64,000 nucleotides of DNA, from the NCBI RefSeq assembly GCF_002487355.1, contig NZ_NTMG01000067.1, positions 1-64,000 of the forward strand, written 5' to 3'. Source of the stretch: Candidatus Methanoperedens sp. BLZ2. GTDB taxonomy: Archaea > Halobacteriota > Methanosarcinia > Methanosarcinales > Methanoperedenaceae. A program made the position numbers and the translations under genes. Below, one piece after another: positions 1 to 64,000 of the stretch (within the stretch, counting starts at the first letter, position 1; each line of letters starts with the position of its first letter). The notes beneath the pieces were generated by a model. It searched no databases and had not been told where the DNA came from. It saw nothing but the letters and a program-made list of their open reading frames with translations.

Positions 1-16
1 AATGTAGAACTAGTGA

Positions 17-301
17 TTTTTTTTAAAAATAGGAAGTTTTGGGACAGCCTGTATTAAAGCTGAATTGAAAATTATCTGCAACAAAGAATTATTAAACACA
101 ATACATGATAGATGGATTATCTCTGAAAATATTTGTTATAATTTACCGCCAATAAATACAATATATCAAGGTCAATATGCAGAGATTAAACCCACTAAGA
201 ACAGTCCTCCTTTTGAAAATTGGTGGACAAACAGCCATGATATTTTATTAGAATGGGAAGAAATAAAGAAGCATTTAGTTGAAAAAAATAATTATAAATA
301 A
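17..301 (+). pseudogene. C-terminal fragment of an unidentified protein
   Basis: The reading frame is open from position 17, just after an in-frame TGA at 14-16, to the TAA at 299-301. The only usual start codon is TTG at 65, and that would cut into a segment that already reads like continuous protein (FGTACIKAELKIICNKEL). The motif HDRWIIS near the middle resembles segments of phospholipase D-like or nuclease-associated proteins, but this is a weak resemblance. I read it as the decayed 3' end of a larger gene, although a real 78-residue protein starting at TTG cannot be excluded. Confidence 0.35.
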
Positions 302-471
302 ATTTGCATCAAAATATATGAGGTCTGTATGTAGCCTTTTTTCGGAAATTAGTATAACTAAACTTACGCATTTCCATCTTTCCATAAATGACATGGCACG
401 CTAGGAAAGCTCAAATAAGTTATATGCTGCCACCATATAATTATATATAGGTTAAAAATCCTATTTATACT

Positions 472-801
472 GTGCCAGAAAGAACCATCAGAGAGACAAG
501 AATACTTGCTGAAGATGAGATCATTGACATCTCAGTGAAGCAGGTACCAATCTCGTCTGAAATCCCGCACGGTGTTAGATACAGTTTCAATTACCGTGTG
601 AGAACCAGCCAAGGATGGAAGACTTTGATACGCTTTGATAATGCACATACAATAAAAGGACACAATAAACGAGATCACAGGCATACGTTTGAAAATGAGG
701 CGCAGGAGATAGATTTTAACAGCCCAAAAAAATTAATTGAAGAGATAATGAGTTTTATAGACGCTAATCGGAGGGTAATCGATGAAATTAAAAGACGTTG
801 A
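472..801 (+). CDS. TumE-like toxin (DUF6516 family)
   Basis: A 109-residue soluble protein starting at GTG. The N-terminal basic strand region and the central segment YRVRTSQGWKTLIRFDNAHT followed by a conserved His-rich stretch (GHNKRDHRHTF) are typical of the TumE/DUF6516 family, described as the toxin half of type II toxin-antitoxin pairs. It overlaps the next gene by 20 bases, which suggests coupled translation with the putative antitoxin. The assignment rests on recognition of family pattern and the gene pair; toxicity is inferred, not shown. Confidence 0.65.
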   Translation: MPERTIRETRILAEDEIIDISVKQVPISSEIPHGVRYSFNYRVRTSQGWKTLIRFDNAHTIKGHNKRDHRHTFENEAQEIDFNSPKKLIEEIMSFIDANRRVIDEIKRR

Positions 802-1162
802 AATTATAGTTATGAGTGATGAGGAATACGGGGAGCACCTTGACCAGTTATTTGAAAGAGTGAAGCGCGGTGAGATTCGCGAACCAGAGCCGCATAAGAT
901 AGTGACTCGTACAGCAGAGGATATTGGAAAGATATTAACCCATGAGCGCCTGCGCCTGCTTCATATCATAAAAGAGAAGAAGCCTGAATCCATCAGTGAA
1001 CTTGCAAGGATGCTAAAACGCAAAGAATCGAATGTGCATAATGATCTTACTTTCCTGGAGGGAATAGGTCTCCTGGAGCTTAAGGAAGGAAAAAATCACG
1101 TCAGGAAAGTGCCTGTTGTTGATTACGATGCGCTGCATATTACGGTTCCGTTGACGGCTTAG
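782..1162 (+). CDS. TumA-like HTH antitoxin / transcriptional regulator
   Basis: A 126-residue protein with a C-terminal winged helix-turn-helix (ERLRLLHIIKEKKPESISELARMLKRKESNVHNDLTFLEGIGLLEL), matching the HVO_A0114-type DNA-binding proteins that accompany TumE toxins in archaea. The acidic N-terminal part is the likely toxin-binding segment. It starts inside the end of the toxin gene, and a TAG stop is followed two bases later by the next ATG, so the three genes 472-1380 look like one transcript. Autoregulation by the HTH would be expected for this class. Confidence 0.7.
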   Translation: MKLKDVEIIVMSDEEYGEHLDQLFERVKRGEIREPEPHKIVTRTAEDIGKILTHERLRLLHIIKEKKPESISELARMLKRKESNVHNDLTFLEGIGLLELKEGKNHVRKVPVVDYDALHITVPLTA

Positions 1163-1164
1163 AT

Positions 1165-1380
1165 ATGAAAATCAGTTATAACAGAAAGAATGATATTCTA
1201 ATTTATGAAGTAAGTGAAGAACCTATAGATTATGCGCAAGAAGTCGGTCCTATCATAGTTCACTTTTCAAAAAAAGGAAAACCTGTTTTAATGGAAATCC
1301 TGGATGCAAGCGAGTTCCTTGCAGAGACTTCAAAGATCACAATGAGAGCCTCAGATGAAACTCCTGTGGAAGCTTTATAA
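1165..1380 (+). CDS. DUF2283 family small protein
   Basis: A 71-residue protein with the DUF2283 pattern: N-terminal MKISYNRKNDILIYEVS, then an acidic EEPIDYAQEVGP segment and the IVHFSKKGKPVLMEILDASEFL strand pair. DUF2283 proteins are often encoded beside DUF4258 proteins as a putative antitoxin-like partner. Here it follows a TumE/TumA-like pair directly, with its ATG two bases after the TAG of the regulator. Whether it belongs functionally to that pair or was acquired separately cannot be told from the sequence. Confidence 0.65.
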   Translation: MKISYNRKNDILIYEVSEEPIDYAQEVGPIIVHFSKKGKPVLMEILDASEFLAETSKITMRASDETPVEAL

Positions 1381-1461
1381 TAAAACAACATTGAATATTC
1401 AGACAAGCTCTAAAATACCCAAACTGGTCAAATAAAACTAACAATAAAGGAAATTAATAAC

Positions 1462-2259
1462 ATGCAATTAATCGGGATAAAAACACCTCTTATAATACCG
1501 GGCGATGATATTGCAGTGGTGCTGTGCGATGCTATGGAAACAGCACGAATAACACCGCAGGAAAATGATATTTTCGTTCTTGCAGAATCAGCGGTAGCAA
1601 CCGCAGAAGGTCGCGTTGTGAAGTTAGACACGGTAAAACCCTCTAAAAAAGCTATTGAACTCTCAAAGACATATCAAAATGACCCGCGGAAAATGGAGCT
1701 GATCATGAGGGAATCCGATGAGATCCTTGGAGGGATACCAGGTGTGGTTGTGACTATTACAAAAGGTGTGCTCTCACCAAGCGCAGGGATCGATAATTCA
1801 AATGCTCCTGAAGGTTATGTTGTGCTGCTTCCGGCTGATCCAGAGAAGAGCGCAATTGGGATACGCAAGAAGCTTATGAAAAAATACAATTGCAATATTG
1901 CAGTAATTGTGGGCGATAGCCGAACGCAGCCCCTGCGTCTTGGGTGTGTGGGTATTGCGCTTGGCTGTGCAGGTATCGAGCCGGTCGAGGATATTCGGGG
2001 GCGCAAAGACCTCTTCGGAAAACCGCTTTTAATTACAAGGCGCGCCACTGCGGATAACCTGGTTTCTGCAGCGCAAATAATCATGGGTGAAGCTGATGAG
2101 AGCACTCCGGCAGTGCTTATTCGGGATGCTCCTGCAGTATTCATAGATGGCAGCGCGGATATCCCGCAGATCCCCAGGGAAGAATGCCTTTATTTTGCCT
2201 GTTTTGACAGGACTGGAAATAGAATTTTTAACAAGCCCGGAATAAATGTAAAACAATAA
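1462..2259 (+). CDS. cofE: Coenzyme F420-0:L-glutamate ligase
   Basis: A 265-residue protein of normal CofE length. It joins L-glutamate residues to F420-0 with GTP hydrolysis, completing the polyglutamate tail of coenzyme F420, the hydride carrier of methanogens and relatives. Recognisable signatures are the N-terminal GIKTPLIIPGDDI segment, AESAVATAEGR, the SPSAGIDNSNAPEGYVVLLP loop and the VIVGDSRTQPLRLGCVGIALGCAG segment that forms the nucleotide and metal site. An AAAGGA ribosome-binding site lies upstream of the ATG. It reads into the aldolase gene with a 58-base gap. Confidence 0.93.
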   Translation: MQLIGIKTPLIIPGDDIAVVLCDAMETARITPQENDIFVLAESAVATAEGRVVKLDTVKPSKKAIELSKTYQNDPRKMELIMRESDEILGGIPGVVVTITKGVLSPSAGIDNSNAPEGYVVLLPADPEKSAIGIRKKLMKKYNCNIAVIVGDSRTQPLRLGCVGIALGCAGIEPVEDIRGRKDLFGKPLLITRRATADNLVSAAQIIMGEADESTPAVLIRDAPAVFIDGSADIPQIPREECLYFACFDRTGNRIFNKPGINVKQ

Positions 2260-2317
2260 ATTTTTAATATCTTGAAACATTTAAGGAAGAAGAGAAAATA
2301 TCTAAAATGAGGGAATT

Positions 2318-3502
2318 ATGGCATTTGTTCAAACATTAATGAATTCTAAGAAACATATTGATGAAGCTGATCTTAAAATCGATATTGAGAAAAATGTGGC
2401 TTTGCGGCCAAGACTTGAGAAAATGCAGTTTTTGGAAAGCGGAGTTGAAGCAAACCTTTACCGCATGCTTTATTCCCATGGCCCTGGGAATGGTACAGCA
2501 CTTTTCATGCCTTTTGACCAGAAAAGTTCCGAACATGGTCCTGGCCATGAATTCCTGTGGGAAAACGATGAGGCAGGCGCAGATGAAATAAATCTCAGGG
2601 GAAAAGGCTCGGCAGACATGCGATCTATTGCAGAATTGGTGAATTGCGGCAATTTTTCAGGATATGTCCTGCACCCTGGCAATGTAAGGCAGTTCAAGCA
2701 CTTATTCAGGCCTGATATTCCTTTGATATACAAGATCGATGGACACATTTCGCAGCCGCAGAGCGCAGGATTTATGTCAACTGTGGGCACAATTGAAGAA
2801 GCGCTTAAATACGGTGCGTCAGCTATCGGTTTGACAATATATCCGGGGGGAGAACACATAAAAGCAGACCTTGAGAGGGCAGCAGAAATCATCAGAAAGG
2901 CTCATGATGCGGGTCTTGTTGCTGTGGTATGGGCTTATGCAAGGGGGCTGGGATTGGATGAGAAGACCGGATTCAAGGATAAAGAAGGTGAATTCCAGGG
3001 TGTGACGCAGGCTGATAGCCTGTACTGGACACATTATGCTGTTTCGATAGCTTCCGGATTACTGGGAGCAGATATTGTCAAGACCAAATATCCGGCAAAA
3101 GTAAAGCCTGACAACCGGAGAGCATACGATTCACATATAGAGGGTCTTGCAAAAAAGAACTCAAGCATGATCGCTTACAAATACCTTGAACCCAAAAATG
3201 CACAGACTTCATTGACAGCAGACCAGGAAATATTCAGGGCAAGCATTGTTGTGCAGGCCGCTCCTCATTCTATTGTTATTTTTTCAGGCGGGCCTAAACT
3301 GCCAGGTAATCCGACCGAGAGTCTCGTAAAACAAACGGAAATTGTCATGAAAGCAGGTGCAGAAGGCGGCATATATGGGCGAAACATCTGGGGTTTGCCT
3401 GTTAAAGACGGATTAGAAGCAGCCCGTGCGGTGAATGAAGTTATAAGCAAACCGGAATTTCATAGGAAGCTGATACAAGCGAGGTTTATGGGATACGAAT
3501 AA
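2318..3502 (+). CDS. Class I fructose-bisphosphate aldolase (FbaB/DhnA type)
   Basis: A 394-residue protein, longer than the compact archaeal aldolases of about 260-300 residues and closer to the FbaB type. It should cleave or form fructose 1,6-bisphosphate through a Schiff base. The likely Schiff-base lysine lies in GADIVKTKYPA. Phosphate-binding glycine-rich loops appear at VIFSGGPKLPGNP and GAEGGIYGRNIWG near the C terminus, as in the TIM-barrel DhnA family. A GAGGG ribosome-binding site precedes the ATG. It probably serves gluconeogenesis here; DHAP-dependent relatives such as those making shikimate precursors are an alternative. Confidence 0.85.
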   Translation: MAFVQTLMNSKKHIDEADLKIDIEKNVALRPRLEKMQFLESGVEANLYRMLYSHGPGNGTALFMPFDQKSSEHGPGHEFLWENDEAGADEINLRGKGSADMRSIAELVNCGNFSGYVLHPGNVRQFKHLFRPDIPLIYKIDGHISQPQSAGFMSTVGTIEEALKYGASAIGLTIYPGGEHIKADLERAAEIIRKAHDAGLVAVVWAYARGLGLDEKTGFKDKEGEFQGVTQADSLYWTHYAVSIASGLLGADIVKTKYPAKVKPDNRRAYDSHIEGLAKKNSSMIAYKYLEPKNAQTSLTADQEIFRASIVVQAAPHSIVIFSGGPKLPGNPTESLVKQTEIVMKAGAEGGIYGRNIWGLPVKDGLEAARAVNEVISKPEFHRKLIQARFMGYE

Positions 3503-3728
3503 ATATTGTAGATAAAGTAAACGAAAAAAAGAAAGTTTAGATATGCAGATTCAATCCAGCAAGATTTTAGACTGCATATCCAAGACTTACATGCTTCTTT
3601 TAGTGTGTAAGTTCAAATAAAGTTTTCGTTGTGGTGAATGGAGATTATGATAGTGGAACTCTTCAAGTTTTTACTTAAATCAGAATATTAGTAAAAAATT
3701 CATAAATTGGAATTTATAGGAGATGACC

Positions 3729-3839
3729 ATGGAAGAACTTATAGGAAAATTCGAATGGTGGATATTTAGGATAACATTTCTAATCTTTATGTTATATGAA
3801 TGTTTTAGATTTCTGAAATTTATTTTCGCGCATAAGTGA
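3729..3839 (+). CDS. Putative 36-residue single-span membrane protein
   Basis: ATG preceded by a good ribosome-binding site (TAGGAGATG, 6-8 bases upstream). The product is MEELIGKFEWWIFRITFLIF followed by MLYECFRFLKFIFAHK: an acidic N terminus, one hydrophobic span rich in aromatic residues and a basic end. It sits alone in a roughly 500-base gap between the aldolase gene and the next gene on the other strand. No family is recognised. The Shine-Dalgarno site and the amphipathic layout support a real gene, but at this length chance cannot be excluded. Confidence 0.4.
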   Translation: MEELIGKFEWWIFRITFLIFMLYECFRFLKFIFAHK

Positions 3840-4020
3840 AACTAACTTCATGATTATCTAAGCATATTTTCCAATCTAGAAATTGTTTATTACTTATTAA
3901 ACTTTAATGTAACTACAAAAATTCGATACGAACTCGTGAGTTGGTTGTGAGTTCGTTGAATTAGTTGATTTGGGGGAAACCTATAGATTGCGAAAAAAGA
4001 ATAACAAAAATGGTTTAAAA

Positions 4021-4167
4021 TTAATAACCACTTTTGGAATAAAACCGCATTCCAAAATGTTCACACTGACCGGCTTCGCAATCCTCCTCTTGCCGCTTTT
4101 CACAATGTGAAATCGTTAGAAGTCTTATAGCCATATCATGTTTTTGGCAGTATGGTGAAACTATCAT
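4021..4167 (-). CDS. Small cysteine-rich protein (48 residues)
   Basis: The ATG at 4167 is preceded by a perfect AGGAGG (complement of 4174-4179) at ideal spacing. The product has four cysteines and several histidines (SPYCQKHD, SHCEKRQEEDC, EAGQCEHFGMRF), a layout that could bind a metal ion. No family is recognised. The gene has its own AT-rich upstream region and is followed by the end of the small membrane-protein gene region on the other strand. The very strong ribosome-binding site is the main support. Confidence 0.6.
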   Translation of the reverse strand: MIVSPYCQKHDMAIRLLTISHCEKRQEEDCEAGQCEHFGMRFYSKSGY

Positions 4168-4313
4168 TTTATTCCTCCTTTTATGTCAGCGATTATTAAT
4201 TAATCGTTAACAATATGTAAATAATTCCTATGGTATATATTATTAACCCATAATTATATAATTGTGATTATCATCATCATCATACGATAACAGTTGAATA
4301 AAAACGATAAGCT

Positions 4314-4832
4314 TTACCAGCTTTTTCCGAATTTTTCCCGGAAAATAAGTTGATCAAGTTCTTTCCTTTCTGAAAGCCTTTTCTTATCAACAGGATGCCC
4401 CAGGGCGACTACAGCCATTAATTCAAATGAATCCGGAGCTTCAAGGACTTTATTGACATTTTCCTTATTCTCCAGTATCTCGCCGAGCCATACTCCCCCA
4501 AGTCCCATGGAATGAATGGCAAGGAGCATATTCTGGATACATGCGCCTATTGATTGTACATCTTTTACATAATGGTACATGTGGTCTTTATCCAGGAAAA
4601 CAACTATCAAAAGGGGTGCTTTTTTAATAGTAGGGCCATATTTGGTAAGATTTGATAATGCGACCTTTGTTCCGGACTCACGTACTGTAATAAATCGCCA
4701 TGCCTGGTTGTTCAAACCCGACGGTGCCCATCTTCCGGCCTCCAGGATTTGTAATAATTTCTCATCACTCACATTTTCATCATTAAATCCACGAACACTG
4801 CGTCTTGATTTTATTGCTTCTATTGTATCCAT
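4314..4832 (-). CDS. Nitroreductase family protein
   Basis: A 172-residue FMN-dependent oxidoreductase of the nitroreductase fold. The N-terminal TIEAIKSRRSVRGF is the FMN phosphate-binding arginine motif, WAPSGLNNQAWRF follows, and GGVWLGEI with the C-terminal MAVVALGHP segment completes the signature. I chose the ATG at 4832, which follows GGTGAT and gives the normal family start; longer reading to 4928 adds an unrelated sequence that overlaps the upstream gene. Substrate is unknown; F420- or NAD(P)H-linked reduction of quinone-like or nitro compounds is typical of the family. Confidence 0.87.
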   Translation of the reverse strand: MDTIEAIKSRRSVRGFNDENVSDEKLLQILEAGRWAPSGLNNQAWRFITVRESGTKVALSNLTKYGPTIKKAPLLIVVFLDKDHMYHYVKDVQSIGACIQNMLLAIHSMGLGGVWLGEILENKENVNKVLEAPDSFELMAVVALGHPVDKKRLSERKELDQLIFREKFGKSW

Positions 4833-4836
4833 TTTA

Positions 4837-5172
4837 TCACCCATACATAAGAGGATCAGGAGGCGCCGTTTGCAGCATAGGAATAAGATTTTCAGCTGAG
4901 ATCGGGAAAACTGCTTTAATTTCTTCACCGCATATTGGACATTTCCTTGATAAATTCAGGGGAGTTACCCGGATCATTTCCTCGTATATAGATTCGGAAA
5001 TATATGTACTGACTGTCTGGGTGGTCTGTCCGATATCAAATTCCCCGCCTGATAGAAAATTATAATAAGTAATTTTTTCGGAAAATCCACATTTGCATTT
5101 TAACTCGATCTTATTTTTCAAAAAATTGTTTGTCCTGTTTTTTCGTGATAATGAAATAATTGTATCTTTCAT
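4837..5172 (-). CDS. Zinc-ribbon-like hypothetical protein
   Basis: A 111-residue protein with two cysteine pairs, KCKCGF near residue 27 and RKCPICGEE near residue 78, a spacing that fits a CpxC-type zinc ribbon with an inserted segment. It ends five bases before the nitroreductase start and is probably co-transcribed with it. No specific function can be given; zinc ribbons of this sort occur in nucleic-acid-binding and scaffold proteins. Confidence 0.6.
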   Translation of the reverse strand: MKDTIISLSRKNRTNNFLKNKIELKCKCGFSEKITYYNFLSGGEFDIGQTTQTVSTYISESIYEEMIRVTPLNLSRKCPICGEEIKAVFPISAENLIPMLQTAPPDPLMYG

Positions 5173-5282
5173 CTATCCATAGATTCATTTCCATGTACTA
5201 AATTATTTCGTAGTGCTGGACTCAATCCAAAAATTAAATTGCATGGCAAAAGCACATAAAGGTTAAACACTTTTTAAATACC

Positions 5283-5765
5283 ATGAATGTTATCGGAATC
5301 GACCCAGGGCTTGCAACTGTAGGCTTTGGAGTGATAAGGACAGAAAACGGGAACATTACTCCTATAAGCTACGGCTGTATCAGGACATCCGCAGATAAAC
5401 AAACACCCGAGCGCCTTCTGGAGATATTTAACGAAATAACATCTCTTTTTGAAAAATACAAACCAGAGGTTATTGCAGTTGAAAAACTCTTTTTCAGTAA
5501 GAATGTCACTAATGGGTTGAGCGTAAGCGAGGCAAGAGGTGTAATTTTCCTTGCAGCACAGCAGCGCAATATCCCGATCTTTGAATATACCCCAAACCAG
5601 GTGAAGCAGGCAATAACGGGTTCGGGAAGGGCTGACAAGAAACAGGTACAGGAGATGATCAAGAGGCTCCTTGGCCTTGATGAGATACCAAAACCGGATG
5701 ATGCTGCTGATGGCCTGTCGATTGCTTTATGTCATATAAACATGAAAAAATTTGCTTTAGATTAA
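5283..5765 (+). CDS. ruvC: Crossover junction endodeoxyribonuclease RuvC
   Basis: A 160-residue Holliday-junction resolvase of the bacterial RuvC family. The RNase H-like catalytic acids are all visible: D7 in IGIDPGLATVGFG, E67 in VIAVEKLFF, and D139/D140 and D143 in KPDDAADGLSIALCH. The length is normal. Archaea normally resolve junctions with Hjc, so this gene, with ruvA and ruvB downstream on the same strand, is probably of bacterial origin. It is separated from ruvA by a 2.8-kb block of accessory genes on the other strand. Confidence 0.93.
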   Translation: MNVIGIDPGLATVGFGVIRTENGNITPISYGCIRTSADKQTPERLLEIFNEITSLFEKYKPEVIAVEKLFFSKNVTNGLSVSEARGVIFLAAQQRNIPIFEYTPNQVKQAITGSGRADKKQVQEMIKRLLGLDEIPKPDDAADGLSIALCHINMKKFALD

Positions 5766-6003
5766 ATCGGTAATGGTTAACATGGGGGTTAATAAATCGT
5801 TTGTTTTAATCGTATTAGAATAACTGAAACCACATACTCTAACGGTCTGTTTCATAAGTTCGTTCGTACTGTTTATTTATTATTTAGAGTAGAACAACTC
5901 AACAACGCCCCAACATACCGATTTAAGGTTAGATTCAGGCGCAGATAAACAACTTGTAAGGATTTCTTTAAGTTAGGGAATATAAAAAATTTGCAAGACT
6001 TTG

Positions 6004-6573
6004 TCATACAACGTTTGGAGTAATGTTTATTTTGAATCTATCAAGCAAGTTTATTTTTGTATCATAAAAATTTACAATAATTATACCAATGATCTCATCT
6101 ATTGTAATTGGAGATACTTTATAATGTGGTCCATTGTGGTCTAATAATTCTGGAACTTTTTGTATATGGGAGCTATATTCTTTTTTGACTCCAACATGCA
6201 AATGATACTGTGGTTTCTTAAGTTTATCAGATAGGCTACTTTTCTCTTTTTTCATCTCATCTATACCCTTTGCCAGCTTTGCAGTATCTGCTTTATCAGC
6301 GCTACTTTTTTCTTTTTCCATCTCATAAAAAAAGAAATAACCGGAGTTTCTCTTATACTCATATCCATAGTTCGTTTTTTTGATTTCATTATTATTTATT
6401 TCCAAATATTCAAAAGTTTCTAGAATGGATTCATCCTTAAAGACAACTATCCAATTTATAAAAAGATTTTTTGGATCATTTGATATTTCATCTTTTGCAG
6501 ACTTAACAATTTCGCTAAGCTTTGATCGAAAAATTCCTTTCTGATTTGAATAATAGTCACCAAAAGCTGACAT
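6004..6573 (-). CDS. Hypothetical protein, third gene of a DUF3467 cassette
   Basis: A 189-residue, lysine-rich soluble protein. It has a predicted strand-rich N-terminal half (NLFINWIVVFKDESILETFEYLEI), a charged coiled segment around residues 85-115 with a repeated EKEKSSADKA/KKEKSSLSDK pattern, and a C-terminal part (YHLHVGVKKEY, LLDHNGPHYKVSP, IIGIIIVNFYD) that resembles the C-terminal halves of small toxin-like families such as DUF6516. It starts nine bases after the preceding gene, so the three genes 6004-7345 form one unit. Base composition is AT-rich compared with the ruv genes. Confidence 0.6.
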   Translation of the reverse strand: MSAFGDYYSNQKGIFRSKLSEIVKSAKDEISNDPKNLFINWIVVFKDESILETFEYLEINNNEIKKTNYGYEYKRNSGYFFFYEMEKEKSSADKADTAKLAKGIDEMKKEKSSLSDKLKKPQYHLHVGVKKEYSSHIQKVPELLDHNGPHYKVSPITIDEIIGIIIVNFYDTKINLLDRFKINITPNVV

Positions 6574-6582
6574 TTTTTCAAC

Positions 6583-7047
6583 TTACATAAAATATTTTTG
6601 TTTCCACATCTCGTAATAAGTTGCCCATTTCAATGTATCTAAATTATCTATTGCCTTTCCTTGTTTCCAATCCGAATAAAACTTATCCGAAGTCTTATTA
6701 TACTTCTTTTCAAAAGCAAGTAATTTGTTTCTTATATCGTTACGAGTGATTATTCTTGGAAGCACGTCTATTTGTCTTGAAGAAGTAGCCGAGGAAAAAC
6801 GTTCAATTCTTTTTCTTGATAGTGCAGAGTTTGACAACAATATAAGACCTTCCTTTATAGGCATTCGTGAACCAATTTCTAGATGTTTTAAATCATTATT
6901 AGTTCTCCCAAAGGTTACAGAGGTAATCTCTTTGGAGTTTTTCCTAGAGATGTTTTCACTGTTTTTAATTTGAGTTGATTTAGGTAAATTATCCAACGTT
7001 TTCAAGGGAATTTTATATTTATTTAAAGATTCGATTAATACCGTCAT
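6583..7047 (-). CDS. Hypothetical protein, second gene of a DUF3467 cassette
   Basis: A 154-residue polar protein starting at the ATG at 7047, two bases after the stop of the DUF3467 gene and preceded by GAGGAA. The C-terminal segment has the pattern ...EKKYNKTSDKFYSDWKQG...DTLKWATYYEMWKQ, which recurs in short helical proteins found in toxin-antitoxin-like contexts. The N-terminal half has low complexity with many Ser, Asn and Lys residues and may be disordered. No catalytic motif is seen. Function unknown. Confidence 0.6.
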   Translation of the reverse strand: MTVLIESLNKYKIPLKTLDNLPKSTQIKNSENISRKNSKEITSVTFGRTNNDLKHLEIGSRMPIKEGLILLSNSALSRKRIERFSSATSSRQIDVLPRIITRNDIRNKLLAFEKKYNKTSDKFYSDWKQGKAIDNLDTLKWATYYEMWKQKYFM

Positions 7048-7048
7048 A

Positions 7049-7345
7049 TTATTCCTCACTTCCCGTTTCAACGGGTTCTTCTCCTTTTAATTGTAGTAAT
7101 AAACTATCTGGAAGAAAAATCTCCTTAAATGTTTCATTATACGATTTTAAACTATTATTTAATAATATACTTAAAGCCAGTGCTTGCTGGGGACTCATTC
7201 GAACCCTTAAAATTTCCTTATCAGATGTTGTACCATCGTTTTGAGGGGTCTGTAACCTAAAGGAAATCAATAGCTCATAAACTGTACCACTAACAGTTAA
7301 GTTATTTGTATATATATCAGGTATTGAATCATTTTCTTCAGTCAT
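7049..7345 (-). CDS. DUF3467 family protein
   Basis: A 98-residue protein with the DUF3467 layout: an N-terminal acidic segment, PDIYTNNLTVSGTVYELLISFRL, a short linker, and RVRMSPQQALALSILLNNSLKSYNETF. DUF3467 proteins are small and uncharacterised, and often lie beside unknown partners in mobile regions. It is the first gene of a tightly packed three-gene unit on the minus strand inserted between ruvC and ruvA. Confidence 0.75.
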   Translation of the reverse strand: MTEENDSIPDIYTNNLTVSGTVYELLISFRLQTPQNDGTTSDKEILRVRMSPQQALALSILLNNSLKSYNETFKEIFLPDSLLLQLKGEEPVETGSEE

Positions 7346-7671
7346 AATTATTCATTCTATTATTTCAATGATATATTAAGCCTTACACTATTTTAAGATA
7401 TGGTAATGATATTATCAGCTCTTGTTCGTTCCTGAGTACGTACTTTTTAAAAGGTTCTATATGGCTGGCATTGAAATCAAAGAATTGGATAATGTTTGGG
7501 TATAAATATAACTACAATTCATCATAACCTGTATAAATTATTCTTAATTTTGGCCACTTATTAAAACCAATATTTATTAAATAGATTTTAAATATCTCAC
7601 TATTTTCATAACCGAAAGACATAAAAATCTATACGTCTTATTTCGGATTGTATTAAGGCAATCAAGTAAGA
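7346..7671. other. Gene-free AT-rich stretch
   Basis: No convincing coding frame on either strand. It must carry the minus-strand promoter of the DUF3467 cassette next to 7346-7400. Together with the hairpin that follows, it separates two unrelated minus-strand units. Confidence 0.5.
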
Positions 7672-7725
7672 GGTGTTGCTGAATAAAGAGGAACGAGTAA
7701 TTGTTCCTCTTTATTCAGCAACACC
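7672..7725. repeat. Perfect 23-bp inverted repeat (8-base loop)
   Basis: The arms 7672-7694 (GGTGTTGCTGAATAAAGAGG plus AAC) and 7703-7725 are exact reverse complements with an 8-base loop. Such a long perfect hairpin exceeds what a normal archaeal terminator needs and has no T-run on either side. It may be the fused ends of a small miniature transposable element, or a protein-binding palindrome. It lies between the membrane-protein gene and the DUF3467 cassette. Confidence 0.9.
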
Positions 7726-7784
7726 AATTTATAACACCATGTATTTCTTTTATTTGTTTATCAAGCGGAGAACATTTAGTTGTC

Positions 7785-8249
7785 TTAAAGTTTAAAAAGA
7801 TGTACTAAATATTCATTAATATATTCATTAATAAACCCAACAGTAAACACAAATCCGAAGTTTATTATTATAAATTTTCGAATCTCAGATAATTGTGGAC
7901 GTGATAAATATATCATTAGTGGACTTATAAGAATTGCTAAAACGAATAAACCACCAAAGGGAAGAATGTTTTCATTTAGAGATCCACCACCACTCATCGT
8001 TATATCTACATTCCATTTTATTGCAGCTATGTAATACCCTAACCAATATATAAAACCAAGAAATACTATTGATGCGCCCAGAATTGCTAAGATGTCTGTT
8101 ACAGATTGTACATTATTTTTAATTTGATTTATTATTCTTTCGTGATTTCCAAAAAGCATATAATTTATGAAAATCAAAAAAACAGCTTCAATTAATATTG
8201 CATAACCTTTCAAACTTTCTAGATAAAATATTATACCATTGTGTACCAT
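7785..8249 (-). CDS. Four-span membrane protein, unknown
   Basis: A 154-residue protein with four hydrophobic segments: about residues 15-33 (GYAILIEAVFLIFINYMLF), 52-75 (ILAILGASIVFLGFIYWLGYYI), 96-117 (LPFGGLFVLAILISPLMIYL) and 126-142 (FIIINFGFVFTVGFIN). No conserved functional residues stand out. It is encoded alone on the minus strand in the accessory block between ruvC and ruvA, in AT-rich sequence. Confidence 0.55.
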   Translation of the reverse strand: MVHNGIIFYLESLKGYAILIEAVFLIFINYMLFGNHERIINQIKNNVQSVTDILAILGASIVFLGFIYWLGYYIAAIKWNVDITMSGGGSLNENILPFGGLFVLAILISPLMIYLSRPQLSEIRKFIIINFGFVFTVGFINEYINEYLVHLFKL

Positions 8250-8549
8250 GATACGTATGATAGTTACAATACTATTTTAAACCTTTCAACATCGATAATT
8301 TACAAGTGAATAAAGTTTATATTAATTCCTAATAAAAACCTCTGGGTTAATCTGGATCCAAATAAAAGAGAGGAAATAAGACATACAATAATGGATATTA
8401 TTATAAAATCATTTTTAAATATGTTAAGCTCCTCTAAACGAAGCTCTAAAATACATGTTTTGTCAATATCATATAAAAAAACAAGTATACTTAGATGACA
8501 TAAATAATGACATAATTCCGAATTTAATATAAATATAATGAGATAATAT
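8250..8549. other. Intergenic region upstream of ruvA
   Basis: A 300-base AT-rich stretch without a supportable gene. TATA-like tracts are frequent, and the one at 8525-8540 (ATATAAATATAATG) lies close to the ruvA start, which would fit a short-leader transcript. Confidence 0.4.
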
Positions 8550-9128
8550 ATGATTTCCCATGTCTATGGTGATATCGCCCGGAGCGGCGAAGGATTTGTT
8601 GTGGTCGATGTCGGAGGGATCGGTTATCAGGTAAATGTGACAAAACCGATATTGAATGAACTCACAGGCAGGAAAGAAAAAGTAAAACTTTATACTTATC
8701 TTCATGTCAGGGAAGATGCCCATATACTCTATGGTTTTTTAAACCAGAGCGATCTTGAGATGTTCAAGCTCCTGATAAGTGTAACAAGGGTCGGGCCCCA
8801 GATCGCCATGAACATCCTTTCACAAATTAAAATTGAAGAGCTTGCTGCTGCAATAATCCATGAGGATGAAAAAGTCCTGACCCGCATCTCCGGGGTGGGC
8901 GCTAAGAATGCCAAGCGCCTGATACTGGAATTGAAGGATAAAATGACAAAGAAAATGGAAGGATTTACGCTTCCTGCCACGAGCAATGTCAATTATGATG
9001 CTGTGTCAGCGCTTGTTTCGCTTGGATTTGCGAGGCAGTCAGCTGAACGCGCGGTTGAGGCGGTTTCCGGGGGCGAACAGAAGGTTGAAACGATTATAAA
9101 GGCGGCGCTTTTGAAATTGAAGGAATGA
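8550..9128 (+). CDS. ruvA: Holliday junction branch migration protein RuvA
   Basis: A 192-residue protein of standard RuvA length. The N-terminal OB-fold (MISHVYGDIARSGEGFVVVDVGGIGYQVNV), the two central helix-hairpin-helix motifs (VTRVGPQIAMNIL and ISGVGAKNAKRLILEL) and the C-terminal RuvB-binding three-helix domain (YDAVSALVSLGFARQSAERAV) are all present. It binds four-way junctions as a tetramer and loads RuvB rings. Bacterial type; unusual in archaea. ruvB follows after two small inserted genes. Confidence 0.93.
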   Translation: MISHVYGDIARSGEGFVVVDVGGIGYQVNVTKPILNELTGRKEKVKLYTYLHVREDAHILYGFLNQSDLEMFKLLISVTRVGPQIAMNILSQIKIEELAAAIIHEDEKVLTRISGVGAKNAKRLILELKDKMTKKMEGFTLPATSNVNYDAVSALVSLGFARQSAERAVEAVSGGEQKVETIIKAALLKLKE

Positions 9129-9164
9129 GTCAACGGATGAAAAACACACTGAGGAACAAAAATC

Positions 9165-9491
9165 ATGAACGAAAGTGAAGAACTTCTTTTTGAAGAAACC
9201 ACACCACTTGGGTTTAAGGTTTCAGTCACAAAAAGCTACTGGGAGTACATTACAACCACCAAGCATCCACATTTAAAAGGTATGGAATCAGAATTGATTT
9301 TCACTTTGAAAAATCCCGACTTCATCCGCCAGAGCAGGGTTGATAAAGATGTATATCTAATTTATAGGGAAATCGTATACAACAATAAAAACTATCATAT
9401 GTGTGTAGTGACAAATAAGAATAAAGGATCCGTAATTACAGCTTATATTACTGACAGAGTAAAAGAAGGTGTCCAGATATGGAAAAAATAA
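9165..9491 (+). CDS. DUF4258-like small protein (putative toxin)
   Basis: A 108-residue protein beginning at an ATG preceded by GAGGAAC. The core SYWEYITTTKHPHLKG, TLKNPDFIRQSRVDKDVYLIYREI and YHMCVVTNKNKGSVITAYITDRVKEG matches the small RelE/barnase-like DUF4258 type, which occurs with DUF2283 partners. It overlaps the following DUF2283 gene by 13 bases. The pair lies between ruvA and ruvB on the same strand. A toxin role is an inference from the pairing. Confidence 0.6.
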   Translation: MNESEELLFEETTPLGFKVSVTKSYWEYITTTKHPHLKGMESELIFTLKNPDFIRQSRVDKDVYLIYREIVYNNKNYHMCVVTNKNKGSVITAYITDRVKEGVQIWKK

Positions 9492-9685
9492 AAGTGATTA
9501 TCAACCGTGAATCAAATACGCTTGATGTATGGTTTGATGATGCTGAAAAAGAATTCATCTGTGAAGAAACAGGCGAAGAAGTAATACTTAAAAAAGATAA
9601 AGATAATAAAGTCATCGGATTTGAGAAGCTGAACCTTTTCGCTGATACCAAGGTAAATATCCCAATAGAAGTAATGACTACTTAA
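9479..9685 (+). CDS. DUF2283 family small protein (putative antitoxin)
   Basis: A 68-residue protein with the DUF2283 pattern (IKVIINRESNTLDVWFDDAEKE, then KDKDNKVIGFEKLNLF). Its ATG lies inside the end of the DUF4258-like gene, so translation is probably coupled. It is a second DUF2283 protein in this window; the first is at 1165-1380. Antitoxin function is inferred only from the usual pairing. Confidence 0.68.
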   Translation: MEKIKVIINRESNTLDVWFDDAEKEFICEETGEEVILKKDKDNKVIGFEKLNLFADTKVNIPIEVMTT

Positions 9686-9784
9686 GAAGTATATTAAGAG
9701 AAGATTTTTTGAGGGAGATTTTTTTAATGAAAACAGGATAAACAATAGTCTGCGCTCATATTTAAAGAAACATCAGGAATCAAA

Positions 9785-10771
9785 ATGGAAGAGCGAATAA
9801 TCACCCCGATCTCACAAAAAGATGATAAAGAAGAACTAACCATCCGCCCCAGCAGGCTTGATGATTTCATAGGGCAGCATGCGCTCAAGGAGTCTTTGAA
9901 AATCTTCATAGAAGCATCAAAGAAACGGGGGGAACCACTTGACCATATCCTGTTTTCAGGCCCGCCCGGCCTTGGGAAAACAACTCTTGCCCATATTATT
10001 GCACATGAGTTGGGCTCAAATATCAAAAGCACTTCCGGTCCCGTGCTTGAAAAACCAGGTGACCTTGCGGCGATCCTGACTGCTCTCAAGAAAGGTGATG
10101 TGCTTTTTATTGACGAAATACACCGCCTGAATTCAGTTATTGAAGAGATTCTCTATCCAGCAATGGAGGATTACGAGATCGATGTAATGATTGGTGAGGG
10201 CCCAAGCGCACGCTCCATAAAATTGACTCTTGATCGATTCACTCTCATTGGCGCCACAACAAAAGTGGGTCTCCTTGGTTCGCCATTTCGTGACAGGTTC
10301 GGTTTTATTTCCAGGCTTAACCTCTATTCCGTGGATGAGCTCGTAGAAGTTGTTTCCCGCAGCGCTTCCATCCTTAAAATCCCAATAACCAGGGACGGTT
10401 CCATTGAGATCGCAAAACGAAGCCGCGGGACACCGCGCATAGCAAACAGGCTGCTTCGGCGCGTATGGGATTTTGCCCTGGTGAGAGCAGAAGGGAACAT
10501 CACGCAGGATGTTGCGGATAAAGCACTCACAATGCTTGGGATCGATAGGCTCGGACTTGATGAGCTTGACAGGCGCATACTTGGTATAATCTCAACGGAT
10601 TTTGGAGGCGGACCTGTCGGGGCCAAGACCATTGCAATATCAGTAGGGGAAGAAGTCAGGACAATTGAAGAAGTTTATGAGCCATATCTTATCCAGATCG
10701 GGTTTATCAAAAGGACTCCACAGGGAAGAGAGACAACTGCTGCTGCTAAAAAACACATAAATCTTAAATAA
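9785..10771 (+). CDS. ruvB: Holliday junction branch migration DNA helicase RuvB
   Basis: A 328-residue AAA+ motor of normal RuvB length. Walker A is GPPGLGKT at 59-66, Walker B with the following DEIHRLN at about 110, sensor 1 lies in LIGATTKVG, the arginine finger in SPFRDRFG, and [16 protein letters not shown] leads into the winged-helix DNA-binding domain at the C terminus. RuvB rings pump DNA through the RuvA-bound junction. With ruvC and ruvA it completes a resolvasome of bacterial type. It ends 28 bases before the convergent DUF447 gene. Confidence 0.95.
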
Positions 10772-10799
10772 TCCTATATTTGCTAAATTGACTTTTCTC

Positions 10800-11369
10800 T
10801 CATAACCGTATCAAGTCATAAAGCAGCTTCATCGCTTCTTTTTCGCCGGGACCACCGCATTTCTGGACAATTGTGTTATAATGATCGATGTGATCAAGAT
10901 ATTTTTGTTCTTTTAACACAACATATCGTGTAGCATGGACTGCTGCCTCGATGACAGCATTGGAACCGCGATTTATGGGCTTGATCTTTCGCTGCAATAT
11001 TTTTGACTTGACTGCCAGGAGTTCAACTACTGAAATATTTTCACCTTTCTTGATCCTGCAATCAAAGATGATCCACCCCATGGCCCTTTTAAGGACAGGG
11101 AATCCTTCAACAAAATCAAATTCCCGGGGTTCAATATCAGAAAGAGCAGACTGCACAAATAAAACCGGGTCATCAACGATATTTGCTGATGCTTTAGATG
11201 TCTCAATTATGTTATCCAGTGTCTTTGATTTGTATATCATGGCAAAAAGTCTTCCGTTCTTCATGTGCAAACCAACAGGCGCTGCATTTGGAGTTCCTTC
11301 AATTGACATACTTGTGAAAATAACCTCAGAAATCCCTTCCTGTATCCCGAATTCTTCGAGGTCTATCAA
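10800..11369 (-). CDS. DUF447 family FMN-binding split-barrel protein
   Basis: A 189-residue protein of the DUF447 family, a flavin-reductase-like split barrel (VIFTSMSIEGTPNAAPVGLHMKNGRLFAMIYKSKTLDNI, AVEFDFVEGFPVLKRAMGWIIF region). In archaea and in methylotrophic bacteria DUF447 genes lie with CitG-like genes in loci for tetrahydromethanopterin-type cofactors, which is the context here: its start overlaps the end of the CitG-like gene by four bases. A role in cofactor biosynthesis is therefore likely but the reaction is not established by the sequence. Confidence 0.8.
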   Translation of the reverse strand: MIDLEEFGIQEGISEVIFTSMSIEGTPNAAPVGLHMKNGRLFAMIYKSKTLDNIIETSKASANIVDDPVLFVQSALSDIEPREFDFVEGFPVLKRAMGWIIFDCRIKKGENISVVELLAVKSKILQRKIKPINRGSNAVIEAAVHATRYVVLKEQKYLDHIDHYNTIVQKCGGPGEKEAMKLLYDLIRL

Positions 11370-12226
11370 AATCTCATCCCCTCAAAAAGCAAAACAAATA
11401 GTCCTGCAATAATAATATCAGCAGTTGACCCCGGATTGACACCTTCATTCAGTAGCTCTTCGTCAAATTTGCAAATTCCATTCATAATTCTGTTCATATC
11501 GCCCTTTAAAATATTCCCTGCCCGCATTGAAATTTCTTCGGCTTTTTTTGTATCAAATTTTGTCTGGATGAAGGTGTCTTTGTTCCTTGATAGAATCTCC
11601 ATGAATGTAAGAACCACAGCGTCATTTATCCCATTTTTCCTGATTTTATCTTTTATCATTGTGGCGCATTCAAATGTTTTCTCAAAACCATTTACCCATT
11701 CCTCTGCGATCATATCATAGCTTCCGGAAATCTCCATCATATCAAAAAGAGTCAATCCCTGTTCTTTTATTTTTTCAATGGAACCAGTATCAGAAAGGTC
11801 AAGGTCATCAACCGGTTTGACTTTCACTTTTGCTTTTGAAAAGGCCAGATAAAATTCAACTGCATCATTAACAGTCGTTTCCCTTACGATCTTTTGAGCC
11901 TGCTCTTTCAGGCACGTCGTATTTTCACACCTGCTTCCTGCCATCACAAGCGGAATAAGAAGAATAAATGCCCCAAAATGCGTGTTGCCGCCGCTTTGCC
12001 ATTTACTGCTTTCTGTTACTGCTTTATGGATAAGCTCTCCAATTCCGGATTCTGAGGCAGCGGCCTTCTCAAGTATGGGATAAACCCCAACAGCGCTTGC
12101 CAGGAAGTGTTCAAAGCGGGTGTCGGTATAATTGTGATCGCGGTCGATGTTGCCAGGCTTCGGTGTGGCTGAGACCTCAAGGATCATGGCGAGCTGGGCG
12201 CACCGGGCAATGTGGGAGGGATTCAT
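11366..12226 (-). CDS. Triphosphoribosyl-dephospho-CoA synthase-like protein (CitG family)
   Basis: A 286-residue all-helical protein of the CitG/MdcB family. The N-terminal ARCAQLAMILEVSATPKPGNIDR and the GGNTHFGAFILLIPL segment match the nucleotide-binding core of that family, and NEGVNPGSTADIIIAGLF is the usual C-terminal motif. As there is no citrate lyase here, it is more likely the methanopterin-locus homologue seen next to DUF447 genes. It overlaps DUF447 by ATGA. A decayed copy of its first 25 codons lies 3 kb away at 15164-15247. Confidence 0.82.
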   Translation of the reverse strand: MNPSHIARCAQLAMILEVSATPKPGNIDRDHNYTDTRFEHFLASAVGVYPILEKAAASESGIGELIHKAVTESSKWQSGGNTHFGAFILLIPLVMAGSRCENTTCLKEQAQKIVRETTVNDAVEFYLAFSKAKVKVKPVDDLDLSDTGSIEKIKEQGLTLFDMMEISGSYDMIAEEWVNGFEKTFECATMIKDKIRKNGINDAVVLTFMEILSRNKDTFIQTKFDTKKAEEISMRAGNILKGDMNRIMNGICKFDEELLNEGVNPGSTADIIIAGLFVLLFEGMRF

Positions 12227-12258
12227 TTGAGGTAATGTTAATTTATTACAACATATAT

Positions 12259-14178
12259 TTATTCAGCATCAATATAATCAGTTAAACGGCTTTCCTTTCT
12301 TCTAATTTCCTCCGGCAACAGTTCATCAGATTTAGTAATCCTTTTTACAATATCGCCTACTATCTCTCTTTCTTCTATCTGTAAATTATAATATTTTTGG
12401 ATGTCTCTAGTTTCAACGATTTCTAATGCCTTAATTATAAATTTGATACGTTCCTCATACTTATTCCCATACAATTTTATAATCTCATCAAGTGCTACCT
12501 TAACAACTTGAATATCTCCTGAATCCGCGGCGTTTTTCAAGAAATTGATCGTCAACATGGCAACTTTATCTTCTTTTAGCTCTTTGCTAATTTCATGAAC
12601 TACTTTCATGAATTTAGTTGAATTTCCACGGTTTCCAGTCGTTAATTCATCGAGGGCAAAATTGAAACAAATTTCTATAGTGCTTTCAATAAAGTCTTCA
12701 TCTTTGGGGAAGTTCTCAACAGCATTTTTGTAAGCATCAATAGCTTTTTCATATCTTTTTTCGGAAATATGCAAGTTCCCCTCATGTAATGGAATTTTTC
12801 CTTCCAAGTCTTTATTCCCGAATTGAGCTGCGGTTTCCTTTAAACTCTGGATTTCATATGCCGCCTCTTCACGTTCCCCCAATTCTATTAGCTTGGGTGT
12901 AAGCTTAAGGCGAGCTTCAATTTTGGACTCCATCGGCAAAGTTTCTGTAATATAGCACAGATCCTTCAATGCATTTTTTTCTCCAGCTTCAAGCATCTCG
13001 AATTTTGTCCTGAATAGCTCTTTCCGTTCTTCAGAAGTGTACCAATATTGTAAAAACTCCAAAAGAATGGACACTCTTTTTCTTCCCAGAGGCTGCCTCA
13101 TCTCCCTCCAAAGCCTGAATAGCCTCTCTCTTACTTCATATTTAGTAGATCTTCCCATTGGTCTTGAAATGACATATCCATCTTGTTCAAGTCTGCGAAG
13201 CTGGGTTGTGACTGTAGGGAGGTCTAATCTGGCAACTTCTGAAAGTTGTTTGGGTGTAATTGGCGCCTCAGAAGAAATAACAGCATCAAATATCTTTCTT
13301 CGTTGCCCTGTTAATAACTGGAATATCTCCTGGTAGTATGGTGTATGTTCATCGATGATCTTGAAAAAAGCATTCTCTATGTTTTCAAGTTCCCCTCTTG
13401 TGATCATCTCATAAAATAGTATTACAAGCCTTGGACTTCCCCCTGTAAGGTGCGACATGCCGTGAATTTTCGGTTCGTATTTTTTGAAATCATCAAGAAA
13501 TTTCTTGTTATTCTCAGCTTCAGCAATTTTCTGTATCAGGTTTTTTATTTCCTCCAATGAAAATTCGCTGAGAAATTGAATTTGGAAAAAATTATAAAAT
13601 GGTTCATCATGTTCAGATATACCCGGGAATATCATGGGTGCGGAGGCTACAACTGAGAAAAAATCATTCTTTTGAAAGATGGCTCTTAATTTCTGAAGTT
13701 CGTGGGTATCTAACTGTTTGAACAATTCATGCAGGTTTTCAATAAAAATAATGTATCTTTTACCATCCCTTTTTGATATAAGTTTAAGTTTTTCAATAGC
13801 AGCATGAAGTATCTCATCTTCATTCGCAAGCGAAAGGATTTCTTTAGTATTTTCTTTTTTTTCCTCAAGGATTCGCAGGAATAAGTCAGATGCTCGATAA
13901 ACAGAATATTCTTCTTCCCTTAATTTTATTGGAATCAAGAAAGAACCAAATCTATTGTTTATTTCATGAAATAATAATACCAAAAAATGAGATTTTCCTA
14001 TTCCTCTTGGCCCGACTATTAACAAGAACCTTGGGGTTTTTTTCCGTGCGGCATTTTCGATTTCTTTTACCATACTTTTGAGAAGTTTTTCCCTGCCTAC
14101 AAAGAGCTTTCTAAGAATCTCCTGGGGCATGTTTTCAGGTGAATACCTGTAAAGAATTAAATCATTCGTTGTCGCCAT
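12259..14178 (-). CDS. STAND-like ATPase with winged helix and TPR-type repeats
   Basis: A 639-residue protein. An N-terminal ATPase domain carries Walker A VGPRGIGKSHFL near residue 57 and Walker B YIIFIENLHEL near 143. A winged HTH follows around 290-350 (ITPKQLSEVARLDLPTVTTQLRRLEQDGYVISRP), and the C-terminal 250 residues are helical repeats of TPR type (EGNLHISEKRYEKAIDAYKNAVENFP). This order fits archaeal signal-transduction ATPases that act as regulators or defence sensors. It overlaps the upstream ATPase fragment by 17 bases. No effector domain is visible. Confidence 0.78.
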   Translation of the reverse strand: MATTNDLILYRYSPENMPQEILRKLFVGREKLLKSMVKEIENAARKKTPRFLLIVGPRGIGKSHFLVLLFHEINNRFGSFLIPIKLREEEYSVYRASDLFLRILEEKKENTKEILSLANEDEILHAAIEKLKLISKRDGKRYIIFIENLHELFKQLDTHELQKLRAIFQKNDFFSVVASAPMIFPGISEHDEPFYNFFQIQFLSEFSLEEIKNLIQKIAEAENNKKFLDDFKKYEPKIHGMSHLTGGSPRLVILFYEMITRGELENIENAFFKIIDEHTPYYQEIFQLLTGQRRKIFDAVISSEAPITPKQLSEVARLDLPTVTTQLRRLEQDGYVISRPMGRSTKYEVRERLFRLWREMRQPLGRKRVSILLEFLQYWYTSEERKELFRTKFEMLEAGEKNALKDLCYITETLPMESKIEARLKLTPKLIELGEREEAAYEIQSLKETAAQFGNKDLEGKIPLHEGNLHISEKRYEKAIDAYKNAVENFPKDEDFIESTIEICFNFALDELTTGNRGNSTKFMKVVHEISKELKEDKVAMLTINFLKNAADSGDIQVVKVALDEIIKLYGNKYEERIKFIIKALEIVETRDIQKYYNLQIEEREIVGDIVKRITKSDELLPEEIRRKESRLTDYIDAE

Positions 14179-14623
14179 AATACACTCTCCACCAATCTCT
14201 CAGCATTTTGGAGTAGAATTTGAGTCCTTTTTTGGGATCATACTCAATATAGAAATCATTGCCGAGGTCTGCTATCAAATCCATGAATTTTTCATAATCA
14301 TCGTTTCCAGTTTCCTGCTTATAAATTCCAAATGCAAGATTTATTGGATAATAATCTACGCTACATATCCTTCTTAGTAAGGCTCTTGCAGCTTTTTCTT
14401 CCATGCCAGACATTCCTTTATAGAAAACGCAAATCTTATCCTCATCCAGGAGTTCTTTTTCTACCCTTTTCATAATGGAAGTTTTTCCAAATCTGCGGGG
14501 TGCAATTAAAAGAACGCTATCTTTTTTCAACGCTGAAAGGATGTATTCAACTTCTTTTTTGCGATCAATAAAATCTTCACCGATTGCCGGAGAACCTACT
14601 GGTAACATAATATCACGTTCCAA
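14162..14623 (-). CDS. Internally shortened archaeal ATPase
   Basis: A 153-residue protein. The first 80 residues are the N-terminal end of an archaeal-type ATPase (GEDFIDRKKEVEYILSAL, Walker A IAPRRFGKTSIMKR). The last 30 residues (DFYIEYDPKKGLKFYSKMLRDWWRVYYG) are the C-terminal winged-helix end of the same family. Full-length members have several hundred residues, so Walker B, sensor motifs and most of the wHTH appear to be missing through an in-frame internal deletion. It may be inactive, or act as a subunit with the large ATPase that overlaps its end. Confidence 0.65.
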   Translation of the reverse strand: MERDIMLPVGSPAIGEDFIDRKKEVEYILSALKKDSVLLIAPRRFGKTSIMKRVEKELLDEDKICVFYKGMSGMEEKAARALLRRICSVDYYPINLAFGIYKQETGNDDYEKFMDLIADLGNDFYIEYDPKKGLKFYSKMLRDWWRVYYGDNE

Positions 14624-14637
14624 TACATAACAATGTT

Positions 14638-14664
14638 GTTATATAACAATTTTGTTATATAAAC
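14638..14664 (-). promoter_or_regulatory. Paired palindromes upstream of the ATPase operon
   Basis: GTTATATAAC (14638-14647) and GTTATATAAAC (14654-14664) are near-identical, spaced 16 bases centre to centre, and each is close to a perfect palindrome. They lie 15-41 bases before the ATG at 14623 and also provide TATA-like sequence. The layout fits a promoter overlapped by a dimer-binding operator, perhaps for the winged-helix ATPase itself. Confidence 0.5.
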
Positions 14665-15163
14665 TTATTGTTTAATATTAGATAATACCTTTGATATTTG
14701 TTTCATTTAATCATCTTTATATTTTGAACTCTCGAATCGTAATTCGTTACAATATTAAGTAATATAGATATTTTTTTCATTAATATAACCTTTAAAAAAC
14801 TGTTAAAAACTAAAATAAAATTCATAATACCTTTAAAATCAAAAATAAACTCAAATAATTGTAGGATCATTTATATTATTATTAAACGTATTAGTTAAAT
14901 GAGGAAGCCATGTCCATCCTATCCTATCCACGAAAAGCAACTAGTTTTCTTGGCTTCCTCGACCACCAAAATGCCAGATTAAGGAGAAAAAATAATATGA
15001 AAAGGAAAATTATGGCTCCAAATAAGAACGAAAAAATTGGAGAAAAGAATGAAAAATTGACTGATAGAAAGGAAAAGAATGGGGAGAGAAATGCAGGGTT
15101 TTTACCTATTTTTTTCTGGACCGACTGAGGTTATATAGATTAATTCATTTCTCCCATATGGAT
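14665..15163. other. AT-rich stretch with no supported gene; short inverted repeat
   Basis: Very AT-rich, especially 14680-14900. A 10-base inverted repeat (GAGGAAGCCA at 14901-14910, TGGCTTCCTC at 14951-14960) forms a stem with a 40-base loop. A lysine-rich frame runs 14910-15128, with an alternative ATG at 14998 after AAGGAG, but composition is low in complexity and I do not call it a gene. Confidence 0.4.
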
Positions 15164-15247
15164 AGCAATGTTGCCGATCCTGGGCATTGCGAAACTTTAA
15201 GGATCATGGTGAGCTGGGCGCATCGGAAAATATGGGAAGGATCTTCA
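15164..15247 (-). pseudogene. Decayed copy of the start of the CitG-like gene
   Basis: Read on the minus strand this gives DPSHIFRCAQLTMILKVS, against NPSHIARCAQLAMILEVS at the start of the gene at 11366-12226. The nucleotide match runs for about 80 bases, including an almost exact 20-base core (GGATCATGGTGAGCTGGGCG against GGATCATGGCGAGCTGGGCG). It has no start codon, and the frame shifts after codon 18 while nucleotide similarity continues. It is a remnant of a duplication or of a rearrangement that separated this end from its gene. Confidence 0.85.
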
Positions 15248-15466
15248 ACAAACTAAAAAATAAAATGAGCAATACGATTTTTATTAATTAGTTGCTCTGT
15301 TGCTAAGCTGGTCCAATCGTCCTCATTTTTCGATAGTCAATACGTTACCAGCGACCCAACAAATGCCACACTTTTACCGCAGATCGCATCGGGCTTCCAG
15401 TAATGTTTCTGGACTGTCTATCGGACTTGAGAAACCACGCAATTTCACTCTTCCGACCGTATCGCT

Positions 15467-15598
15467 CACAGTCTAAGACATAGTTTTGCCACATATCTGT
15501 TAGAAAGTGGGGTGGATTTAAGGCATATACAATAACTATTAGGACATAAGAGCAGCAAGACTATAGAATATATACTCTCGTCAGCAATATGGATTTGA
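15467..15598 (+). pseudogene. C-terminal remnant of a tyrosine recombinase (integrase)
   Basis: The frame reads HSLRHSFATYLLESGVDLRH then IQ[17 protein letters not shown]. These are the HxxR box and the LLGH segment of XerC/XerD-type tyrosine recombinases, but a TAA at 15533-15535 replaces the usual glutamate codon between IQ and LLGH, and the expected active-site tyrosine region has become EYILSS. No catalytic N-terminal part is found upstream. It marks this block as the remains of an integrated element. Confidence 0.88.
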
Positions 15599-15605
15599 GA
15601 AAGAG

Positions 15606-16097
15606 ATGGCAAGAATTGGTCGAAATCAACCATGCCCCTGCGGCAGTGGAAAAAAATATAAAAAGTGCTGTTATAAAAAAAATAACATAAGCCAAATACT
15701 TTTAGCAAATGGTTTTGGTAAAAATTTGCCTAAAGACATAGTTATAACTACTAATCCCCAAAAAGAAAAAATGTCAGAAATATTCCTTGAATTTGCAGAA
15801 CCTTTAATCGATAAATGTGAAGATGACAAAACATTTTATAATGCACTCCAGATTTGTGCAATAGCCTGGAATTCTTCATTTTTATCTCCTGAAGAAAGAA
15901 ATAAATTAATTGATGAGAGTTTTAATAAATATATAAACGATAATAACGAAAGAGAAATAGCAAAAGAAATTTTATCAAAAATGCTGGAGAGAAAAGAAAA
16001 GAAATTTCCAAATATAAAAAGAATGATATTGGATTTTGAAATTTCGTATAAGGATGGACAACAGCATTTAAATGTAATATCATCAACAAATGAGTAA
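15606..16097 (+). CDS. SEC-C motif protein
   Basis: A 163-residue protein. It begins with a complete SEC-C zinc-binding motif ([21 protein letters not shown]-x-C-x8-C-C), as found at the end of SecA and in many small proteins of mobile regions. The rest is helical and AT-rich in codon use, with no recognised domain. It starts eight bases after the integrase remnant and is probably cargo of the decayed element. Confidence 0.75.
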
Positions 16098-16160
16098 TAA
16101 GATGACTTCAGCTAACAGCGGATAAAAAGAAAATCAAAGATTTCGGGAGAAGGTTGAGAT

Positions 16161-16496
16161 ATGGCAGAATACGGGGAATGGAATCGCAAAGGGGCAACCC
16201 TCAGTGACGTAACGGCCCAAAAGGAATATGGAGTAAGTCGGGACTTCATTGTGGAGGGCATTAGAGCTGGCAAACTGGAATACAGAGAAGGGGCGATTTG
16301 GGGTAATCCGTATCTCAGGATATTGAGAAGTCAGCTTGAGCAGTATATCGTTGAGAAGCTTGGCGCAGACTGCTTATCCAGCAGCAAGAACCGGACAGAG
16401 CTGCGTAAGATCAAGAAGGAAAGGGCTGACCTGAAAAAAAGACTGGATGATCTTCAGGCTCGAAGAACGGAAATCGAAACGGCGATGAGGAAATAG
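16161..16496 (+). CDS. Hypothetical protein with HTH-like N terminus and coiled C terminus
   Basis: A 111-residue protein with a GAGAAGG ribosome-binding site. Residues 12-40 (GATLSDVTAQKEYGVSRDFIVEGIRAGKLEYREG) look like an excisionase/MerR-type helix-turn-helix used to read a DNA site, and the C-terminal 40 residues form a charged coiled coil (RKIKKERADLKKRLDDLQARRTEIETAM). Its GC content is higher than the SEC-C neighbour. In a decayed element an excisionase-like or regulatory role would fit, but this is inference. Confidence 0.55.
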   Translation: MAEYGEWNRKGATLSDVTAQKEYGVSRDFIVEGIRAGKLEYREGAIWGNPYLRILRSQLEQYIVEKLGADCLSSSKNRTELRKIKKERADLKKRLDDLQARRTEIETAMRK

Positions 16497-16500
16497 AAGA

Positions 16501-17138
16501 CCAAACCAGCCCTTCCAGCGTACTGCGCTGCCGCTGACCAACTCTGATTCAAACTTCCCGTTCTTGTACAGTTTCGAACTAACGAAGATAGGGTCAGTGG
16601 TCACGATTTTATCCCATGGGCTGCTTTTATTGGTGCGGTAAATCCCGGACAGCAGGTCGCTGCGGACGATTCTCGGATCAACATTCTAGGTATGTATTCT
16701 AATGAGCTTCTCAAGGTTTGATACATAGCCCTCGAACTGCCACATCCCATCTGGTGAGCTGCTGTACTTACATTCAGTAACCGAATGCCTCAGTATGAGA
16801 GACTTGTTCTTGACTGATTGTTCCGCTGACTCTAATTTCCAGGGCATCAGGTGATCTGCTTCTTTGAAGAGCAGTTTCTTGAGTGAATCACATTGATGCC
16901 GACATTTGAGTTCTTATATTGCTCAAGTTGAGCGACCAAATTCTGAAAAGAAGAAATAAGCAGGGGATAGACACAGAGAGCATTACAAAATCATCCTCTA
17001 TCATCAGATCCCTGTTAATATAATATCTTGATATGATTTTGTTTGTTACGGCCTGATGTCGTGATTGAATTTAGTTATTGATTGAGAGAGCTTCAGATCA
17101 AATCCATGAATATCATCGGTATTTTCATTATACGCCAT
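16501..17138 (-). pseudogene. Broken gene of unknown function
   Basis: A start is visible at 17138 (MAYNENTDDIHGFDLKLSQS, preceded by GAGGAGA), but the frame hits a stop after 30 codons. Further down, FQNLVAQLEQYKNSNVGINV lies in one frame and KKLLFKEADHLMPWKLESAE in another. The latter continues to EKLIRIHT, meets an in-frame TAG, and resumes as NVDPRIVRSDLLSGIYRTNK and PWDKIVTTDPIFVSSKLYKN. At least one frameshift and two stops have therefore accumulated. I do not recognise the family. Confidence 0.65.
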
Positions 17139-17188
17139 TAATGTCTCCTCTCATATATTGGCGCTTGGGATTATAACCATTTAGAAGA

Positions 17189-17261
17189 TAGCCCGGCAAG
17201 GATTCGAACCTTGGTCGCAGGATCCAGAGTCCCGCATGATTGACCGCTACACTACCGGGCT
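17189..17261 (-). tRNA. tRNA-Gln (CTG anticodon)
   Basis: A complete cloverleaf on the minus strand: acceptor AGCCCGG pairs with CCGGGCT, discriminator A, anticodon stem CGGGA/TCCTG with loop CTCTGGA giving anticodon CTG, and a standard T arm (AAGGTTCGAATCCTT). CCA is not encoded. The decayed integrase block 14.6-17.1 kb ends next to its 3' end, which is where tyrosine recombinases commonly insert. Confidence 0.93.
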
Positions 17262-17322
17262 TCAAACTGCGGCCTAAATAATAGCTTTTTACGTATTAAT
17301 CTATCGATGGCTTCATTCATCT

Positions 17323-18354
17323 CTAAAGATCCCAGAATTTTTTCTGAATTTTTTTTACTTCATCTAATCGAGCCCTTACCTGGGGGCTTACTTCATACTG
17401 TTTTCTTTGCGCTTCTTTCCCCATGAATACATCCAGAACAGCCGCAACAGAGAGCGCAAGAAGATCAAGATCATAACCTCCTTCAAGAACTGCTGCAACT
17501 TTTCCGCCGCAGTTCTCTTTAGCTATCGATTTTACAATAGATGCAAGAACAGAAAAACCTTCCACGCTCATTCTCATATCTGCGAGGCCATCCTTATTGC
17601 ATGCATCAAAACCTGCTGAAATCAACACGATATCAGGACGAAACTTATGCGCTGCCGGAACAAGTATTTCTTCAAATGCGGCGATGAACCCGGAATCATC
17701 TGTTCCTGCAGGCAGAGGAACATTGATGTTATATCCCTCCCCATCGCCCGTACCTGTTTCATCAAGCCATCCCGTTCCAGGATAATGAGGATACTGATGG
17801 GTTGAAAAATACAATACCGACGGATCATCGTAAAACGCATCCTGCGTGCCATTCCCGTGATGCACATCCCAGTCTACTATCAACACGCGCTTTTTACCTC
17901 TTTTCTGAGCATGGCGAGCCGCAATGGCTATATTGTTGAATATGCAAAATCCCATCCCCCATTCAGGGGTTGCGTGATGACCTGGCGGCCTTACCAGAGC
18001 GAATGAAGAATCGAATGCATCGATCACAGAATCAACAGCGGTTATCGCACCGCCTGCTGCAAGGAGTGCTACTTCATATGAATCACTGGATAAAACGGTA
18101 TCAGGGTCAAGGGGCATCTCAAGTTCAGAATATCTTCTGGCTTTTTCGATATAATCTTCAGGATGGATATACCGGATTTCTTCAATCTTCGCGCTCTTTG
18201 GCTCGACCAATTCCAGCTTTTCCAGCATACCTGTTTCTTTCAGGTGGGCTATTATCGAAAGCAGACGCTCTTTTCTCTCAGGATGCAATCCTGTATTGTG
18301 TTTCAGGTAATCAGGATGATAAATAATGCCTGTTCTGGCCTTAATGTTTGACAA
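17323..18354 (-). CDS. Histone deacetylase family protein (AcuC/HDAC-like)
   Basis: A 343-residue class II-type deacetylase of full length. The active-site segment [20 protein letters not shown] gives the tandem histidines, and [16 protein letters not shown] and [15 protein letters not shown] provide the zinc ligands. In archaea such enzymes remove acetyl groups from lysines or polyamines; the actual substrate cannot be read from sequence. The gene ends in TAG. It precedes, on the same strand, nothing but tRNA-Gln, and lies downstream of the PPOX-fold gene with a 29-base gap. Confidence 0.9.
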
Positions 18355-18383
18355 TGGAGTAAAAAGAAAATGGAAAAATATAT

Positions 18384-18782
18384 CTAAGCAAGTTTCTTCC
18401 CTGCATTTGGACCATATGTTGCGTCGTATATCTCTTTCACATGGAATACGAATGCGGACTTGCCGGGCAGTTTCTTGGAATCTGCCATCTCTTTGGCGCT
18501 TGAAAACCTTTCCCCTTTATTCTCTATATCCACAGTTCCCTTTATCTGGTAGGATTTCTTGGCATCACCATCGTAAGCAACAATCGCCATATTGGGATTT
18601 GCTTCAATGTTCTTTCGTGTCTTGTTGAAGAAATTATCCACAAATAATATTGTTTCATCATCCAGTATCTTCCACATTGTAACAAATACTACGTTGGGTT
18701 TCCCACTCTTATCTGCTGTCGCTATAGGCAATGGTTTTTGCTTTGCGACAATATCCTTTATATCAGAAGGCATTTTCACCAT
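18384..18782 (-). CDS. Pyridoxamine 5'-phosphate oxidase-fold flavoprotein
   Basis: A 132-residue split-barrel protein. [46 protein letters not shown] is the usual N-terminal pattern of PPOX-like FMN or F420-binding proteins, followed by [22 protein letters not shown]. Length fits the small stand-alone members. Cofactor may be FMN or F420. It starts at an ATG preceded by GGTGAT and probably shares a transcript with the deacetylase gene. Confidence 0.82.
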
Positions 18783-18908
18783 AAATTATCACCGTTATTC
18801 GTTTAGTTTGCATTTATCATAAAGTTTTTGATTTAATTTTGATCCCCCTGTCATTTGAAAGATGAAAAACCACAAGTAATATAAATCCTGATAACAATCA
18901 GTCATTCG

Positions 18909-20183
18909 ATGAAAATCTACAGGTCATATGAAGATTTACCAAAGATCAAGCTGCCTATGGGACAGGATGTCTTTATAAGTGACAGTACGATCCGTGACGG
19001 CTCGCAGATGCCAGGAATTGTGATGAAAAAAAGGCATAAGACCGAAATATATGAATATCTTCATAAGATCGGGATCGAAAAACTTGAAACTTTTGTCTTT
19101 AATGACAGGGACAGGGAAGCTGTCAGGGAAATGCTAAACAGGGGATATGAGTTCCCTGAAGTGACAGGATGGGCAAGGGCAAATCCCAAGGATATCGATT
19201 TTGTCCTGAGCATGGACGGAATCAAGGAAACAGGTATATTGATGTCTGTTTCGGACTCACATGTCATTGACAAGATGGGTCTTAAGAGCAGGGAAGAAGC
19301 CGAAAAGAAATATACCGATGCATTACAGTATGCTGTTGATCATGGCCTCAAAACAAGAGCGCATATAGAGGACATGACACGTGCTGATAACGAAGGTTTC
19401 GTGTTCCCTCTTATCCAGAAACTCCTTGAGATCGATCCTGATTGCATCATCCGGCTTTGCGATACTGTTGGCTTCGGAATACCATTTCCGGGGGTAGATG
19501 AGCCATACGGTATTCCTCACATTACACAGCGCCTTTTAGAGATCGGAACGAAAAATATCGAAACCCATATCCACGATGACTTTGGGATGTCGGTAGCGTG
19601 TTCTATTGCAGGATACTGGTACGGTGCGAACTGGTCAAGCCTTACTTTCCTCGGAATAGGAGAGCGCGCAGGAAATGCTGAACTTGAAAAGATAGCTCTC
19701 TTCCTGATCCAGAGGGTAGAGGGATTCCAGAAATATGACTTAAAATCTATCACTGAATTTGCGCGATTCATGGAAAGGGAGATAGGGATACGAGTCCCGC
19801 GCAATAAATCGGTTGTCGGGAAGAATATTTTTGCGCACGAAAGCGGAATTCATGCTGCCGGGATCATCAAGAACCCATTCACATATGAACCTTATCCGCC
19901 AGAGATCGTTGGTGGAAAGAGGGAATTGATGATCGGTGATTCCTCAGGACTTGAGGTTATTCGTTTCAAGGTGGAAGAGGCTCTTAATGAATTAATGCAC
20001 GTTGGTATCAAGATAGAAAAGGACGACACGCGTGTAAAGGCTATCCAGGCTGATATCCAGAAATTGTATAATGAGGAGAAACGCATATCAGCTATCTCTG
20101 ATGAAGAACTGAAGAAATTTGTCGAGAAGTATTTCATGCTTGAATCGATCATTGATGAACATAGCCAGAACGAAAAAATGTAA
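18909..20183 (+). CDS. Re-citrate synthase / homocitrate synthase-like acyltransferase
   Basis: A 424-residue HMGL-like TIM-barrel enzyme. Metal-binding motifs are DSTIRDGSQMPG and the HIHDDFGMSVA segment, with GERAGNAELE following. Features SDSHVIDKMGLKSREEA, ARAHIEDMTRAD-type and IRLCDTVGFGIPFPGVDEPY are closer to what I know of Re-citrate synthases than to isopropylmalate or citramalate synthases, and there is no C-terminal LeuA dimer domain. It would condense acetyl-CoA with oxaloacetate or 2-oxoglutarate. The exact acceptor needs phylogeny or assay; homocitrate synthase is the main alternative. Confidence 0.75.
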   Translation: MKIYRSYEDLPKIKLPMGQDVFISDSTIRDGSQMPGIVMKKRHKTEIYEYLHKIGIEKLETFVFNDRDREAVREMLNRGYEFPEVTGWARANPKDIDFVLSMDGIKETGILMSVSDSHVIDKMGLKSREEAEKKYTDALQYAVDHGLKTRAHIEDMTRADNEGFVFPLIQKLLEIDPDCIIRLCDTVGFGIPFPGVDEPYGIPHITQRLLEIGTKNIETHIHDDFGMSVACSIAGYWYGANWSSLTFLGIGERAGNAELEKIALFLIQRVEGFQKYDLKSITEFARFMEREIGIRVPRNKSVVGKNIFAHESGIHAAGIIKNPFTYEPYPPEIVGGKRELMIGDSSGLEVIRFKVEEALNELMHVGIKIEKDDTRVKAIQADIQKLYNEEKRISAISDEELKKFVEKYFMLESIIDEHSQNEKM

Positions 20184-20237
20184 TATCAAAAAAAAAATAA
20201 TTATATAAATATATCATGGAATTTTTGGAATAAGCGG

Positions 20238-21296
20238 TTATTTTGCATAATTGACCGTCAAGATTGGAAGATAATGATTCGTTATTCCATTGTCACTTGC
20301 TTTCAATGAGGTGCTTTTGATACCTGTGAGAACTGCCATGATGCGCACTCTGCCAGTAAGAGAGCTGTCCACCTTGGCACCCCATATAACTCGTTTGGTA
20401 TTAGGCACTTTATCCACTATACGCTCGCCCGCAACTGCAACCTCTTCCAGTGTCATGTCTTCACCGCCCGCGATATGGATCAATAAACCATAAGTTTCTG
20501 AAATGTCCGAGATATCAAGCAGGGGAACTTCCATAGCCCAACTGACTGCTCTGGTAATACGGTCTTCACCGTCGCCCTCACCTATACCTATAGCACATAT
20601 CCCTCCTTGCTCCATCACGGTTCTCAGATCGGTGAAGTCGATGTTGACAAGACTTGGCTGAGTAATGGTCTCGGTAATATTCCTGACAAAGTCCCCAACA
20701 AGGGCATTAGCAACTGACAGAGCATCGTTTAGAGGTAGGTCCCCTGCCACCTCACTGAGCTTGATGTTATCGATTACTATGGTAGAATCGCAACTTTCTA
20801 CGATAGCTTTTATCGCCTCCCTTGCCTTTTCCCTCCGCGCCATCTCCAGCTTGAAAGGGATTGTTACACATGCGATGGTTAATATTCCAAGTTCCCTTGC
20901 AACTCCAGCAACTACAGGTATTGCGCCTGAACCTGTGCCTCCTCCCATTCCAGCTACCAGGAATAACAGATTTGCATCATGAAGGGCTGCCTTTATCTCA
21001 GGCAGATTTTCCTTAGTTGCCTCTGCTCCCATCTCAGGGGAGCCCCCGCATCCATACCCTTTGCATAATTTTTTTCCAAGTAAAATAAGCTTATCCGCCT
21101 TTCTTATCGTGGCAAGATGATTTATATCCGTATTAGCTGCTATGATCCTGCCACCTGCCATTCCCTTCTGTGCGATCCAGTTTATAATATTGCAGCCGGC
21201 ACCTCCAAGACCTATTACCGCTATTGAGGGTTTTGCAGCTTTCACTATTTTCCTTAAGTCAACTGTCAAATCTGGTGCCTCTCTGTGAACTTGCAA
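20238..21296 (-). CDS. ftsZ: Cell division protein FtsZ
   Basis: A 352-residue tubulin-fold GTPase. The signature loop is VAGMGGGTGSGAIPVVA, the N-terminal G-box is GLGGAGCNIINW, and the T7 synergy loop is NIDFTDLRTVM. Archaeal FtsZ forms the division ring with SepF. The C-terminal domain ends with a short tail (KASDNGITNHYLPILTVNYA). A 280-base AT-rich intergenic region lies upstream and holds the divergent promoters for this gene and the one at 21579. Confidence 0.93.
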   Translation of the reverse strand: MQVHREAPDLTVDLRKIVKAAKPSIAVIGLGGAGCNIINWIAQKGMAGGRIIAANTDINHLATIRKADKLILLGKKLCKGYGCGGSPEMGAEATKENLPEIKAALHDANLLFLVAGMGGGTGSGAIPVVAGVARELGILTIACVTIPFKLEMARREKAREAIKAIVESCDSTIVIDNIKLSEVAGDLPLNDALSVANALVGDFVRNITETITQPSLVNIDFTDLRTVMEQGGICAIGIGEGDGEDRITRAVSWAMEVPLLDISDISETYGLLIHIAGGEDMTLEEVAVAGERIVDKVPNTKRVIWGAKVDSSLTGRVRIMAVLTGIKSTSLKASDNGITNHYLPILTVNYAK

Positions 21297-21578
21297 TGAG
21301 CAAAAATCGTTGCTACTCCCATATTGTCACCAATTTGTATCATGACGCATCCAGTACTAAAACTTTGTTATGCGATTCTTTTTCATTCTACAGAGGGGAT
21401 TGAAGCAATATTAATACAAAAATATAAGCTCATGAAAATAGAGTGGCAGCACTCCCTGCTTAATTTTTATATTATGACATGAGATATCACATATCTGCTT
21501 TATCGATCAAAACTTATTTAAATCATAATTAATATATGTATAAATGTCTGTTTTTAACAGATAAAATGGGAGGTAGTT

Positions 21579-21800
21579 ATGAAAGAGGAAGAAAAAATTT
21601 TAAGGCCATTTGAATTGGAGAAAAAATGGCATGGATTTCCATGGCCGCTTGACGGGGACCCTGTGGATATCCTGTGGAAAGATGGATTAATCGAAATAGA
21701 GGCTTTCAGGGAACTGGCAAGACTTCAACTCGATGTGCATATCCAGCAATTGAAAGGACGTCTTGAAATTGCCCAGAAAGTGCAGGAAATGTTGAAGTAA
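21579..21800 (+). CDS. Small protein upstream of a radical SAM enzyme
   Basis: A 73-residue soluble protein with an excellent ribosome-binding site (GGGAGGTAG) before the ATG. The N-terminal third is rich in Trp, Pro and Gly (KWHGFPWPLDGDPVDILWKDG), and the rest is a helix (AFRELARLQLDVHIQQLKGRLEIAQKVQEML). No family is recognised. It is followed after 24 bases by the B12-binding radical SAM gene on the same strand. It could be an accessory or substrate protein of that enzyme; nothing in the sequence proves either. Confidence 0.65.
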   Translation: MKEEEKILRPFELEKKWHGFPWPLDGDPVDILWKDGLIEIEAFRELARLQLDVHIQQLKGRLEIAQKVQEMLK

Positions 21801-21824
21801 GTTCACATAAAGTTTACCCGGAAT

Positions 21825-23408
21825 GTGAAAAATAACGCAACAGAAGGCTGTGAGGTTCTACTCATTGGTTATGAGGACGAGGAGAACCTTGGTCTTCGTT
21901 CAATTGCTGCCTACTTGATTGAGAATGGGGTTCGGGCAAAGATTGAACCGTATAATAATTCACAAAAAATCTTAGAACGTATTCTTGTTGAGAAGCCAAG
22001 ACTCGTGGGTTTCTCATTGATATTTCAAAGGATGCTCTTCAATTTTGCAGACCTGATAGCATATCTTCGAAAAAATGGGATCACAGCTCACTTTACAATA
22101 GGCGGGCATTTTCCCACTCTGGAATACAGAATAACTTTAGAGTCAATACCAGGACTCGATACGGTCGTGCGTCATGAAGGTGAATTGACACTTCTGGAAT
22201 TGTTCCATAATATTGACAGCCCGGATCATTGGAACATGATAAAAGGTCTTGCATATCGCAATAATGGGGAAATAGTGGTAACCCCTCCACGCCCCCTGAT
22301 TTTTGACCTTGATTCACTTCCCTTCCCGATACGGAATAAAGAGGTGGTTACTTACAGGGGACTGGGAATTCACTCGTTACTTGCAAGCCGCGGGTGTCAA
22401 TACAACTGTAGTTTTTGTAGTGTTCAACAGTTTTATCGCGGTGCTCCAGGTCGGAAAAGGCGTTCACGCTCACCTTCCAATGTAGTCAGGGAGATGGAAA
22501 AGCTTTACTCCGAAAACGGAACCCGCATCTTTCTCTTCAAAGATGATGACCTGGGTTTAAGAAATACCGGACAAAGGCAATGGGTAGAAGAGTTTATAGG
22601 GGAACTGAAGAGGAAAAATTTGTCCGATAAAATTGCATGGCGGGTCTCATGCAGGGTTGATGAAGTCGATGCCGAAATGATGAACAAATTGAGAGACAAC
22701 GGCCTGGCATTTCTCTATCTGGGAATCGAATCCGGCAGCTCACATGGGCTCAAGACATTTAACAAAGGTTATTCGGTTGACCAGATTCGTCCCGCACTAA
22801 ATATACTTCAAGAACTGGGAATAAAATTCGAATATGGTTTTATGATACTTGATCCCGACAGCACCATAGAGTCTATAAAAGAAAATATTACTTTCCTTGG
22901 CGACCTATCCAGAGACGGGAGGGCAGTAGTCCATTTCACAAAGATGTTCCCTTATATTGGAACCACGATTGCCCACCGATTAAAAACTGAAGGAAGGCTA
23001 AAGGGACCGATAGCCTCGCCTGATTATGATTTCAATGATCGCCGGCTGCATTTATTGGAACATTTCTTTTTTAAATTTGCCTTCGATTTGTATTTGATGG
23101 GGAACGGATTGGCTAACCAACTGGCAATGGCCAAGTTCGATACCGTAATACTTGATAAGTTCTTTTCCGATGAATTTGATACCCGGACTTATTCGATGGC
23201 AGTAAGCGAACTTATTCTCCAGAGCAACGATTCGGTTCTGCGTACGATGAATCGTGCAGTCGATTTTATGGAGAATCGCAGTTATGAAGAAATCATTTCT
23301 GATTGGGATGACCTTGAGACTATTGTGCGTGATAGTAAAATCATAGAACAGAATGTCACTGAAGCTCTGCGGAGATTGACGATCAATAACCGAAAGGTTT
23401 ATACATGA
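21825..23408 (+). CDS. B12-binding domain radical SAM protein
   Basis: A 527-residue protein starting at GTG. The N-terminal 150 residues form a cobalamin-binding-like Rossmann domain (EVLLIGYEDEENLGLRSIAAYL, LVGFSLIF, TIGGHFPTLEYR). The radical SAM cluster is SRGCQYNCSFCSV, cysteines 191, 195 and 198. LGIESGSSHGLKTFNKGYS and the 350-400 segment are typical of the SPASM-free B12-radical SAM group, which performs methylations or rearrangements on unactivated carbon. The substrate is unknown. It has a small-protein gene directly upstream and an unusual protease locus downstream. Confidence 0.88.
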   Translation: MKNNATEGCEVLLIGYEDEENLGLRSIAAYLIENGVRAKIEPYNNSQKILERILVEKPRLVGFSLIFQRMLFNFADLIAYLRKNGITAHFTIGGHFPTLEYRITLESIPGLDTVVRHEGELTLLELFHNIDSPDHWNMIKGLAYRNNGEIVVTPPRPLIFDLDSLPFPIRNKEVVTYRGLGIHSLLASRGCQYNCSFCSVQQFYRGAPGRKRRSRSPSNVVREMEKLYSENGTRIFLFKDDDLGLRNTGQRQWVEEFIGELKRKNLSDKIAWRVSCRVDEVDAEMMNKLRDNGLAFLYLGIESGSSHGLKTFNKGYSVDQIRPALNILQELGIKFEYGFMILDPDSTIESIKENITFLGDLSRDGRAVVHFTKMFPYIGTTIAHRLKTEGRLKGPIASPDYDFNDRRLHLLEHFFFKFAFDLYLMGNGLANQLAMAKFDTVILDKFFSDEFDTRTYSMAVSELILQSNDSVLRTMNRAVDFMENRSYEEIISDWDDLETIVRDSKIIEQNVTEALRRLTINNRKVYT

Positions 23409-23570
23409 TGATGATTTATCATAAAACGGAAATGTGGTTGTGGGATAATTATAAAAATTCAGTAGTTTCCCTTAACTATGAAATTTCCTTTCTAAATAGG
23501 TGGTGCCGATCAGGGAGATTTAGCTAAACTTAATTTAGATATATTTCAGGAATATTTAGGGAGAGGAAAT

Positions 23571-24431
23571 ATGAGGAAAGATAAGTTAGGTGGGACTCAA
23601 TCCAACAAGGAATGCATGGACATAGAAATTCCAAAGCCTCCAGCTGAAGAGCTGTCGGGTAATCGTGCACCACCACGCAAGAAAGCAAAAAAGGCATTAC
23701 AAGCATCATCAGAAAAAAAAATAGCTTTAATAATAAATGACGACAATGATATTGATTTTGGAGATGATCAGAGTGTGCCCACATTTACGTCGGCATTTAA
23801 GTATATGGGGTATGATGTTAAATTGGAGAAAGCAAGTGAAACTGTATATACAACATGGCATAAATATGATATTGTAGTATGGAGCTGCGGGGATGATTAT
23901 TCTGCCGTAAATACCATTAAATACAGACAGATGCTTGTAGAATACGTGGAGATGGGAAGGCATCTTTTACTTGAAAGTGGGAATGTTGCGGCATGGGCAA
24001 AAGAATTTGGAGGAGAGATATTCCCGAACCGCATGTTCCGTAAAAAGGTGTTGCATGTAACAGGAGACTGGGTCTATCATGATGTTGGGGATTTGAAATT
24101 AAAAACAAATCATCCTATTGCCACCACACCAAATGCACTTCCCAAAACTATTGGTTTTACCCCTACAAATCCGGGAGATAACTCAGGAGATGCCAACGCT
24201 GTCAGGATTTTATCTGATGCTACAGGCGTATATAGTTGGTCTTCTGTTTCCTACGAAAATATGCTTTTAAATGATAGTATAGCAGAAAAATCATACGGGC
24301 TTGTAGCATATGAATCCAGGGAAGGAAATGGCGGTCGAATAGTATATTTTGCCTTTGATATAGATGACATTGAAGATGCTGACATACAGCAGAAATTAAT
24401 AGAAAACTCGGTAAATTGGCTTAAATCATAG
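23571..24431 (+). CDS. GATase1-like domain protein, unknown function
   Basis: A 286-residue protein. The N-terminal 50 residues are basic and proline-rich (CMDIEIPKPPAEELSG, PPRKKAKKALQA) with no signal peptide. Then comes a class I glutamine-amidotransferase-like Rossmann fold (IALIINDDNDIDFGDDQSVP, YDIVVWSCGDDYSAV, MGRHLLLESGNVAAWAKE, GGRIVYFAFDIDDI) of the type found fused to secreted peptidases. No nucleophile cysteine is in the expected place. GAGGAAAT before the ATG is a good ribosome-binding site. It is followed by the astacin gene after 12 bases. Confidence 0.6.
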   Translation: MRKDKLGGTQSNKECMDIEIPKPPAEELSGNRAPPRKKAKKALQASSEKKIALIINDDNDIDFGDDQSVPTFTSAFKYMGYDVKLEKASETVYTTWHKYDIVVWSCGDDYSAVNTIKYRQMLVEYVEMGRHLLLESGNVAAWAKEFGGEIFPNRMFRKKVLHVTGDWVYHDVGDLKLKTNHPIATTPNALPKTIGFTPTNPGDNSGDANAVRILSDATGVYSWSSVSYENMLLNDSIAEKSYGLVAYESREGNGGRIVYFAFDIDDIEDADIQQKLIENSVNWLKS

Positions 24432-24443
24432 GAGTGAGAAGAA

Positions 24444-25547
24444 ATGTCAAAAATAAGTAAAGAAGAAAAATCAAAAATAAGCGGAGAAGGAAAGCATCAA
24501 CGGTTATGTTCGATACCTATGGTGCCTGAACGCATCCTGCCAACGGACATCCACCCCACCCGCGCCAGACTAATCCAGATACTGGACAAAAAGTGGGTAA
24601 ATGGAACAGTACTGCCCTATTGTTTCCTCAATGAACCAGCTAAGTTTAAAGGGGCTGAGGAGCAGAAGAAAGTTGTGCGTGACGGGTTCAACGTGTGGAA
24701 GAACGTGGGCATAGGTGTGAAGTTCGAAGAGGTCTCAAATCCTGATGATGCCCGGGTCCTCATAGGCTTCTTGCGGGACGATGGTACCTGGTCCCTCGTA
24801 GGTCGTGACATCCGGAATGAAGATTTTAGGAGAGAGTTAGAAGGGAGGACGATGAACTTCGGGTGGGATTTGATTAGGGAGGATCGCAGGGGGGTCGATA
24901 CTGCGACTCATGAGATAGGTCACACTTTAGGATTTCCACATGAGCACCAGAACCCCAACGCTGGCATAGAATGGAATGAAGATGCAGTTTATGAGTTTAT
25001 GCGCAGGACCCAGATCCCTCCTTGGGATAAGGATACAACTGATCATAATATCATAAACAAGATCCCACCAGATGAGGTGCAAGGATCGAGTTGGGATCCT
25101 AATTCGATCATGCATTATCCCTTCGCAGCCGGCTTAATCAATAAGCCTGCACAATATAAGAACGGCCTTAAACCTGCGGGCGGGCTATCCGAGAGAGATA
25201 TTACCTGGGTTAAGACCTTTTATCCGCCTGACAAACCGGATATTGTGGATCTCACCATCGACACACCCGTTCCACTCTCCCTAAACCCAGGGGAGCAAAA
25301 GGACTTCAGCTTCAGGCCCGGGGAGACACGGATCTATCACATGGCAACAGAGGGGGACTCGGATACTGTGATGGTCCTGTTTGAGGAGAAGAATGGGGAA
25401 AGGACCCAGCTAGCAGCTAACGACGATAGCGCTACGGACATCAATGCCCATATTGAGCAGGAGTTGACCGAGGGAAACAAATATATACTGAGCATCCGGC
25501 TTTATTATGAGTGGGGACGTGGCGATACTAAGGTGAAGGTGTGGTAG
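24444..25547 (+). CDS. Astacin-like (M12A) zinc metalloprotease with PPC-like domain
   Basis: A 367-residue protein. Catalytic zinc motif HEIGHTLGFPHEH (H156, E157, H160, H166) and Met-turn SIMHYP (M223) are those of astacins. A C-terminal segment from about 275 (PVPLSLNPGEQKDFSFRPGE...) resembles a PPC beta-sandwich. No signal peptide is seen, which is unusual for astacins. GC content is visibly higher than that of flanking genes. The TAG at 25545-25547 is directly followed by an open frame in the same phase that runs into the VWA gene, so the two may be one gene broken, or read through, at this codon. Confidence 0.85.
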   Translation: MSKISKEEKSKISGEGKHQRLCSIPMVPERILPTDIHPTRARLIQILDKKWVNGTVLPYCFLNEPAKFKGAEEQKKVVRDGFNVWKNVGIGVKFEEVSNPDDARVLIGFLRDDGTWSLVGRDIRNEDFRRELEGRTMNFGWDLIREDRRGVDTATHEIGHTLGFPHEHQNPNAGIEWNEDAVYEFMRRTQIPPWDKDTTDHNIINKIPPDEVQGSSWDPNSIMHYPFAAGLINKPAQYKNGLKPAGGLSERDITWVKTFYPPDKPDIVDLTIDTPVPLSLNPGEQKDFSFRPGETRIYHMATEGDSDTVMVLFEEKNGERTQLAANDDSATDINAHIEQELTEGNKYILSIRLYYEWGRGDTKVKVW

Positions 25548-27482
25548 ACGATCGGCACATCAGATATTGAAATCGAGAAGGAAGGCCCAAAGTCTGGAAA
25601 AGATAATAAAAGCAGCCTCTGGATCACCGATTCATCAGCGAAGGAAAGAAGGACCTCCCTGGAGTTGCCCGCAGGGTCTTGGACAAGGCTGGAGTTGCAG
25701 CCTGCTACCGATGGAAATCTCCTTCTCCTATGCTGTTATCCAACAGGATCGATAGATACCATATTCAGCATCCCTGTGGAAAAAGGTTACATCTACAGAA
25801 CATGGTATCAATCTGAGGCAGAAGGAAGTTATGAAATCTGGTATATTCTTGATGGATACGAAAGCAACACAGTCACATTTCATGTGATTCAGGGAATAGA
25901 AAAGACCCCATCAAGCCCGATCGGGTCTATTTCGATGCCTGCGGCCCGGTCGTTTGCACCATCCCGAAGTATCGGCTTCTCAGTTGGTGGGGCCAAGGAC
26001 ATCGGCAATTTCAGGGAGAACATAGAGGCTGGCTACCTGCCCCTGCCTACTGATGTGACATTCGAGGGTATAGCTTATGGATATTATTTCCAGACAGCCC
26101 AGGCCGGCGAGTGCAAGAAAATCTTCTGCCCATCCTACAGCTATGCCATATCAAAAGATCCTTTATCCGGGGAACTTCAGCACTACCTTTCTGTTGGCCT
26201 TAACTCTGGCATAACAGATTTTCACAGAAGCAAGTTGAATCTGGTTCTTGTGCTTGACCGCTCAGGTTCTATGAGGACAAACTTTGATCAATATTACTAC
26301 GACCGCTTTGGAAACAAAAGGGAGGCAATGGGAAAGGTCGTAGATGTGACCAAGATGGAGATCGCCAGCCAAACAATAGTGAACCTTATAGAGCATCTGA
26401 AAGATGATGACCGCTTTGGGCTCCTCGTCTTTTCTGATAATGCATTGCTGGTGGAACCCATGATACCTGTGAAAGATAAAAACACAGAAAAGCTCGGTAA
26501 GAGAATCATGGAAATCGGGGCATACGGTGGCACCAATATGGAGGCAGGGATCAGGAAAGGGACTGAGCTCTTCTCCAGGGTTCGGGGGAAGGTTCCTGCA
26601 GGAAATAAGAAATCGGACCAGGAGCAGTACGCGGACAGGATAATCTTTCTAACTGATGCCATGCCCAATACAGGGGAGACAAAAGAAGAAGAGATGCTGA
26701 AAAGCTTCAGGGAGAATGCTGCCAACAGCATATATACAACCTTCATAGGTGTCGGGGTCGATTTCAACACAGAACTGGTAGAAAAAATGACCAGGATCCA
26801 GGGGGCTAATTATTACTCCATCCACTCTGCTGAGGAGTTCAGAAAGCGCATGGATGAGGAATTCGATTACATGGTCACGCCTCTGGTGTTCGATTTGCAG
26901 CTCTATCTGCATGCCTCAGGTTACAAAATCGAGAAGGTTTATGGATCTCCTGAAGCAGATGAAGCCACGGGGGAAATAATGAAGATCAGTACTCTATTCC
27001 CATCGAAGGTCGAGGAGAAAGAAATTAAAGGGGGAGTCGTGCTAATCAAGCTGAAAAAGATATCATCTGAGAGAAGTATGAGGCTAAAGGTTACATATAG
27101 GGACAAGGAGAATGCGCAGCATGTAGATGAAACCGAGGTGGAGACCACAGAAGAGGAATCCGAGTTCTATCAGGGACCTGGCGTTCGAAAGGCCATCCTC
27201 CTCTCAAGGTATGGCGATCTTCTCAAGAATTGGCTCATTGATGAGATAAAGGGGGCGAAGGGAAGAGAGAATGTTCAGCCAACTGTGACCCTGGAAACTG
27301 GCATAGTCGCGCCTGTGAAATTGGGGAAATGGGAACGCCAATCTATTCCCCTGCATGTCACAGATCAATACAAGAATATTTTTGAATTGTTCAGGGCCTA
27401 CTTTGAGAAAGAGATGGAGGCCTTAGGGGATGAAGCCCTGAAACAGGAGCTGGCAGTTCTGGGGAAGCTCGCTGGAGATTAA
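25548..27482 (+). CDS. VWA domain protein, in frame with the astacin gene across a TAG
   Basis: The frame is open from just after the astacin TAG to 27482. The first usual start is TTG at 25665, with a poor ribosome-binding site, and the 39 codons before it contain no ATG, GTG or TTG although they read as ordinary protein. From the TTG the product has 605 residues: a beta-rich segment, a VWA domain with a full MIDAS (DRSGSM near 198-203, GGTNMEAG, FLTDAMPNTGE), then a C-terminal helical domain. No signal peptide. It may have been made as the second half of a 1012-residue protein. Confidence 0.8.
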   Translation, partial: TIGTSDIEIEKEGPKSGKDNKSSLWITDSSAKERRTSLELPAGSWTRLELQPATDGNLLLLCCYPTGSIDTIFSIPVEKGYIYRTWYQSEAEGSYEIWYILDGYESNTVTFHVIQGIEKTPSSPIGSISMPAARSFAPSRSIGFSVGGAKDIGNFRENIEAGYLPLPTDVTFEGIAYGYYFQTAQAGECKKIFCPSYSYAISKDPLSGELQHYLSVGLNSGITDFHRSKLNLVLVLDRSGSMRTNFDQYYYDRFGNKREAMGKVVDVTKMEIASQTIVNLIEHLKDDDRFGLLVFSDNALLVEPMIPVKDKNTEKLGKRIMEIGAYGGTNMEAGIRKGTELFSRVRGKVPAGNKKSDQEQYADRIIFLTDAMPNTGETKEEEMLKSFRENAANSIYTTFIGVGVDFNTELVEKMTRIQGANYYSIHSAEEFRKRMDEEFDYMVTPLVFDLQLYLHASGYKIEKVYGSPEADEATGEIMKISTLFPSKVEEKEIKGGVVLIKLKKISSERSMRLKVTYRDKENAQHVDETEVETTEEESEFYQGPGVRKAILLSRYGDLLKNWLIDEIKGAKGRENVQPTVTLETGIVAPVKLGKWERQSIPLHVTDQYKNIFELFRAYFEKEMEALGDEALKQELAVLGKLAGD

Positions 27483-27791
27483 TTTTAGCATTTTGACAAA
27501 TACTCACTATTCAAAGCAGTTTTGCTGTAACCTGACACTAACTCAGAGATCTCACCCATTGGCTATTGCCGTTGTCCGTCCCCGTTACCCTCGTGTCAGG
27601 TAATTTCGCGTGTACCGCGTTGGGGTTGTCTGTACGGTCATCGATTTGGCGTTGCCGTTCTCCCGCAAGGACCTATCAACACGATTTTCCAGATTTCGTA
27701 GGTCTGGAAGCTTATAATTGATTTTTAAGTATATAGGCTTATTGTCCAGCAAATCTGATCTCGCGCTATGCGCTGAAATAGAGTTTGAGTT
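27483..27791. other. Intergenic stretch with a GC-rich minus-strand frame
   Basis: A minus-strand frame is open from about 27785 to a TAA at 27585-27587; its only possible start is TTG at 27752. It reads LPDLRNLENRVDRSLRENGN and TPTRYTRNYLTRG, and is more GC-rich than its surroundings. I do not recognise it. It may be the end of a lost gene. No other feature is seen here. Confidence 0.3.
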
Positions 27792-28349
27792 TTACGCCCT
27801 TAACATCTTCATAATGTCGTGTTTTGTAACAACACCTATAACCTTCCCCATTTCCAATACCAGGACGGCGGGATTCTTCTCAAGTATCCTTGAAACCGTA
27901 TTGGCATCTGTTGTTGGAGAGATCGTAGGAAAAGAGTCACCCATGATGTTTCGGACAAAAAGGTGTGACACTTTCCTGAGGTCGTGGTCTGTCATTGAGC
28001 GGACTATCTGATCAGATGATATACTCCCGACAGGAACACCATTGTCGATCACAGGCATCTGTGAAAAACTGTGTTCTTCCATGATCCTGGCAGCTTCCTC
28101 GACTGAACGATCTGAACTTGTATGAATAACAGAAGGATGCATAATTTTCCTGACATCGATCTTTTCTTTACGTGCTTCATCAAAAACATTGAATATTTTA
28201 TGAAGCGTTGAAAGCCTGGGATCAACATCTCCCGATTCTATGCGGGCAATAAGAGGCTGGCTTACTCCTGCACGCGAAGCGAGTAGATGCTGGGTCAGGT
28301 TTAGTTCAAGCCTCAATTTCTTTATATCATCTGGAGTTGGAAGAAACAT
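27792..28349 (-). CDS. XRE-type HTH with paired CBS domains
   Basis: A 185-residue regulator. Residues 7-60 are a Cro/XRE helix-turn-helix (LRLELNLTQHLLASRAGVSQPLIARIESG), then two CBS motifs follow (HPSVIHTSSDRSVEEAARIMEEH and MGDSFPTISPTTDANTVSRIL). CBS pairs bind adenine nucleotides such as AMP, ATP or SAM, so the protein probably couples transcription to cell energy state. It is a common euryarchaeal protein type. It has its own upstream AT-rich region. Confidence 0.88.
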   Translation of the reverse strand: MFLPTPDDIKKLRLELNLTQHLLASRAGVSQPLIARIESGDVDPRLSTLHKIFNVFDEARKEKIDVRKIMHPSVIHTSSDRSVEEAARIMEEHSFSQMPVIDNGVPVGSISSDQIVRSMTDHDLRKVSHLFVRNIMGDSFPTISPTTDANTVSRILEKNPAVLVLEMGKVIGVVTKHDIMKMLRA

Positions 28350-28431
28350 TATATTACTATGGGTAATAAGTGGTATATTAGGATTACTATTGATATCATA
28401 ATTAGTATCCTACGATTTCAGACTCTAATAA

Positions 28432-29337
28432 TTAATTTAATTCATTCGGGTGGGCGAGAAGATCATCGAAATAGAGCTTCCTGTTGGTTCTGGACATATA
28501 GAGGCGAACCCACCAGATAGTTGTCAGTGGCGAGATAATAATTAATGAAATTAAAAAGCTGATATACGGCCATATCATTAAGATTATCGGGATTTGTCCC
28601 ATTATCTGATCAATTATAATGAAAACCAGTGTTATAACCAAAATAAATACGAATAATAGAAATACCTCACCCTTATTCTTTTTAAAAAATGATAGGCCAG
28701 TCGCCAGGCTTTCTAATGGCCCCAGATTATCCGCGACAAGGGCGAATCTGAAAACAGCCAACAAAATGCTTAAGATTATTAAATATAAGATCCATAATAA
28801 AAACCCACCTGCAAGTAATGCAAAGGCTCCCATATTTTCTGAAGTTAACATTTTAGAAATATCAATATTCATTGCTCCAGGCACAATGAAAATTATGCCC
28901 ACAAGTGAAAGTAAGCTGAAAAGTAATTCTGCAAGGAACATATTTACAAGGTTCTTTTTCCCTGAATCCATCATTGCGGACAAGTTGGATTTTCCTGATT
29001 CAGTAGCCTGTATTGCCATTCCGATCGCCCCTGAAATAAAATATGCCTGGATAAACAAAACAGATAGGACAATTATCAAACCTATGATAGCGATTTCCAT
29101 TATATTCTGTCCAATAAGTGGAAGCAGAATGGAAACAACTTCTTCAGGGCTTTTGGTATTCCCAATGTTCGATAAAGATGAACCAAAAATACCTGCAAAT
29201 CCGAAACTTGCCAAAAGTACCACCAGCAGGATCGAAATAAAAAAATTGAGAATAAAAGGTATGCAGATATTAAGATTTTTTGTATATGTCTCAAAGCCGT
29301 TACTGATGATTTTTCCGATATCTTCCACCATATTCAT
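28432..29337 (-). CDS. Multi-pass membrane protein (DUF7847-like)
   Basis: A 301-residue protein with six or so hydrophobic spans. The N-terminal segment (IISNGFETYTKNLNICIPFILNFFISILLVVLLA) and NLGPLESLATGLSFFKKNKGEVFLLF match the archaeal membrane family often listed as DUF7847 or glycerophosphodiesterase-membrane-like. Function unknown. It is followed on the same strand, after about 110 bases, by the CBS regulator gene. Confidence 0.65.
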   Translation of the reverse strand: MNMVEDIGKIISNGFETYTKNLNICIPFILNFFISILLVVLLASFGFAGIFGSSLSNIGNTKSPEEVVSILLPLIGQNIMEIAIIGLIIVLSVLFIQAYFISGAIGMAIQATESGKSNLSAMMDSGKKNLVNMFLAELLFSLLSLVGIIFIVPGAMNIDISKMLTSENMGAFALLAGGFLLWILYLIILSILLAVFRFALVADNLGPLESLATGLSFFKKNKGEVFLLFVFILVITLVFIIIDQIMGQIPIILMIWPYISFLISLIIISPLTTIWWVRLYMSRTNRKLYFDDLLAHPNELN

Positions 29338-29447
29338 TTATCCTTATCAGTTTTACTCAACTTCTTAGTTAAATATTCCTGACAATACTTTAACTATTTC
29401 TCATTCCAGATAAAATGACCCTCCCGGCTATGGCCGGGAATTTAATA

Positions 29448-29696
29448 TCACTTTGGCTCTTCTTTCTTTTCTTCCTTTTCCATTTCTTTATCCATCTTGT
29501 AATCGTCATAACCCATCCATGCAACGATCAAACCCACAAAGAGAAGGACAAGGCCAATAGTAGCTTTCAATAGATCAAGAAGGTTCTGCCAATATCCGAG
29601 ATATCCATATATTGAAGGGCCTGTATACCATATAATGCCAATGATCAAAATTACTATACCTATCAACATCTTAATTATATTATTTACCAGAGACAT
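29448..29696 (-). CDS. Small two-span membrane protein
   Basis: An 82-residue protein with two hydrophobic spans (MLIGIVILIIGIIWYTGPSI and IGLVLLFVGLIVAWMGYDDY) and an acidic/basic tail (KMDKEMEKEEKKEEPK). Good archaeal pattern, no recognised function. A short imperfect hairpin with TGGCCGGGAA lies just downstream, at 29428-29440. Confidence 0.6.
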   Translation of the reverse strand: MSLVNNIIKMLIGIVILIIGIIWYTGPSIYGYLGYWQNLLDLLKATIGLVLLFVGLIVAWMGYDDYKMDKEMEKEEKKEEPK

Positions 29697-29758
29697 AATT
29701 TCACCCTGTTTACATTGTTTTATCTCATATTAAAGTTTTTTTATGAACTATAACTAAA

Positions 29759-29769
29759 AAACTATATAC
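29759..29769 (+). promoter_or_regulatory. TATA box of tRNA-Val
   Basis: AACTATATACC lies about 30 bases upstream of the tRNA 5' end, the usual position for an archaeal TATA box. Confidence 0.6.
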
Positions 29770-29795
29770 CCCAACCAACATCTAAGCATCGTGCA

Positions 29796-29869
29796 GGGCT
29801 CGTGGTCTAGTCGGCTATGATATCGCCTTTACATGGCGGGGATCCGGAGTTCGAATCTCCGCGGGCCCA
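29796..29869 (+). tRNA. tRNA-Val (TAC anticodon)
   Basis: A complete cloverleaf: acceptor GGGCTCG pairs with CGGGCCC, discriminator A, anticodon stem TCGCC/GGCGG with loop TTTACAT giving anticodon TAC, and T arm CGGAGTTCGAATCTCCG. CCA is not encoded. A TATA box lies upstream. Confidence 0.95.
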
Positions 29870-29931
29870 TATTATTTTTATGTGTAAGTAATGGAACAAT
29901 TATATTATCTTAAAAAAAGATAATCACATCG

Positions 29932-29998
29932 TTGAGGTGCAGGGGTAGAGGAAGCCCCTGATTTATAATCAAGGGAGGAATCGTACCCCGCCTTCAAA
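29932..29998 (+). tRNA. Degenerate tRNA-like sequence (TAT anticodon-like loop)
   Basis: A 67-base sequence with tRNA architecture: TTGAGG pairs with CCTTCAA at the ends, a D-arm-like GGGGTAGAGGAAGCCCC, an anticodon-like arm CTGATTTATAATCAAG with a 7-base loop reading TAT (Ile AUA), and a T-arm-like GAGGAATCGTACCCC that lacks the TTCGAAT consensus. It has mismatches in acceptor, anticodon and T stems and is short. A TATA-like TATATTA at 29901-29907 lies at tRNA-gene spacing. It is more likely a tRNA pseudogene or tRNA-like RNA than a working tRNA. Confidence 0.5.
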
Positions 29999-30000
29999 TA

Positions 30001-30010
30001 ACTATATATA
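30001..30010 (+). promoter_or_regulatory. TATA box of the TnpB transcription unit
   Basis: ACTATATATA lies about 25-30 bases before the ATG at 30033, which would give a leaderless or very short-leader transcript. Confidence 0.5.
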
Positions 30011-30032
30011 CAGATTGAACATTTATATCAAT

Positions 30033-30212
30033 ATGAACAGCATTGCTAAAACACATTGGTACAACGAGAATACCCAATCTCCAATATGTGAATCGGCGGG
30101 AAATAGTTTTCAATTTGCTGACATTCCAGTAGATGTAACCTGTAAAAAATATTTAGAATTATTAATGGAAAATCGTGGGTTTGTATTAAAACATACTGGA
30201 TATTTGATATGA
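30033..30212 (+). CDS. Small zinc-ribbon-like protein overlapping tnpB
   Basis: A 59-residue protein from the ATG at 30033 (a TTG at 30015 is also possible). The pattern KTHWYN, SPICESAGNSF, DIPVDVTCKKYLELL resembles short zinc-binding proteins with a VTCxxC end, but the second C of the last pair is Y here, so metal binding may be lost. Its TGA overlaps the tnpB ATG (ATGA), so translation should be coupled. It is either cargo of the TnpB element or a host gene whose end met the element. Confidence 0.45.
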   Translation: MNSIAKTHWYNENTQSPICESAGNSFQFADIPVDVTCKKYLELLMENRGFVLKHTGYLI

Positions 30213-31354
30213 AACAAACGCTTGTGGTTAAACTGGATACAAACAAGGAACAGCATAGTGCTATTCTTGAAACCATGCACAGGTTTAACGAAGCGTGTAA
30301 TTATATTGCCGATATTGCTTTTGAACTGAAAACCGCAAACAAGAGGGAACTTCAAAAGGTTGTCTATTATGATGTCAGGGATAAATTTAAACTTTCTGCA
30401 CAGCTTACCATAAGGGCTATTGCTAAGGTTTGTGAATCCTATAAACGGGATAAAACCATCAAACCGACATTCAAGCCTACCGGAGCTATCGTTTATGATC
30501 AAAGAATCCTGTCCTTCCGAAAGCTGGAAGCCATATCTATCCTTACCAACAGTGGAAGGCTGGCTGTTCCTATCCGTATGGGAGAATATCAAAAGGTTAG
30601 ACTGGACAGAATCAGGGGTCAGGCTGACCTTATTCTCAGAAATGGAATATTCTACCTTATGGTTGTGGTTGAAGCCCCCGAAGCCTCCAAAGTTGATGCT
30701 GTTGGAACTCTTGGGGTTGATTTGGGAATCGTGTATCTTGCTACTGATAATGACGGGGAAACTTTCAGTGGTAAGCAGGTTGATAAGGTAAGAGAGAAAA
30801 ACGCAGCTCTGCGAACTGACCTGCAAGAAGCTAACACCCCATCCGCAATGCGGCATCTCAAACGACTTTCCGATAGGGAAGCCCGTTTCCATCGTGACAT
30901 TAATCATATCATTTCCAGGAAGATCGTGGCTAAAGCCAAAGACACAAGACAGGCGATAGCTCTTGAAGACCTCAAGGGTATTCGCAAGTCTGTAACGGTA
31001 AGAAGGACTCAGAGAAGCCGTCTTCATTCCTGGGCGTTCTGTCAGTTGAGAAGTTTCATTGAATATAAGGCCACTATTGCTGGTATTCCTGTTGTTCTTG
31101 TGAATCCAAGGGGAACTTCTCATATCTGTCCTGAATGTGGACATAACGAAAGAGCGAATAGACCAAATCGAGATACATTCAGATGTGTTCAGTGTGGTTT
31201 CTCTGGCAATGCTGATCATATAGCAGCGATTAATATCGCTGCAAGAGCCGTTGAAGTCAATCAGCGGATAGTAGCATGTAATGAAGTCAAAGCCATAACA
31301 GGAATTGAGATGGAGCATAGTTACAAGCCCCCGGTTTCAACCGGTGGTAATTGA
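30209..31354 (+). CDS. tnpB: TnpB, RNA-guided nuclease of an IS1341-type element
   Basis: A 381-residue protein of the TnpB/IS1341 group. RuvC-like acids are D171 (GVDLGIVYLATD), E253 (ALEDLKGI) and D336 (GNADHIAAINIA), and the zinc finger is CPECGH/CVQCGF (C307, C310, C326, C329). All are intact, so the protein is probably active. No tnpA transposase is nearby, so it is a solo element. The 3' end of the gene carries a CCGGTT/AACCGG hairpin. GC content is above the local level. Confidence 0.93.
   Translation: MKQTLVVKLDTNKEQHSAILETMHRFNEACNYIADIAFELKTANKRELQKVVYYDVRDKFKLSAQLTIRAIAKVCESYKRDKTIKPTFKPTGAIVYDQRILSFRKLEAISILTNSGRLAVPIRMGEYQKVRLDRIRGQADLILRNGIFYLMVVVEAPEASKVDAVGTLGVDLGIVYLATDNDGETFSGKQVDKVREKNAALRTDLQEANTPSAMRHLKRLSDREARFHRDINHIISRKIVAKAKDTRQAIALEDLKGIRKSVTVRRTQRSRLHSWAFCQLRSFIEYKATIAGIPVVLVNPRGTSHICPECGHNERANRPNRDTFRCVQCGFSGNADHIAAINIAARAVEVNQRIVACNEVKAITGIEMEHSYKPPVSTGGN
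31331..31344 (+). ncRNA. Right-end hairpin, likely 3' end of the TnpB guide RNA scaffold
   Basis: CCGGTT at 31331-31336 and AACCGG at 31339-31344 form a perfect 6-bp stem with a 2-base loop inside the last codons of tnpB. In IS605/IS1341 elements the omega RNA ends at such a right-end structure, followed by the guide. If so, the guide would begin near 31355 and cover the start of the methyltransferase gene. RNA extent is inferred. Confidence 0.45.
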
Positions 31355-31357
31355 CTT

Positions 31358-32014
31358 ATGGTCTCACCGAAAAAATGTATTCTCTGTAATAATTCCACTT
31401 TTTATCCCATAACATTTACAAAAGATTACAAAAGGCTGGGTAAACGAAGTTATTTCCGCTGCCATGAATGTGATCTAATCTTTGTACCTGATGAATTCCA
31501 TCTTTCACCCAAAGATGAAGAAGAGCGATATTTGCTTCATAATAATACGCTTTCAAACAAAGGGTATGTGAATATGTTCCTGGAAAAAATAAAACTTATA
31601 CAGCAATATTGTCCGGGCATAAGTTTGATACTTGATTACGGGTGTGGTGATGAACCTGTCCTGACTGAGTTACTGCAACGAGAGGCATATGATTGTGACG
31701 GCTATGACCTTTATTTCCATCCTGAGTTTCCAGTAAGATCATATGACCTGGTCATCTCTACAGAGGTTTTCGAACATTTCAGGGACGTCAGGAATGAGTT
31801 GACAAAAATACGTTCACTTCTAAAACAGGGAGGATTTCTTGCGGTAATGACATCACTTCATGATCCAGTAGATTTTGAAAATTGGTGGTACCACAGCGAT
31901 CCGACACATATTTGTTTTTTCAGCACGAAAACGTTTGATTGGATCTCAAAGCAATTTGGATTTAAGATAATTTATTCTAATCAAAAAAATTTTATAATAT
32001 TAAAATTAAAATAA
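31358..32014 (+). CDS. Class I SAM-dependent methyltransferase with N-terminal zinc finger
   Basis: A 218-residue protein. An N-terminal treble CxxC pair (KKCILCNNSTF, FRCHECDLIF) is followed by a methyltransferase core (SLILDYGCGDEP, YDLVISTEVFEHF, LLKQGGFLAVMTSL) and WWYHSDPTHICFFSTKTFDWI. This is a common arrangement in sugar or small-molecule methyltransferases. It starts three bases after tnpB, so the TnpB element sits directly at its 5' end and may have replaced its promoter. Confidence 0.85.
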   Translation: MVSPKKCILCNNSTFYPITFTKDYKRLGKRSYFRCHECDLIFVPDEFHLSPKDEEERYLLHNNTLSNKGYVNMFLEKIKLIQQYCPGISLILDYGCGDEPVLTELLQREAYDCDGYDLYFHPEFPVRSYDLVISTEVFEHFRDVRNELTKIRSLLKQGGFLAVMTSLHDPVDFENWWYHSDPTHICFFSTKTFDWISKQFGFKIIYSNQKNFIILKLK

Positions 32015-32110
32015 ATTTATTATAACATCTTTATATATTATAAAGATTCCAAAAAATTAAGACATAAGCTTTACTGGCGCTATAGACTTAAAGTAGATGA
32101 GGTGGGTATG

Positions 32111-32359
32111 TTATTGCTTTCCTCCCCATCTGCTCAGCATTATTATTGCGACAACACATATAATTGTTACAATCACAGCCGTGACAACAAAAAGTCCCCA
32201 TTGACTCCAGGTTCCGCCTGTAGTAGTTAGAGGGATCCCGCCTGTAGCGAACGCTGAGAGTACAACCTGAGTCCAGACCATACCAATAACTATTCCAAAT
32301 GCAGTACCCAAAGACGTTCCCATAGTCTTCCTGATTTCACTTTTACTCAACTCAACCAT
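32111..32359 (-). CDS. DUF5654 family small membrane protein
   Basis: An 82-residue protein. A short polar N terminus (VELSKSEIRKTMGTSLGTAFGIVIGMVWTQVV) and a second span (WGLFVVTAVIVTIICVVAIIML) match the archaeal DUF5654 pattern. A GAGGTTGG ribosome-binding site precedes the ATG and a TATA box lies upstream. Function unknown. Confidence 0.7.
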   Translation of the reverse strand: MVELSKSEIRKTMGTSLGTAFGIVIGMVWTQVVLSAFATGGIPLTTTGGTWSQWGLFVVTAVIVTIICVVAIIMLSRWGGKQ

Positions 32360-32391
32360 ATTCCAACCTCAATTATTAGATGTATATAATT

Positions 32392-32401
32392 CTATATAAA
32401 G
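32392..32401 (-). promoter_or_regulatory. TATA box of the DUF5654 gene
   Basis: On the minus strand CTTTATATAG lies about 32-41 bases before the ATG at 32359. Confidence 0.55.
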
Positions 32402-32463
32402 TAATTGTTTTCTTCAACATCAACCGCTTCAGTCTGTATTTTTCAAAAAATTAACGAAAATAA

Positions 32464-33762
32464 TTAATTTTTTATTTTTCTCATAACGATCCCTTCCGCC
32501 ACCTTGGGAAGGAAAAGCGTTGACTTCTGCGGGAAATTCTTTCCTTCTATAAATGCCTTTCTTTCAACGTCTTTTATTGAGAATGGATTTAAAAGAAAAG
32601 CAACTTTATATTCCTTTGAGTCCACTTTTGTTATGGCCTGCTCAGGACTTGCGTTAAAAGATACATCCTCTACAGGTTTTCCCTGTATGAAGGGATTGAT
32701 CAGCCATTCATGAAGAACAATAAGATCCAGGCCAACAATCTCTTTTTTTTCTCTTGAAAGGTCATGCACAGCTTTTTCATCAGCTCTGAGGATTCTGAAT
32801 TTTTTTCCATCGTACATGCCAAGCTTAATATCAAATTCACTTCTGCGTTTCCTGAGCCGGGAATAGAATTCCTCGTCGTTGGTATCGCTTTCCAAGTCTA
32901 TTGAAAAATTCTCCCGTATTTTTTGTGCAAGTTCCTGTTCATTGAAATTGCGCACTGCCCTGTGCCATGGTAAAAGTAAAAGAGCCCTGTCCCCTCCTTC
33001 CATCATCATCATCATCGTATATTCAATACCGTCCCTTTCCCTCAGGAGATTTGAAGCTGTATACCTGTGGTGCCCGTCAAGTATGAGAAGCTTCAGTCCT
33101 TTTGTCAACTTCTTGATCTTCCGGATGAATTTTTCATCGGTTATCTCCCATAAAAAATGACGGCTGCCATTCAGGGTAACATCAACAACAGGAGGCTTAC
33201 CCGGATCCGGCACAAAATCCGGGCGCTTAAAACCCAGGTATTCCTCGAAAAGGTTGTTCAAATCATGACCTGGCATGCTGTATTCAGCAGCGATCGGTGA
33301 AAAATTCATCATACTTCCTTTCATCAACCTGTAGCGTTCATTTGAATTTACTTCAAAAATATTCTCATGCCCCACGATATTTCCCTTCCCGAGTTCTTCA
33401 ACTTTAACAAGTGATACAAGACCAAAAACAAAATACAGGCTTTTCCTGTCTTTTTCAGGAAGAAGGGGTAGTATCTCAGGGGTAAGAGAATACATAATCC
33501 CATAAATATAAAAAGCAGGTGTTTCTCTTTCTACGAGTACCTTTGATCTGGTGAAACGATCGAGTTCTTTTGTTGCATATTCAATAAATTCATCCCTATC
33601 CATGTCCTTCCTTCTGGTTGTAACATGGATTATGTTATTTTTCTCATGTGCGAATTTCTGGTAATTTGCAGCATCTATAGTATCATAAACCGGACAGATG
33701 AGTTTATCTATCTGCATCCGGGGATTAAGTATTGTTGCTTTAAAAGGCCGAATTTCTACCAT
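32464..33762 (-). CDS. DUF1015 family protein
   Basis: A 432-residue protein of the DUF1015 family. The start VEIRPFKATILNPRMQIDKLICPVYDTID is the usual N-terminal pattern. The central LLILDGHHRYTASNLLRERDG is the family hallmark and looks like an active-site loop. A run of five methionines lies at YTMMMMMEGGD. Members are widespread and mostly uncharacterised, some being linked to serine metabolism as kinase-like enzymes. No function can be fixed here. Confidence 0.85.
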   Translation of the reverse strand: MVEIRPFKATILNPRMQIDKLICPVYDTIDAANYQKFAHEKNNIIHVTTRRKDMDRDEFIEYATKELDRFTRSKVLVERETPAFYIYGIMYSLTPEILPLLPEKDRKSLYFVFGLVSLVKVEELGKGNIVGHENIFEVNSNERYRLMKGSMMNFSPIAAEYSMPGHDLNNLFEEYLGFKRPDFVPDPGKPPVVDVTLNGSRHFLWEITDEKFIRKIKKLTKGLKLLILDGHHRYTASNLLRERDGIEYTMMMMMEGGDRALLLLPWHRAVRNFNEQELAQKIRENFSIDLESDTNDEEFYSRLRKRRSEFDIKLGMYDGKKFRILRADEKAVHDLSREKKEIVGLDLIVLHEWLINPFIQGKPVEDVSFNASPEQAITKVDSKEYKVAFLLNPFSIKDVERKAFIEGKNFPQKSTLFLPKVAEGIVMRKIKN

Positions 33763-33862
33763 TAGTGAGCATCCTTAAAGGTCTTTTTTTCGGTTCTCAA
33801 AGGTCAATATAGAACATGAATGTTTCGAGACTGTATTCAATGCCATTTGCGATTAGGTTTTT

Positions 33863-34612
33863 TTAAGGCTTCACGGTTGCAGCGATCTTACCCTGCCTGA
33901 AAATCCTTATTGTACCGCCGCTTTGTGAAATTACCACTCCTATTGAATCAGTCCTCTGGGTTATGGCTGCTACTGAAGAGTGGCGCGTGCCAAGACCTTT
34001 TTGCAGTTTTACCATTCCCGTATCTATAGTAATGTAACGGCCTGCAGATTCAACAACTCCATCTCCTGTTATCACAAAGACCCCATCCAGTTGTGCAAAT
34101 TCTTTGATATTATCGCGTATATCCGGGTCTGTTATCAATTTTTCCTCTCTTTTATACCCCTGGAAAGGATTCATTATAAGCTGCCGGGATTTTGCCATGA
34201 CGTTTTCCGAATCTCCCAACAGGAAAGCCGTACCAATGGAACGGCCTTCTCTTCCTTCTGTACTTATTTCAAGTGCAATTCTAATTACCGCCTCAAAGAC
34301 CTTCTCATTTACCCCTGTTCCCTTTAATAACTCTGTTATATCATTTTGTGAGCTTTCATTTACCCGGGGTTTTTTGACTTCAATGGAGCCTAAATTACTT
34401 TGAAGCAAAGCTAAGCGGTTCTGATAATAACTTATAAGGCTCCTGATAACACTTATTTCACTAAAGTCATCGGTAATTTCAGCCGCATTCTTGAATCTTG
34501 CAATTGCCCTGATATATAATTCCCTGGCCAGCTCAAGATCACCTCTGTCATGTGCGCTTTCAGCCCTTTTTACAATATTTCGTCCATCATCGAGAAGAAC
34601 GTTTTTGCCCAA
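33863..34612 (-). CDS. dacZ: Diadenylate cyclase (c-di-AMP synthase, DacZ type)
   Basis: A 249-residue protein. The C-terminal DAC domain has the catalytic DGx motif (AQLDGVFVITGDG) and RHS motif (GLGTRHSSVAAITQRTDS), with GTAFLLGD at its start. It makes c-di-AMP, which controls osmolyte and potassium balance in archaea and bacteria. The first 75 residues (IVKRAESAHDRGDLELARELYIRAIARF...) are helical and resemble an MIT or TPR-like three-helix domain, a candidate protein-binding module. Confidence 0.88.
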   Translation of the reverse strand: MGKNVLLDDGRNIVKRAESAHDRGDLELARELYIRAIARFKNAAEITDDFSEISVIRSLISYYQNRLALLQSNLGSIEVKKPRVNESSQNDITELLKGTGVNEKVFEAVIRIALEISTEGREGRSIGTAFLLGDSENVMAKSRQLIMNPFQGYKREEKLITDPDIRDNIKEFAQLDGVFVITGDGVVESAGRYITIDTGMVKLQKGLGTRHSSVAAITQRTDSIGVVISQSGGTIRIFRQGKIAATVKP

Positions 34613-34714
34613 TTCAGATCACTTTAGTATCCATTCGATAATTTCGAGATGATAAGCGTTCTAATAATATAAGGCTAAAGGTCAAAATGAAAAAATACAT
34701 TATTTATTATGAAA

Positions 34715-35338
34715 TCAATTTCTGATAATTCTCAAACCCGATCTCAAAACCTGCCAATTAGTGATAAACTTTGCCAGATGTGGTAATATTTGAATTGGTG
34801 TGATGGCAGCTTCTGCTTTTACATCCCATTCCATGACCGGCCTTGTGAAGTCAGGATTCCAATTGATTGTATAGACTGTACAGGGCGCCCGCAAAGGAAA
34901 GAAGATCGAATGCAGGAATCCTGTTATAATGCCAGTATAGGCAGGGTCTTCCAACCCAAATGTGATATCGATATTAAGATATTTTATTCTGAAGGAATAA
35001 ATTAAATCTTTAAAAAGTCGTAATAGTGGTCCTGAAAGATGAAAGATATCCTTTAAATGCCTTGATTTCTTTACTTTCGTCGATTTTTCTGTTTCTTTAG
35101 GCTCAGGGATTTTTTCTTTATTTATCAATCCACCTCCAGCTACCCGTCTTCCCAAAACAAGAATTTCTGTTTTCTTATCTTTTAATGTATATCTGAACAG
35201 GAACATTATCCAGCCAATGCTCAAAAATCCATCTATTTTTCCTCCTGCCCTTGCTGAATTGACACTGATATTCATCGGGGATAGCAGCATCGCCACTGCA
35301 ATAACAGAAAGAATAATTATTATTGCACCGATCATCAA
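34715..35338 (-). CDS. DUF2953 family protein (YtfI-like)
   Basis: A 207-residue protein with an N-terminal membrane span (MIGAIIIILSVIAVAMLLSP), an extracytoplasmic body (ARAGGKIDGFLSIGWIMFLFRYTLKDKKTEILVLGRR), and YLNIDITFGLEDPAYTGIITGFLHSIFFPL, the DUF2953 hallmark. In Firmicutes the DUF2953 gene ytfI is next to the sporulation gene ytfJ, exactly the pair found here, with 31 bases between the two genes. Role in archaea unknown. Confidence 0.78.
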   Translation of the reverse strand: MMIGAIIIILSVIAVAMLLSPMNISVNSARAGGKIDGFLSIGWIMFLFRYTLKDKKTEILVLGRRVAGGGLINKEKIPEPKETEKSTKVKKSRHLKDIFHLSGPLLRLFKDLIYSFRIKYLNIDITFGLEDPAYTGIITGFLHSIFFPLRAPCTVYTINWNPDFTRPVMEWDVKAEAAITPIQILPHLAKFITNWQVLRSGLRIIRN

Positions 35339-35369
35339 ACACTTTTTAGGTTATGCTTTCCTGTGATTC

Positions 35370-35735
35370 TTAATCGTTGCACTCTTCTTTCATTGATTTA
35401 CATTTTTCCATTATCTGTGGGATTATTTCAGATACCCGTTCGATCACACCTTTCTCTTTGATAGCGAATAATTGTACTTCTTCCTTTGATACTACAAGAA
35501 AAGCAATCGGCTGGACACAGGCTCCTGCGCCTCCTCCACTTCCTGAACCCTGGTCGCCTGATTTCCCTTTCCCTTCGCCAACACCGCTCCCAAATCCGAA
35601 ACTTACTTTAGTAATGGGTATGATTGTGCGGCCTTCTATTATTATATGCTCACCGATAACGGTCTTTGTGGAAATCATATTGGCGATTTTTTCAGTTAAG
35701 ACTTTAAGTGTTTCATCTAAATTCATCTGGTACAC
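35370..35735 (-). CDS. GerW/YtfJ family protein
   Basis: A 121-residue protein with the GerW/YtfJ pattern: LDETLKVLTEKIANMISTKTVIGEHIIIEGRTIIPITKVSFGFGSG, a glycine-rich linker (GEGKGKSGDQGSGSGGGAGA) and VQPIAFLVVSKEEVQLFAIKEK. Spore formers use it in germination, but homologues are common in archaea with no spores. It is paired with the DUF2953 gene, as in Firmicutes, which suggests a membrane-linked function that is older than sporulation. Confidence 0.85.
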   Translation of the reverse strand: MYQMNLDETLKVLTEKIANMISTKTVIGEHIIIEGRTIIPITKVSFGFGSGVGEGKGKSGDQGSGSGGGAGACVQPIAFLVVSKEEVQLFAIKEKGVIERVSEIIPQIMEKCKSMKEECND

Positions 35736-35831
35736 TCTCCAATTTATTAATTTTCTTTGTTTCTACTTAAAGCTAACCGGATAGGAGGCTTAAGGCTTGC
35801 TTTGCAATCCACAGACTTGCTATCGAATGTT

Positions 35832-36260
35832 TCATTCAAGTTCAAACTTGATAGTACACTCGCCCACTATCCCGGGCTTATCAACGCCTCTGGTGATAAC
35901 GTTCCTTCCGATCTTCTTAACAGCCGCATATTTTGCTGCCTGGACTATAGGACATGCTGTTGCCATGCCTTCTCTCCTGAGGATCTCATTACCGTGACAA
36001 ATTGCACATCCTTTGATATCAAGAGTATAATTATTTTCATCGCAGTTGACTTTCACATGTTTTGCGAATTCCAGATCCTTCTTGAGATAATCCTCAAAAC
36101 TCTTTGCAAATTCATCGTTGCTTTTCAGGTCTCCTGCTTTATCTGCCCAGTTATCGGCAAATATTGAACCCACTTTTGCATTTACTTTTTTGGCATCCTC
36201 GCCAAGTGCTTTTATCACAGTGCTGTGATATTGTTTAAAGAAATTCAGACTTGTTGTCAT
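35832..36260 (-). CDS. Conserved archaeal protein with CxxCH motif
   Basis: A 142-residue soluble protein with GGAGG before the ATG. A C-terminal domain has KGCAICHGNEILRREGMATACPIVQAAKYAAVKKIGRNV. The CAICH segment fits a c-type heme motif, but there is no signal peptide and the following cysteine (ACPI) suggests a metal or Fe-S site as in V4R-type or related archaeal families instead. Function unknown. Confidence 0.6.
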   Translation of the reverse strand: MTTSLNFFKQYHSTVIKALGEDAKKVNAKVGSIFADNWADKAGDLKSNDEFAKSFEDYLKKDLEFAKHVKVNCDENNYTLDIKGCAICHGNEILRREGMATACPIVQAAKYAAVKKIGRNVITRGVDKPGIVGECTIKFELE

Positions 36261-36449
36261 GTTACCTCCGATTTTATGACTGTTTTGACAAAACTATACA
36301 TAACCATAATCCGATATAAAGATTATGGTATTTCGGTAACCCGGTATTTTCAGGATCAAAAGTGTGACACCTTTTTCACACCTTTAGTTAATATATTGTT
36401 CATTCAAAGTGTTGTTTAAAATATCAGGCTTAATTGAATACATTTGATC

Positions 36450-38021
36450 ATGCGATTCGATATGAATAATCCGGGAATTAACATAAAAGGGGCTTTGAAA
36501 CACCTCCTGAAGTTAATATTGATAATAGTAACAGTTTTGTCCACTGGATATCTAATTGAAAATAGCCAATATATCCATGGGATTTTCAGTCCTTTTGATC
36601 TTTTAATCGAGTTCTTTTTTGTTTTTGTATCCTTATCCATTTTTGCTATGACATGGTTTGCATACAGCCAGAACCAGAATGATCATACGCTTTTCATGGG
36701 AGCCACTTTTTTAATAATAGGGATTTTTGAACTATTTCATATACTTTCTTACCCTTTCATACCTGATTTTTTTACCCCGAACTCAATCCAGAAAGCAAGG
36801 ATTTTCAGTGATGTTGTCCAGGTAATTATCGCACCATTATTCCTGATAAGCGCATACCTGTTCAAGGATACTCTCAGGTTGCTCAACAGGAATATTCTTC
36901 TTATTTCGGCAGTTATCTTATCAATATTGCCATTTATAACAATGTATTATCTAAGGTTCCTGTTAAATGAATATCCGAAAATATATTCTTCCGAAGGCGG
37001 ACCATCTGAATTAAGGGTATCATTGATCCTGTCAAGCATATTAATAACATTATATGCAAGTTACCTGTATGCAAAAAGACTTCAACTAAATAAAGATAAG
37101 GATATTATCAATCTCATTTATGGGTTTAATATCATAGTATTTAGCTACCTTATAATGAATATATTAGAATTTCCAGGGATCTTATTAAAAGGCGCAGGTT
37201 TCTATTTTGCATATCTTGCACTTCATCAATCGTATATAGAATTACCATATAAAAAATTAATGATAGCTGAAGAATCATTAAAAGTATCAAAGGAAGAAGC
37301 TGAGCGTGCAAACCAGATAAAATCCGAATTCCTGTCAACGATGAGCCATGAACTTCGCACACCTTTGAATTCCATAATTGGCTTTTCTGACTTGCTGAAA
37401 CAAAAAATAACGGGGGATCTAAATGAGAAACAGGAACATTATATTGATAATATAGTCAAGAGCAGTAAACACCTTCTTGACCTGATCAACGATATTCTTG
37501 ACCTGAGCAAGATAGAAGCGGGAAAAATAAATTTGAATGTTGAAAAAATTTCTTTATCCCCAATAATAAATGATACTACAGAACTTATAAAAGCTACAGC
37601 CGCAAAACATAATATTGCCTTGAAGAAAGAATTTGATCCCCGGATCGAATTCATTGAAGCTGATAAACAGAATTTTAAACAGATACTTTTCAACCTGCTA
37701 AGCAATGCAGTCAAATTCAGCAAGGCTGAAGGCGGGACTATAGTCATAACTACAAGGAAATATGGTGAAATGGTGCAAATTTCAGTATCAGACAGTGGTA
37801 TTGGCATCAGGAAAGAAGATCTGGACAAACTCTTCAATAAGTTCCAGCAGATCGATTCCGGCACTTCCAGGAAATATGGTGGTACAGGCCTTGGTCTTGC
37901 TATTTCAAAGCAACTTGTGGAATTACACGGAGGCAGGATATGGGCCGAGAGTAAATACGGGCAGGGGAGTACTTTTATTTTTCAATTACCGCTAACAGTA
38001 AAAAAGAAGGTTGGGAATTAA
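36450..38021 (+). CDS. Membrane sensor histidine kinase (MASE3-like)
   Basis: About 523 residues from the ATG at 36450. The first 270 residues hold eight membrane spans of MASE3-like pattern (GATFLIIGIFELFHILSYPFIPDFF). A short linker leads to HisKA (FLSTMSHELRTPLNSIIGF) and HATPase_c (NLLSNAVKFS, DSGIGI, KYGGTGLGLAISKQLVELHGG). The next gene, a response regulator, starts directly after the stop. It is the first gene of a five-gene signalling operon. Confidence 0.9.
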   Translation: MRFDMNNPGINIKGALKHLLKLILIIVTVLSTGYLIENSQYIHGIFSPFDLLIEFFFVFVSLSIFAMTWFAYSQNQNDHTLFMGATFLIIGIFELFHILSYPFIPDFFTPNSIQKARIFSDVVQVIIAPLFLISAYLFKDTLRLLNRNILLISAVILSILPFITMYYLRFLLNEYPKIYSSEGGPSELRVSLILSSILITLYASYLYAKRLQLNKDKDIINLIYGFNIIVFSYLIMNILEFPGILLKGAGFYFAYLALHQSYIELPYKKLMIAEESLKVSKEEAERANQIKSEFLSTMSHELRTPLNSIIGFSDLLKQKITGDLNEKQEHYIDNIVKSSKHLLDLINDILDLSKIEAGKINLNVEKISLSPIINDTTELIKATAAKHNIALKKEFDPRIEFIEADKQNFKQILFNLLSNAVKFSKAEGGTIVITTRKYGEMVQISVSDSGIGIRKEDLDKLFNKFQQIDSGTSRKYGGTGLGLAISKQLVELHGGRIWAESKYGQGSTFIFQLPLTVKKKVGN

Positions 38022-38408
38022 ATGGCACAAATGGCACAAATGAAAGTACTCATTGTAGAAGATAATCCTCTAAATATGGAACTTGTGATTGAGATTCTCA
38101 AATCATCAGGATTTTTCGTATCAGGGGCAATTAATGGGGAAGAAGCGATAAAAATGATTGAAAATGAATATGAACACTATGATTTGATCCTGATGGATAT
38201 AGAGCTCCCCGGGATGGATGGCATATCTGCCATAAAGATCATAAAAAGCAAGCCCGGATATAATAATGTACCAAATATTGCTTTGACTGCTTTTGCTATG
38301 AAAGGGGACCGGGAAAAATTCCTGGCAGCAGGGTTTGATGATTATATAGCAAAACCAATTGATGTACCAGGTTTCATTAAAAAAATGCAGAAATATAAAC
38401 AATCCTGA
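38022..38408 (+). CDS. Single-domain response regulator
   Basis: A 128-residue CheY-like receiver. Acidic pocket DN after VEDN, phospho-acceptor D in LILMDIELPGMDG, T in ALTAFAM and K in YIAKPID are present. No output domain, so it works through protein contacts. The start is repeated (ATGGCACAA twice, then ATGAAAG at 38040), so the true start may be up to six codons later. It follows the kinase gene without a gap. Confidence 0.9.
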   Translation: MAQMAQMKVLIVEDNPLNMELVIEILKSSGFFVSGAINGEEAIKMIENEYEHYDLILMDIELPGMDGISAIKIIKSKPGYNNVPNIALTAFAMKGDREKFLAAGFDDYIAKPIDVPGFIKKMQKYKQS

Positions 38409-38443
38409 TATGGAATTATATGTGATTTTTTAGGAGGTATTAA

Positions 38444-39289
38444 ATGGTAAATCAAGATAATAGGGCAAAAGTCCTTGTGGTTGATGATGAACCTGCAAAT
38501 GTAGAGCTTATTTTTGGCTATCTTGAAAATCATTATGACCTGATACCGGCATACAGCGGAAAAGAAGCTCTGGAAAAAGTGATCTCTGATAAACCTGATA
38601 TTATCCTCCTGGATATTAAGATGCCCCGGATCAATGGATATGAAGTTTGTGAAAAAATAAAACAACAGGATTCTACAAGGTTCATTCCAGTAATAATGGT
38701 CACGGCATTGTCTGAAGTGGAAGATAAGATCAAGGCTATAGAAACCGGAGCCGACGACTTTCTTTCTAAACCGGTTAACGTGCTGGAGCTCCGTACCCGC
38801 GTAAAATCACTTCTGAAGATAAAGAATTATCATGATGAACTTATCAGGGCCAAGGAACAAATTGAGGCCCAAAATGATTTCAAAACTATTATGACAGACA
38901 CACTTCCTCTTATTCTCCGGAGTATTCCCCCTGGAAAAATGACTGAAGTAATGACCCTTATGAGTGAACAGGTAGAAGATATTATCTGGGAAAAATATAT
39001 TCATGAGATCCCCACAGAGAGCATACAAACAGCAAATATCACTTGCAGTATTTTGAATAAAATGGGCGGGAACTTTTCAGTAAAAGAAGTAAGTGAAAAA
39101 GGATACATCATAATAAATGATAAATGTCCATGGGGAGAAAATGGATTAAATCCGGTACTTTGCATGATGACAAAAGCGATCTTTGCCAGGATCGGTGTTC
39201 ATATATATAAAGATATAAATGTAGATATTAAAAAAACCATAGCTGGAGGCGATGATTGTTGCCTGGTAGAATTATTTATGAGAGCCTGA
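38444..39289 (+). CDS. Response regulator with archaeal C-terminal output domain
   Basis: A 281-residue protein. Residues 8-125 are a receiver (VVDDEPANVEL, IILLDIKMPRING, ALSEVEDK, FLSKPVN). The C-terminal 140 residues (PPGKMTEVMTLMSEQVEDIIW, ANITCSILNKMGGNF, NDKCPWGENGLNPVLCMMTKAIF, AGGDDCCLVELFM) contain four conserved-looking cysteines and resemble the methanogen output domain MetOD1. An AGGAGGT ribosome-binding site precedes the ATG. Confidence 0.82.
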   Translation: MVNQDNRAKVLVVDDEPANVELIFGYLENHYDLIPAYSGKEALEKVISDKPDIILLDIKMPRINGYEVCEKIKQQDSTRFIPVIMVTALSEVEDKIKAIETGADDFLSKPVNVLELRTRVKSLLKIKNYHDELIRAKEQIEAQNDFKTIMTDTLPLILRSIPPGKMTEVMTLMSEQVEDIIWEKYIHEIPTESIQTANITCSILNKMGGNFSVKEVSEKGYIIINDKCPWGENGLNPVLCMMTKAIFARIGVHIYKDINVDIKKTIAGGDDCCLVELFMRA

Positions 39290-39343
39290 CCTGCAATTCA
39301 GGGATTGAATTTATTAACAATTAAAACATAATATAAATATAAC

Positions 39344-40057
39344 ATGATCATGGAACGAATACATACTGGAATTACAGGGCTTGATGAAATGATAGGGGGA
39401 GGATATCCTAAAGGCCGCACTATGTTAATTCTCGGGATGACAGGGTCTGGCAAAACCATACTGGGCTTGAGTTTTATTCATAAAGCCTGCACAGAAGGGC
39501 GAAAATCCCTTATAATCGCTAGCGAGGAATTGCCAGGAGATATTATTGCCCAGTCAGAATCGGTTGGTATGGATCTTGAGGAATTCAACAAAAATGGTTT
39601 ACTGGCAATAGATAAAGTCTATGAAGAACGAACAGTGTATGCTAAGGAATTATTAGCTTACGAAATAACAGATACGGATAAACTGCAATCCAATATTATC
39701 GGGTTATTGGAAAGAATACCCAAAGATGTCGAGAGTGTTTTGATTGACAACATAGGTGTTTTTACACTTAATATGTCTGCAAATGAATTCAGGGCACAGA
39801 TCGACTCATTGGTTGCGGGATTAATGAAAAGAAATATAACAGCCTTACTGATAATGGACCTGTCAGCGGACAACCGCACAGAAAGCATTGCTTCATATTC
39901 TGTTTATGGGGTTCTGCGGACTTCAATCAAGGATAATCCCTTTACAGGAGCAAGAGAACGCCTGTTCGAAATCCTGAAGATACGGAATACCAAAATCTCC
40001 TTAGCCCCCATCAGATTTGAAATTACTTCCAAAGGTATAGAATTTTTACAGAAATGA
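39344..40057 (+). CDS. KaiC-like RecA-superfamily ATPase
   Basis: A 237-residue single-domain KaiC-like protein (GITGLDEMIGGGYPKGRTMLILGMTGSGKTILGLSF). Walker A GMTGSGKT and Walker B VLIDNIGVF are intact. Such archaeal proteins act as signal relays. The gene follows the response regulator by 54 bases in the same operon, a recurrent arrangement in euryarchaea. ATG at 39350 is an alternative start. Confidence 0.85.
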   Translation: MIMERIHTGITGLDEMIGGGYPKGRTMLILGMTGSGKTILGLSFIHKACTEGRKSLIIASEELPGDIIAQSESVGMDLEEFNKNGLLAIDKVYEERTVYAKELLAYEITDTDKLQSNIIGLLERIPKDVESVLIDNIGVFTLNMSANEFRAQIDSLVAGLMKRNITALLIMDLSADNRTESIASYSVYGVLRTSIKDNPFTGARERLFEILKIRNTKISLAPIRFEITSKGIEFLQK

Positions 40058-40070
40058 ACTGGTAAGATCA

Positions 40071-40760
40071 ATGACAAATAAATTATTACCTACAGGGCTT
40101 CCAACTCTCGATAAAGAACTGGACGGCGGCTTGCTTGCGGGTTCTTTAGTATATCTTACGGCCGATTCTATGACTATGGGAGAGATTTTCTTATACCAGT
40201 TCATCCAGCAAAGACCAAGCTTTTATGTAAATACCGAACGTAAACCTGAATATATATTAAATGATTTAAAACAATTCGGGTTTGATGTATCCGGTATAAA
40301 ATTCATAGATATACATGAGAAATATCACGAAAATGTAAGCAAATTGCTGGACAGGGGAGAACTCAGGGATTACAGGATCATGGATTTTTTTATTAAACAG
40401 CTTGAAATTATCGAAGCTAAGGAAATAAATCTTATTGTTGATACTATAACATTTTTTCAGCATCTTGAAATAAAAAGGAACAAAACCAGGGAAATTATAG
40501 ATAAACTTTATGATACTGTGAAACGAACAGAAGGGCTCGGATTCCTTTATGGGATCAAAAATGAGAAACGTTCTTTTATTGAAAATGAAGTAATAAATAT
40601 CTGCGATGCGGTATTTGATATTTCACTTATTAAAAAAGCAGATAAAACAACTACTGAATTGACAATACCAAAAGCAAGAAACCGCCCGATACATGGAAAT
40701 GTGCTTAAGTTCAAAATAGAGGGCGGAATTATAATGGATACCTCAAGAGAGATAGCATGA
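40071..40760 (+). CDS. KaiC-like paralogue with degenerate P-loop
   Basis: A 229-residue protein with the KaiC-like layout (LPTGLPTLDKELDGGLLAGSLVYLTADSMTMGEIFL), but TADSMTMGE stands where the Walker A GxxGxGKT should be, so ATP hydrolysis is probably lost. Walker B region NLIVDTITFFQ is partly kept. It follows the intact KaiC-like gene by 13 bases. It may form mixed complexes with the active paralogue. Confidence 0.78.
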   Translation: MTNKLLPTGLPTLDKELDGGLLAGSLVYLTADSMTMGEIFLYQFIQQRPSFYVNTERKPEYILNDLKQFGFDVSGIKFIDIHEKYHENVSKLLDRGELRDYRIMDFFIKQLEIIEAKEINLIVDTITFFQHLEIKRNKTREIIDKLYDTVKRTEGLGFLYGIKNEKRSFIENEVINICDAVFDISLIKKADKTTTELTIPKARNRPIHGNVLKFKIEGGIIMDTSREIA

Positions 40761-40779
40761 ATAGACTGAAAAACAGGTA

Positions 40780-41838
40780 TCAGACCTTCCTCAGCACCCC
40801 GATCTTTGGCTCGTAGCATCTTCCTTCATCCATAAGCTCTTTTAAGCATAATTCCACACTTTCTGCATTTATCCCTGCTTTCCCGGCAGTTTCAATGACT
40901 TTTAAAAAGGACGTGCCTTTCCCGGTATCAAGTTCATCGATTATGGTTGCAAGTATCTCTTTTGGCTTCAATCCAGGTGGTTCTTCTCTGGTATCGGATC
41001 TGGCAGGAATTTGTATATCTTCAATCGTTTCATTAATAGTTTCATTAATAGTTTCATTAATAGCTTCATTATTTTCTTCAATACCCATTTCCTCTAAATT
41101 TTGTTCATGGGTTTTGAATTCATCTATATTTTTGGGGACATCCTGTTCTTTTGTTAATTCCGGTTTTTGGGGCGGCTTTATGATCCCGCTATCAGATGCA
41201 ACCGTATCAACTGCATGAATAAGCATTTTTTTAAGTTCCAGTATGGTTTTATCCAGGTTTTTATAATGCTTGATTGCAAGTATCACACCATTGAGAAGTG
41301 CGATGTTTGTCACTTTCTTAGAAAGAAATTCCTGCAATTCATTTCCCGAAAATCCCGACTTTAAAGCGTCTTCGATAATGTTGATGCGCTCCAGTGTTCT
41401 TTCTGCTGTTTCCAGCACCCACCTGTCCCTTTGCTTTTCATCAGAAGCATTTATTTCTTCAGGCCGCACAGATAAATAAACGGTGCCGTCTTCAGGTTCA
41501 TATTTCCTGGCTTTGCCTACAAGTGCAACATAAGCGGGAACATGCAGGTCAGAAAAAAATATGGCGGCTTCTGGCTGGTACTGGCTGGCATATACAGTAA
41601 ATACCCCTGTGGGATCGGCTATGCGCGCGCGCCAGAGATTATTATCCTTGCCGATATTTTCAACCTCAGTGACAACCCCGACAATAAAGAGCCGGTTGCA
41701 TCTAACACCAGTCGGCGTAATTATATAATTTGGAGCCCGTTCATCGCCTTCACTGACATACAGGTTTGACATGTTGAATTCATGTGCGAAAATGCGCCAC
41801 GCTATTTCCCTGTCCATTATTTTTTCTGTTTTTTCCAT
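40780..41838 (-). CDS. RPA-associated OB-fold protein (RpaP-like)
   Basis: About 352 residues from the ATG at 41838, one base after the RPA stop. The N-terminal half is an OB-fold (PNYIITPTGVRCNRLFIVGVVTEVENIG, WRARIADPTGVFTVYAS). A linker holds a four-unit repeat EAINETINETINETI coded by a 12-base tandem repeat. A C-terminal winged-helix-like segment (ILATIIDELDTGKGTSFLKVIETA) resembles the RPA32 end. It is the usual partner of the archaeal RPA next to it. Confidence 0.88.
   Translation of the reverse strand: MEKTEKIMDREIAWRIFAHEFNMSNLYVSEGDERAPNYIITPTGVRCNRLFIVGVVTEVENIGKDNNLWRARIADPTGVFTVYASQYQPEAAIFFSDLHVPAYVALVGKARKYEPEDGTVYLSVRPEEINASDEKQRDRWVLETAERTLERINIIEDALKSGFSGNELQEFLSKKVTNIALLNGVILAIKHYKNLDKTILELKKMLIHAVDTVASDSGIIKPPQKPELTKEQDVPKNIDEFKTHEQNLEEMGIEENNEAINETINETINETIEDIQIPARSDTREEPPGLKPKEILATIIDELDTGKGTSFLKVIETAGKAGINAESVELCLKELMDEGRCYEPKIGVLRKV
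41027..41074. repeat. 12-base tandem repeat in the RPA-associated gene
   Basis: GTTTCATTAATA occurs three times in a row, followed by a diverged fourth unit (GCTTCATTATTT). On the coding strand it gives NETI-type repeats in the linker, so unit changes keep the frame. Confidence 0.9.
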
Positions 41839-41839
41839 T

Positions 41840-43105
41840 TTAACCTGTGATCCTCCCGATGAGCTTTTGTGCTTGTTCCTGTATCGTTTGCGCAGGTTCC
41901 CAGGCATCGCTTGCTACGAGTGTGATCCCGAACTCACCTTTAGACATATTTCCTCTTGCAGCGAACCTTCTCCCCAGAATTTTCCTTTTAATATCATCTT
42001 CCACTGCTCTCTGGGACATATTTATTCTTGCGATCTTTTGAGCTTCTTCGATGTTAAGTCCGCATATCTTCTGGGTAAGCCTTGAATCAAGAACCAGCGT
42101 GAGTGCACCGGTTCCATCATCAATTATGGCTTTGATACGCATATCGCTCTTCTCATGGACTTTTTCGTGTACCCTGCACATGCCTTTCTGTATCACACGC
42201 GAACATTCGGAGCATCTGGCTATCAATCCCGAACCAGGCCTGATGGAAAGTATATTACCTTCGATCATTATATCATAAGCCCCGTCTTTCATGATCAAGT
42301 CCCCGATCTTTAATCCTTCTTTTTCCATGTATTCAATCTTATTTCCAAGCTTTGTTACAATGGTTGATTCATTGATGTTCAAGGTGGGAACACCCCGGAA
42401 TGACCTTACATAAGCGTTTTTTACATCAATTGAATTGCCCACTTCAAGCGCCGGTGACAATACCCAGGCTGTGACCGGGAGTTTTGTATCCTCATCTGCC
42501 GCAATTGCGCCAAGTATCTTTTTTGAGCCATCCTTTGTATTGATTTCATGGATATCAATATTGAGGATAATGAATTGTGTATGAACATTTATATCCCCAT
42601 CCCTCAGCTCTGCAAGTTTTTTAAGCTTGCAGTCCTCCATAACCTGGATTTTAGTGGTAAGCTTTGTGACTTTCGATCTGGGGCCAAAATTTATCTCAGG
42701 CCGTTCCTGCCAGTTCCTGACATAAGCCTGTGTGACTGAGATCACATCACCCGGATTGAGGTTAAAATCAGACCAGGCTGTGAAACTTCGTGATGATGTC
42801 TCATCGCAGATAACCCCGGAAAAAAGGATTTTTTCAGAATTTTTAATAGTGACAGTCTTCCTGGTTATTTCAACGACCTGTCCGGTTATCTCGATATTGT
42901 GTTCTCCTATCTGGATATCTTTTAGTTTTCTGACAGTACTTTTTTCAGATCCTCCGTATTTTTTTATCAGGCTTCGTTTTGCTTCATTTAATGGTACCCT
43001 GTATTCGAGCAGTTTTTTTAAATCCGCAATTATATTACTGTCTTCTATTTCGTTATCAAGCGCCCTTTTTATTTCTTCAACATGAGGCGCAAATTCAATC
43101 TGCAT
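41840..43105 (-). CDS. rpa: Replication protein A (single-stranded DNA-binding, multi-OB)
   Basis: About 421 residues from the ATG at 43105, chosen because AAGGAG lies just before it. Three OB-folds can be followed (ITGQVVEITRKTVTIKNSEKILFSGVICDETSS, FIILNIDIHEINTKDGSKKILGAIAADE, IMIEGNILSIRPGSGLIARCSECSRVIQKGMC) and the third is followed by a zinc finger CxxC...C. It coats single-stranded DNA in replication and repair. The next gene is its associated protein. Confidence 0.92.
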   Translation of the reverse strand: MQIEFAPHVEEIKRALDNEIEDSNIIADLKKLLEYRVPLNEAKRSLIKKYGGSEKSTVRKLKDIQIGEHNIEITGQVVEITRKTVTIKNSEKILFSGVICDETSSRSFTAWSDFNLNPGDVISVTQAYVRNWQERPEINFGPRSKVTKLTTKIQVMEDCKLKKLAELRDGDINVHTQFIILNIDIHEINTKDGSKKILGAIAADEDTKLPVTAWVLSPALEVGNSIDVKNAYVRSFRGVPTLNINESTIVTKLGNKIEYMEKEGLKIGDLIMKDGAYDIMIEGNILSIRPGSGLIARCSECSRVIQKGMCRVHEKVHEKSDMRIKAIIDDGTGALTLVLDSRLTQKICGLNIEEAQKIARINMSQRAVEDDIKRKILGRRFAARGNMSKGEFGITLVASDAWEPAQTIQEQAQKLIGRITG

Positions 43106-43216
43106 AAAGACTCCTTCCAATTAATGGGATACGGGTTATAGGATAATATAAGATAAAAAACCATCGCAGAACAATTTATCACCATTTATCACCATCCAGC
43201 TATTTGAGGATGAATT

Positions 43217-43513
43217 ATGGAGTCTGTATATTTCTATGAAGAGGATGTCAGTAAAGATGTTTCAAAAATATTAGAGGATGATTTTTTTAAGCGCCTGGGG
43301 TACACGGTAAGGGAATGCAGCCTTCTGGGTTCCGAGCGCAAGGGATATTTTCTGTATATAAAGGCAAATTCAGAAGATATCGACCGTGCAGAAAAGAAAT
43401 TTGAGGGAATCGGACTTAAAAAACTCATTGGAGAAGAGCTAAAAATAGTCACAGCCGCTTTCATAGCTGAGGAAGAGAATGCCGCCAGTGGGATGGGAAT
43501 GATTTTCGGTTAA
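43217..43513 (+). CDS. Conserved hypothetical archaeal protein
   Basis: A 98-residue alpha/beta protein (MESVYFYEEDVSKDVSKILEDDFFKRLGYTVREC, YFLYIKANSEDIDRAEKKFEGIGLKKL, ending with GMGMIFG). It has no membrane span or known motif. It lies divergently next to rpa with a shared 110-base intergenic region. Confidence 0.65.
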   Translation: MESVYFYEEDVSKDVSKILEDDFFKRLGYTVRECSLLGSERKGYFLYIKANSEDIDRAEKKFEGIGLKKLIGEELKIVTAAFIAEEENAASGMGMIFG

Positions 43514-43526
43514 GCTTGCAGTTAAG

Positions 43527-43540
43527 ATATATTTATATAG
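43527..43540 (+). promoter_or_regulatory. TATA box of the 43576 gene
   Basis: ATATATTTATATAG lies 36-49 bases before the ATG at 43576. A strong GGAGGT ribosome-binding site is at 43564-43569. Confidence 0.65.
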
Positions 43541-43575
43541 AAAGATAACATAAAAAGCATAATCGGAGGTACGAT

Positions 43576-43923
43576 ATGAGGCTGAGTAAACAAAGTTTAG
43601 TTCTGGCGACAATAGTCCCCTTAATATTTGGAATAGTAATACTGTGGAATTTCAAGAGTGCCATTGATATATTAGCACCATTGGGTCAATCCACAGCAAA
43701 AATCTATGATCAACTTATTTATATAGGTATTTTTGCATTCCTTGCACTTGCAGTGTACTGGAGCGTAATGGTTTACCTGATATATCTGTTACAGGAAAAC
43801 CTGTCAACCCTTGATTCAAATCTTGATAAGGCTGCAGATATCGGAGCAAAGCACCTTTCAGATTCAAAGAACCTGTTGAACCAGGTTATAAATATCTTGA
43901 AGAGATACGAAACAAGTCAGTAA
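43576..43923 (+). CDS. Two-span membrane protein
   Basis: A 115-residue protein with two hydrophobic spans (LVLATIVPLIFGIVILWNF and LIYIGIFAFLALAVYWSVMVYLIYLL) and a helical cytoplasmic tail (NLSTLDSNLDKAADIGAKHLSDSKNLLNQVINILKRYE). Strong promoter and ribosome-binding site. No family recognised. Followed by a clear terminator. Confidence 0.72.
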   Translation: MRLSKQSLVLATIVPLIFGIVILWNFKSAIDILAPLGQSTAKIYDQLIYIGIFAFLALAVYWSVMVYLIYLLQENLSTLDSNLDKAADIGAKHLSDSKNLLNQVINILKRYETSQ

Positions 43924-43965
43924 TATGCGCAAAGCATATTACTGATTTATTTTCTCATTTTTTAA
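43918..43965 (+). terminator. Hairpin terminator after the 43576 gene
   Basis: CAGTAATATGC (43918-43928) and GCATATTACTG (43934-43944) form a perfect 11-bp stem with a 5-base loop, followed by T-rich sequence. The left arm includes the stop codon of the gene. Confidence 0.75.
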
Positions 43966-44108
43966 CAAATAAAAAAGTATAAACACATTTCTCTATCTTG
44001 CGGCTGAATTTTATTCTGGAAATGTTTATCTGTGATAAAGCATACACGATATCATCACGATTAAACATTTGGAAATAATACGGTAAAATATATGTTAAGT
44101 GGTGTATA

Positions 44109-44426
44109 ATGGTAGAAACAAGATTCTTAGAACTCGTGAATGCAACACTCGGATTGTCAATTCTTTTGATCACGTTTGTTCTGCTAAGAGATTTCAGGAG
44201 GCAGTTGCAAAGTAGAGATAATAAATTCAGGATACCTCTTATATTGCTGTCCACAGGCATAATGGTCTTTTCGGTCAGGGAATTTATCAAATACGGATTG
44301 ACGCAAGGACGTGAAACGGTTCTTGACGAATTACTTGAAACCCTATACCTGTTGTTAACCCTGGGAGCTTTCTTTTACCTCCTGAGGATAAAGGAATTAC
44401 CCTCAGACAAGATCATACCTAAATAG
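44109..44426 (+). CDS. Three-span small membrane protein
   Basis: A 105-residue protein with three hydrophobic segments (VNATLGLSILLITFVLL, RIPLILLSTGIMVFSV, TLYLLLTLGAFFYLL). Ends in TAG and overlaps the end of the convergent fwdD-like gene by 8 bases. No function recognised. Confidence 0.65.
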   Translation: MVETRFLELVNATLGLSILLITFVLLRDFRRQLQSRDNKFRIPLILLSTGIMVFSVREFIKYGLTQGRETVLDELLETLYLLLTLGAFFYLLRIKELPSDKIIPK

Positions 44427-44844
44427 GCTTAGTGAACGCCTTCATTAGTTTGTCAAGCGTTGTAATTTCTTCTTTTGAAAGGGATATCCTGGCGTCGATG
44501 TTTTTGAACTCCGGGATCCCTTTTCCCCGGGTTTCATCTGACACAAGCGAGTTTGACCATGGGCTGTTAACCATGAAAGCCAATCCGCCAGGCTCATCTC
44601 TTTTAGATTCCTTTGCTTGAACCACAATGCTTGCAAAATTATTGGATATTTTTACCCTGTCCCCGGACTTTATACCCATTTTTTGCATATCGGTCTTACT
44701 CATAGATATTGCAGCAGAAAGCTTTTTGTATTCCTCCCCAAACCTGTCGCTCTCAAGCGCTTCAGCGTGGAAGATATCGCGATATGTGATGATCTTGATA
44801 TCATATTCCGGGCTTTTAAGGAATTTTCCAAAATCCATATCCAT
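44419..44844 (-). CDS. fwdD: Formylmethanofuran dehydrogenase subunit D-like (molybdopterin-binding)
   Basis: A 141-residue molybdopterin-dinucleotide-binding domain. YKKLSAAISMSKTDMQKMGIKSGDRVKISNNFASIVVQAKES and GLAFMVNSPWSNSLV are the beta-barrel pattern of FwdD/FmdD. It works with FwdB in binding CO2 or oxidising formylmethanofuran in the first C1 step. It lies five bases after the fwdB gene. Confidence 0.85.
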   Translation of the reverse strand: MDMDFGKFLKSPEYDIKIITYRDIFHAEALESDRFGEEYKKLSAAISMSKTDMQKMGIKSGDRVKISNNFASIVVQAKESKRDEPGGLAFMVNSPWSNSLVSDETRGKGIPEFKNIDARISLSKEEITTLDKLMKAFTKPI

Positions 44845-44849
44845 ATAAA

Positions 44850-46061
44850 TTAAACCGCCTCCATCAATCGTTTCATGATCTCTTCATCAGTCAAATATTC
44901 ACTTTCGATGATCTTTGATAATCCAATTACTTTTCCATCCATCCTTACCGCTGTCCCTGCCGATTCCAGTCCTGATGTAGCGCAGGGGATTGTTACTGCG
45001 GCAATTTTTGATGTCATGGTTACGCAGGGATCGATACAGATCACCGGTATTGATGCAAGTCGTGACAGTACAGGGCCGGGAAGACTTGAAACAGGATCAG
45101 AACCCACAACAACGATTGCATCCGCTGTTTTTTCATTAAGTGACTCCATAATTGAATATTTGATATCGTGAACCGCTTTTCCATTAAACTTTACTTTATT
45201 GACAAAACCTGTCTCTTTGAACATAGTTTCATTAAAGCCACGCATATTATAATGGCCAACCATAGGCATTATATTAAAATTAGGCAGTTTTTGTGTAAGT
45301 GCGGTCAATACGTCAAAATCATCTTTTATTGAATATGTAAGTCCGATACCCACAAAAATCGCCCCGAATCCGGCTTTTTTCAAAATGCCTGCAAGCTCAA
45401 GCATTTTTTTCGTGTCATACGCAGGTACTTTTCCGGATAGCGCTTCGATCAATGCCAGAATAAATTCCCGGTCTCCTTTTGGGGATATCCTGTAAAAATG
45501 TCCTTTGCAGATCTTTGCAGTATTTGATTCCCTTACATCTATGGCTATTGCTATCCTGTCTTCCTCATATCCGCGCTGTCGTAATTCTCCCCGCGGGAAA
45601 TATGAGAACCTCGAAAGATGGCGGGGCTGTGAGTCCTGGGCATCAGATCCCCAGTAAACAAGTACATCGGCTTTGTTCCTTATATCATCAAGCGAGCATG
45701 TCCTGAACTTTTGCGCAAGCACCCTTTCGATAAGAATTCCCTGGCAAAATGAGGAGGTATCATCCAAAATTCCATTTATTTTTTTGGCAAATTGAATTCC
45801 TTTTACCTGGGCTTCACATGTTGAGTTATCCAATCCAAAAAGCATAGGCGCTTTTGAATTACGGATGATTTGCGCGGCTTTCTTTATGGAACTTTCAATA
45901 TCGGTGGGTTTTTGATCTATGGAAGGAACAAGCCTGTTTGAACAACCTTTCATTCTTGCTGCGCCGCGCCTGCATGCGTTCTTTATCTCTTTTATCCTGT
46001 TATTCTCGACAATTGCTTCAATGTCATCACATAACAGCGCGCATCCTGTGCATGTAACCAT
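44850..46061 (-). CDS. fwdB: Formylmethanofuran dehydrogenase subunit B
   Basis: A 403-residue tungsten/molybdenum enzyme subunit. Its N-terminal [4Fe-4S] motif is CTGCALLC (C4, C7, C11), with a fourth cysteine downstream, and C106 in DDTSSFCQG is the likely metal ligand in place of selenocysteine. VYWGSDAQDSQPRHLSRFS and VVVGSDPVSSLPGPVL are typical. AGGAGG precedes the ATG. fwdD follows and an Fe-S subunit precedes; fwdA and fwdC are not in the window. Confidence 0.92.
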   Translation of the reverse strand: MVTCTGCALLCDDIEAIVENNRIKEIKNACRRGAARMKGCSNRLVPSIDQKPTDIESSIKKAAQIIRNSKAPMLFGLDNSTCEAQVKGIQFAKKINGILDDTSSFCQGILIERVLAQKFRTCSLDDIRNKADVLVYWGSDAQDSQPRHLSRFSYFPRGELRQRGYEEDRIAIAIDVRESNTAKICKGHFYRISPKGDREFILALIEALSGKVPAYDTKKMLELAGILKKAGFGAIFVGIGLTYSIKDDFDVLTALTQKLPNFNIMPMVGHYNMRGFNETMFKETGFVNKVKFNGKAVHDIKYSIMESLNEKTADAIVVVGSDPVSSLPGPVLSRLASIPVICIDPCVTMTSKIAAVTIPCATSGLESAGTAVRMDGKVIGLSKIIESEYLTDEEIMKRLMEAV

Positions 46062-46080
46062 ATAAACCTCCTATACAAAC

Positions 46081-46539
46081 TTATACAAACTCTATTGCGC
46101 CTGTTGGGCACGGGTCTATGCATGCATAACACAAAACCTTATTTTTCCCAAAGCGTCGGCATTCTTTGATATTTGAAGCCAGTACTTTTCCATCAACTAC
46201 TTTGAAGATCACCTTATTATTTGTAGGAGCACAGCCCATACCTGCGCCATGCGGATCATTTGCTACGTCTACAGGGCATGCCACAACACAATTTCCACAA
46301 CCTGTACATAATTCAGAATGCACAATCATTCCTGTTTCCTCAGCTCCGGCAGCTGGTAAAAGAAGTGATTCAAGTTTCTCTTTTTGCTTTTTGAAATTTG
46401 CTTCAAGAAGAGGTGTACATTCTGCCACGTTCTTTTTTCTTCCTAACATTGCAACCGCAAACGCCATGCAGGTGGATTCCCCGCATTTCTTGCAGTTGGT
46501 TCTGGGTAAGAGCTGGTATAGCTCCATAACTGTAACCAT
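46081..46539 (-). CDS. Iron-sulfur protein of the formylmethanofuran dehydrogenase locus
   Basis: A 152-residue protein. The N-terminal CKKCGESTCMAFAVAMLGRKKNVAEC is the Fe-S motif also used in CdhE and related proteins. The C-terminal half is a two-cluster ferredoxin (CTGCGNCVVACPVDV and CYACIDPCPTGAIEFV). It lies directly upstream of fwdB and is probably an electron-transfer subunit of that complex, comparable with FwdF or FwdG. Confidence 0.82.
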   Translation of the reverse strand: MVTVMELYQLLPRTNCKKCGESTCMAFAVAMLGRKKNVAECTPLLEANFKKQKEKLESLLLPAAGAEETGMIVHSELCTGCGNCVVACPVDVANDPHGAGMGCAPTNNKVIFKVVDGKVLASNIKECRRFGKNKVLCYACIDPCPTGAIEFV

Positions 46540-46590
46540 GACTGGTGAATTGATTCTAATAAGGGATATAATTTATGGAAATATTGTTTG

Positions 46591-47241
46591 TTATTCAAAC
46601 GTGCTAAGTTTATCAATATCAGGTTTGGTTAGCCTGAATTCAGTGCTCCATCCTCCAGTAAGATCATTCGCCTGCGAAGGGTCATCAGCAATATAAATCC
46701 GGGTAGTATAAAAATCACTGGTCGTGCCGTACCAATTACCGCCGAAATAAACATCCTTTTCAAATATTACAACCCGGGGTACCGTGGATTCTATGAAATA
46801 ATAGTCGACGCCCTTTACTGTCCAATTCAGGTACCTGTCGGTATCTCCTGCATCCTTGACACGGACCGCCAGCCATGCATGTTCCCTGTTTGGCGCAACG
46901 ATTATTTTCGATGGGATCCTGTATTTTGTCCTTATATAGTCCCACATGAATGTGGTCATCCTTGAGCAGTCAAATTCGTTTGTTTCATAAAGCTTATCCC
47001 AGCCCTTTTCATTAAAATCCTTAAGATCACGTGAAATGTTATCTATCAGGAGATTTTCAGATATTCCAGGAGTTGGAGTGAGTGTGGGAGTCTGGATTTT
47101 GTCGTATTGAGGCTTATAAATAGTACTGGCAGGTTGCTCTTTATCCCCGGAAGGATCATTTACATTTACGGGTCTGCCGATACAACCTGAAAGCATGATT
47201 ATTGCCAGTATTACACCAGTAATAACGATAGTATTTTTCAT
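46591..47241 (-). CDS. Lipoprotein with transglutaminase-like core
   Basis: A 216-residue protein with a lipoprotein signal (IVITGVILAIIMLSGCIG, Cys 20). The mature part has NEFDCSRMTTFMWDYIRTKY, NREHAWLAVRV and YYFIES, which fit the Cys-His-Asp order of a transglutaminase-like fold. It is extracytoplasmic and lipid-anchored. Function unknown; protease or cross-linking activity would fit the fold. Confidence 0.7.
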   Translation of the reverse strand: MKNTIVITGVILAIIMLSGCIGRPVNVNDPSGDKEQPASTIYKPQYDKIQTPTLTPTPGISENLLIDNISRDLKDFNEKGWDKLYETNEFDCSRMTTFMWDYIRTKYRIPSKIIVAPNREHAWLAVRVKDAGDTDRYLNWTVKGVDYYFIESTVPRVVIFEKDVYFGGNWYGTTSDFYTTRIYIADDPSQANDLTGGWSTEFRLTKPDIDKLSTFE

Positions 47242-47259
47242 CCCTGCTTCACTAATGTT

Positions 47260-48777
47260 TTAGAATACCTTGTAGGTCTGTACCCTTTCAAGAAGCATAC
47301 CTTCAACTATTATCGGATAATCCTTTTCTGCGCTTTTTAATGCATTTGTCAATTTCCAGCTCTTATCCGCAAAAATCGTTATCAGTGGCTCACCTTTCTT
47401 GACCATTTCACCCTTTTTCCTGTGTATCCAGACACCTGCACCATTATCAGCCGGAGCCCCTGCGATCCTTGCCAGCTCTACTATGCGCTTGTTATCGAAC
47501 TCAATGACATAACCATCAGCCGGGGATTTAAGTTCTCCTCTGTGCTCCCCGGGTTTAATATCAGTATGAACGATATTCGGATTTCCGCCCTGGACTTCAA
47601 TGATCTGTTTGAGTTTTTCAAATGCTTTCCCCGAGCGCAGCGTCTCCATGGCCATCTCCTTCCCCCGGCCTCTTGTCGCCACACCCCCCATTTCAAGAAG
47701 AATGCCAGCAAGCCCGGTACTCTTTTCAATAAGGCTGTTCGGACCCTGCATAGTTTCCAATACTTTCAAAGCTTCTCTTACTTCAATTGCCGGACCAATG
47801 GTTCTTCCAACCGGCGATGCACCGTATGTCATGGCACATTCCACGTTCATTCCCAGACGCTCCCCAAGATCGATCAGATCCCGTGCAAGTTTTTTTCCTT
47901 CTTCCATCGAGTGAATTTTTGTTCCGCTGCCAACAGGGATATCGATAACGACGCAATCCGCACCGACTGCACCTTTTTTAGCCATTATTGAAGCAAGAAG
48001 CTGGGAGCGCGGGTCTATTGAGAGGGGATATTCGGCGCGTATGAGCTTATCATCAGCCGGAGCTATATTTGTAGCTCCTCCCCATACAATCACACCTCCA
48101 ACTTTCTCAGTCATGGTCTTTATCTCATCTGCTGTAAATTCCACGGGCGCAAGTACTTCCATCAGATCAGCCGTTCCTGCAGCGCCTGTTATCGCTCGTG
48201 AGCTGGTCTTGGGTATGAGCAGACCGTTTGCTGCAATAATCGGGACCACAAGCAGGGTTATCTTATTACCCGGAACTCCACCTATACTGTGTTTATCCAT
48301 GATGGGGTGAGTATCAAATTCAATTTTTTCCCCAGTATCTATCATAGCCCTTGTCATCCATTCAATTTCATCATTAGTCATCCCGTGTATATAGGAACTT
48401 GTAACAAATGCAGACAGTTCTATCTCTGTAAGATTCTCCCTGACAATGTCCTGGATTATCTGGTGGACTTCTTCCTGCGTCAACTTCTGGTGGTCCATCA
48501 TTTTCCTTATGAAACCTACTGAATTCGGTCTTGATGCGGGGACAAGATCAATCGTAAGAGGACATACTTTTCCGAGTTTTTCACAGCATTCCTGGTACAC
48601 TCCCACAGTACCTTTCGGGATCATGTCGCCTGTTTCAACTATGGCAGTCAGATAACCGTGATTTTTTAACTGGACACGGTCACCGCCCCTGACACCCAGC
48701 TCTTTTGCATCCTGTGAATTGATGACCACTTTATACTTACCTGCTTTGATCTGAAGTTGTTGAACTTTAAGTTCCAT
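47260..48777 (-). CDS. deoA: AMP phosphorylase
   Basis: A 505-residue protein of the archaeal AMP phosphorylase type, which has an extra N-terminal domain of 80 or so residues beyond thymidine phosphorylase. KHSIGGVPGNKITLLVVPIIA and SSRAITGAAGTADLMEVLAPV are the active-site and phosphate-binding motifs. It cuts AMP to adenine and ribose 1,5-bisphosphate, the entry to the archaeal type III RuBisCO pathway of nucleotide breakdown. Confidence 0.94.
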   Translation of the reverse strand: MELKVQQLQIKAGKYKVVINSQDAKELGVRGGDRVQLKNHGYLTAIVETGDMIPKGTVGVYQECCEKLGKVCPLTIDLVPASRPNSVGFIRKMMDHQKLTQEEVHQIIQDIVRENLTEIELSAFVTSSYIHGMTNDEIEWMTRAMIDTGEKIEFDTHPIMDKHSIGGVPGNKITLLVVPIIAANGLLIPKTSSRAITGAAGTADLMEVLAPVEFTADEIKTMTEKVGGVIVWGGATNIAPADDKLIRAEYPLSIDPRSQLLASIMAKKGAVGADCVVIDIPVGSGTKIHSMEEGKKLARDLIDLGERLGMNVECAMTYGASPVGRTIGPAIEVREALKVLETMQGPNSLIEKSTGLAGILLEMGGVATRGRGKEMAMETLRSGKAFEKLKQIIEVQGGNPNIVHTDIKPGEHRGELKSPADGYVIEFDNKRIVELARIAGAPADNGAGVWIHRKKGEMVKKGEPLITIFADKSWKLTNALKSAEKDYPIIVEGMLLERVQTYKVF

Positions 48778-48985
48778 ATTATAGTACCTTCATAATTTTA
48801 TTGTATTGATTAGTACTTACTATACTTTAGCATTATCGTTGATTGATCTGATGAATAAAGCTTTATTGAACATTCCTGGACTTCTACGGATTAAAAAGTA
48901 CTTTAAAATTCTATTTATACTGTAAAAATGCTTATATTATAACACGTTAATTTAAATATAAGCAAAAAGATATCGAGGTACAAAA

Positions 48986-49756
48986 ATGAATACTCTAAGA
49001 ATATCGGTGACAGGAATAATCTTGATCGCATTTGCCATGAATATGATTGGCACTGCCCAGGATGACAAAATGTCACCGGATGAGCTTGTTGATGATATAG
49101 AGGAATATAATGGCTCAATGGGCCCAGATAATATATTTTATGGATTGAAACTTGCATTTGAGAGACTGGATGAAAGCTTCACATTTAATGAAACTGAAAA
49201 GCTTGATAAAAAAGTGTATCATTCAAAGCTTCGGATATCTGAGGCCAAGACCGAATTGAAAAAGGAGAACAATAAAGGCGCAAACAAGGCTTTTGAAAAT
49301 TATAAAGAGAAGATAAATGAGACAGAAATATCTGTTTCAGGGATCATGGGAAATGATTCAGGAATTATCAATGCCCAGAAAATGATTGAAAAACACCAGT
49401 ATGTGCTGGAGAGACTTCTTGAATCACATCCGAATAATACCGGATTAAAGAGTGCCTATAATAATAGTGTTGAACTTGAAGATAAATTTGAGGAAAAGAC
49501 CCGGAGGAAACTTGAGCGTTTTCAGACGGAAGAAGGAAAACACTATCTAAGAGAAGGGAATCTGACAAAAGCGGACATCGTTGATGTTCTGGAAATAAAG
49601 ACCATTGAGGATGAGGAAGATACAAATCAAGAAGAAATGAAAAAGAAAGTCGAAGAAAACAATACTGGATACGAAGAAAAGTCCGTAGAAAATATAGATA
49701 ATAAATCAGAGGATCATGATGCAAGACAAGAACAAAGTGATAAGAGAGATGACTGA
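48986..49756 (+). CDS. Exported DUF5667-like protein
   Basis: A 256-residue protein with an N-terminal signal (ISVTGIILIAFAMNMIGTAQ). The rest is a long, charged helical domain (NIFYGLKLAFERLDESFTFNETEKLDKKVYHSKLRISEA), the pattern of DUF5667 proteins, which are secreted helical bundles. The C-terminal 60 residues are acidic and Asn/Glu rich. A TATA-like TTAATTTAAATATA lies at 48948-48961 and GAGGT is the ribosome-binding site. Confidence 0.72.
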   Translation: MNTLRISVTGIILIAFAMNMIGTAQDDKMSPDELVDDIEEYNGSMGPDNIFYGLKLAFERLDESFTFNETEKLDKKVYHSKLRISEAKTELKKENNKGANKAFENYKEKINETEISVSGIMGNDSGIINAQKMIEKHQYVLERLLESHPNNTGLKSAYNNSVELEDKFEEKTRRKLERFQTEEGKHYLREGNLTKADIVDVLEIKTIEDEEDTNQEEMKKKVEENNTGYEEKSVENIDNKSEDHDARQEQSDKRDD

Positions 49757-49885
49757 AACGATGTCCTGGGACAGTATCATAAAGAGGAAAGAAAATATAG
49801 GTTTTTGTCTATCTTTTCCTTGACAGATTAACAGTAAGAAGATTATTATTGGAAAAACAATATCAGTTCAATATCTGGAAATCTT

Positions 49886-50800
49886 ATGTCATTGAAGGTC
49901 CTGTATATTGTAATTTTGTGTCTCATTTCTATTTCAATAGTTAGCGCTGCACCTGATAATTATAAAGTGACATATACGATAAATATCAAAGAAAATGGAT
50001 CTGCTATATGGAACGTAGAATATCGCACCCTCCTTTCTACTAAAGAAGACTTTGATTCCTTTGAGAATTATTCTGCACAAATAAAATCTAAGTATCTTGT
50101 TGAGTTCAGGGAATTAATGCAAAGATCTGCCCAGGAAGCAGCCGTGGCGACAGCAAGGACTATGGTTGCCAGGGATTTTAATGGTGAAGCGATAATACAA
50201 TCCACTCCCACGGGCAAGTATGGTGTGGTTCATTATACTTTTACCTGGACGAACTTTGCGAAGACAGGACAAAATATCAATGTGGGAGATGTATTCGTTG
50301 GAGGACTGTACCTTTCAAATGATAATACCCTTATAATCCGATATCCACAAGATTATACAGTGGAACAGGTCATACCAGGGCCGGACCAGAACAGGGATGG
50401 AATGATATGGTATGGTCTTCGTTCCTTCAGTGCTGGAGAACCACAGATAATCCTTGCAAAGCCATCATTCACATCGACAATAGTAGTTATACTGGTCATA
50501 ATTGGACTTTTTATAGCTGGCGGCTTGTTGTTTGTAAAGCGTAAAAAAGAAGCAGAAGAAAAGATATCTCCGGAAATACATGAAACTAACATTCCGATCC
50601 CCGAAATTGAAATGCTGGATGTGGAAGACAGGATAATGAAAATACTTAAAGAAAGCGGGGGGACACTTTATCAATCCGAGATAGGAAGACAGCTCAATCT
50701 TCCTAAATCAACTGTCAGTTCAGCATTGAATGAATTGCATGGTAAGAATATTATCCAGAAGATCAGGAAAGGACGTGAGAACCTGATCCGGGTAATATGA
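49886..50800 (+). CDS. Exported membrane-anchored protein with C-terminal winged helix
   Basis: A 304-residue protein: signal peptide (VLYIVILCLISISIVSAAP), an external beta-rich domain (YKVTYTINIKENGSAIWNVEYRT), a membrane span (TIVVILVIIGLFIAGGLLFV) and a cytoplasmic winged helix (MDVEDRIMKILKESGG-type, LNLPKSTVSSALNELHGKNII). This layout is that of archaeal one-component membrane regulators which sense outside and act on DNA inside. The signal is unknown. Confidence 0.78.
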   Translation: MSLKVLYIVILCLISISIVSAAPDNYKVTYTINIKENGSAIWNVEYRTLLSTKEDFDSFENYSAQIKSKYLVEFRELMQRSAQEAAVATARTMVARDFNGEAIIQSTPTGKYGVVHYTFTWTNFAKTGQNINVGDVFVGGLYLSNDNTLIIRYPQDYTVEQVIPGPDQNRDGMIWYGLRSFSAGEPQIILAKPSFTSTIVVILVIIGLFIAGGLLFVKRKKEAEEKISPEIHETNIPIPEIEMLDVEDRIMKILKESGGTLYQSEIGRQLNLPKSTVSSALNELHGKNIIQKIRKGRENLIRVI

Positions 50801-50822
50801 CTTTGGAGTATGAAGATAGTGT

Positions 50823-51059
50823 TTAGTATCTATCATTTTTCATATATATTAATCCGACAATACCAAGAGCTGAAAATATTGCAAACATTATTGTTTCAAA
50901 CCAGCCTTCCCCATACTTCCATCCGGATTGATTATGAAGTGCATTAATATCAATTATCCCACCATACCATTTGATTGCACAGAAAAAGATTATAGTTATC
51001 CCTATCGTTGATGCAAGTAAGAGTATATACACAATTTGACAAAATACTAATTTATTCAT
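50823..51059 (-). CDS. Two-span small membrane protein
   Basis: A 78-residue protein with two spans (FCQIVYILLLASTIGITIIFF and ETIMFAIFSALGIVGLIYM). Convergent to the regulator gene. No recognised function. Confidence 0.55.
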   Translation of the reverse strand: MNKLVFCQIVYILLLASTIGITIIFFCAIKWYGGIIDINALHNQSGWKYGEGWFETIMFAIFSALGIVGLIYMKNDRY

Positions 51060-51455
51060 GCCGGATTATTATCTTATCTTCTGAAATTCCCAACTCCAAT
51101 TTCAACATTTGGATATACTCAAGCATATACTTTTCTGTGGGTTTTACTCGCATCTATTTAGGTATATCTGCCAGCGTATGCATTGATACTCATTAGAACA
51201 CATTGTTCTGGTTATAATATTTTTGACTTGTGGGTTAATTGTTCGTGGTTTATGACTCATCCAGATCAAACTCAAAACAAATCTATTTATTAATGTATCA
51301 ACAATAAGGATTTATATTTAATAGACTCAAATAGAGGAATAGAGGATTGGATGGATATGAATGGAGGAGTGAATGGATATAAAAGTAAAAATCAGTTTAA
51401 AATGTAATTTGTTGAGATATATAAATAAGAATAAAAAATTATATATGAGTTATCA
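51060..51455. other. Intergenic region with no supported gene
   Basis: A 396-base AT-rich stretch. A short GGATGGATATGAATGGAGGA-type repeated motif (GAATGGAG/GGATGGAT) lies at 51345-51380, too short to call. It holds the promoter of the FemAB-like gene; TATA-like tracts occur near 51418-51440. Confidence 0.4.
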
Positions 51456-52502
51456 ATGAGCTATTATATTGAAGAATTGAATGATGTAAATTCAGCTGAC
51501 TGGAAAAGATTATGTGAAGAAAGAGAAGACGGAAGTTTTTTCCACACCCTGCAATGGAAACAGATCTTAGAGCAATCGTATGGTTTCAAAACACATTGTT
51601 TTCTTTTATATAGAAATGACGAACCGGTTGCCCTTTGTCCGTTCTATGAAGGTACTATTAGTAGAATTCGGGGCTTGATATCGCTGCCCAACTCAGATTA
51701 TAATCATATAATAATAACTGATGAAAATGATCCTTTAATAGCATATCACATATTGGAAAAATGTAAAGAGATTGCCAAAGAAAATAAGTTATTTTTTATC
51801 CTTATAACTACTTTAAGTGAATTAACAAAGGAGCATTTTAGTAAATATAACCCTCTTCCATATCCAATAGGCGGGGATATGACTCTTGATTTAGAAGAGT
51901 GCAGCCCGGACAAGATCTGGAAAGAAAAGTTGTCCAAGACACACAGGAAATATATAAAAAGATTCGATAATGATGGATTTATAATTAAGGAAATAAATTC
52001 AATGGAAGATATCAAAAAATTCTATAAGTATTATAAGAAAAATATCGAATTCAAAAAAGCCAACCCTTACGTATTTTCTCATTTTGAAGATTTATTAAAT
52101 ATATACTCATCAGAAGAAATGAAACTTACCCTTTTATACAAAGATGAACTCGTTGCAGGAGGACAATTAGCTTTTTTATATGATTCCAGAAAGACAATGT
52201 ATTTAAGATATTTATCGCTTAATAGAGATTTACCAGCCAGATATCATCCAACATTGTATTTATATTGGGATTGTATAAAAAGAGCGTCAGAAATGGGATA
52301 TAACAAAGTATGTTTTGGGAGGACACCTCCTTATCCGAATGATGTTCATTACAAAGTCAAAGATAGATTTGGATGTCATTACGAAAACGAATTCTCTCTT
52401 ATCTTTTCCAGTTCATATTTATTTAAAATTTCATATAATATATATTATAATATTTACAATTATATGCAAAAGTATGTTCATAATAAATCTATGGATGAAT
52501 AG
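51456..52502 (+). CDS. FemAB/GNAT-like acyltransferase
   Basis: A 348-residue protein of the FemAB-related N-acetyltransferase group. GSFFHTLQWKQILEQSYGF and LSKTHRKYIKRFDNDGFIIKE are the typical N-terminal motifs, and LLYKDELVAGGQLAFLYDSRKTMYLRYLS and ARYHPTLYLYWDCIKRASEMGYNKVCFGRTPP complete the second GNAT fold. Donor could be acyl-CoA or aminoacyl-tRNA. AT-rich codon use suggests transfer. The end overlaps aroD by 14 bases. Confidence 0.78.
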   Translation: MSYYIEELNDVNSADWKRLCEEREDGSFFHTLQWKQILEQSYGFKTHCFLLYRNDEPVALCPFYEGTISRIRGLISLPNSDYNHIIITDENDPLIAYHILEKCKEIAKENKLFFILITTLSELTKEHFSKYNPLPYPIGGDMTLDLEECSPDKIWKEKLSKTHRKYIKRFDNDGFIIKEINSMEDIKKFYKYYKKNIEFKKANPYVFSHFEDLLNIYSSEEMKLTLLYKDELVAGGQLAFLYDSRKTMYLRYLSLNRDLPARYHPTLYLYWDCIKRASEMGYNKVCFGRTPPYPNDVHYKVKDRFGCHYENEFSLIFSSSYLFKISYNIYYNIYNYMQKYVHNKSMDE

Positions 52503-53163
52503 AGAGAATTTCCAGCATTTTTCTCAGTTCGTCCACCCTTAACTGTCCCGGAGCTACTGGAATATCAACATATCCGTATGTCATCACAGAACCGTATAGA
52601 GGCGCCATGACACGGGAATGCTTTCCAATTTCACCCATTGCGATCGCGCATACCTGTCCGGATGAATGCAATGTGACATCAAGCAATCGCAATACATCAT
52701 CGAGTGAATGAGGCATTACTGCAAGCTTGGCAATATCTGCGCCTTTTTCGAACGATTCACGGATAAAACCTGTCATGGTCTCACTATCCGGTGTATTCTG
52801 GAAATCATGAGTGGAAATTATAACTTTTTTTCCGGCTCGTCTTGCTTCGTTGATTACTAAATCCTTTTTTTCTGCACATAGTTCAATATCAACGGCGTCC
52901 GCATACGGAATTAAAGACATTAATTCATGGATGCGCTCTTCTTCGCTTCCTGACCATGCGCCGCCTTCTTTCTTCATTCGATTGGTAATAATAATTGGCA
53001 GTCCGAGTTCTTTAAGCTCCCTAAGTATTCTGTGAGGGTCTTCACTGATCAGGTCTATCCGCAGCTCCAGTATATTAGCGCCAAGCTCTTTTGCTCTGAT
53101 CGATGTATTTATAGGATTTTTACTGATCGATGCTACCACTGATCTATTAGAGGGGAACTCCAT
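52489..53163 (-). CDS. aroD: 3-dehydroquinate dehydratase, type I
   Basis: A 224-residue TIM-barrel enzyme of the shikimate pathway. Schiff-base lysine in GADIAKLAVMP, catalytic His in IISTHDFQNTP, and the N-terminal ILELRIDLI and C-terminal AIAMGEIGKHSR and GQLRVDELRKMLEIL segments are as in type I enzymes. Length is normal. Its end overlaps the convergent FemAB-like gene. Confidence 0.93.
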   Translation of the reverse strand: MEFPSNRSVVASISKNPINTSIRAKELGANILELRIDLISEDPHRILRELKELGLPIIITNRMKKEGGAWSGSEEERIHELMSLIPYADAVDIELCAEKKDLVINEARRAGKKVIISTHDFQNTPDSETMTGFIRESFEKGADIAKLAVMPHSLDDVLRLLDVTLHSSGQVCAIAMGEIGKHSRVMAPLYGSVMTYGYVDIPVAPGQLRVDELRKMLEILSIHP

Positions 53164-53234
53164 GGCAGATATGATATCTTTAATATGTGATAAGGATTAT
53201 GAAACCTGAAGCGGATGATATGGGGAAAACGAAA

Positions 53235-53246
53235 ATATTTATATAG
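53235..53246 (+). promoter_or_regulatory. TATA box of the YkgJ-PspA unit
   Basis: ATATTTATATAG lies about 25-33 bases before the ATG at 53269, which would give a leaderless transcript. Confidence 0.6.
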
Positions 53247-53268
53247 TTTGAGGGAATAAAACAAATAG

Positions 53269-53541
53269 ATGAAGAGGGTATCTGGAAAAATCATAAGAGC
53301 TGCTACGAGCCTTCTTCTTCCGGTGAAAAAGACCCGCGCCGGAGAGTGTAAAAGGTGTGGAGAATGCTGTAAGTTCGTATTTAAATGTCCATTCCTGAAG
53401 TTTGAAAATCATGGATCTAGTAAATCCATGTGTACTATCCACAGTTTAAGACCCCCGCAATGCAGGAAATATCCAAGGGCTAAATGGGAAAAAGCGCATG
53501 AACCATGTGGATACCATTTTATTGAAGAAAAAAGTATTTAG
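53269..53541 (+). CDS. YkgJ-type cysteine cluster protein
   Basis: A 90-residue protein with the YkgJ zinc/iron-chelating pattern CKRCGECCKFVFKCPFL, then CTIHSLRPPQCRKYP and CGYHF. Role unknown; members often modify or bind metals. It lies 36 bases before pspA on the same strand. Confidence 0.82.
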   Translation: MKRVSGKIIRAATSLLLPVKKTRAGECKRCGECCKFVFKCPFLKFENHGSSKSMCTIHSLRPPQCRKYPRAKWEKAHEPCGYHFIEEKSI

Positions 53542-53576
53542 GGCAAAACAAATAATTAAAAAGAGGAGGTAAAATC

Positions 53577-54278
53577 ATGGGGCTAATAGAAAGAACAAGT
53601 ACAATGATAAAAGCTAAGATCAATAAGATATTAGGAAAATTCGAAGATCCAAGAGAGACTCTTGATTATTCTTATGAAAAGCAGGTTGAACTCTTACAGA
53701 ATGTTAAGCGGGGTGTGGCTGAGGTAACAACCTCAAAGAAGAGGCTTGAACTCCAGAAGTTAAAACTGGAAGAGAATGTCAAGAGACTGGATGACCAGGC
53801 GCGTGAAGCTGTAACAGCAGGACGCGAAGACCTTGCCAGGATAGCTCTTGAGAGAAAGAGCACATCACAGGCAGAAATTGTAAGTCTGACTTCCCAGATA
53901 GCGGATATCAAGAACCAGCAGGATAAACTCGTTGCAACAGAAAAGCGCCTGTCTGCAAAGATAGAATCATTCCGCTCCACAAAGGAAACAATAAAAGCAC
54001 AATATAGCGCGGCTGAAGCCCAGGTCAAGATTACCGAATCCGTGAGCGGTATCAGTGAAGAAATGAGCGACGTAGGGATGGCGGTCCAGCGCGCGAAAGA
54101 CAAGACTGAGAATATGAAAGCACGCGCCTCTGCTCTTGATGAACTTGTGGAAGCAGGAACGCTTGAAGATGTGACCGGCGGCACACAGGATGATATTGAC
54201 CGCGAGCTTTCAAAGATAAAGTCAAAGGGTGATGTTGACACGCAGCTTGAAGCGCTGAAGAAGGAGATGGGAAAATGA
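53577..54278 (+). CDS. pspA: PspA/IM30 family envelope-stress protein
   Basis: A 233-residue coiled-coil protein with the PspA/Vipp1 N terminus (TMIKAKINKILGKFEDPRETLDYSYEKQVELLQNVKRGVAEV). ESCRT-III-like; it coats and repairs membranes. An AGGAGGT ribosome-binding site precedes the ATG. Its end overlaps the pspAA gene by four bases. Confidence 0.92.
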   Translation: MGLIERTSTMIKAKINKILGKFEDPRETLDYSYEKQVELLQNVKRGVAEVTTSKKRLELQKLKLEENVKRLDDQAREAVTAGREDLARIALERKSTSQAEIVSLTSQIADIKNQQDKLVATEKRLSAKIESFRSTKETIKAQYSAAEAQVKITESVSGISEEMSDVGMAVQRAKDKTENMKARASALDELVEAGTLEDVTGGTQDDIDRELSKIKSKGDVDTQLEALKKEMGK

Positions 54279-54553
54279 TCGTAAGATTAATGGGAGAAGG
54301 CCAGTACGAACTTGAAAAGAAGCATGTGGATGAAGTGAATAAGATCGACAATGACATTGTGAATATCGTCAAAAAAGGAGACGAAAAAGTTTTTAAGACC
54401 GAAATCAAGAAACTATCAGATTATGTCAAAAGGAATGGGAAAAAGATACCGGATGATGTGATCAAACCAAGTGAGTGCATCATACCGCCATCTGACCTGA
54501 CACTTGATGAAGCAAAGAAGATCTTTGCAGGGGATGGACTTTTTCCAGATTGA
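54275..54553 (+). CDS. PspA-associated protein PspAA
   Basis: A 92-residue protein matching the PspAA pattern (MIVRLMGEGQYELEKKHVDEVNKIDNDIVN, KKIPDDVIKPSECIIPPSDLTLDEAKKIF). It is known only as the companion of PspA in archaea and actinobacteria. Overlaps pspA by ATGA, so translation is coupled. Confidence 0.88.
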   Translation: MIVRLMGEGQYELEKKHVDEVNKIDNDIVNIVKKGDEKVFKTEIKKLSDYVKRNGKKIPDDVIKPSECIIPPSDLTLDEAKKIFAGDGLFPD

Positions 54554-54556
54554 TCG

Positions 54557-54997
54557 ATGGAATTATTAATAAAACTGCTTACCGTATTGGGATTGGGAGC
54601 AGTTGAGCTATCGGTAGCTGTCCCCGCAGGTTTTGCACTGAATCTCAGTCCGTCCGTGACAGCTATTACGGCAGCCTCCGGCGCTGTGCTTGGTCTGCTC
54701 ATTATTTTGACCCTTGGTGAACGAATAAGGAGCAAGCTGTTAAAACGGGTTAATAATGAAGATAAGCAAAATAAGTTGATTAATCGGATCTGGGATCGTT
54801 ACGGTGTAGCAGGTTTTGGTTTATTGGCCCCCCTGCTTATCGGGGCTCCCATTGGAACGGCGCTTGGTATTGCCATGGGTGTTCCGGGAAACCGCCTTTT
54901 TTTCTGGATGAGCATTGGGATCATCATTTGCGCTATTGCGTTAACAATCGTTGTTGAATTTGGTTGGATGGGTATTGAGTTTTTGGCTAATTCTTGA
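54557..54997 (+). CDS. COG2426-type small multidrug-export family membrane protein
   Basis: A 146-residue protein with four spans (IKLLTVLGLGAVELSVAVPAGFAL, AITAASGAVLGLLIILTLG, AGFGLLAPLLIGAPIGTALGIAMG, MSIGIIICAIALTIVVEFGW) and the GxPxG signature LIGAPIGTALG. It follows pspAA by four bases and completes a PspA operon. Confidence 0.8.
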   Translation: MELLIKLLTVLGLGAVELSVAVPAGFALNLSPSVTAITAASGAVLGLLIILTLGERIRSKLLKRVNNEDKQNKLINRIWDRYGVAGFGLLAPLLIGAPIGTALGIAMGVPGNRLFFWMSIGIIICAIALTIVVEFGWMGIEFLANS

Positions 54998-55019
54998 AAA
55001 AAAAATAATGGAACGTAGA

Positions 55020-55649
55020 TTATTGTCGCCATGCATTTAGTAATATATATATTATGGCAAATCCAATGAAAATAAAGGATGTAACAAGTTTTGTAGAATC
55101 ATTGACCTGTGTTTCTATATCATCCAGAGTATGATATACTTCAACAACTCCAACTGTTTCTGAACCCATTTTTATCGGGGCATAGATTTCCATAAGCGCT
55201 TTATATTCACGTTTTTCAAATATATTTTCCTCTTTATCCAGGTTTCGTTTAATCTCGACTTTAATTTCACCCGCTAAAGCTTCGTTTAACTCCTTGTTAT
55301 CGGAAAATCTTTGACCGACAAGATCTTCAATATCAGAATAGATTATATTTCCGTTCGTGTCAAAAATCTTGATCCTTACTATCTCATTTGTCTTTACATC
55401 CTGATAATATTTTTCAAAAGTATCTTTATTTTTCATATAATCACTATTTGAAAAAAAATCACTGGTCAAATAATTCCCAGCGTTCTGTTGAGCATGATTC
55501 GCGGTTGTAATTATTGCTCTTTGTATCGTCAAATCTTCAATTTTTGCTGATAATGCGTAATTCATCACAAATCCTAATAAGATGAAAATTATTGCGCTAT
55601 ATATTGAGAATTTTGTAATTATTGATTTTTTTTGGATATTTAATTTCAT
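55020..55649 (-). CDS. Membrane Cache-like sensor domain without output
   Basis: A 209-residue protein: one N-terminal span (FSIYSAIIFILLGFVMNYAL), an extracytoplasmic Cache-like domain (RIKIFDTNGNIIYSDIEDLVGQRF, YAPIKMGSETVGVVEVYHTLDDIE) and a second span at the end (VTSFIFIGFAIIYILLNA). There is no kinase, HAMP or other cytoplasmic part, so it is either an orphan sensor or a truncated kinase. Confidence 0.72.
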   Translation of the reverse strand: MKLNIQKKSIITKFSIYSAIIFILLGFVMNYALSAKIEDLTIQRAIITTANHAQQNAGNYLTSDFFSNSDYMKNKDTFEKYYQDVKTNEIVRIKIFDTNGNIIYSDIEDLVGQRFSDNKELNEALAGEIKVEIKRNLDKEENIFEKREYKALMEIYAPIKMGSETVGVVEVYHTLDDIETQVNDSTKLVTSFIFIGFAIIYILLNAWRQ

Positions 55650-55705
55650 AGATCAACCTTTTCTATATAATGATTATCATTATATTTAGTCTTTTTCCAT
55701 TTTAT

Positions 55706-56563
55706 CTAAAGTATGATCCATATACCCGATATAGTTGACACTATTCCAAGTAGCAGCGTCGCATTTAACTTTTCTTTTAAAGTAACAAATGCAAAAAGGC
55801 TTGAGAGGGCAGGAGTAATTGCTGCAAGACTTGTGGCTTTTGCTGCGCCGATCTTAGCGAGGCTTTCAAAGAAAAAGTAACTTCCAAAACCCATTCCGAC
55901 TATCCCTCCAAGTCCAAGCAAAATATATGCTTCTTTCTTGAATTTAAATATAGTCTTTACTCCATTATTCCCTGAATAATAAAGGTATAATAATGCTAAC
56001 GGCGCAGGCATACTGATAAGTGCGGACTGGAAAGGGTCAACATCTTTTAAACCTGTCTTTGTGGCAACAATGGAAAAAGCATACAAGAATGCTGCAAGTA
56101 ATGCTAAAGAAACACCAAGTTTAATATTTTTCTCACCTTTTATATAATGGCCACGGCAGAGTATCCATATCCCTATTATTATCAAAAGAGTACCAATAAC
56201 TACTTTAAAACGGATTTTCTCCTGTAGCAGAATTGCACTTAATAGGATAGTAATTAGCGGAAATGTGAAAAGGATGGGAATAAACCTTGATATAGATATA
56301 TTCTCAATTCCTTTCATATATGCTGCTCCTCCGAGTATTAATCTGAACAGGCCACCAAGGTTCAGGAAAATAAATCCCATAAGTGTAAACTCAAAATGTC
56401 CGCCTCGTAATATCAAAAAAAGGATTAACAGAAAAAGCATTGCAAAAAAGGTGCGAATAAGTACAGCTGGAATTGCACCTGCTCCGATGCCCTTTTTATA
56501 GAACACAGCTGCCACTGACCAGCATATTGCAGCGGCTAATGCATAGAATTCTCCTGAAATCAT
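55706..56563 (-). CDS. EamA/DMT family transporter
   Basis: A 285-residue ten-span membrane protein made of two EamA repeats (AAICWSVAAVFYKKGIGAGAIPAVLIRTFFAML and ALLAAFLYAFSIVATKTGL), with the C-terminal ATSLAAITPALSSLFAFVTLKEKL motif. Substrate unknown: amino acids, nucleotide sugars or drugs are typical. Confidence 0.87.
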   Translation of the reverse strand: MISGEFYALAAAICWSVAAVFYKKGIGAGAIPAVLIRTFFAMLFLLILFLILRGGHFEFTLMGFIFLNLGGLFRLILGGAAYMKGIENISISRFIPILFTFPLITILLSAILLQEKIRFKVVIGTLLIIIGIWILCRGHYIKGEKNIKLGVSLALLAAFLYAFSIVATKTGLKDVDPFQSALISMPAPLALLYLYYSGNNGVKTIFKFKKEAYILLGLGGIVGMGFGSYFFFESLAKIGAAKATSLAAITPALSSLFAFVTLKEKLNATLLLGIVSTISGIWIIL

Positions 56564-56682
56564 AATGCTTATTACAACTAAGGTAATATTTATTTATGTT
56601 ATGAAGTCATTTGAAAGATAAATATTTTAAAAATTTTAGTGATGATTAGTTTTATATATTTCCTCATGAGTATTATGATTAT

Positions 56683-56696
56683 AATATTTATATATA
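56683..56696 (+). promoter_or_regulatory. TATA box of the kinase operon
   Basis: AATATTTATATATA lies about 37-50 bases upstream of the ATG at 56733; AAAAAGGAAAT is the ribosome-binding site. Confidence 0.6.
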
Positions 56697-56732
56697 CATT
56701 TATTGTTCATCAAATATGCATAAAAAGGAAAT

Positions 56733-58166
56733 ATGAAAATAGTTTATAAGCTTACTTTAGGATTTGTGTTAATTTCACTATTGGTGGGATTTATAGCATA
56801 TATTGGATACATAGGAGCTATTTCTGCGAAAACGCAGTATAATGAAATTACGTATGAAACCTTACCTATCATTGATGACCTTTATAATATAAAATTATCC
56901 ATTATAAGTATAGTTGATCACACAAATGAAATACTCTTTACTTCATTAAATGACCCGGATAGAATGAGTAAAGAAAATATGGATGTTGTGTCTGCATTAG
57001 AAGCATATAACAAAACATTTGAACATTACGAATATATGACAAATAAGTATTTTCCAGAAGAAAAAGAAATTGTCAAAAAAATTAAAATCAATGGTGAGGA
57101 TATCAAGAGATTAAGTTCGGAATTGATTTTTTTAAAAAATCAAGGCAATAATGAACTAAAAATTCGTGAAAAACAAACGGAATTTAACCGGATAGAAATA
57201 GAGTTTTTGAAAAATATAGATGATGGATTAAAACATGAAAAAAATGAGCTCAATGAAAGAACTGATAATGCTAATAATTTAATTCAAACAATCGTATTTC
57301 AAACAATAATGTTTGGTTTTATTTCATTTGTTGTGGCAATATTAATAGGTTTATTTATATCAAATCGTTTATCTTCACCCATTGTAAAATTGAAAAATGC
57401 CAGTAACGAAATCGGCAAGGGGAATCTGGAAACTATAATAGATATCAATACTAAAGATGAAATTGAAGATTTAAGTATTGCGTTTAACAAGATGACCCAC
57501 GATTTGAAAACATCTCTTAATGAACAAAAAATTGCAAATGAACAAATTCAGAAATCCCTTCTGGAAAAAGAAGTCCTGCTCCGGGAAATTCATCATCGTG
57601 TAAAAAATAATATGCAAATAATTTCCAGTCTTCTCCTGCTTTCATCTCAAAATATTGAAGATAAAAAATTCATTGAAATACTGGCTGATAGTCAAAACCG
57701 AATAAATTCGATGGCGCTTATACATGAAAAACTTTACCAATCGGGAAATCTTGGACAAATTAATTTCAATGAATATATTAATGATATGGCCTCAAACCTC
57801 CTCAACTCTTATGGTAAGGGGAACGTTAAATTAGAACAGGACGTTGAAAATCATCCAATAAATATTGATTCTGGAGTAACATGTGGATTGATAATCAATG
57901 AGCTTATCACTAATTCCTTAAAATATGCATTTCCGGACGGAAGAAAAGGAACAATAAAAATTACATTTAAAAGTATAGGTTCCAATATATTCCACCTTTC
58001 AATAAGGGATGATGGAATAGGTATTCCAAAAGACCTGGATATTCGAAAAACAAAATCACTGGGTTTGCACCTGGTGACAGCACTTGCAGAAAACCAGCTT
58101 CACGGTGAAATCATTTTAATTAGAGAAAGAGGAACAGAATTTCAAATTAATTTTAAAGGTGTATAA
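56733..58166 (+). CDS. HisKA_2-type sensor histidine kinase with HAMP
   Basis: A 477-residue protein. Span one (LGFVLISLLVGFIAYIGYIGA), a helical external four-helix-bundle-like domain, span two (GFISFVVAILIGLFI), HAMP (NRLSSPIVKLKNASNEIGKGNLE), then HisKA_2 (LLREIHHRVKNNMQIISSLLLL) and HATPase (NELITNSLKYAFPDGRKG, DDGIGIPKDL). The partner response regulator starts directly after its stop. Confidence 0.92.
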   Translation: MKIVYKLTLGFVLISLLVGFIAYIGYIGAISAKTQYNEITYETLPIIDDLYNIKLSIISIVDHTNEILFTSLNDPDRMSKENMDVVSALEAYNKTFEHYEYMTNKYFPEEKEIVKKIKINGEDIKRLSSELIFLKNQGNNELKIREKQTEFNRIEIEFLKNIDDGLKHEKNELNERTDNANNLIQTIVFQTIMFGFISFVVAILIGLFISNRLSSPIVKLKNASNEIGKGNLETIIDINTKDEIEDLSIAFNKMTHDLKTSLNEQKIANEQIQKSLLEKEVLLREIHHRVKNNMQIISSLLLLSSQNIEDKKFIEILADSQNRINSMALIHEKLYQSGNLGQINFNEYINDMASNLLNSYGKGNVKLEQDVENHPINIDSGVTCGLIINELITNSLKYAFPDGRKGTIKITFKSIGSNIFHLSIRDDGIGIPKDLDIRKTKSLGLHLVTALAENQLHGEIILIRERGTEFQINFKGV

Positions 58167-59006
58167 ATGACAGCAGATAAACAGATACTGGTTGTTGAAG
58201 ATGAAGTAATTGTTGGAATTGATATACAAAGAAGATTAAAAAATTTAGGATATACTGTCCCTGTTGTAGTATCTTCGGGAAAAGAAGCTATTGCAAAGGT
58301 AAGAGAAAATAATCCTGACCTTGTATTAATGGATATAAACCTGTATGGTAAAATGGATGGGATTGAAGCCGCATCAAAGATACATTCTTTTTCCGATATT
58401 CCGGTAATATATCTTACTGCATATACGGATGATAAAACTCTCGAACGGGCAAAAATCACTGAGCCTTATGCATACATAATAAAACCATTCAAAGACAGGG
58501 AATTACAGATAAATCTTGAAATTGCTTTCTATAAAAGCAGAATGGAGAAGATGTTAAAAGAGAGCTATGAGAATTTAAGAAAGAGTAAACAATGGCTCGC
58601 TGCTGCTATTGATAGTATCGGGGATGCAGTCATCGCAACTGATGAAAAAGGAATAATTAAACTGATAAATCCGATAGCACAAATGATGACCGGCTGGAAG
58701 GAAGAAGATGCCCTGGGAAAAGACTTGATTACTGTTTTTAATATTGTAACTGAAGGAACAGGTGAACAAGTCGAAGATCCTGTTAAAAAAGTGATCCGGG
58801 AAGGAATCTTCTACGGTCTTGCAGATCATACGATATTGGTGACAAAAATAGGAAGTGAAATTCCTGTTGATATTATTGGTTCACCGATAAAAGATGAGGG
58901 GAATATTATCGGAGTTGTTCTGGTTTTCTATGATATTCTTGAGCGTAAAAAAATCGAGAGGGGACTTAAAAACTTAAAAATGCCTGAGAAAATAGTGAAT
59001 TCTTAG
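58167..59006 (+). CDS. Response regulator with PAS domain
   Basis: A 279-residue protein: CheY-like receiver (VVEDEVIVGIDIQ, LVLMDINLYGKMDGI, YLTAYTDD, YIIKPFKD), a linker coil, then a PAS domain (SIGDAVIATDEKGIIKLINPIAQMMTGWKEEDALGKD). No DNA-binding domain. It ends in TAG and overlaps the convergent cooC gene by four bases. Confidence 0.9.
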   Translation: MTADKQILVVEDEVIVGIDIQRRLKNLGYTVPVVVSSGKEAIAKVRENNPDLVLMDINLYGKMDGIEAASKIHSFSDIPVIYLTAYTDDKTLERAKITEPYAYIIKPFKDRELQINLEIAFYKSRMEKMLKESYENLRKSKQWLAAAIDSIGDAVIATDEKGIIKLINPIAQMMTGWKEEDALGKDLITVFNIVTEGTGEQVEDPVKKVIREGIFYGLADHTILVTKIGSEIPVDIIGSPIKDEGNIIGVVLVFYDILERKKIERGLKNLKMPEKIVNS

Positions 59007-59752
59007 AATCCCATTTTCTTTGCAATTTCTGCTGTTGCTATTATCGCTCTGGAATCCTCTGGCAATTCGGCAAGCGGCCTTCCCTCAAGATCAAATTCCG
59101 CAAGCATCTCATCAAAAGGCACAACCCCCACAAGGTCCATTTTCAATTCACGTGCATATTCCTCTATTTGCGCCTGGTTTTGCGGTGTAACCTTGTTCGC
59201 TATCACATGCATTTGCTTTACCTTCAGGTCAAGTGATTTTGCAAGCTCCCGTATACGTTGCGCCGTCTGAAGGCCGCGGCGTGAGCCGTCAGTGACCACA
59301 AGAAGTTCATCCACATCGCGGATGATCCTGCGAGAGAGGTGTTCAAGCCCTGCCGCAGTATCAATAATCGTGACATCATAATTCTTAAGAATTTTATCCA
59401 TTATACCGCGAAGAAGATTATTTGCAAAGCAGTAACAACCTGAACCTTCAGGCCGCCCCATAACGAGAAGGTCATATCGCGGCATCTCACAGAGGACTTC
59501 ATAAACCTTTGATTCAAGCAGGCTCTCTTTGTTTGTATCAGGAGGCAGCTTATCACGCTGCTGCAGCATGAATTCGCGCATGTCGCCTATGGTTTTTTCA
59601 ACTTTTACACCCAGCACATCGGGTAGGTTTGAATCCGGGTCTGCGTCTATTGCAAGAAGGGTTTTATTCTTTTTTGAGATATGCCTGATCAGCATTCCTG
59701 CTACTGCTGTTTTTCCAGTTCCGCCTTTTCCTGTTATTGCAATTACTTTCAT
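59003..59752 (-). CDS. cooC: CODH nickel-insertion ATPase CooC
   Basis: A 249-residue MinD-type ATPase. GKGGTGKT at residues 8-15 is the deviant Walker A, and SGCYCFANNLLRG provides the CxC motif of the nickel-binding dimer interface that marks CooC. It matures the C-cluster of CO dehydrogenase. It lies downstream of cdhC on the same strand, separated by a toxin-antitoxin pair. Confidence 0.92.
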   Translation of the reverse strand: MKVIAITGKGGTGKTAVAGMLIRHISKKNKTLLAIDADPDSNLPDVLGVKVEKTIGDMREFMLQQRDKLPPDTNKESLLESKVYEVLCEMPRYDLLVMGRPEGSGCYCFANNLLRGIMDKILKNYDVTIIDTAAGLEHLSRRIIRDVDELLVVTDGSRRGLQTAQRIRELAKSLDLKVKQMHVIANKVTPQNQAQIEEYARELKMDLVGVVPFDEMLAEFDLEGRPLAELPEDSRAIIATAEIAKKMGF

Positions 59753-60068
59753 ATTTATTCTATAGTCTCCATTTTATATAGGTCACATTGAAACATATTT
59801 TTAATTTGTTAAAGAAATATTTACATCAGATTATTTTAATATAAATCTATCAAAGATACTAATTCGAGAAAGACTCTTTTATTTCTTTAGTTTCAATTAT
59901 CATGATTCTCATCCTTGCATTTGTTTACATTGATATATCAATTCTACGACTTAAAGCTCGCTAATAATTACCTGACACCGCTCATTTCAATGCACCTGCG
60001 CATTTAAAGATTTATCGAAAGCGCGGGTGGTGGATGAGTAAAGCTGATCTAAGAAATAGTGCAGATTT
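59753..60068. other. Intergenic region between cooC and the toxin gene
   Basis: A 316-base stretch with no coding frame I can support. It holds the minus-strand promoter of cooC if that gene is transcribed apart from the cdh genes. Confidence 0.4.
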
Positions 60069-60431
60069 TTATCGCAAACCAAGACTCAATTTCAAGATTT
60101 TATCGATTTTATGCATATCTTGGCCAGATAATTTCCCTAATTTTCGTGCAATTATCTCTTCCGGAACTGTCATTAGATATTCGCATCTTACCACTGAAGT
60201 TTTAGCAAGACCTGATCGAATGAATTCATCAGTCCCCTCTTCAATTATAAATTCGGTCTGCTTAATATAATCAATTCTTTGGGAAGTTATTCCAGCAAGA
60301 ATAACATCATTAAATCTTCTTTCGATACTATGATCCGAAACGATAAGAGCTGGTCTTGCTTTTTGCTGGACTCCATCAGTTGTAATAAATGGGAAAGGTA
60401 ATATTACAACATCTCCTCGATCATAAATCAT
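60069..60431 (-). CDS. PemK/MazF-type toxin (mRNA interferase)
   Basis: A 120-residue protein from the ATG at 60431, chosen because MIYDRGDVVILPFPFITTDG is the normal family start. The pattern RGDVVILPFPFI, KARPALIVSD and FNDVILAGITSQ is that of PemK/MazF endoribonucleases. It overlaps the antitoxin end by 11 bases. It lies between cdhC and cooC. Confidence 0.85.
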   Translation of the reverse strand: MIYDRGDVVILPFPFITTDGVQQKARPALIVSDHSIERRFNDVILAGITSQRIDYIKQTEFIIEEGTDEFIRSGLAKTSVVRCEYLMTVPEEIIARKLGKLSGQDMHKIDKILKLSLGLR

Positions 60432-60636
60432 AAATATCTTCTTCTGGTGAGTCCCATATTTTGGATAAAGATCTTTGCTGCAAAAGAAGTGAACTTTCAT
60501 CAATTTGTGATTTAGATGTATCAGGATGCTGACTTTTAAGATATTTTGCGAAATCAATTACTTCAATAATTTTGTCTTCCGGCAGCTTATTGACAACTTT
60601 TATCAGTTCCTTTTCATATTGTCTTAACTTTAGCAT
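60421..60636 (-). CDS. DUF2281-like antitoxin
   Basis: A 71-residue protein (LIKVVNKLPEDKIIEVIDFAKYL, then an acidic tail SKIWDSPEEDIYDL). This is the usual small antitoxin in front of PemK/MazF toxins in archaea. Coupled to the toxin by overlap. Confidence 0.82.
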   Translation of the reverse strand: MLKLRQYEKELIKVVNKLPEDKIIEVIDFAKYLKSQHPDTSKSQIDESSLLLQQRSLSKIWDSPEEDIYDL

Positions 60637-60784
60637 CTTATCTTCCTTTTTCTCAGGTAATATTATTAAACTCAGTCATATAAAGGCTTTGCCTATGAGT
60701 TAATGAAAATAACGAAAAAATCTAGATATATAGACTCACAATACTTAGGATCATGAGTCTAATCATTATTTAGCTTTTGATCTC

Positions 60785-62191
60785 TCATTTCTCTTTTTTG
60801 AACACAATGCGATCAATCGATATCTTCGCATTCTTGAAAGAGAGCTTCACTCCTCCATCCCCGCCGCCGAATTGCATCGGCATCATGGGCATCCCTGCTG
60901 GCATGGAAGGCGCAGGCATTGACCATCCGGATGCTGCCTGGGTCTGCGATGGCGCTTCTGCTTCGGGAGCAGCTTCCTCTGTTTTCCAGCGTTCCATTAT
61001 CGGATGCTGGCTTTTCTCAAGGAACTCTTTTAAGGTCTTAAGATCAGTGGCATTTTCTTCAGTTGGTAATTTATCCACAAGTTCAGGAGGAATATCTGCT
61101 TTTATCTTCTCTTTCAGGTTCTTTGGCATCCACACGACCCGCTTCCATCCGCCATCAGGCTGAATGAATTTTGGCGAACGGAAATAATTCACGCCAACTC
61201 CAAGGAAACCTATGATCTGTTTACCGCCGCCGGTCTGTCCTGCCATTGTTGAGAAAGCAAGACCATTAGGTGCAATACCTGTGAAATCCCTGTCGACCCA
61301 TCCTATTCCATCCACTTCTGGAATATAAAATCCAACTACCTCAAAGCATCCGCAGCTTGTGTGCGGGTATTCGAAGAAAGAATGTATCTTGATGCGTGAA
61401 TATTCACCACCCGATAGCGCTACTGCCTTCTCATTCACGCCTGAATATTCTCCTCCTATCGGATCGATCACTTCGCCTTTTGGAATAGCGAACTGCGGCC
61501 CTTCAGGATCGACCTTGGCTGCGGCGCGGCCATCAAACCAGTTGATAGCCCCGCATAGGGATATCCTGTCCGGTGTAACAACGCATGCGTTTGTCGGGGC
61601 AAAACTCTGGCATAATGTGCAGCCGTAGAACACATCCACGTCCTCATCATGAAGGCCGCGGGTCCTTGCATCTCGTGCCTCATATATCTTTATTGCTTCT
61701 TCTCTTCGTTTTTCAACTTCATCAGGATCAGTTATATATGTTGCATCGATTTTCTCAATAAAAGATAATTCATTCTTAAAAAGCATCATTGTGGCTTTAG
61801 CTATCTGCTCGAAAGATGCAAGACCCTTCTTAATAGCATCCTTGTTTATCCTCACCCACACATCATACCGCTGGTTAAGGTGCATATAACCCTGGATATA
61901 ATTCTGGAAATCATGGTTTCGCCTTTCCACGATCGCTTCAAGGTCAGGTTCCACAAGTTTTCCTGCAACCCGGTATATCATCGCATAAGGATGACGCGAT
62001 CCTTCCTGCATCTGGGAGAGATCGGGGCCAATAAGAGTAAATTTTCCGTCCTCTATCTCATCTACTCCTGCTGCCCTTACAAGCTCAAATCCACGCGATT
62101 TTGGGCCTGCAAGTTCAACAAACATATCATCTTTCCGTACACGTTCACCCTCGAACATGGGTGAGATTTCAAAGGGAAATTCGTTTGCCAT
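60785..62191 (-). CDS. cdhC: Acetyl-CoA synthase beta subunit of the ACDS complex
   Basis: A 468-residue protein of archaeal CdhC length, lacking the N-terminal CODH-binding domain of bacterial AcsB. A-cluster cysteines lie in VFYGCTLCQSFAPTNACVV, SLCGAINWFDG and PHTSCGCFEVV. GWVDRDFTGIAPNGLAFSTMAGQTGGGKQ is typical. The C-terminal tail is rich in Ala, Pro and Met. It makes or splits acetyl-CoA at the nickel A-cluster. Upstream are cdhB and cdhA. Confidence 0.95.
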   Translation of the reverse strand: MANEFPFEISPMFEGERVRKDDMFVELAGPKSRGFELVRAAGVDEIEDGKFTLIGPDLSQMQEGSRHPYAMIYRVAGKLVEPDLEAIVERRNHDFQNYIQGYMHLNQRYDVWVRINKDAIKKGLASFEQIAKATMMLFKNELSFIEKIDATYITDPDEVEKRREEAIKIYEARDARTRGLHDEDVDVFYGCTLCQSFAPTNACVVTPDRISLCGAINWFDGRAAAKVDPEGPQFAIPKGEVIDPIGGEYSGVNEKAVALSGGEYSRIKIHSFFEYPHTSCGCFEVVGFYIPEVDGIGWVDRDFTGIAPNGLAFSTMAGQTGGGKQIIGFLGVGVNYFRSPKFIQPDGGWKRVVWMPKNLKEKIKADIPPELVDKLPTEENATDLKTLKEFLEKSQHPIMERWKTEEAAPEAEAPSQTQAASGWSMPAPSMPAGMPMMPMQFGGGDGGVKLSFKNAKISIDRIVFKKEK

Positions 62192-62232
62192 AATTATCGT
62201 CCTTTTCTGTTAATTTTATTTTATTTAATATA

Positions 62233-62796
62233 TTATTTTGGTAACTGGGCTATAACTTCATCAAGTGCTGCAATGAATACGTCCTGCTTGAGATTACCGA
62301 ATGACATATCTGCATTCGGATGATAGTATTTATCTATAGAAATTACTTTAATATTTGAGAAATTCTTAAGAGCAGATATGGCCTGGGAAGCATAATAGTA
62401 GGTTATTCCGAAAAATACAACAAGGTCATACCCTCCTTTTCCATCAAGTCCTGGCCATTGGGGGTCGCAAAGATATGATGCAAGCGCATGCATATTCATA
62501 TAATGCGCATCAAGTCCCTTATCAGCGAGGTATTTATAAGAGTCGCCAACAGAAGCTATTTGTATTCCGGCTTTTCCCATTGCGACAACTCGTGCCAATA
62601 CATCTTCAGAATCGATCTTTGAACCCACGATCAATAGAGGGCGTTTTGCCCTGGCAAGCATTTTTCCTGGAACTGCTGGCATCACTGCGCGAGCCATTTT
62701 GGGTCCGGGAATATTGCCTGTTTGATAAGGCACAGCCTGGCGGGTGGTGTCAATTACCTTTTCTTCCTGTTTCTCAGAAGGATTCTTCGCGTTCAT
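62233..62796 (-). CDS. cdhB: ACDS complex epsilon subunit
   Basis: About 187 residues from the ATG at 62796, which follows AGGAGG and overlaps the cdhA stop by ATGA. A Rossmann-like protein ([51 protein letters not shown]). It is a non-catalytic CdhA partner that may bind FAD. Translation is coupled to cdhA. Confidence 0.93.
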
Positions 62797-64000
62797 TTCT
62801 TGACCTCCTTGCACAGGCGGGGAACATTGGTGGGCTGGAATGAAACATCAACTTTCCTGAGCGGCCCTTCAAGTATTTTCTTTTTCTCCCAATCGATCTT
62901 CCATCCTTTCTCTCCCAGCAATTTCATTAGTTGCTCCCTTTTAGCTACTGGAAGGTCTGCTTCATTTCGCACATAAATATGCCAGTCATCCGGTAACTTT
63001 TTCAGGTATTTTTCGCTCAATTCAATATAATGAGTGAGTTTTATTGCACGTCCAAGACTGTTATCGCTTGGCCTGAAACATAGCTTGGCAAGAAGCGGCA
63101 TAAGTTCATCCTTTGTTTCTGCTGTTATCATCAGGTGCTCGGGTGCAGGTTCGATATTGATGACAGAACCGTCTCTTCCATCAAGAACATTCCAGGTCTC
63201 TTTCCTGTAAGGTTTGCCGATAAAAGCTCTCCTGTATTTGGTTCCATGAGGCCCTGTAACCACGGGAATGCCAAGCCTGTTGCAGCCTGTTCCGATAGCG
63301 AATGCTTTCTGGGAATAAGCTCCCCAGGCTATTCCTACGGCTCCAACCCTGTTCAGGACATAATCCGCAATTTCTTCCCAGTTGCCTTTTGTTTTTCGTC
63401 CTGCAAATATCGAAGCCACTTTTATTGTTGTGGCGGCTATGTGGGCATTTGAAACACAGGAACCTGTGTTAAGAAGGTTACCTTTGACGAATCTTCCGGG
63501 ATAGCGCTCATAAAGGGTCTTACCATCTTTATCTTTGAACATTCCTACATCCATAGCAGAGCAGCCCGAAGTAATTATAATATAACTGCGCTGTATCATC
63601 TCTTCAACAATATCATAAACATCCTTCGTGCCGTCCGGATAATTGCCGCATCCTACAAAAGCAAGCACTCCCGGCGTTGTTCCAAGGACAAGATTGCGCC
63701 CCTCTTCACGTATCTCAGGGTCTCCGATCTGTCCTCTGCCGATCCGCATTTTACCTTTTTCTTCTCTTATCACCCGCTGTGAAGCTTTCTCTATAACATT
63801 CAAGACAGGTATGTCAGCAGGGCAGCTGTAATCACATCGTCCGCATCCAACACATTTATCATGCAGTATCTCAAAAAGCGAAAGGTCGCCGTTTACCGCA
63901 GCCGCCATAGCATCCGAAATTGGGAGGCTCTGTGGGCAGTCACGTGTGCACTGGAGACATTTTGTACATTTTGTAACAAGTTTCTTGAATTCCTCATCAC
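62793..64000 (-). CDS. cdhA: ACDS complex CO dehydrogenase alpha subunit (partial, 5' end off the window)
   Basis: The frame is open through 64000, so the start lies beyond the window and at least 402 codons of the C-terminal part are seen. Two ferredoxin motifs lie near the start of the visible part ([12 protein letters not shown] and [12 protein letters not shown]). [30 protein letters not shown] and [12 protein letters not shown] hold C-cluster cysteines of the Ni-Fe-S centre. It oxidises CO or reduces CO2 for acetyl-CoA synthesis or breakdown. Confidence 0.95.

Follow-up and report, generated by a model that had tools for sequence, protein, structure and literature searches.

A candidate precursor peptide and its adjoining B12 radical SAM enzyme beside a probably separate protease-type module in a Methanoperedens contig

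Five same-strand genes on contig NZ_NTMG01000067.1 of Candidatus Methanoperedens sp. BLZ2, an archaeon that is probably methane-oxidising, raise the question of whether a small protein and a B12-binding radical SAM enzyme form one modification-and-processing system with the three genes behind them, or whether two modules merely lie side by side; the original prediction had left both readings standing. The locus was analysed within a window of 64,000 nucleotides (contig positions 1 to 64,000), to which all coordinates refer. Its plus strand carries the gene of a 73-aa candidate precursor (21579-21800), followed after 24 nt by a class B (cobalamin-binding) radical SAM enzyme, the candidate maturase (21825-23408), after a further 162 nt by a 286-aa 'GATase-like' protein (23571-24431), and after 12 nt by an astacin/matrixin-like zinc metalloenzyme (24444-25547) and a VWA protein (25548-27482). 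The predicted layout, with the small protein directly 5' of the enzyme and short gaps except for some 160 bases before the GATase-like gene, was recovered, save that the VWA frame starts directly behind the astacin stop codon. As had also been noticed, the last two genes are higher in GC (astacin 0.489 and VWA 0.471, versus 0.426 for the radical SAM gene, 0.390 for the GATase-like gene and 0.390 for the whole window), with GC3 values of 0.546, 0.533, 0.422 and 0.317 for the four genes in that order. Since dN/dS against the congener G021 was 0.15 for the 73-aa gene, 0.12 for the radical SAM gene, 0.51 for the GATase-like gene, 0.21 for astacin and 0.34 for VWA, all five genes are constrained.

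The 73-aa protein has a W/P-rich N-terminal candidate core (FPWPLDGDPVDILW), with DPVDILW encoded at 21657-21677, and a helix at its C-terminus. It has no Pfam match, and the precursors scanned have a model in neither Pfam nor NCBIfam. The lack of a database family would suit a chance ORF or annotation artefact, a reading that is nonetheless highly improbable given a counterpart in G021 that is 93% identical, the low dN/dS of the gene and homologues 5' of radical SAM enzymes that are merely 53-70% identical.

The radical SAM enzyme combines B12-binding (Pfam, 6.4e-17) and Radical_SAM (9.1e-19) domains with a CxxxCxxC motif at 22395-22418 and an OxsB/TsrM-like fold, the features of class B, and its profile and fold matches were OxsB, TsrM and MgmA. 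In the predicted model the C-terminal domain (residues about 400-527) is all-helical and not RRE-like, at moderate confidence (pLDDT 63). The enzyme scored far under the cut-off of every NCBIfam model; the best was the RiPP enzyme ApyD (NF050148, 154.6 bits versus a cut-off of 750), and rSAM_ocin_1 (TIGR03975) gave 61.4 versus 281.85 bits and TsrM (TIGR04428) 28.1 versus 500. Among B12 radical SAM relatives are enzymes acting on lipids and small molecules (BchE, HpnJ). Next to the pair, neither an RRE nor an exporter or dedicated leader peptidase could be recognised, and across the loci compared a PqqD-like domain was found in G030 only. RREs are absent from some RiPP classes.

Close homologues of the enzyme, 53-95% identical in the searched genomes, occupy nine loci (G000, G021, G003, G030, G166, G515, L009, G229 and G544; G515 is identical to L008 over the stretch tested). 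The original prediction had proposed looking for the small protein beside related radical SAM genes, and an intact copy indeed lies directly 5' of the enzyme at seven of the nine. At G166 a helix remnant precedes a stop-containing radical SAM gene. At G030 nothing lies upstream, and a nearby 126-aa ORF ending in ADPGPVFGRGFE, selected by its motif, is a displaced candidate precursor, its neighbours being a second B12 radical SAM enzyme and a PqqD-like protein (PF05402, 4e-5). Distant homologues (32-38%) also adjoin peptide-like partners, namely a leader-like small ORF with two further radical SAM-type genes in L028 and full-sized EPAH-repeat proteins in L022, L029 and L030. The pair is rare: even when distant homologues are counted, it occurs in 9 of the order's 185 genomes. 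None of 50 stretches from viral contigs with an alignment to the enzyme was confirmed, and the 18 plasmid records that matched it all fell short of both 60% identity and 80% query coverage.

Members of the small-protein family have two things in common: the helix at the C-terminus and, in the N-terminal part, a motif, DP(A/V/G)P-x-(W/Y/F), that varies and in some members is repeated in tandem. The expression DP(A/G/V)x1-3(W/Y/F), picked after inspection of the sequences, matched 10 of the 11 candidate precursors; when their own residues were shuffled, a mean of 0.18 and a maximum of 2 of the 11 carried it (2000 shuffles), and the background in other ORFs was 8 matches per 87,653 aa (longest ORFs used). 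DPVNWLW also occurs in the small protein of G544, a later addition outside the 11. In the window core, GDPVDILW, the motif is only weakly developed: it lacks the second Pro and occurs as a single copy. Three tandem cores (ADPAPGW, ADPAPPW and ADPAPEY) are found in the G003 precursor, and another three in one small protein of the Methanothrix locus L008. That locus holds five small-protein genes in tandem; four of the paralogues are 79-88% identical in their C-terminal part and 35-67% in their N-terminal part, and the fifth, adjoining the radical SAM gene, is motif-free. The helix alone is not diagnostic, because genus g26 has stand-alone small proteins that carry it with no radical SAM gene within ~3 kb (weak matches, best E 1.3e-5). 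Searched genome-wide as a DNA pattern, DPAPxW matched in 38 of 185 genomes; among the 30 loci examined, the sole precursor-like match was the known one in G003, and the rest look like chance or MtrA. A conserved segment at the C-terminus is an unusual placement for a RiPP-type precursor. The pair does not match ranthipeptide or sactipeptide systems, which combine a SPASM radical SAM enzyme with a Cys-rich precursor, since no candidate precursor in its loci is rich in Cys. A pair of that type turned up solely among the neighbouring genes in G021.

Taken together, we think it probable that the 73-aa protein is a ribosomally made precursor, that the adjoining B12 radical SAM enzyme is dedicated to modifying it, and that the protease genes are a separate attached module. 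Recurrent adjacency, the shared helix, the repeated core motif and the paralogue array give good support to peptide modification by the pair. Judged by sequence, its anatomy, with an adjacent gene and conserved and variable segments, is that of a RiPP-like precursor family with a putative C-terminal recognition part. The conserved helix would act as this 'follower' region, and the core, with its motif in single or tandem form, would lie in the variable N-terminal portion. The aromatic or proline residues of the motif would most likely undergo radical C-methylation or another B12 radical SAM reaction. Such a reading predicts enzyme, substrate and likely core motif together, with repeat and paralogue variation naming the residues, and would extend B12 radical SAM peptide chemistry to methane-metabolising archaea. 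More tentatively, and with the balance tilting against it, a B12 radical SAM clade that acts repeatedly on acidic-Pro-Ala motifs (DPAPxW in small precursors bearing a C-terminal recognition helix, and EPAH repeats in the partners of distant members) may constitute a new archaeal class of ribosomal peptide modification; if so, radical modifications would be set repeatedly along the chain in these archaea.

Compared with known systems, the pair seems to represent a type of modified peptide not described before. OxsB, the best PDB match of the enzyme by profile and by fold, is a small-molecule ring-contracting enzyme. The class B Trp C2-methyltransferase TsrM ranked fourth among the fold matches, and the motif likewise contains an aromatic residue; the substrate of TsrM is free Trp. 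The RiPP C-methyltransferases of rSAM_ocin_1 are likewise B12 radical SAM enzymes beside precursors. ApyD, described as a RiPP enzyme that beta-methylates Tyr in ApyA (PMC10635010), also pairs with a small precursor, but only residues 41-366 match, the precursors are unrelated by eye, and no MNIO, P450 or methyltransferase partner is seen at the window pair; ApyD is moreover reported to carry an RRE (PMC10635010), whereas none is visible in the window enzyme. The poly-cyclopropylglycine system TvgA/TvgB resembles the pair in having a precursor with a short repeated core motif adjoining a radical SAM gene, but its account gives TvgB as SPASM-type and the motif as TVGG (PMC9062424). One survey states that the number of identified archaeal RiPP products is small (PMC12144867). 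A literature search, conducted mostly without subscription journals, found no paper on the pair, a weak sign of novelty.

A helical partner protein, serving as accessory subunit or chaperone to an enzyme whose substrate is a lipid, a cofactor or another protein, would also be compatible with the adjacency and the conserved C-terminal helix, and the relatives BchE and HpnJ work on lipids and small molecules; the five tandem paralogues, constant towards the C-terminus and variable towards the N-terminus, together with the motif repeats, are however typical of a substrate, which makes a mere partner protein quite unlikely. If the small protein is modified, it could still remain in the cell in a housekeeping role, such as metal or cofactor binding or protein contact. 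We hold this version of the precursor reading to be a genuine though lesser possibility: no exporter or immunity gene was seen beside the pair, the EPAH-repeat partners of the distant homologues are full-sized, and cellular proteins such as MCR are described as modified by B12 radical SAM enzymes in methane archaea (PMC11796369), but paralogue arrays and varying repeat number resemble peptide products more. The enzymology would be identical for a peptide product and a housekeeping protein.

The ORF of the GATase-like gene was confirmed, but its family label found no support, because the protein has no Pfam match. A profile of five relatives gave no PDB match up to E = 1, and a single-sequence fold prediction was unusable (pLDDT 35.7). 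The domain has a conserved KPP-containing N-terminus, and relatives show it fused to astacin in one case and to different protease-like proteins in others; the partners in G012 and G058 appear 'C25/caspase-like' from HG and (E)AC-G motifs by eye, without Pfam support. The astacin-like protein matched Astacin (7.4e-8, over the cut-off) and Matrixin (1.5e-8) and has the M12A motifs HExxHxxGxxHE (24909-24944) and SxMxY (Met-turn SxMHY, 25104-25118). By eye it has no recognisable signal peptide, as predicted, but the name 'astacin' should be taken loosely: among curated models AbsR1 scores best (NF050131; 1.3e-100, 336.9 bits, below the 650-bit cut-off), a whole-length relationship. Protease activity should not be safely assumed, because for the relative SCO6992 the available account reports beta-glucuronidase and not protease activity (PMC9705864). 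The VWA protein matched VWA_2 (3.7e-12) in a region similar to inter-alpha-trypsin-inhibitor heavy chains and has the full MIDAS that had been foreseen, with DxSxS, T and D at 26256, 26526 and 26649.

In a single five-gene system, the peptide would be modified by the radical SAM enzyme and cleaved by the astacin-like enzyme, with the GATase-like and VWA proteins in supporting roles. The original prediction had named neighbourhoods in which the two gene sets never occur together as counter-evidence, and they do occur together, though only in the window and in one congener: G021 holds the whole block 21488-27470 between flanks unrelated to those of the window. A third congener, G020, lacks the stretch corresponding to 20192-23388 (FtsZ-family gene, 73-aa gene and radical SAM gene) and retains the protease module; in front of its GATase-astacin gene stand the 3' tail of the lost radical SAM gene and the intergenic stretch, which places the radical SAM-GATase adjacency before the G020 split. 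At G003, genes for an Emfourin-family protein (a metalloprotease inhibitor) and a tyrosinase-PPC protein lie just 5' of the precursor. Against a joint system, seven of the nine close loci, several on short contigs, show none of the three protease-module genes in the DNA available around them; of the 185 genomes of the order, 12 carry a GATase-like gene, two of these together with a close radical SAM gene, and the GATase-like genes checked outside the window lineage (G012, G058) show no radical SAM gene. The parts of the block also have different histories, because dS between window and G021 varies widely along it (GATase-like 0.085, radical SAM 0.19, astacin 0.515). The two gene sets are genuinely linked in one lineage but not in general, and a single five-gene system is unlikely. 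Two modules fit the genomic comparison best, the protease genes looking like a mostly separate, locally attached one, and of the original alternatives peptide modification by the pair and the two-module arrangement were upheld. Conceivably, the astacin-like enzyme processes the peptide in the window organism.

The VWA frame opens right after the astacin TAG (25545-25547, plus strand) in the same frame, with no ATG, GTG or TTG before TTG 25665. Pyrrolysine readthrough of this TAG was rejected, with no PylS over the cut-off in G000 (best score 31.2 versus 178.15 bits) or in other genomes of the genus sampled; 6 of 60 genomes exceeded it, all of family f5. A natural astacin-VWA fusion was likewise set aside. 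Loss of the VWA start in G000 and G021 seems more likely, because the corresponding gap in G020 is longer and contains stops and an ATG.

On re-reading, the five open reading frames of the window (contig C30 of a 3.74 Mb genome in 85 contigs, G000), their gaps, their motifs and the higher GC content of the last two genes were all confirmed. A 73-residue protein (21579-21800) precedes a B12-binding radical SAM enzyme (rSAM, 21825-23408), followed by GATase-like (23571-24431), astacin-like (24444-25547) and VWA (to 27482) genes. The rSAM scored below the cut-offs of the NCBIfam models for ApyD (154.6 against 750 bits), BchE (144.4 against 481), TIGR03975 (61.4 against 282) and TsrM (28.1 against 500), and is thus outside all these families. 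Profile and fold searches matched it to OxsB, TsrM and MgmA, and its C-terminal domain is helical in the predicted model (three sequences, pLDDT 63).

Whole-genome searching of the order (185 genomes) at E <= 1e-60 matched the rSAM in nine, five of which reached 56% identity or more. In the class, a six-sequence profile (threshold 1e-100) matched 7 of 237 genomes; a phylum sample of 392 genomes yielded two matches (threshold 1e-80), and the 55 genomes in G229's family yielded one. The window's genus was represented by 30 further genomes. One contig scan returned two relatives, Methanothrix L008 (55%) and L009 (53%). Pooling the searches gave nine close loci: G000, its congener G021, G003, G030, G166, L008 (= G515), L009, G229 and G544. 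The G166 gene contains two stops, and that of G544 is likewise broken, by inserted and masked sequence. L009 is assigned to a Bacteroidota MAG, and since its ORF at 4559-4795 looks like an archaeal histone, it is probably a stray, mis-binned archaeal contig.

A search for the small protein beside related rSAM genes, proposed in the original prediction, found an intact one directly upstream at seven of the nine loci: 73 aa in the window and G021, 71 in L009, 74 in G544, 111 in G229, 113 in G003, and 83-129 in L008, which has five such genes in tandem. Only a helix remnant precedes the stop-containing rSAM of G166. No small protein stands upstream in G030, where a 126-aa ORF with the C-terminus ADPGPVFGRGFE is convergent to the rSAM, as are a PqqD-like protein and another B12-rSAM. 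Alignment A2 shows a helix-like segment at the C-terminus common to the small proteins, called from sequence pattern rather than by a prediction tool. An N-terminal motif, DP(A/V/G)-x(1-3)-aromatic, occurs in 10 of 11 candidate precursors, with the expression drawn up after inspection of the sequences and the G030 ORF selected for having it; shuffling each protein's own residues gave at most 2 of 11 over 2000 rounds, and the background was 8 per 87,653 aa. Eight of the 11, the window's protein not among them, carry the stricter DPAP/DPVP/DPGP, and the G003 protein and one L008 protein have three motif copies each. Four L008 paralogues are 79-88% identical in the C-part versus 35-67% in the N-part. 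Pfam and NCBIfam held no fitting model for the five candidates scanned (window, G003, G229, one L008, G030), giving weak unrelated matches only, and literature searches found nothing on this pair.

We propose that the small protein, once translated, would be held by the rSAM through its C-terminal helix and undergo B12/SAM-dependent radical modification at the DP motif. Other enzymes of the class, ApyD and TsrM among them, would make C-methylation a first guess at the chemistry; proteolysis might possibly follow.

Several further observations concern these sequences. Immediately 5' of the three-repeat G003 precursor (L025:7780-9664) lie a tyrosinase with PPC domains, unexpected in a probably anaerobic archaeon, and an Emfourin-family protein. 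Genus g26 (L052-L063) encodes stand-alone 72-87-aa proteins with the same helix and Met/His-rich N-termini, with no rSAM within about 3 kb. A 240-aa protein of L086, L087 and L088, read as MtrA, starts MVDKRDPAPGW; this DPAPxW is probably coincidence, although MtrA does bind a corrinoid.

The original prediction left open one system or two adjacent modules. Gene-neighbourhood comparison found the pair and the protease-type module together in the window and G021; tblastn with all five proteins found no module gene in the sequence available for the seven remaining close loci (L008, L009, L025, L027, L032, L026, L104), several on short contigs. Window-G021 homology spans 21488 to 27470 and ends on both sides. 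Synteny between the window and congener G020 holds on either flank, but G020 lacks 20192-23388; of the rSAM it retains some 20 bases from the end. From these limits and this remnant, the pair probably stood ahead of the module in their common ancestor, the whole block lying at a different site in G021 and the pair being lost in G020. Unequal dS along the block (0.085-0.515, window versus G021) suggests that it recombined in its history. The stretch absent from G020 also holds an FtsZ-family gene (window:20238-21296).

GATase-like matches occurred in 12 of 185 genomes, astacin matches in 4 of 185, and full-length VWA in G000, G020 and G021, with three more weak matches (60 genomes). GATase-like and astacin parts form one 651-aa ORF in G020. 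In G012 and G058 the GATase-like part is N-terminal to a domain read as C25/caspase-like, a reading that Pfam does not support; in f3 genomes it sits inside large ORFs, of which the L038 one is a subtilase (PF00082, 3.8e-61). The zincin motifs of the window's astacin-like protein are intact. Because its nearest curated relative, SCO6992/AbsR1, was reported to show beta-glucuronidase but no protease activity (PMC9705864), we treat the protease activity of this putative protease-type module's astacin-like member as putative.

One reading frame holds all three module genes. The VWA frame begins right after the astacin TAG, with its first ATG/GTG/TTG at 25665 (window:25545-25700), and G021 shares both the TAG and the post-stop peptide. 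G020 has about 109 extra bases at this junction, with more stops, an ATG and a normal start region, and PylS is absent from the genus genomes sampled; we therefore read the VWA start as deleted in the window/G021 lineage. The frame is under constraint (dN/dS 0.34, window versus G021).

Among distant rSAM homologues (32-38% identity), the L028 one is accompanied by a small leader-like ORF and by two other genes of rSAM type. Others adjoin proteins with EPAH repeats (eight EPA[HQ] at L022:2063-3091, four at L029:2348-3091, two at L030:9297-9989); a count over 364 background ORFs gave 15 EPA(H/Q) motifs, 14 of them within these three. Near the L030 rSAM are two similar 69-aa proteins (10060-10576), one with IWAPPDLDP, flanked by further radical-SAM-like genes. 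Divergent from the shared block in G021 (L011:12876-14330), a 72-aa Cys-rich peptide precedes a PapB-family SPASM rSAM (NF047865, 220.6 bits, cut-off 340), a second, ranthipeptide-like pair next to the block.

Follow-up and report, generated by a model that had tools for sequence, protein, structure and literature searches.

The window analysed here, 64,000 nucleotides in length, belongs, as contig C30, to a genome of 3.74 Mb that is 99.99% complete, and the genes under study lie on its plus strand. The first of them (23571 to 24431, 286 amino acids), of a family that is not known, probably belongs to the same operon as the gene that follows, with which it constitutes one ORF in the relative LFW-24. 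This second gene runs from ATG 24444 to TAG 25545-25547 and encodes an astacin-like metzincin of 367 residues, resembling the AbsR1 family (NF050131) and provided with a C-terminal PPC-like domain. From 25548, behind the TAG, this frame runs on without interruption until TAA 27480-27482 (644 codons). Its first 15 codons (25548 to 25592) do not align with LFW-24, where their place is taken by a 174-nt interval carrying the start of the next gene, and the rest (25593 to 27482) encodes a conserved VWA protein, with an N-terminal beta domain from about SSLWITD and a VWA domain at about 26240-26840. The 39 codons behind the TAG are devoid of ATG, GTG and TTG, the earliest standard start being TTG 25665 to 25667, inside the conserved N-terminal domain and with a poor Shine-Dalgarno spacing. 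A Shine-Dalgarno-like sequence, AAGGTGAAGGTG, is found at the 3' end of the astacin gene (25530 to 25541), at a spacing that suits a start just behind the TAG. An earlier note on this DNA had placed the astacin stop and the end of the open frame at these positions, which proved exact on re-reading; its statement that standard starts are missing before TTG 25665 was confirmed, and the poor ribosome-binding site that it described there agrees with the spacing found.

The astacin protein scores above the cut-off with Pfam PF01400/PF00413, and contains the zinc motif HExxHxxGxxH (HEIGHTLGFPH) and the Met-turn SIMHY, which are kept in five homologues. Myroilysin (PDB 5gwd), an M12A astacin, shares the catalytic domain (residues 42-261), but the match stops short of the PPC-like domain. 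The model NF050131 is matched over positions 3-361 of its 361 (1.3e-100, 337 bits), with its last position, 361, at residue 367. Thus, the protein is like the AbsR1/SCO6992 family (MMP-like sub-family 3) in its full-length alignment, zinc motif and C-terminus, but its 337 bits fall below the AbsR1 equivalog cut-off of 650. Streptomyces SCO6992, the namesake of this nearest NCBIfam model, has been reported to have beta-glucuronidase activity and no protease activity (PMC9705864), and the zinc-protease motif is intact in the window (24444-25547). The findings on the activity of SCO6992 cannot be carried over to the window astacin. Since SCO6992, the sole studied relative, reportedly lacks protease activity, proteolysis by the window protein is not certain. 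Plasmid relatives of the astacin protein were distant ones only, and the searches for viral relatives of either the astacin or the VWA protein found none.

The end of the astacin protein is consistent among relatives. The TAG follows VKVW at one residue position in three genomes (the window, G021 and LFW-24), and the astacin relatives in G099 and G464 stop at the equivalent place or two residues later, with TAA. In the structure model the catalytic domain was poorly modelled and the C-terminal domain alone was used; this part forms a complete PPC-type beta sandwich, with its last strand at residues 362-366 and a fold match to 5sv5 (TMt 0.76). Since the TAG is present in G021 and LFW-24, NF050131 is matched to its last position and the PPC domain closes before the stop, TAG 25545 is the ancestral end of the astacin protein.

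The counterparts of the VWA protein in LFW-24, G464 and Methanotrichaceae are homologous to it from about SSLWITD onwards, a point that precedes TTG 25665, and therefore the ancestral start was located upstream of that codon. The relatives in Methanotrichaceae and Campylobacterales carry signal-like N-terminal sequences of their own, and the bacterial relatives lack the entire N-terminal domain. Among the 186 genomes of the order searched, close relatives were found only in the window genome, G021 and G020, the last carrying the same DNA as LFW-24, an isolate of an uncultured archaeon. The marine sortase target-type VWA proteins (TIGR03788) share the VWA domain and its flanking region with the window protein, which differs from them in falling far below the cut-off (46 vs 552 bits) and in having no visible signal peptide. 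The structure model of the VWA protein is of low confidence (mean pLDDT 58, about 45-57 in the N-terminal domain) and was used for strand order alone. The families and the conserved neighbourhood suggest that the VWA protein would bind a partner or a substrate of the enzyme.

When the window is compared with G021, the 5' 489 codons of the VWA gene differ by 38 amino-acid changes, whereas 55.9 ± 3.8 would be expected in the absence of selection (dN/dS 0.28). This shows purifying selection on the 5' part of the gene since the split from G021; therefore, the protein has been translated and used during part, at least, of that period. In codons 1-140 taken alone, too few for a firm result, no significant constraint was detected (10 changes vs 12.8 ± 2.0). 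Neither a stop nor a frameshift was found within the VWA frame of the window.

The arrangement of the two genes in relatives bears directly on the earlier proposal of a recently broken fusion gene, that is, a single astacin-VWA gene split by a nonsense mutation, with which the shared frame and its single stop are in keeping. In LFW-24, four further stops in the frame follow the TAG before the VWA gene begins at its own ATG (8359 in L032), with a hydrophobic N-terminus. The astacin and VWA genes are neighbours also in G464, a more distant archaeon of the same class; there 404 nt separate them, their frames differ, and the VWA gene again has its own ATG. Searches of the order (186 genomes) and the phylum (393 genomes) found no astacin-VWA fusion, and the two longest VWA frames (1194 and 1372 amino acids), belonging to another family, had no astacin in the DNA examined around the match. 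The one-piece homologue that the earlier note had suggested looking for was not found, and the start behind the stop in LFW-24 and G464 is what it had named as counting against a fusion. Taking into account the own VWA starts in LFW-24 and G464, and the own signal-like N-termini in Methanotrichaceae and Campylobacterales, astacin and VWA represent a conserved neighbourhood and not a broken fusion; with the astacin family also ending at the TAG, a split single gene is hardly credible.

It has to be noted that the open frame behind the TAG is weak evidence by itself, not exceeding what chance provides, because the conserved VWA sequence leaves only about 15 codons behind the TAG that are free of constraint and have to be explained. 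A stretch of 15 codons without a stop has a probability of 0.51 in this window and, with a frame match of 1/3, a same-frame open junction is expected by chance in about 1 of 6 cases. At random positions, 39 codons without a start codon have a probability of 0.22. The unusual feature is that no standard start precedes the conserved N-terminal domain of a gene that is itself conserved.

The earlier note had also considered that the TAG could be read as pyrrolysine, or otherwise read through, giving a 1012-residue astacin-PPC-VWA protein. The likeness to pyrrolysine recoding at UAG consists of an in-frame TAG in an archaeon, but profile searches of the genome gave best matches of 31 bits for PylS (cut-off 178) and 24.5 bits for PylD (cut-off 150), and none of 42 tRNAs detected with RF00005 has a CTA anticodon, a count to be read with the reservation that an odd tRNAPyl could escape the model and that the expected Tyr, Trp and Cys tRNAs are also unlisted. 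TAG is an ordinary stop in this window, where it ends 8 of 46 long open frames. Among seven other genes listed earlier as ending in TAG, six do so, and for the one at 53269 the plus-strand frame from that position ends in TAG at 53541. Without such machinery, a near-cognate tRNA might still read UAG at some rate, producing a minor 1012-residue protein beside the 367-residue astacin. This would fit a frame that is open in both the window and G021, a VWA gene that is under purifying selection although no standard start precedes its conserved domain, and an identity across the junction (0.97) equal to that of the coding flanks. However, neither Pyl genes nor an amber tRNA were found, the RNA fold behind the TAG is not better than those of shuffled sequences (z +1.5), and the TAG is also present in LFW-24, where the four further stops would make reading through futile. 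A junction of the readthrough type (one frame or a sense codon) is kept only in G021, the genes being separate in LFW-24 and G464. Moreover, the cases that a review of archaeal recoding lists as demonstrated are limited to Sec, Pyl and -1 frameshifting (PMC8211752). Pyrrolysine insertion is left unsupported by these results, and readthrough by a near-cognate tRNA appears quite improbable.

The explanation that best accommodates these data, to which we assign a probability of about 0.8, is that a small operon contains astacin and VWA as distinct genes of the same orientation, that the TAG is a true stop, and that the VWA protein is, or was until recently, synthesized as an independent polypeptide. 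According to this two-gene explanation, astacin translation would end at the ancestral stop TAG 25545, and the common ancestor of the window genome and G021 would have lost, or never had, a 129-nt interval that holds the standard start in LFW-24, a change that may have occurred through recombination or deletion. In LFW-24 the TAG and the conserved TCTGGAAAAG lie 174 nt apart, vs 45 nt in the window and G021, and it is the absence of this start-bearing interval that would leave the VWA frame directly behind the TAG in these two genomes. The LFW-24 interval was not found elsewhere in the genome of the window. Identity between the window and LFW-24 is 75% in 23616-25590 vs 92-95% in both flanks, and over the last quarter of the VWA gene the window, but not G021, resembles LFW-24. 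The locus is, to judge from these comparisons, a mosaic, whose origin is most simply attributed to recombination. Some points weigh against the two-gene explanation: an open frame behind the TAG in two genomes is also expected from readthrough, and starts at ACG or ATC have not been demonstrated in this genus.

The gene pair is ordinary in kind, and the remaining point is the initiation of the second gene. Termination-reinitiation is established in archaea (Haloferax) and requires very short distances, of a few nucleotides (PMC6728339, PMC10666635). The window pair shares with those systems adjacent co-directed genes and a Shine-Dalgarno-like site within the upstream gene, but differs in that no ATG, GTG or TTG overlaps the stop or lies a few nucleotides from it, the near-cognate codons ACG 25548 and ATC 25551 being the only ones so placed. 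Tentatively ranked first, although its probability is below one half, is a start at one of the near-cognate codons that follow the TAG (ACG 25548, ATC 25551 or ATT 25566, the first two being the best placed), which would take place by reinitiation or another non-standard route and be aided by AAGGTGAAGGTG. The Shine-Dalgarno duplex of AAGGTGAAGGTG before ACG 25548 reaches -8.5 kcal/mol, a value attained by 2.4% of positions, and the site is the same in G021 and absent from LFW-24, which has a VWA start of its own. However, the site overlaps coding sequence and was noticed after several codons had been inspected.

Translation from TTG 25665, the sole standard start available, would yield a VWA protein whose N-terminal domain is short of its first two strands. 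The spacing of its Shine-Dalgarno is poor, and such a start would cut into a domain that LFW-24, G464 and Methanotrichaceae have all conserved. This domain is perhaps dispensable, and a TTG start is nearly as good an option since the bacterial relatives manage without it; the lack of significant constraint in codons 1-140 is compatible with this start alone or with none, and counts to that extent against the two-gene explanation. On its own, a TTG start is somewhat unlikely and is ranked second. The third place is given to a recent loss of the start in this strain, the VWA gene now being silent, which is rather improbable. Codon 10 of the VWA frame behind the TAG is GTG in G021 and GAG in the window, in keeping with such a loss, but the G021 GTG has no Shine-Dalgarno (-1.1) and may be due to chance, and the VWA frame of the window is undamaged. 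From the three options of the earlier note, the rare start is thus the best one left, the codon used and the expression of the gene lying beyond what sequence can tell.

A bolder proposal, that a protease-PPC-VWA fusion is regularly produced through simple UAG readthrough in an archaeon lacking pyrrolysine, or that such an archaeon uses ACG or ATC to start a gene by reinitiation directly behind the stop of its neighbour, is on balance unlikely. Should this strain produce the VWA protein, the locus would offer a concrete case in which reinitiation, or the choice of a non-standard start, could be tested in an archaeon not yet cultured; if it does not, this would be an ordinary gene pair with a damaged start. 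The locus shows that a gene following a stop in frame does not necessarily imply recoding, and that it is the relatives that decide.

Other features of the operon can be mentioned. The resemblance of the codons behind the TAG (SDIEIEK) to the beginning of the upstream gene (MDIEIPK) was considered as a possible copy, and was dropped for want of DNA similarity. In the blocks 23616-25590 and 27000-27480, identity to G021 and LFW-24 ranges from about 70 to 99%, pointing to recombination across the operon. The upstream gene and astacin (window 23571-24444) share one frame with a TAG and a TGA between them, and correspond to one 650-codon ORF in LFW-24 (L009, 2895-4847), so that stops separating the genes of this operon are acquired and lost. 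Finally, at 23571-23616 the window lacks about 67 nt that are present in G021 and LFW-24, which fuses a small upstream ORF to the upstream gene; in LFW-24 this small ORF ends in TAATG, at the next start.
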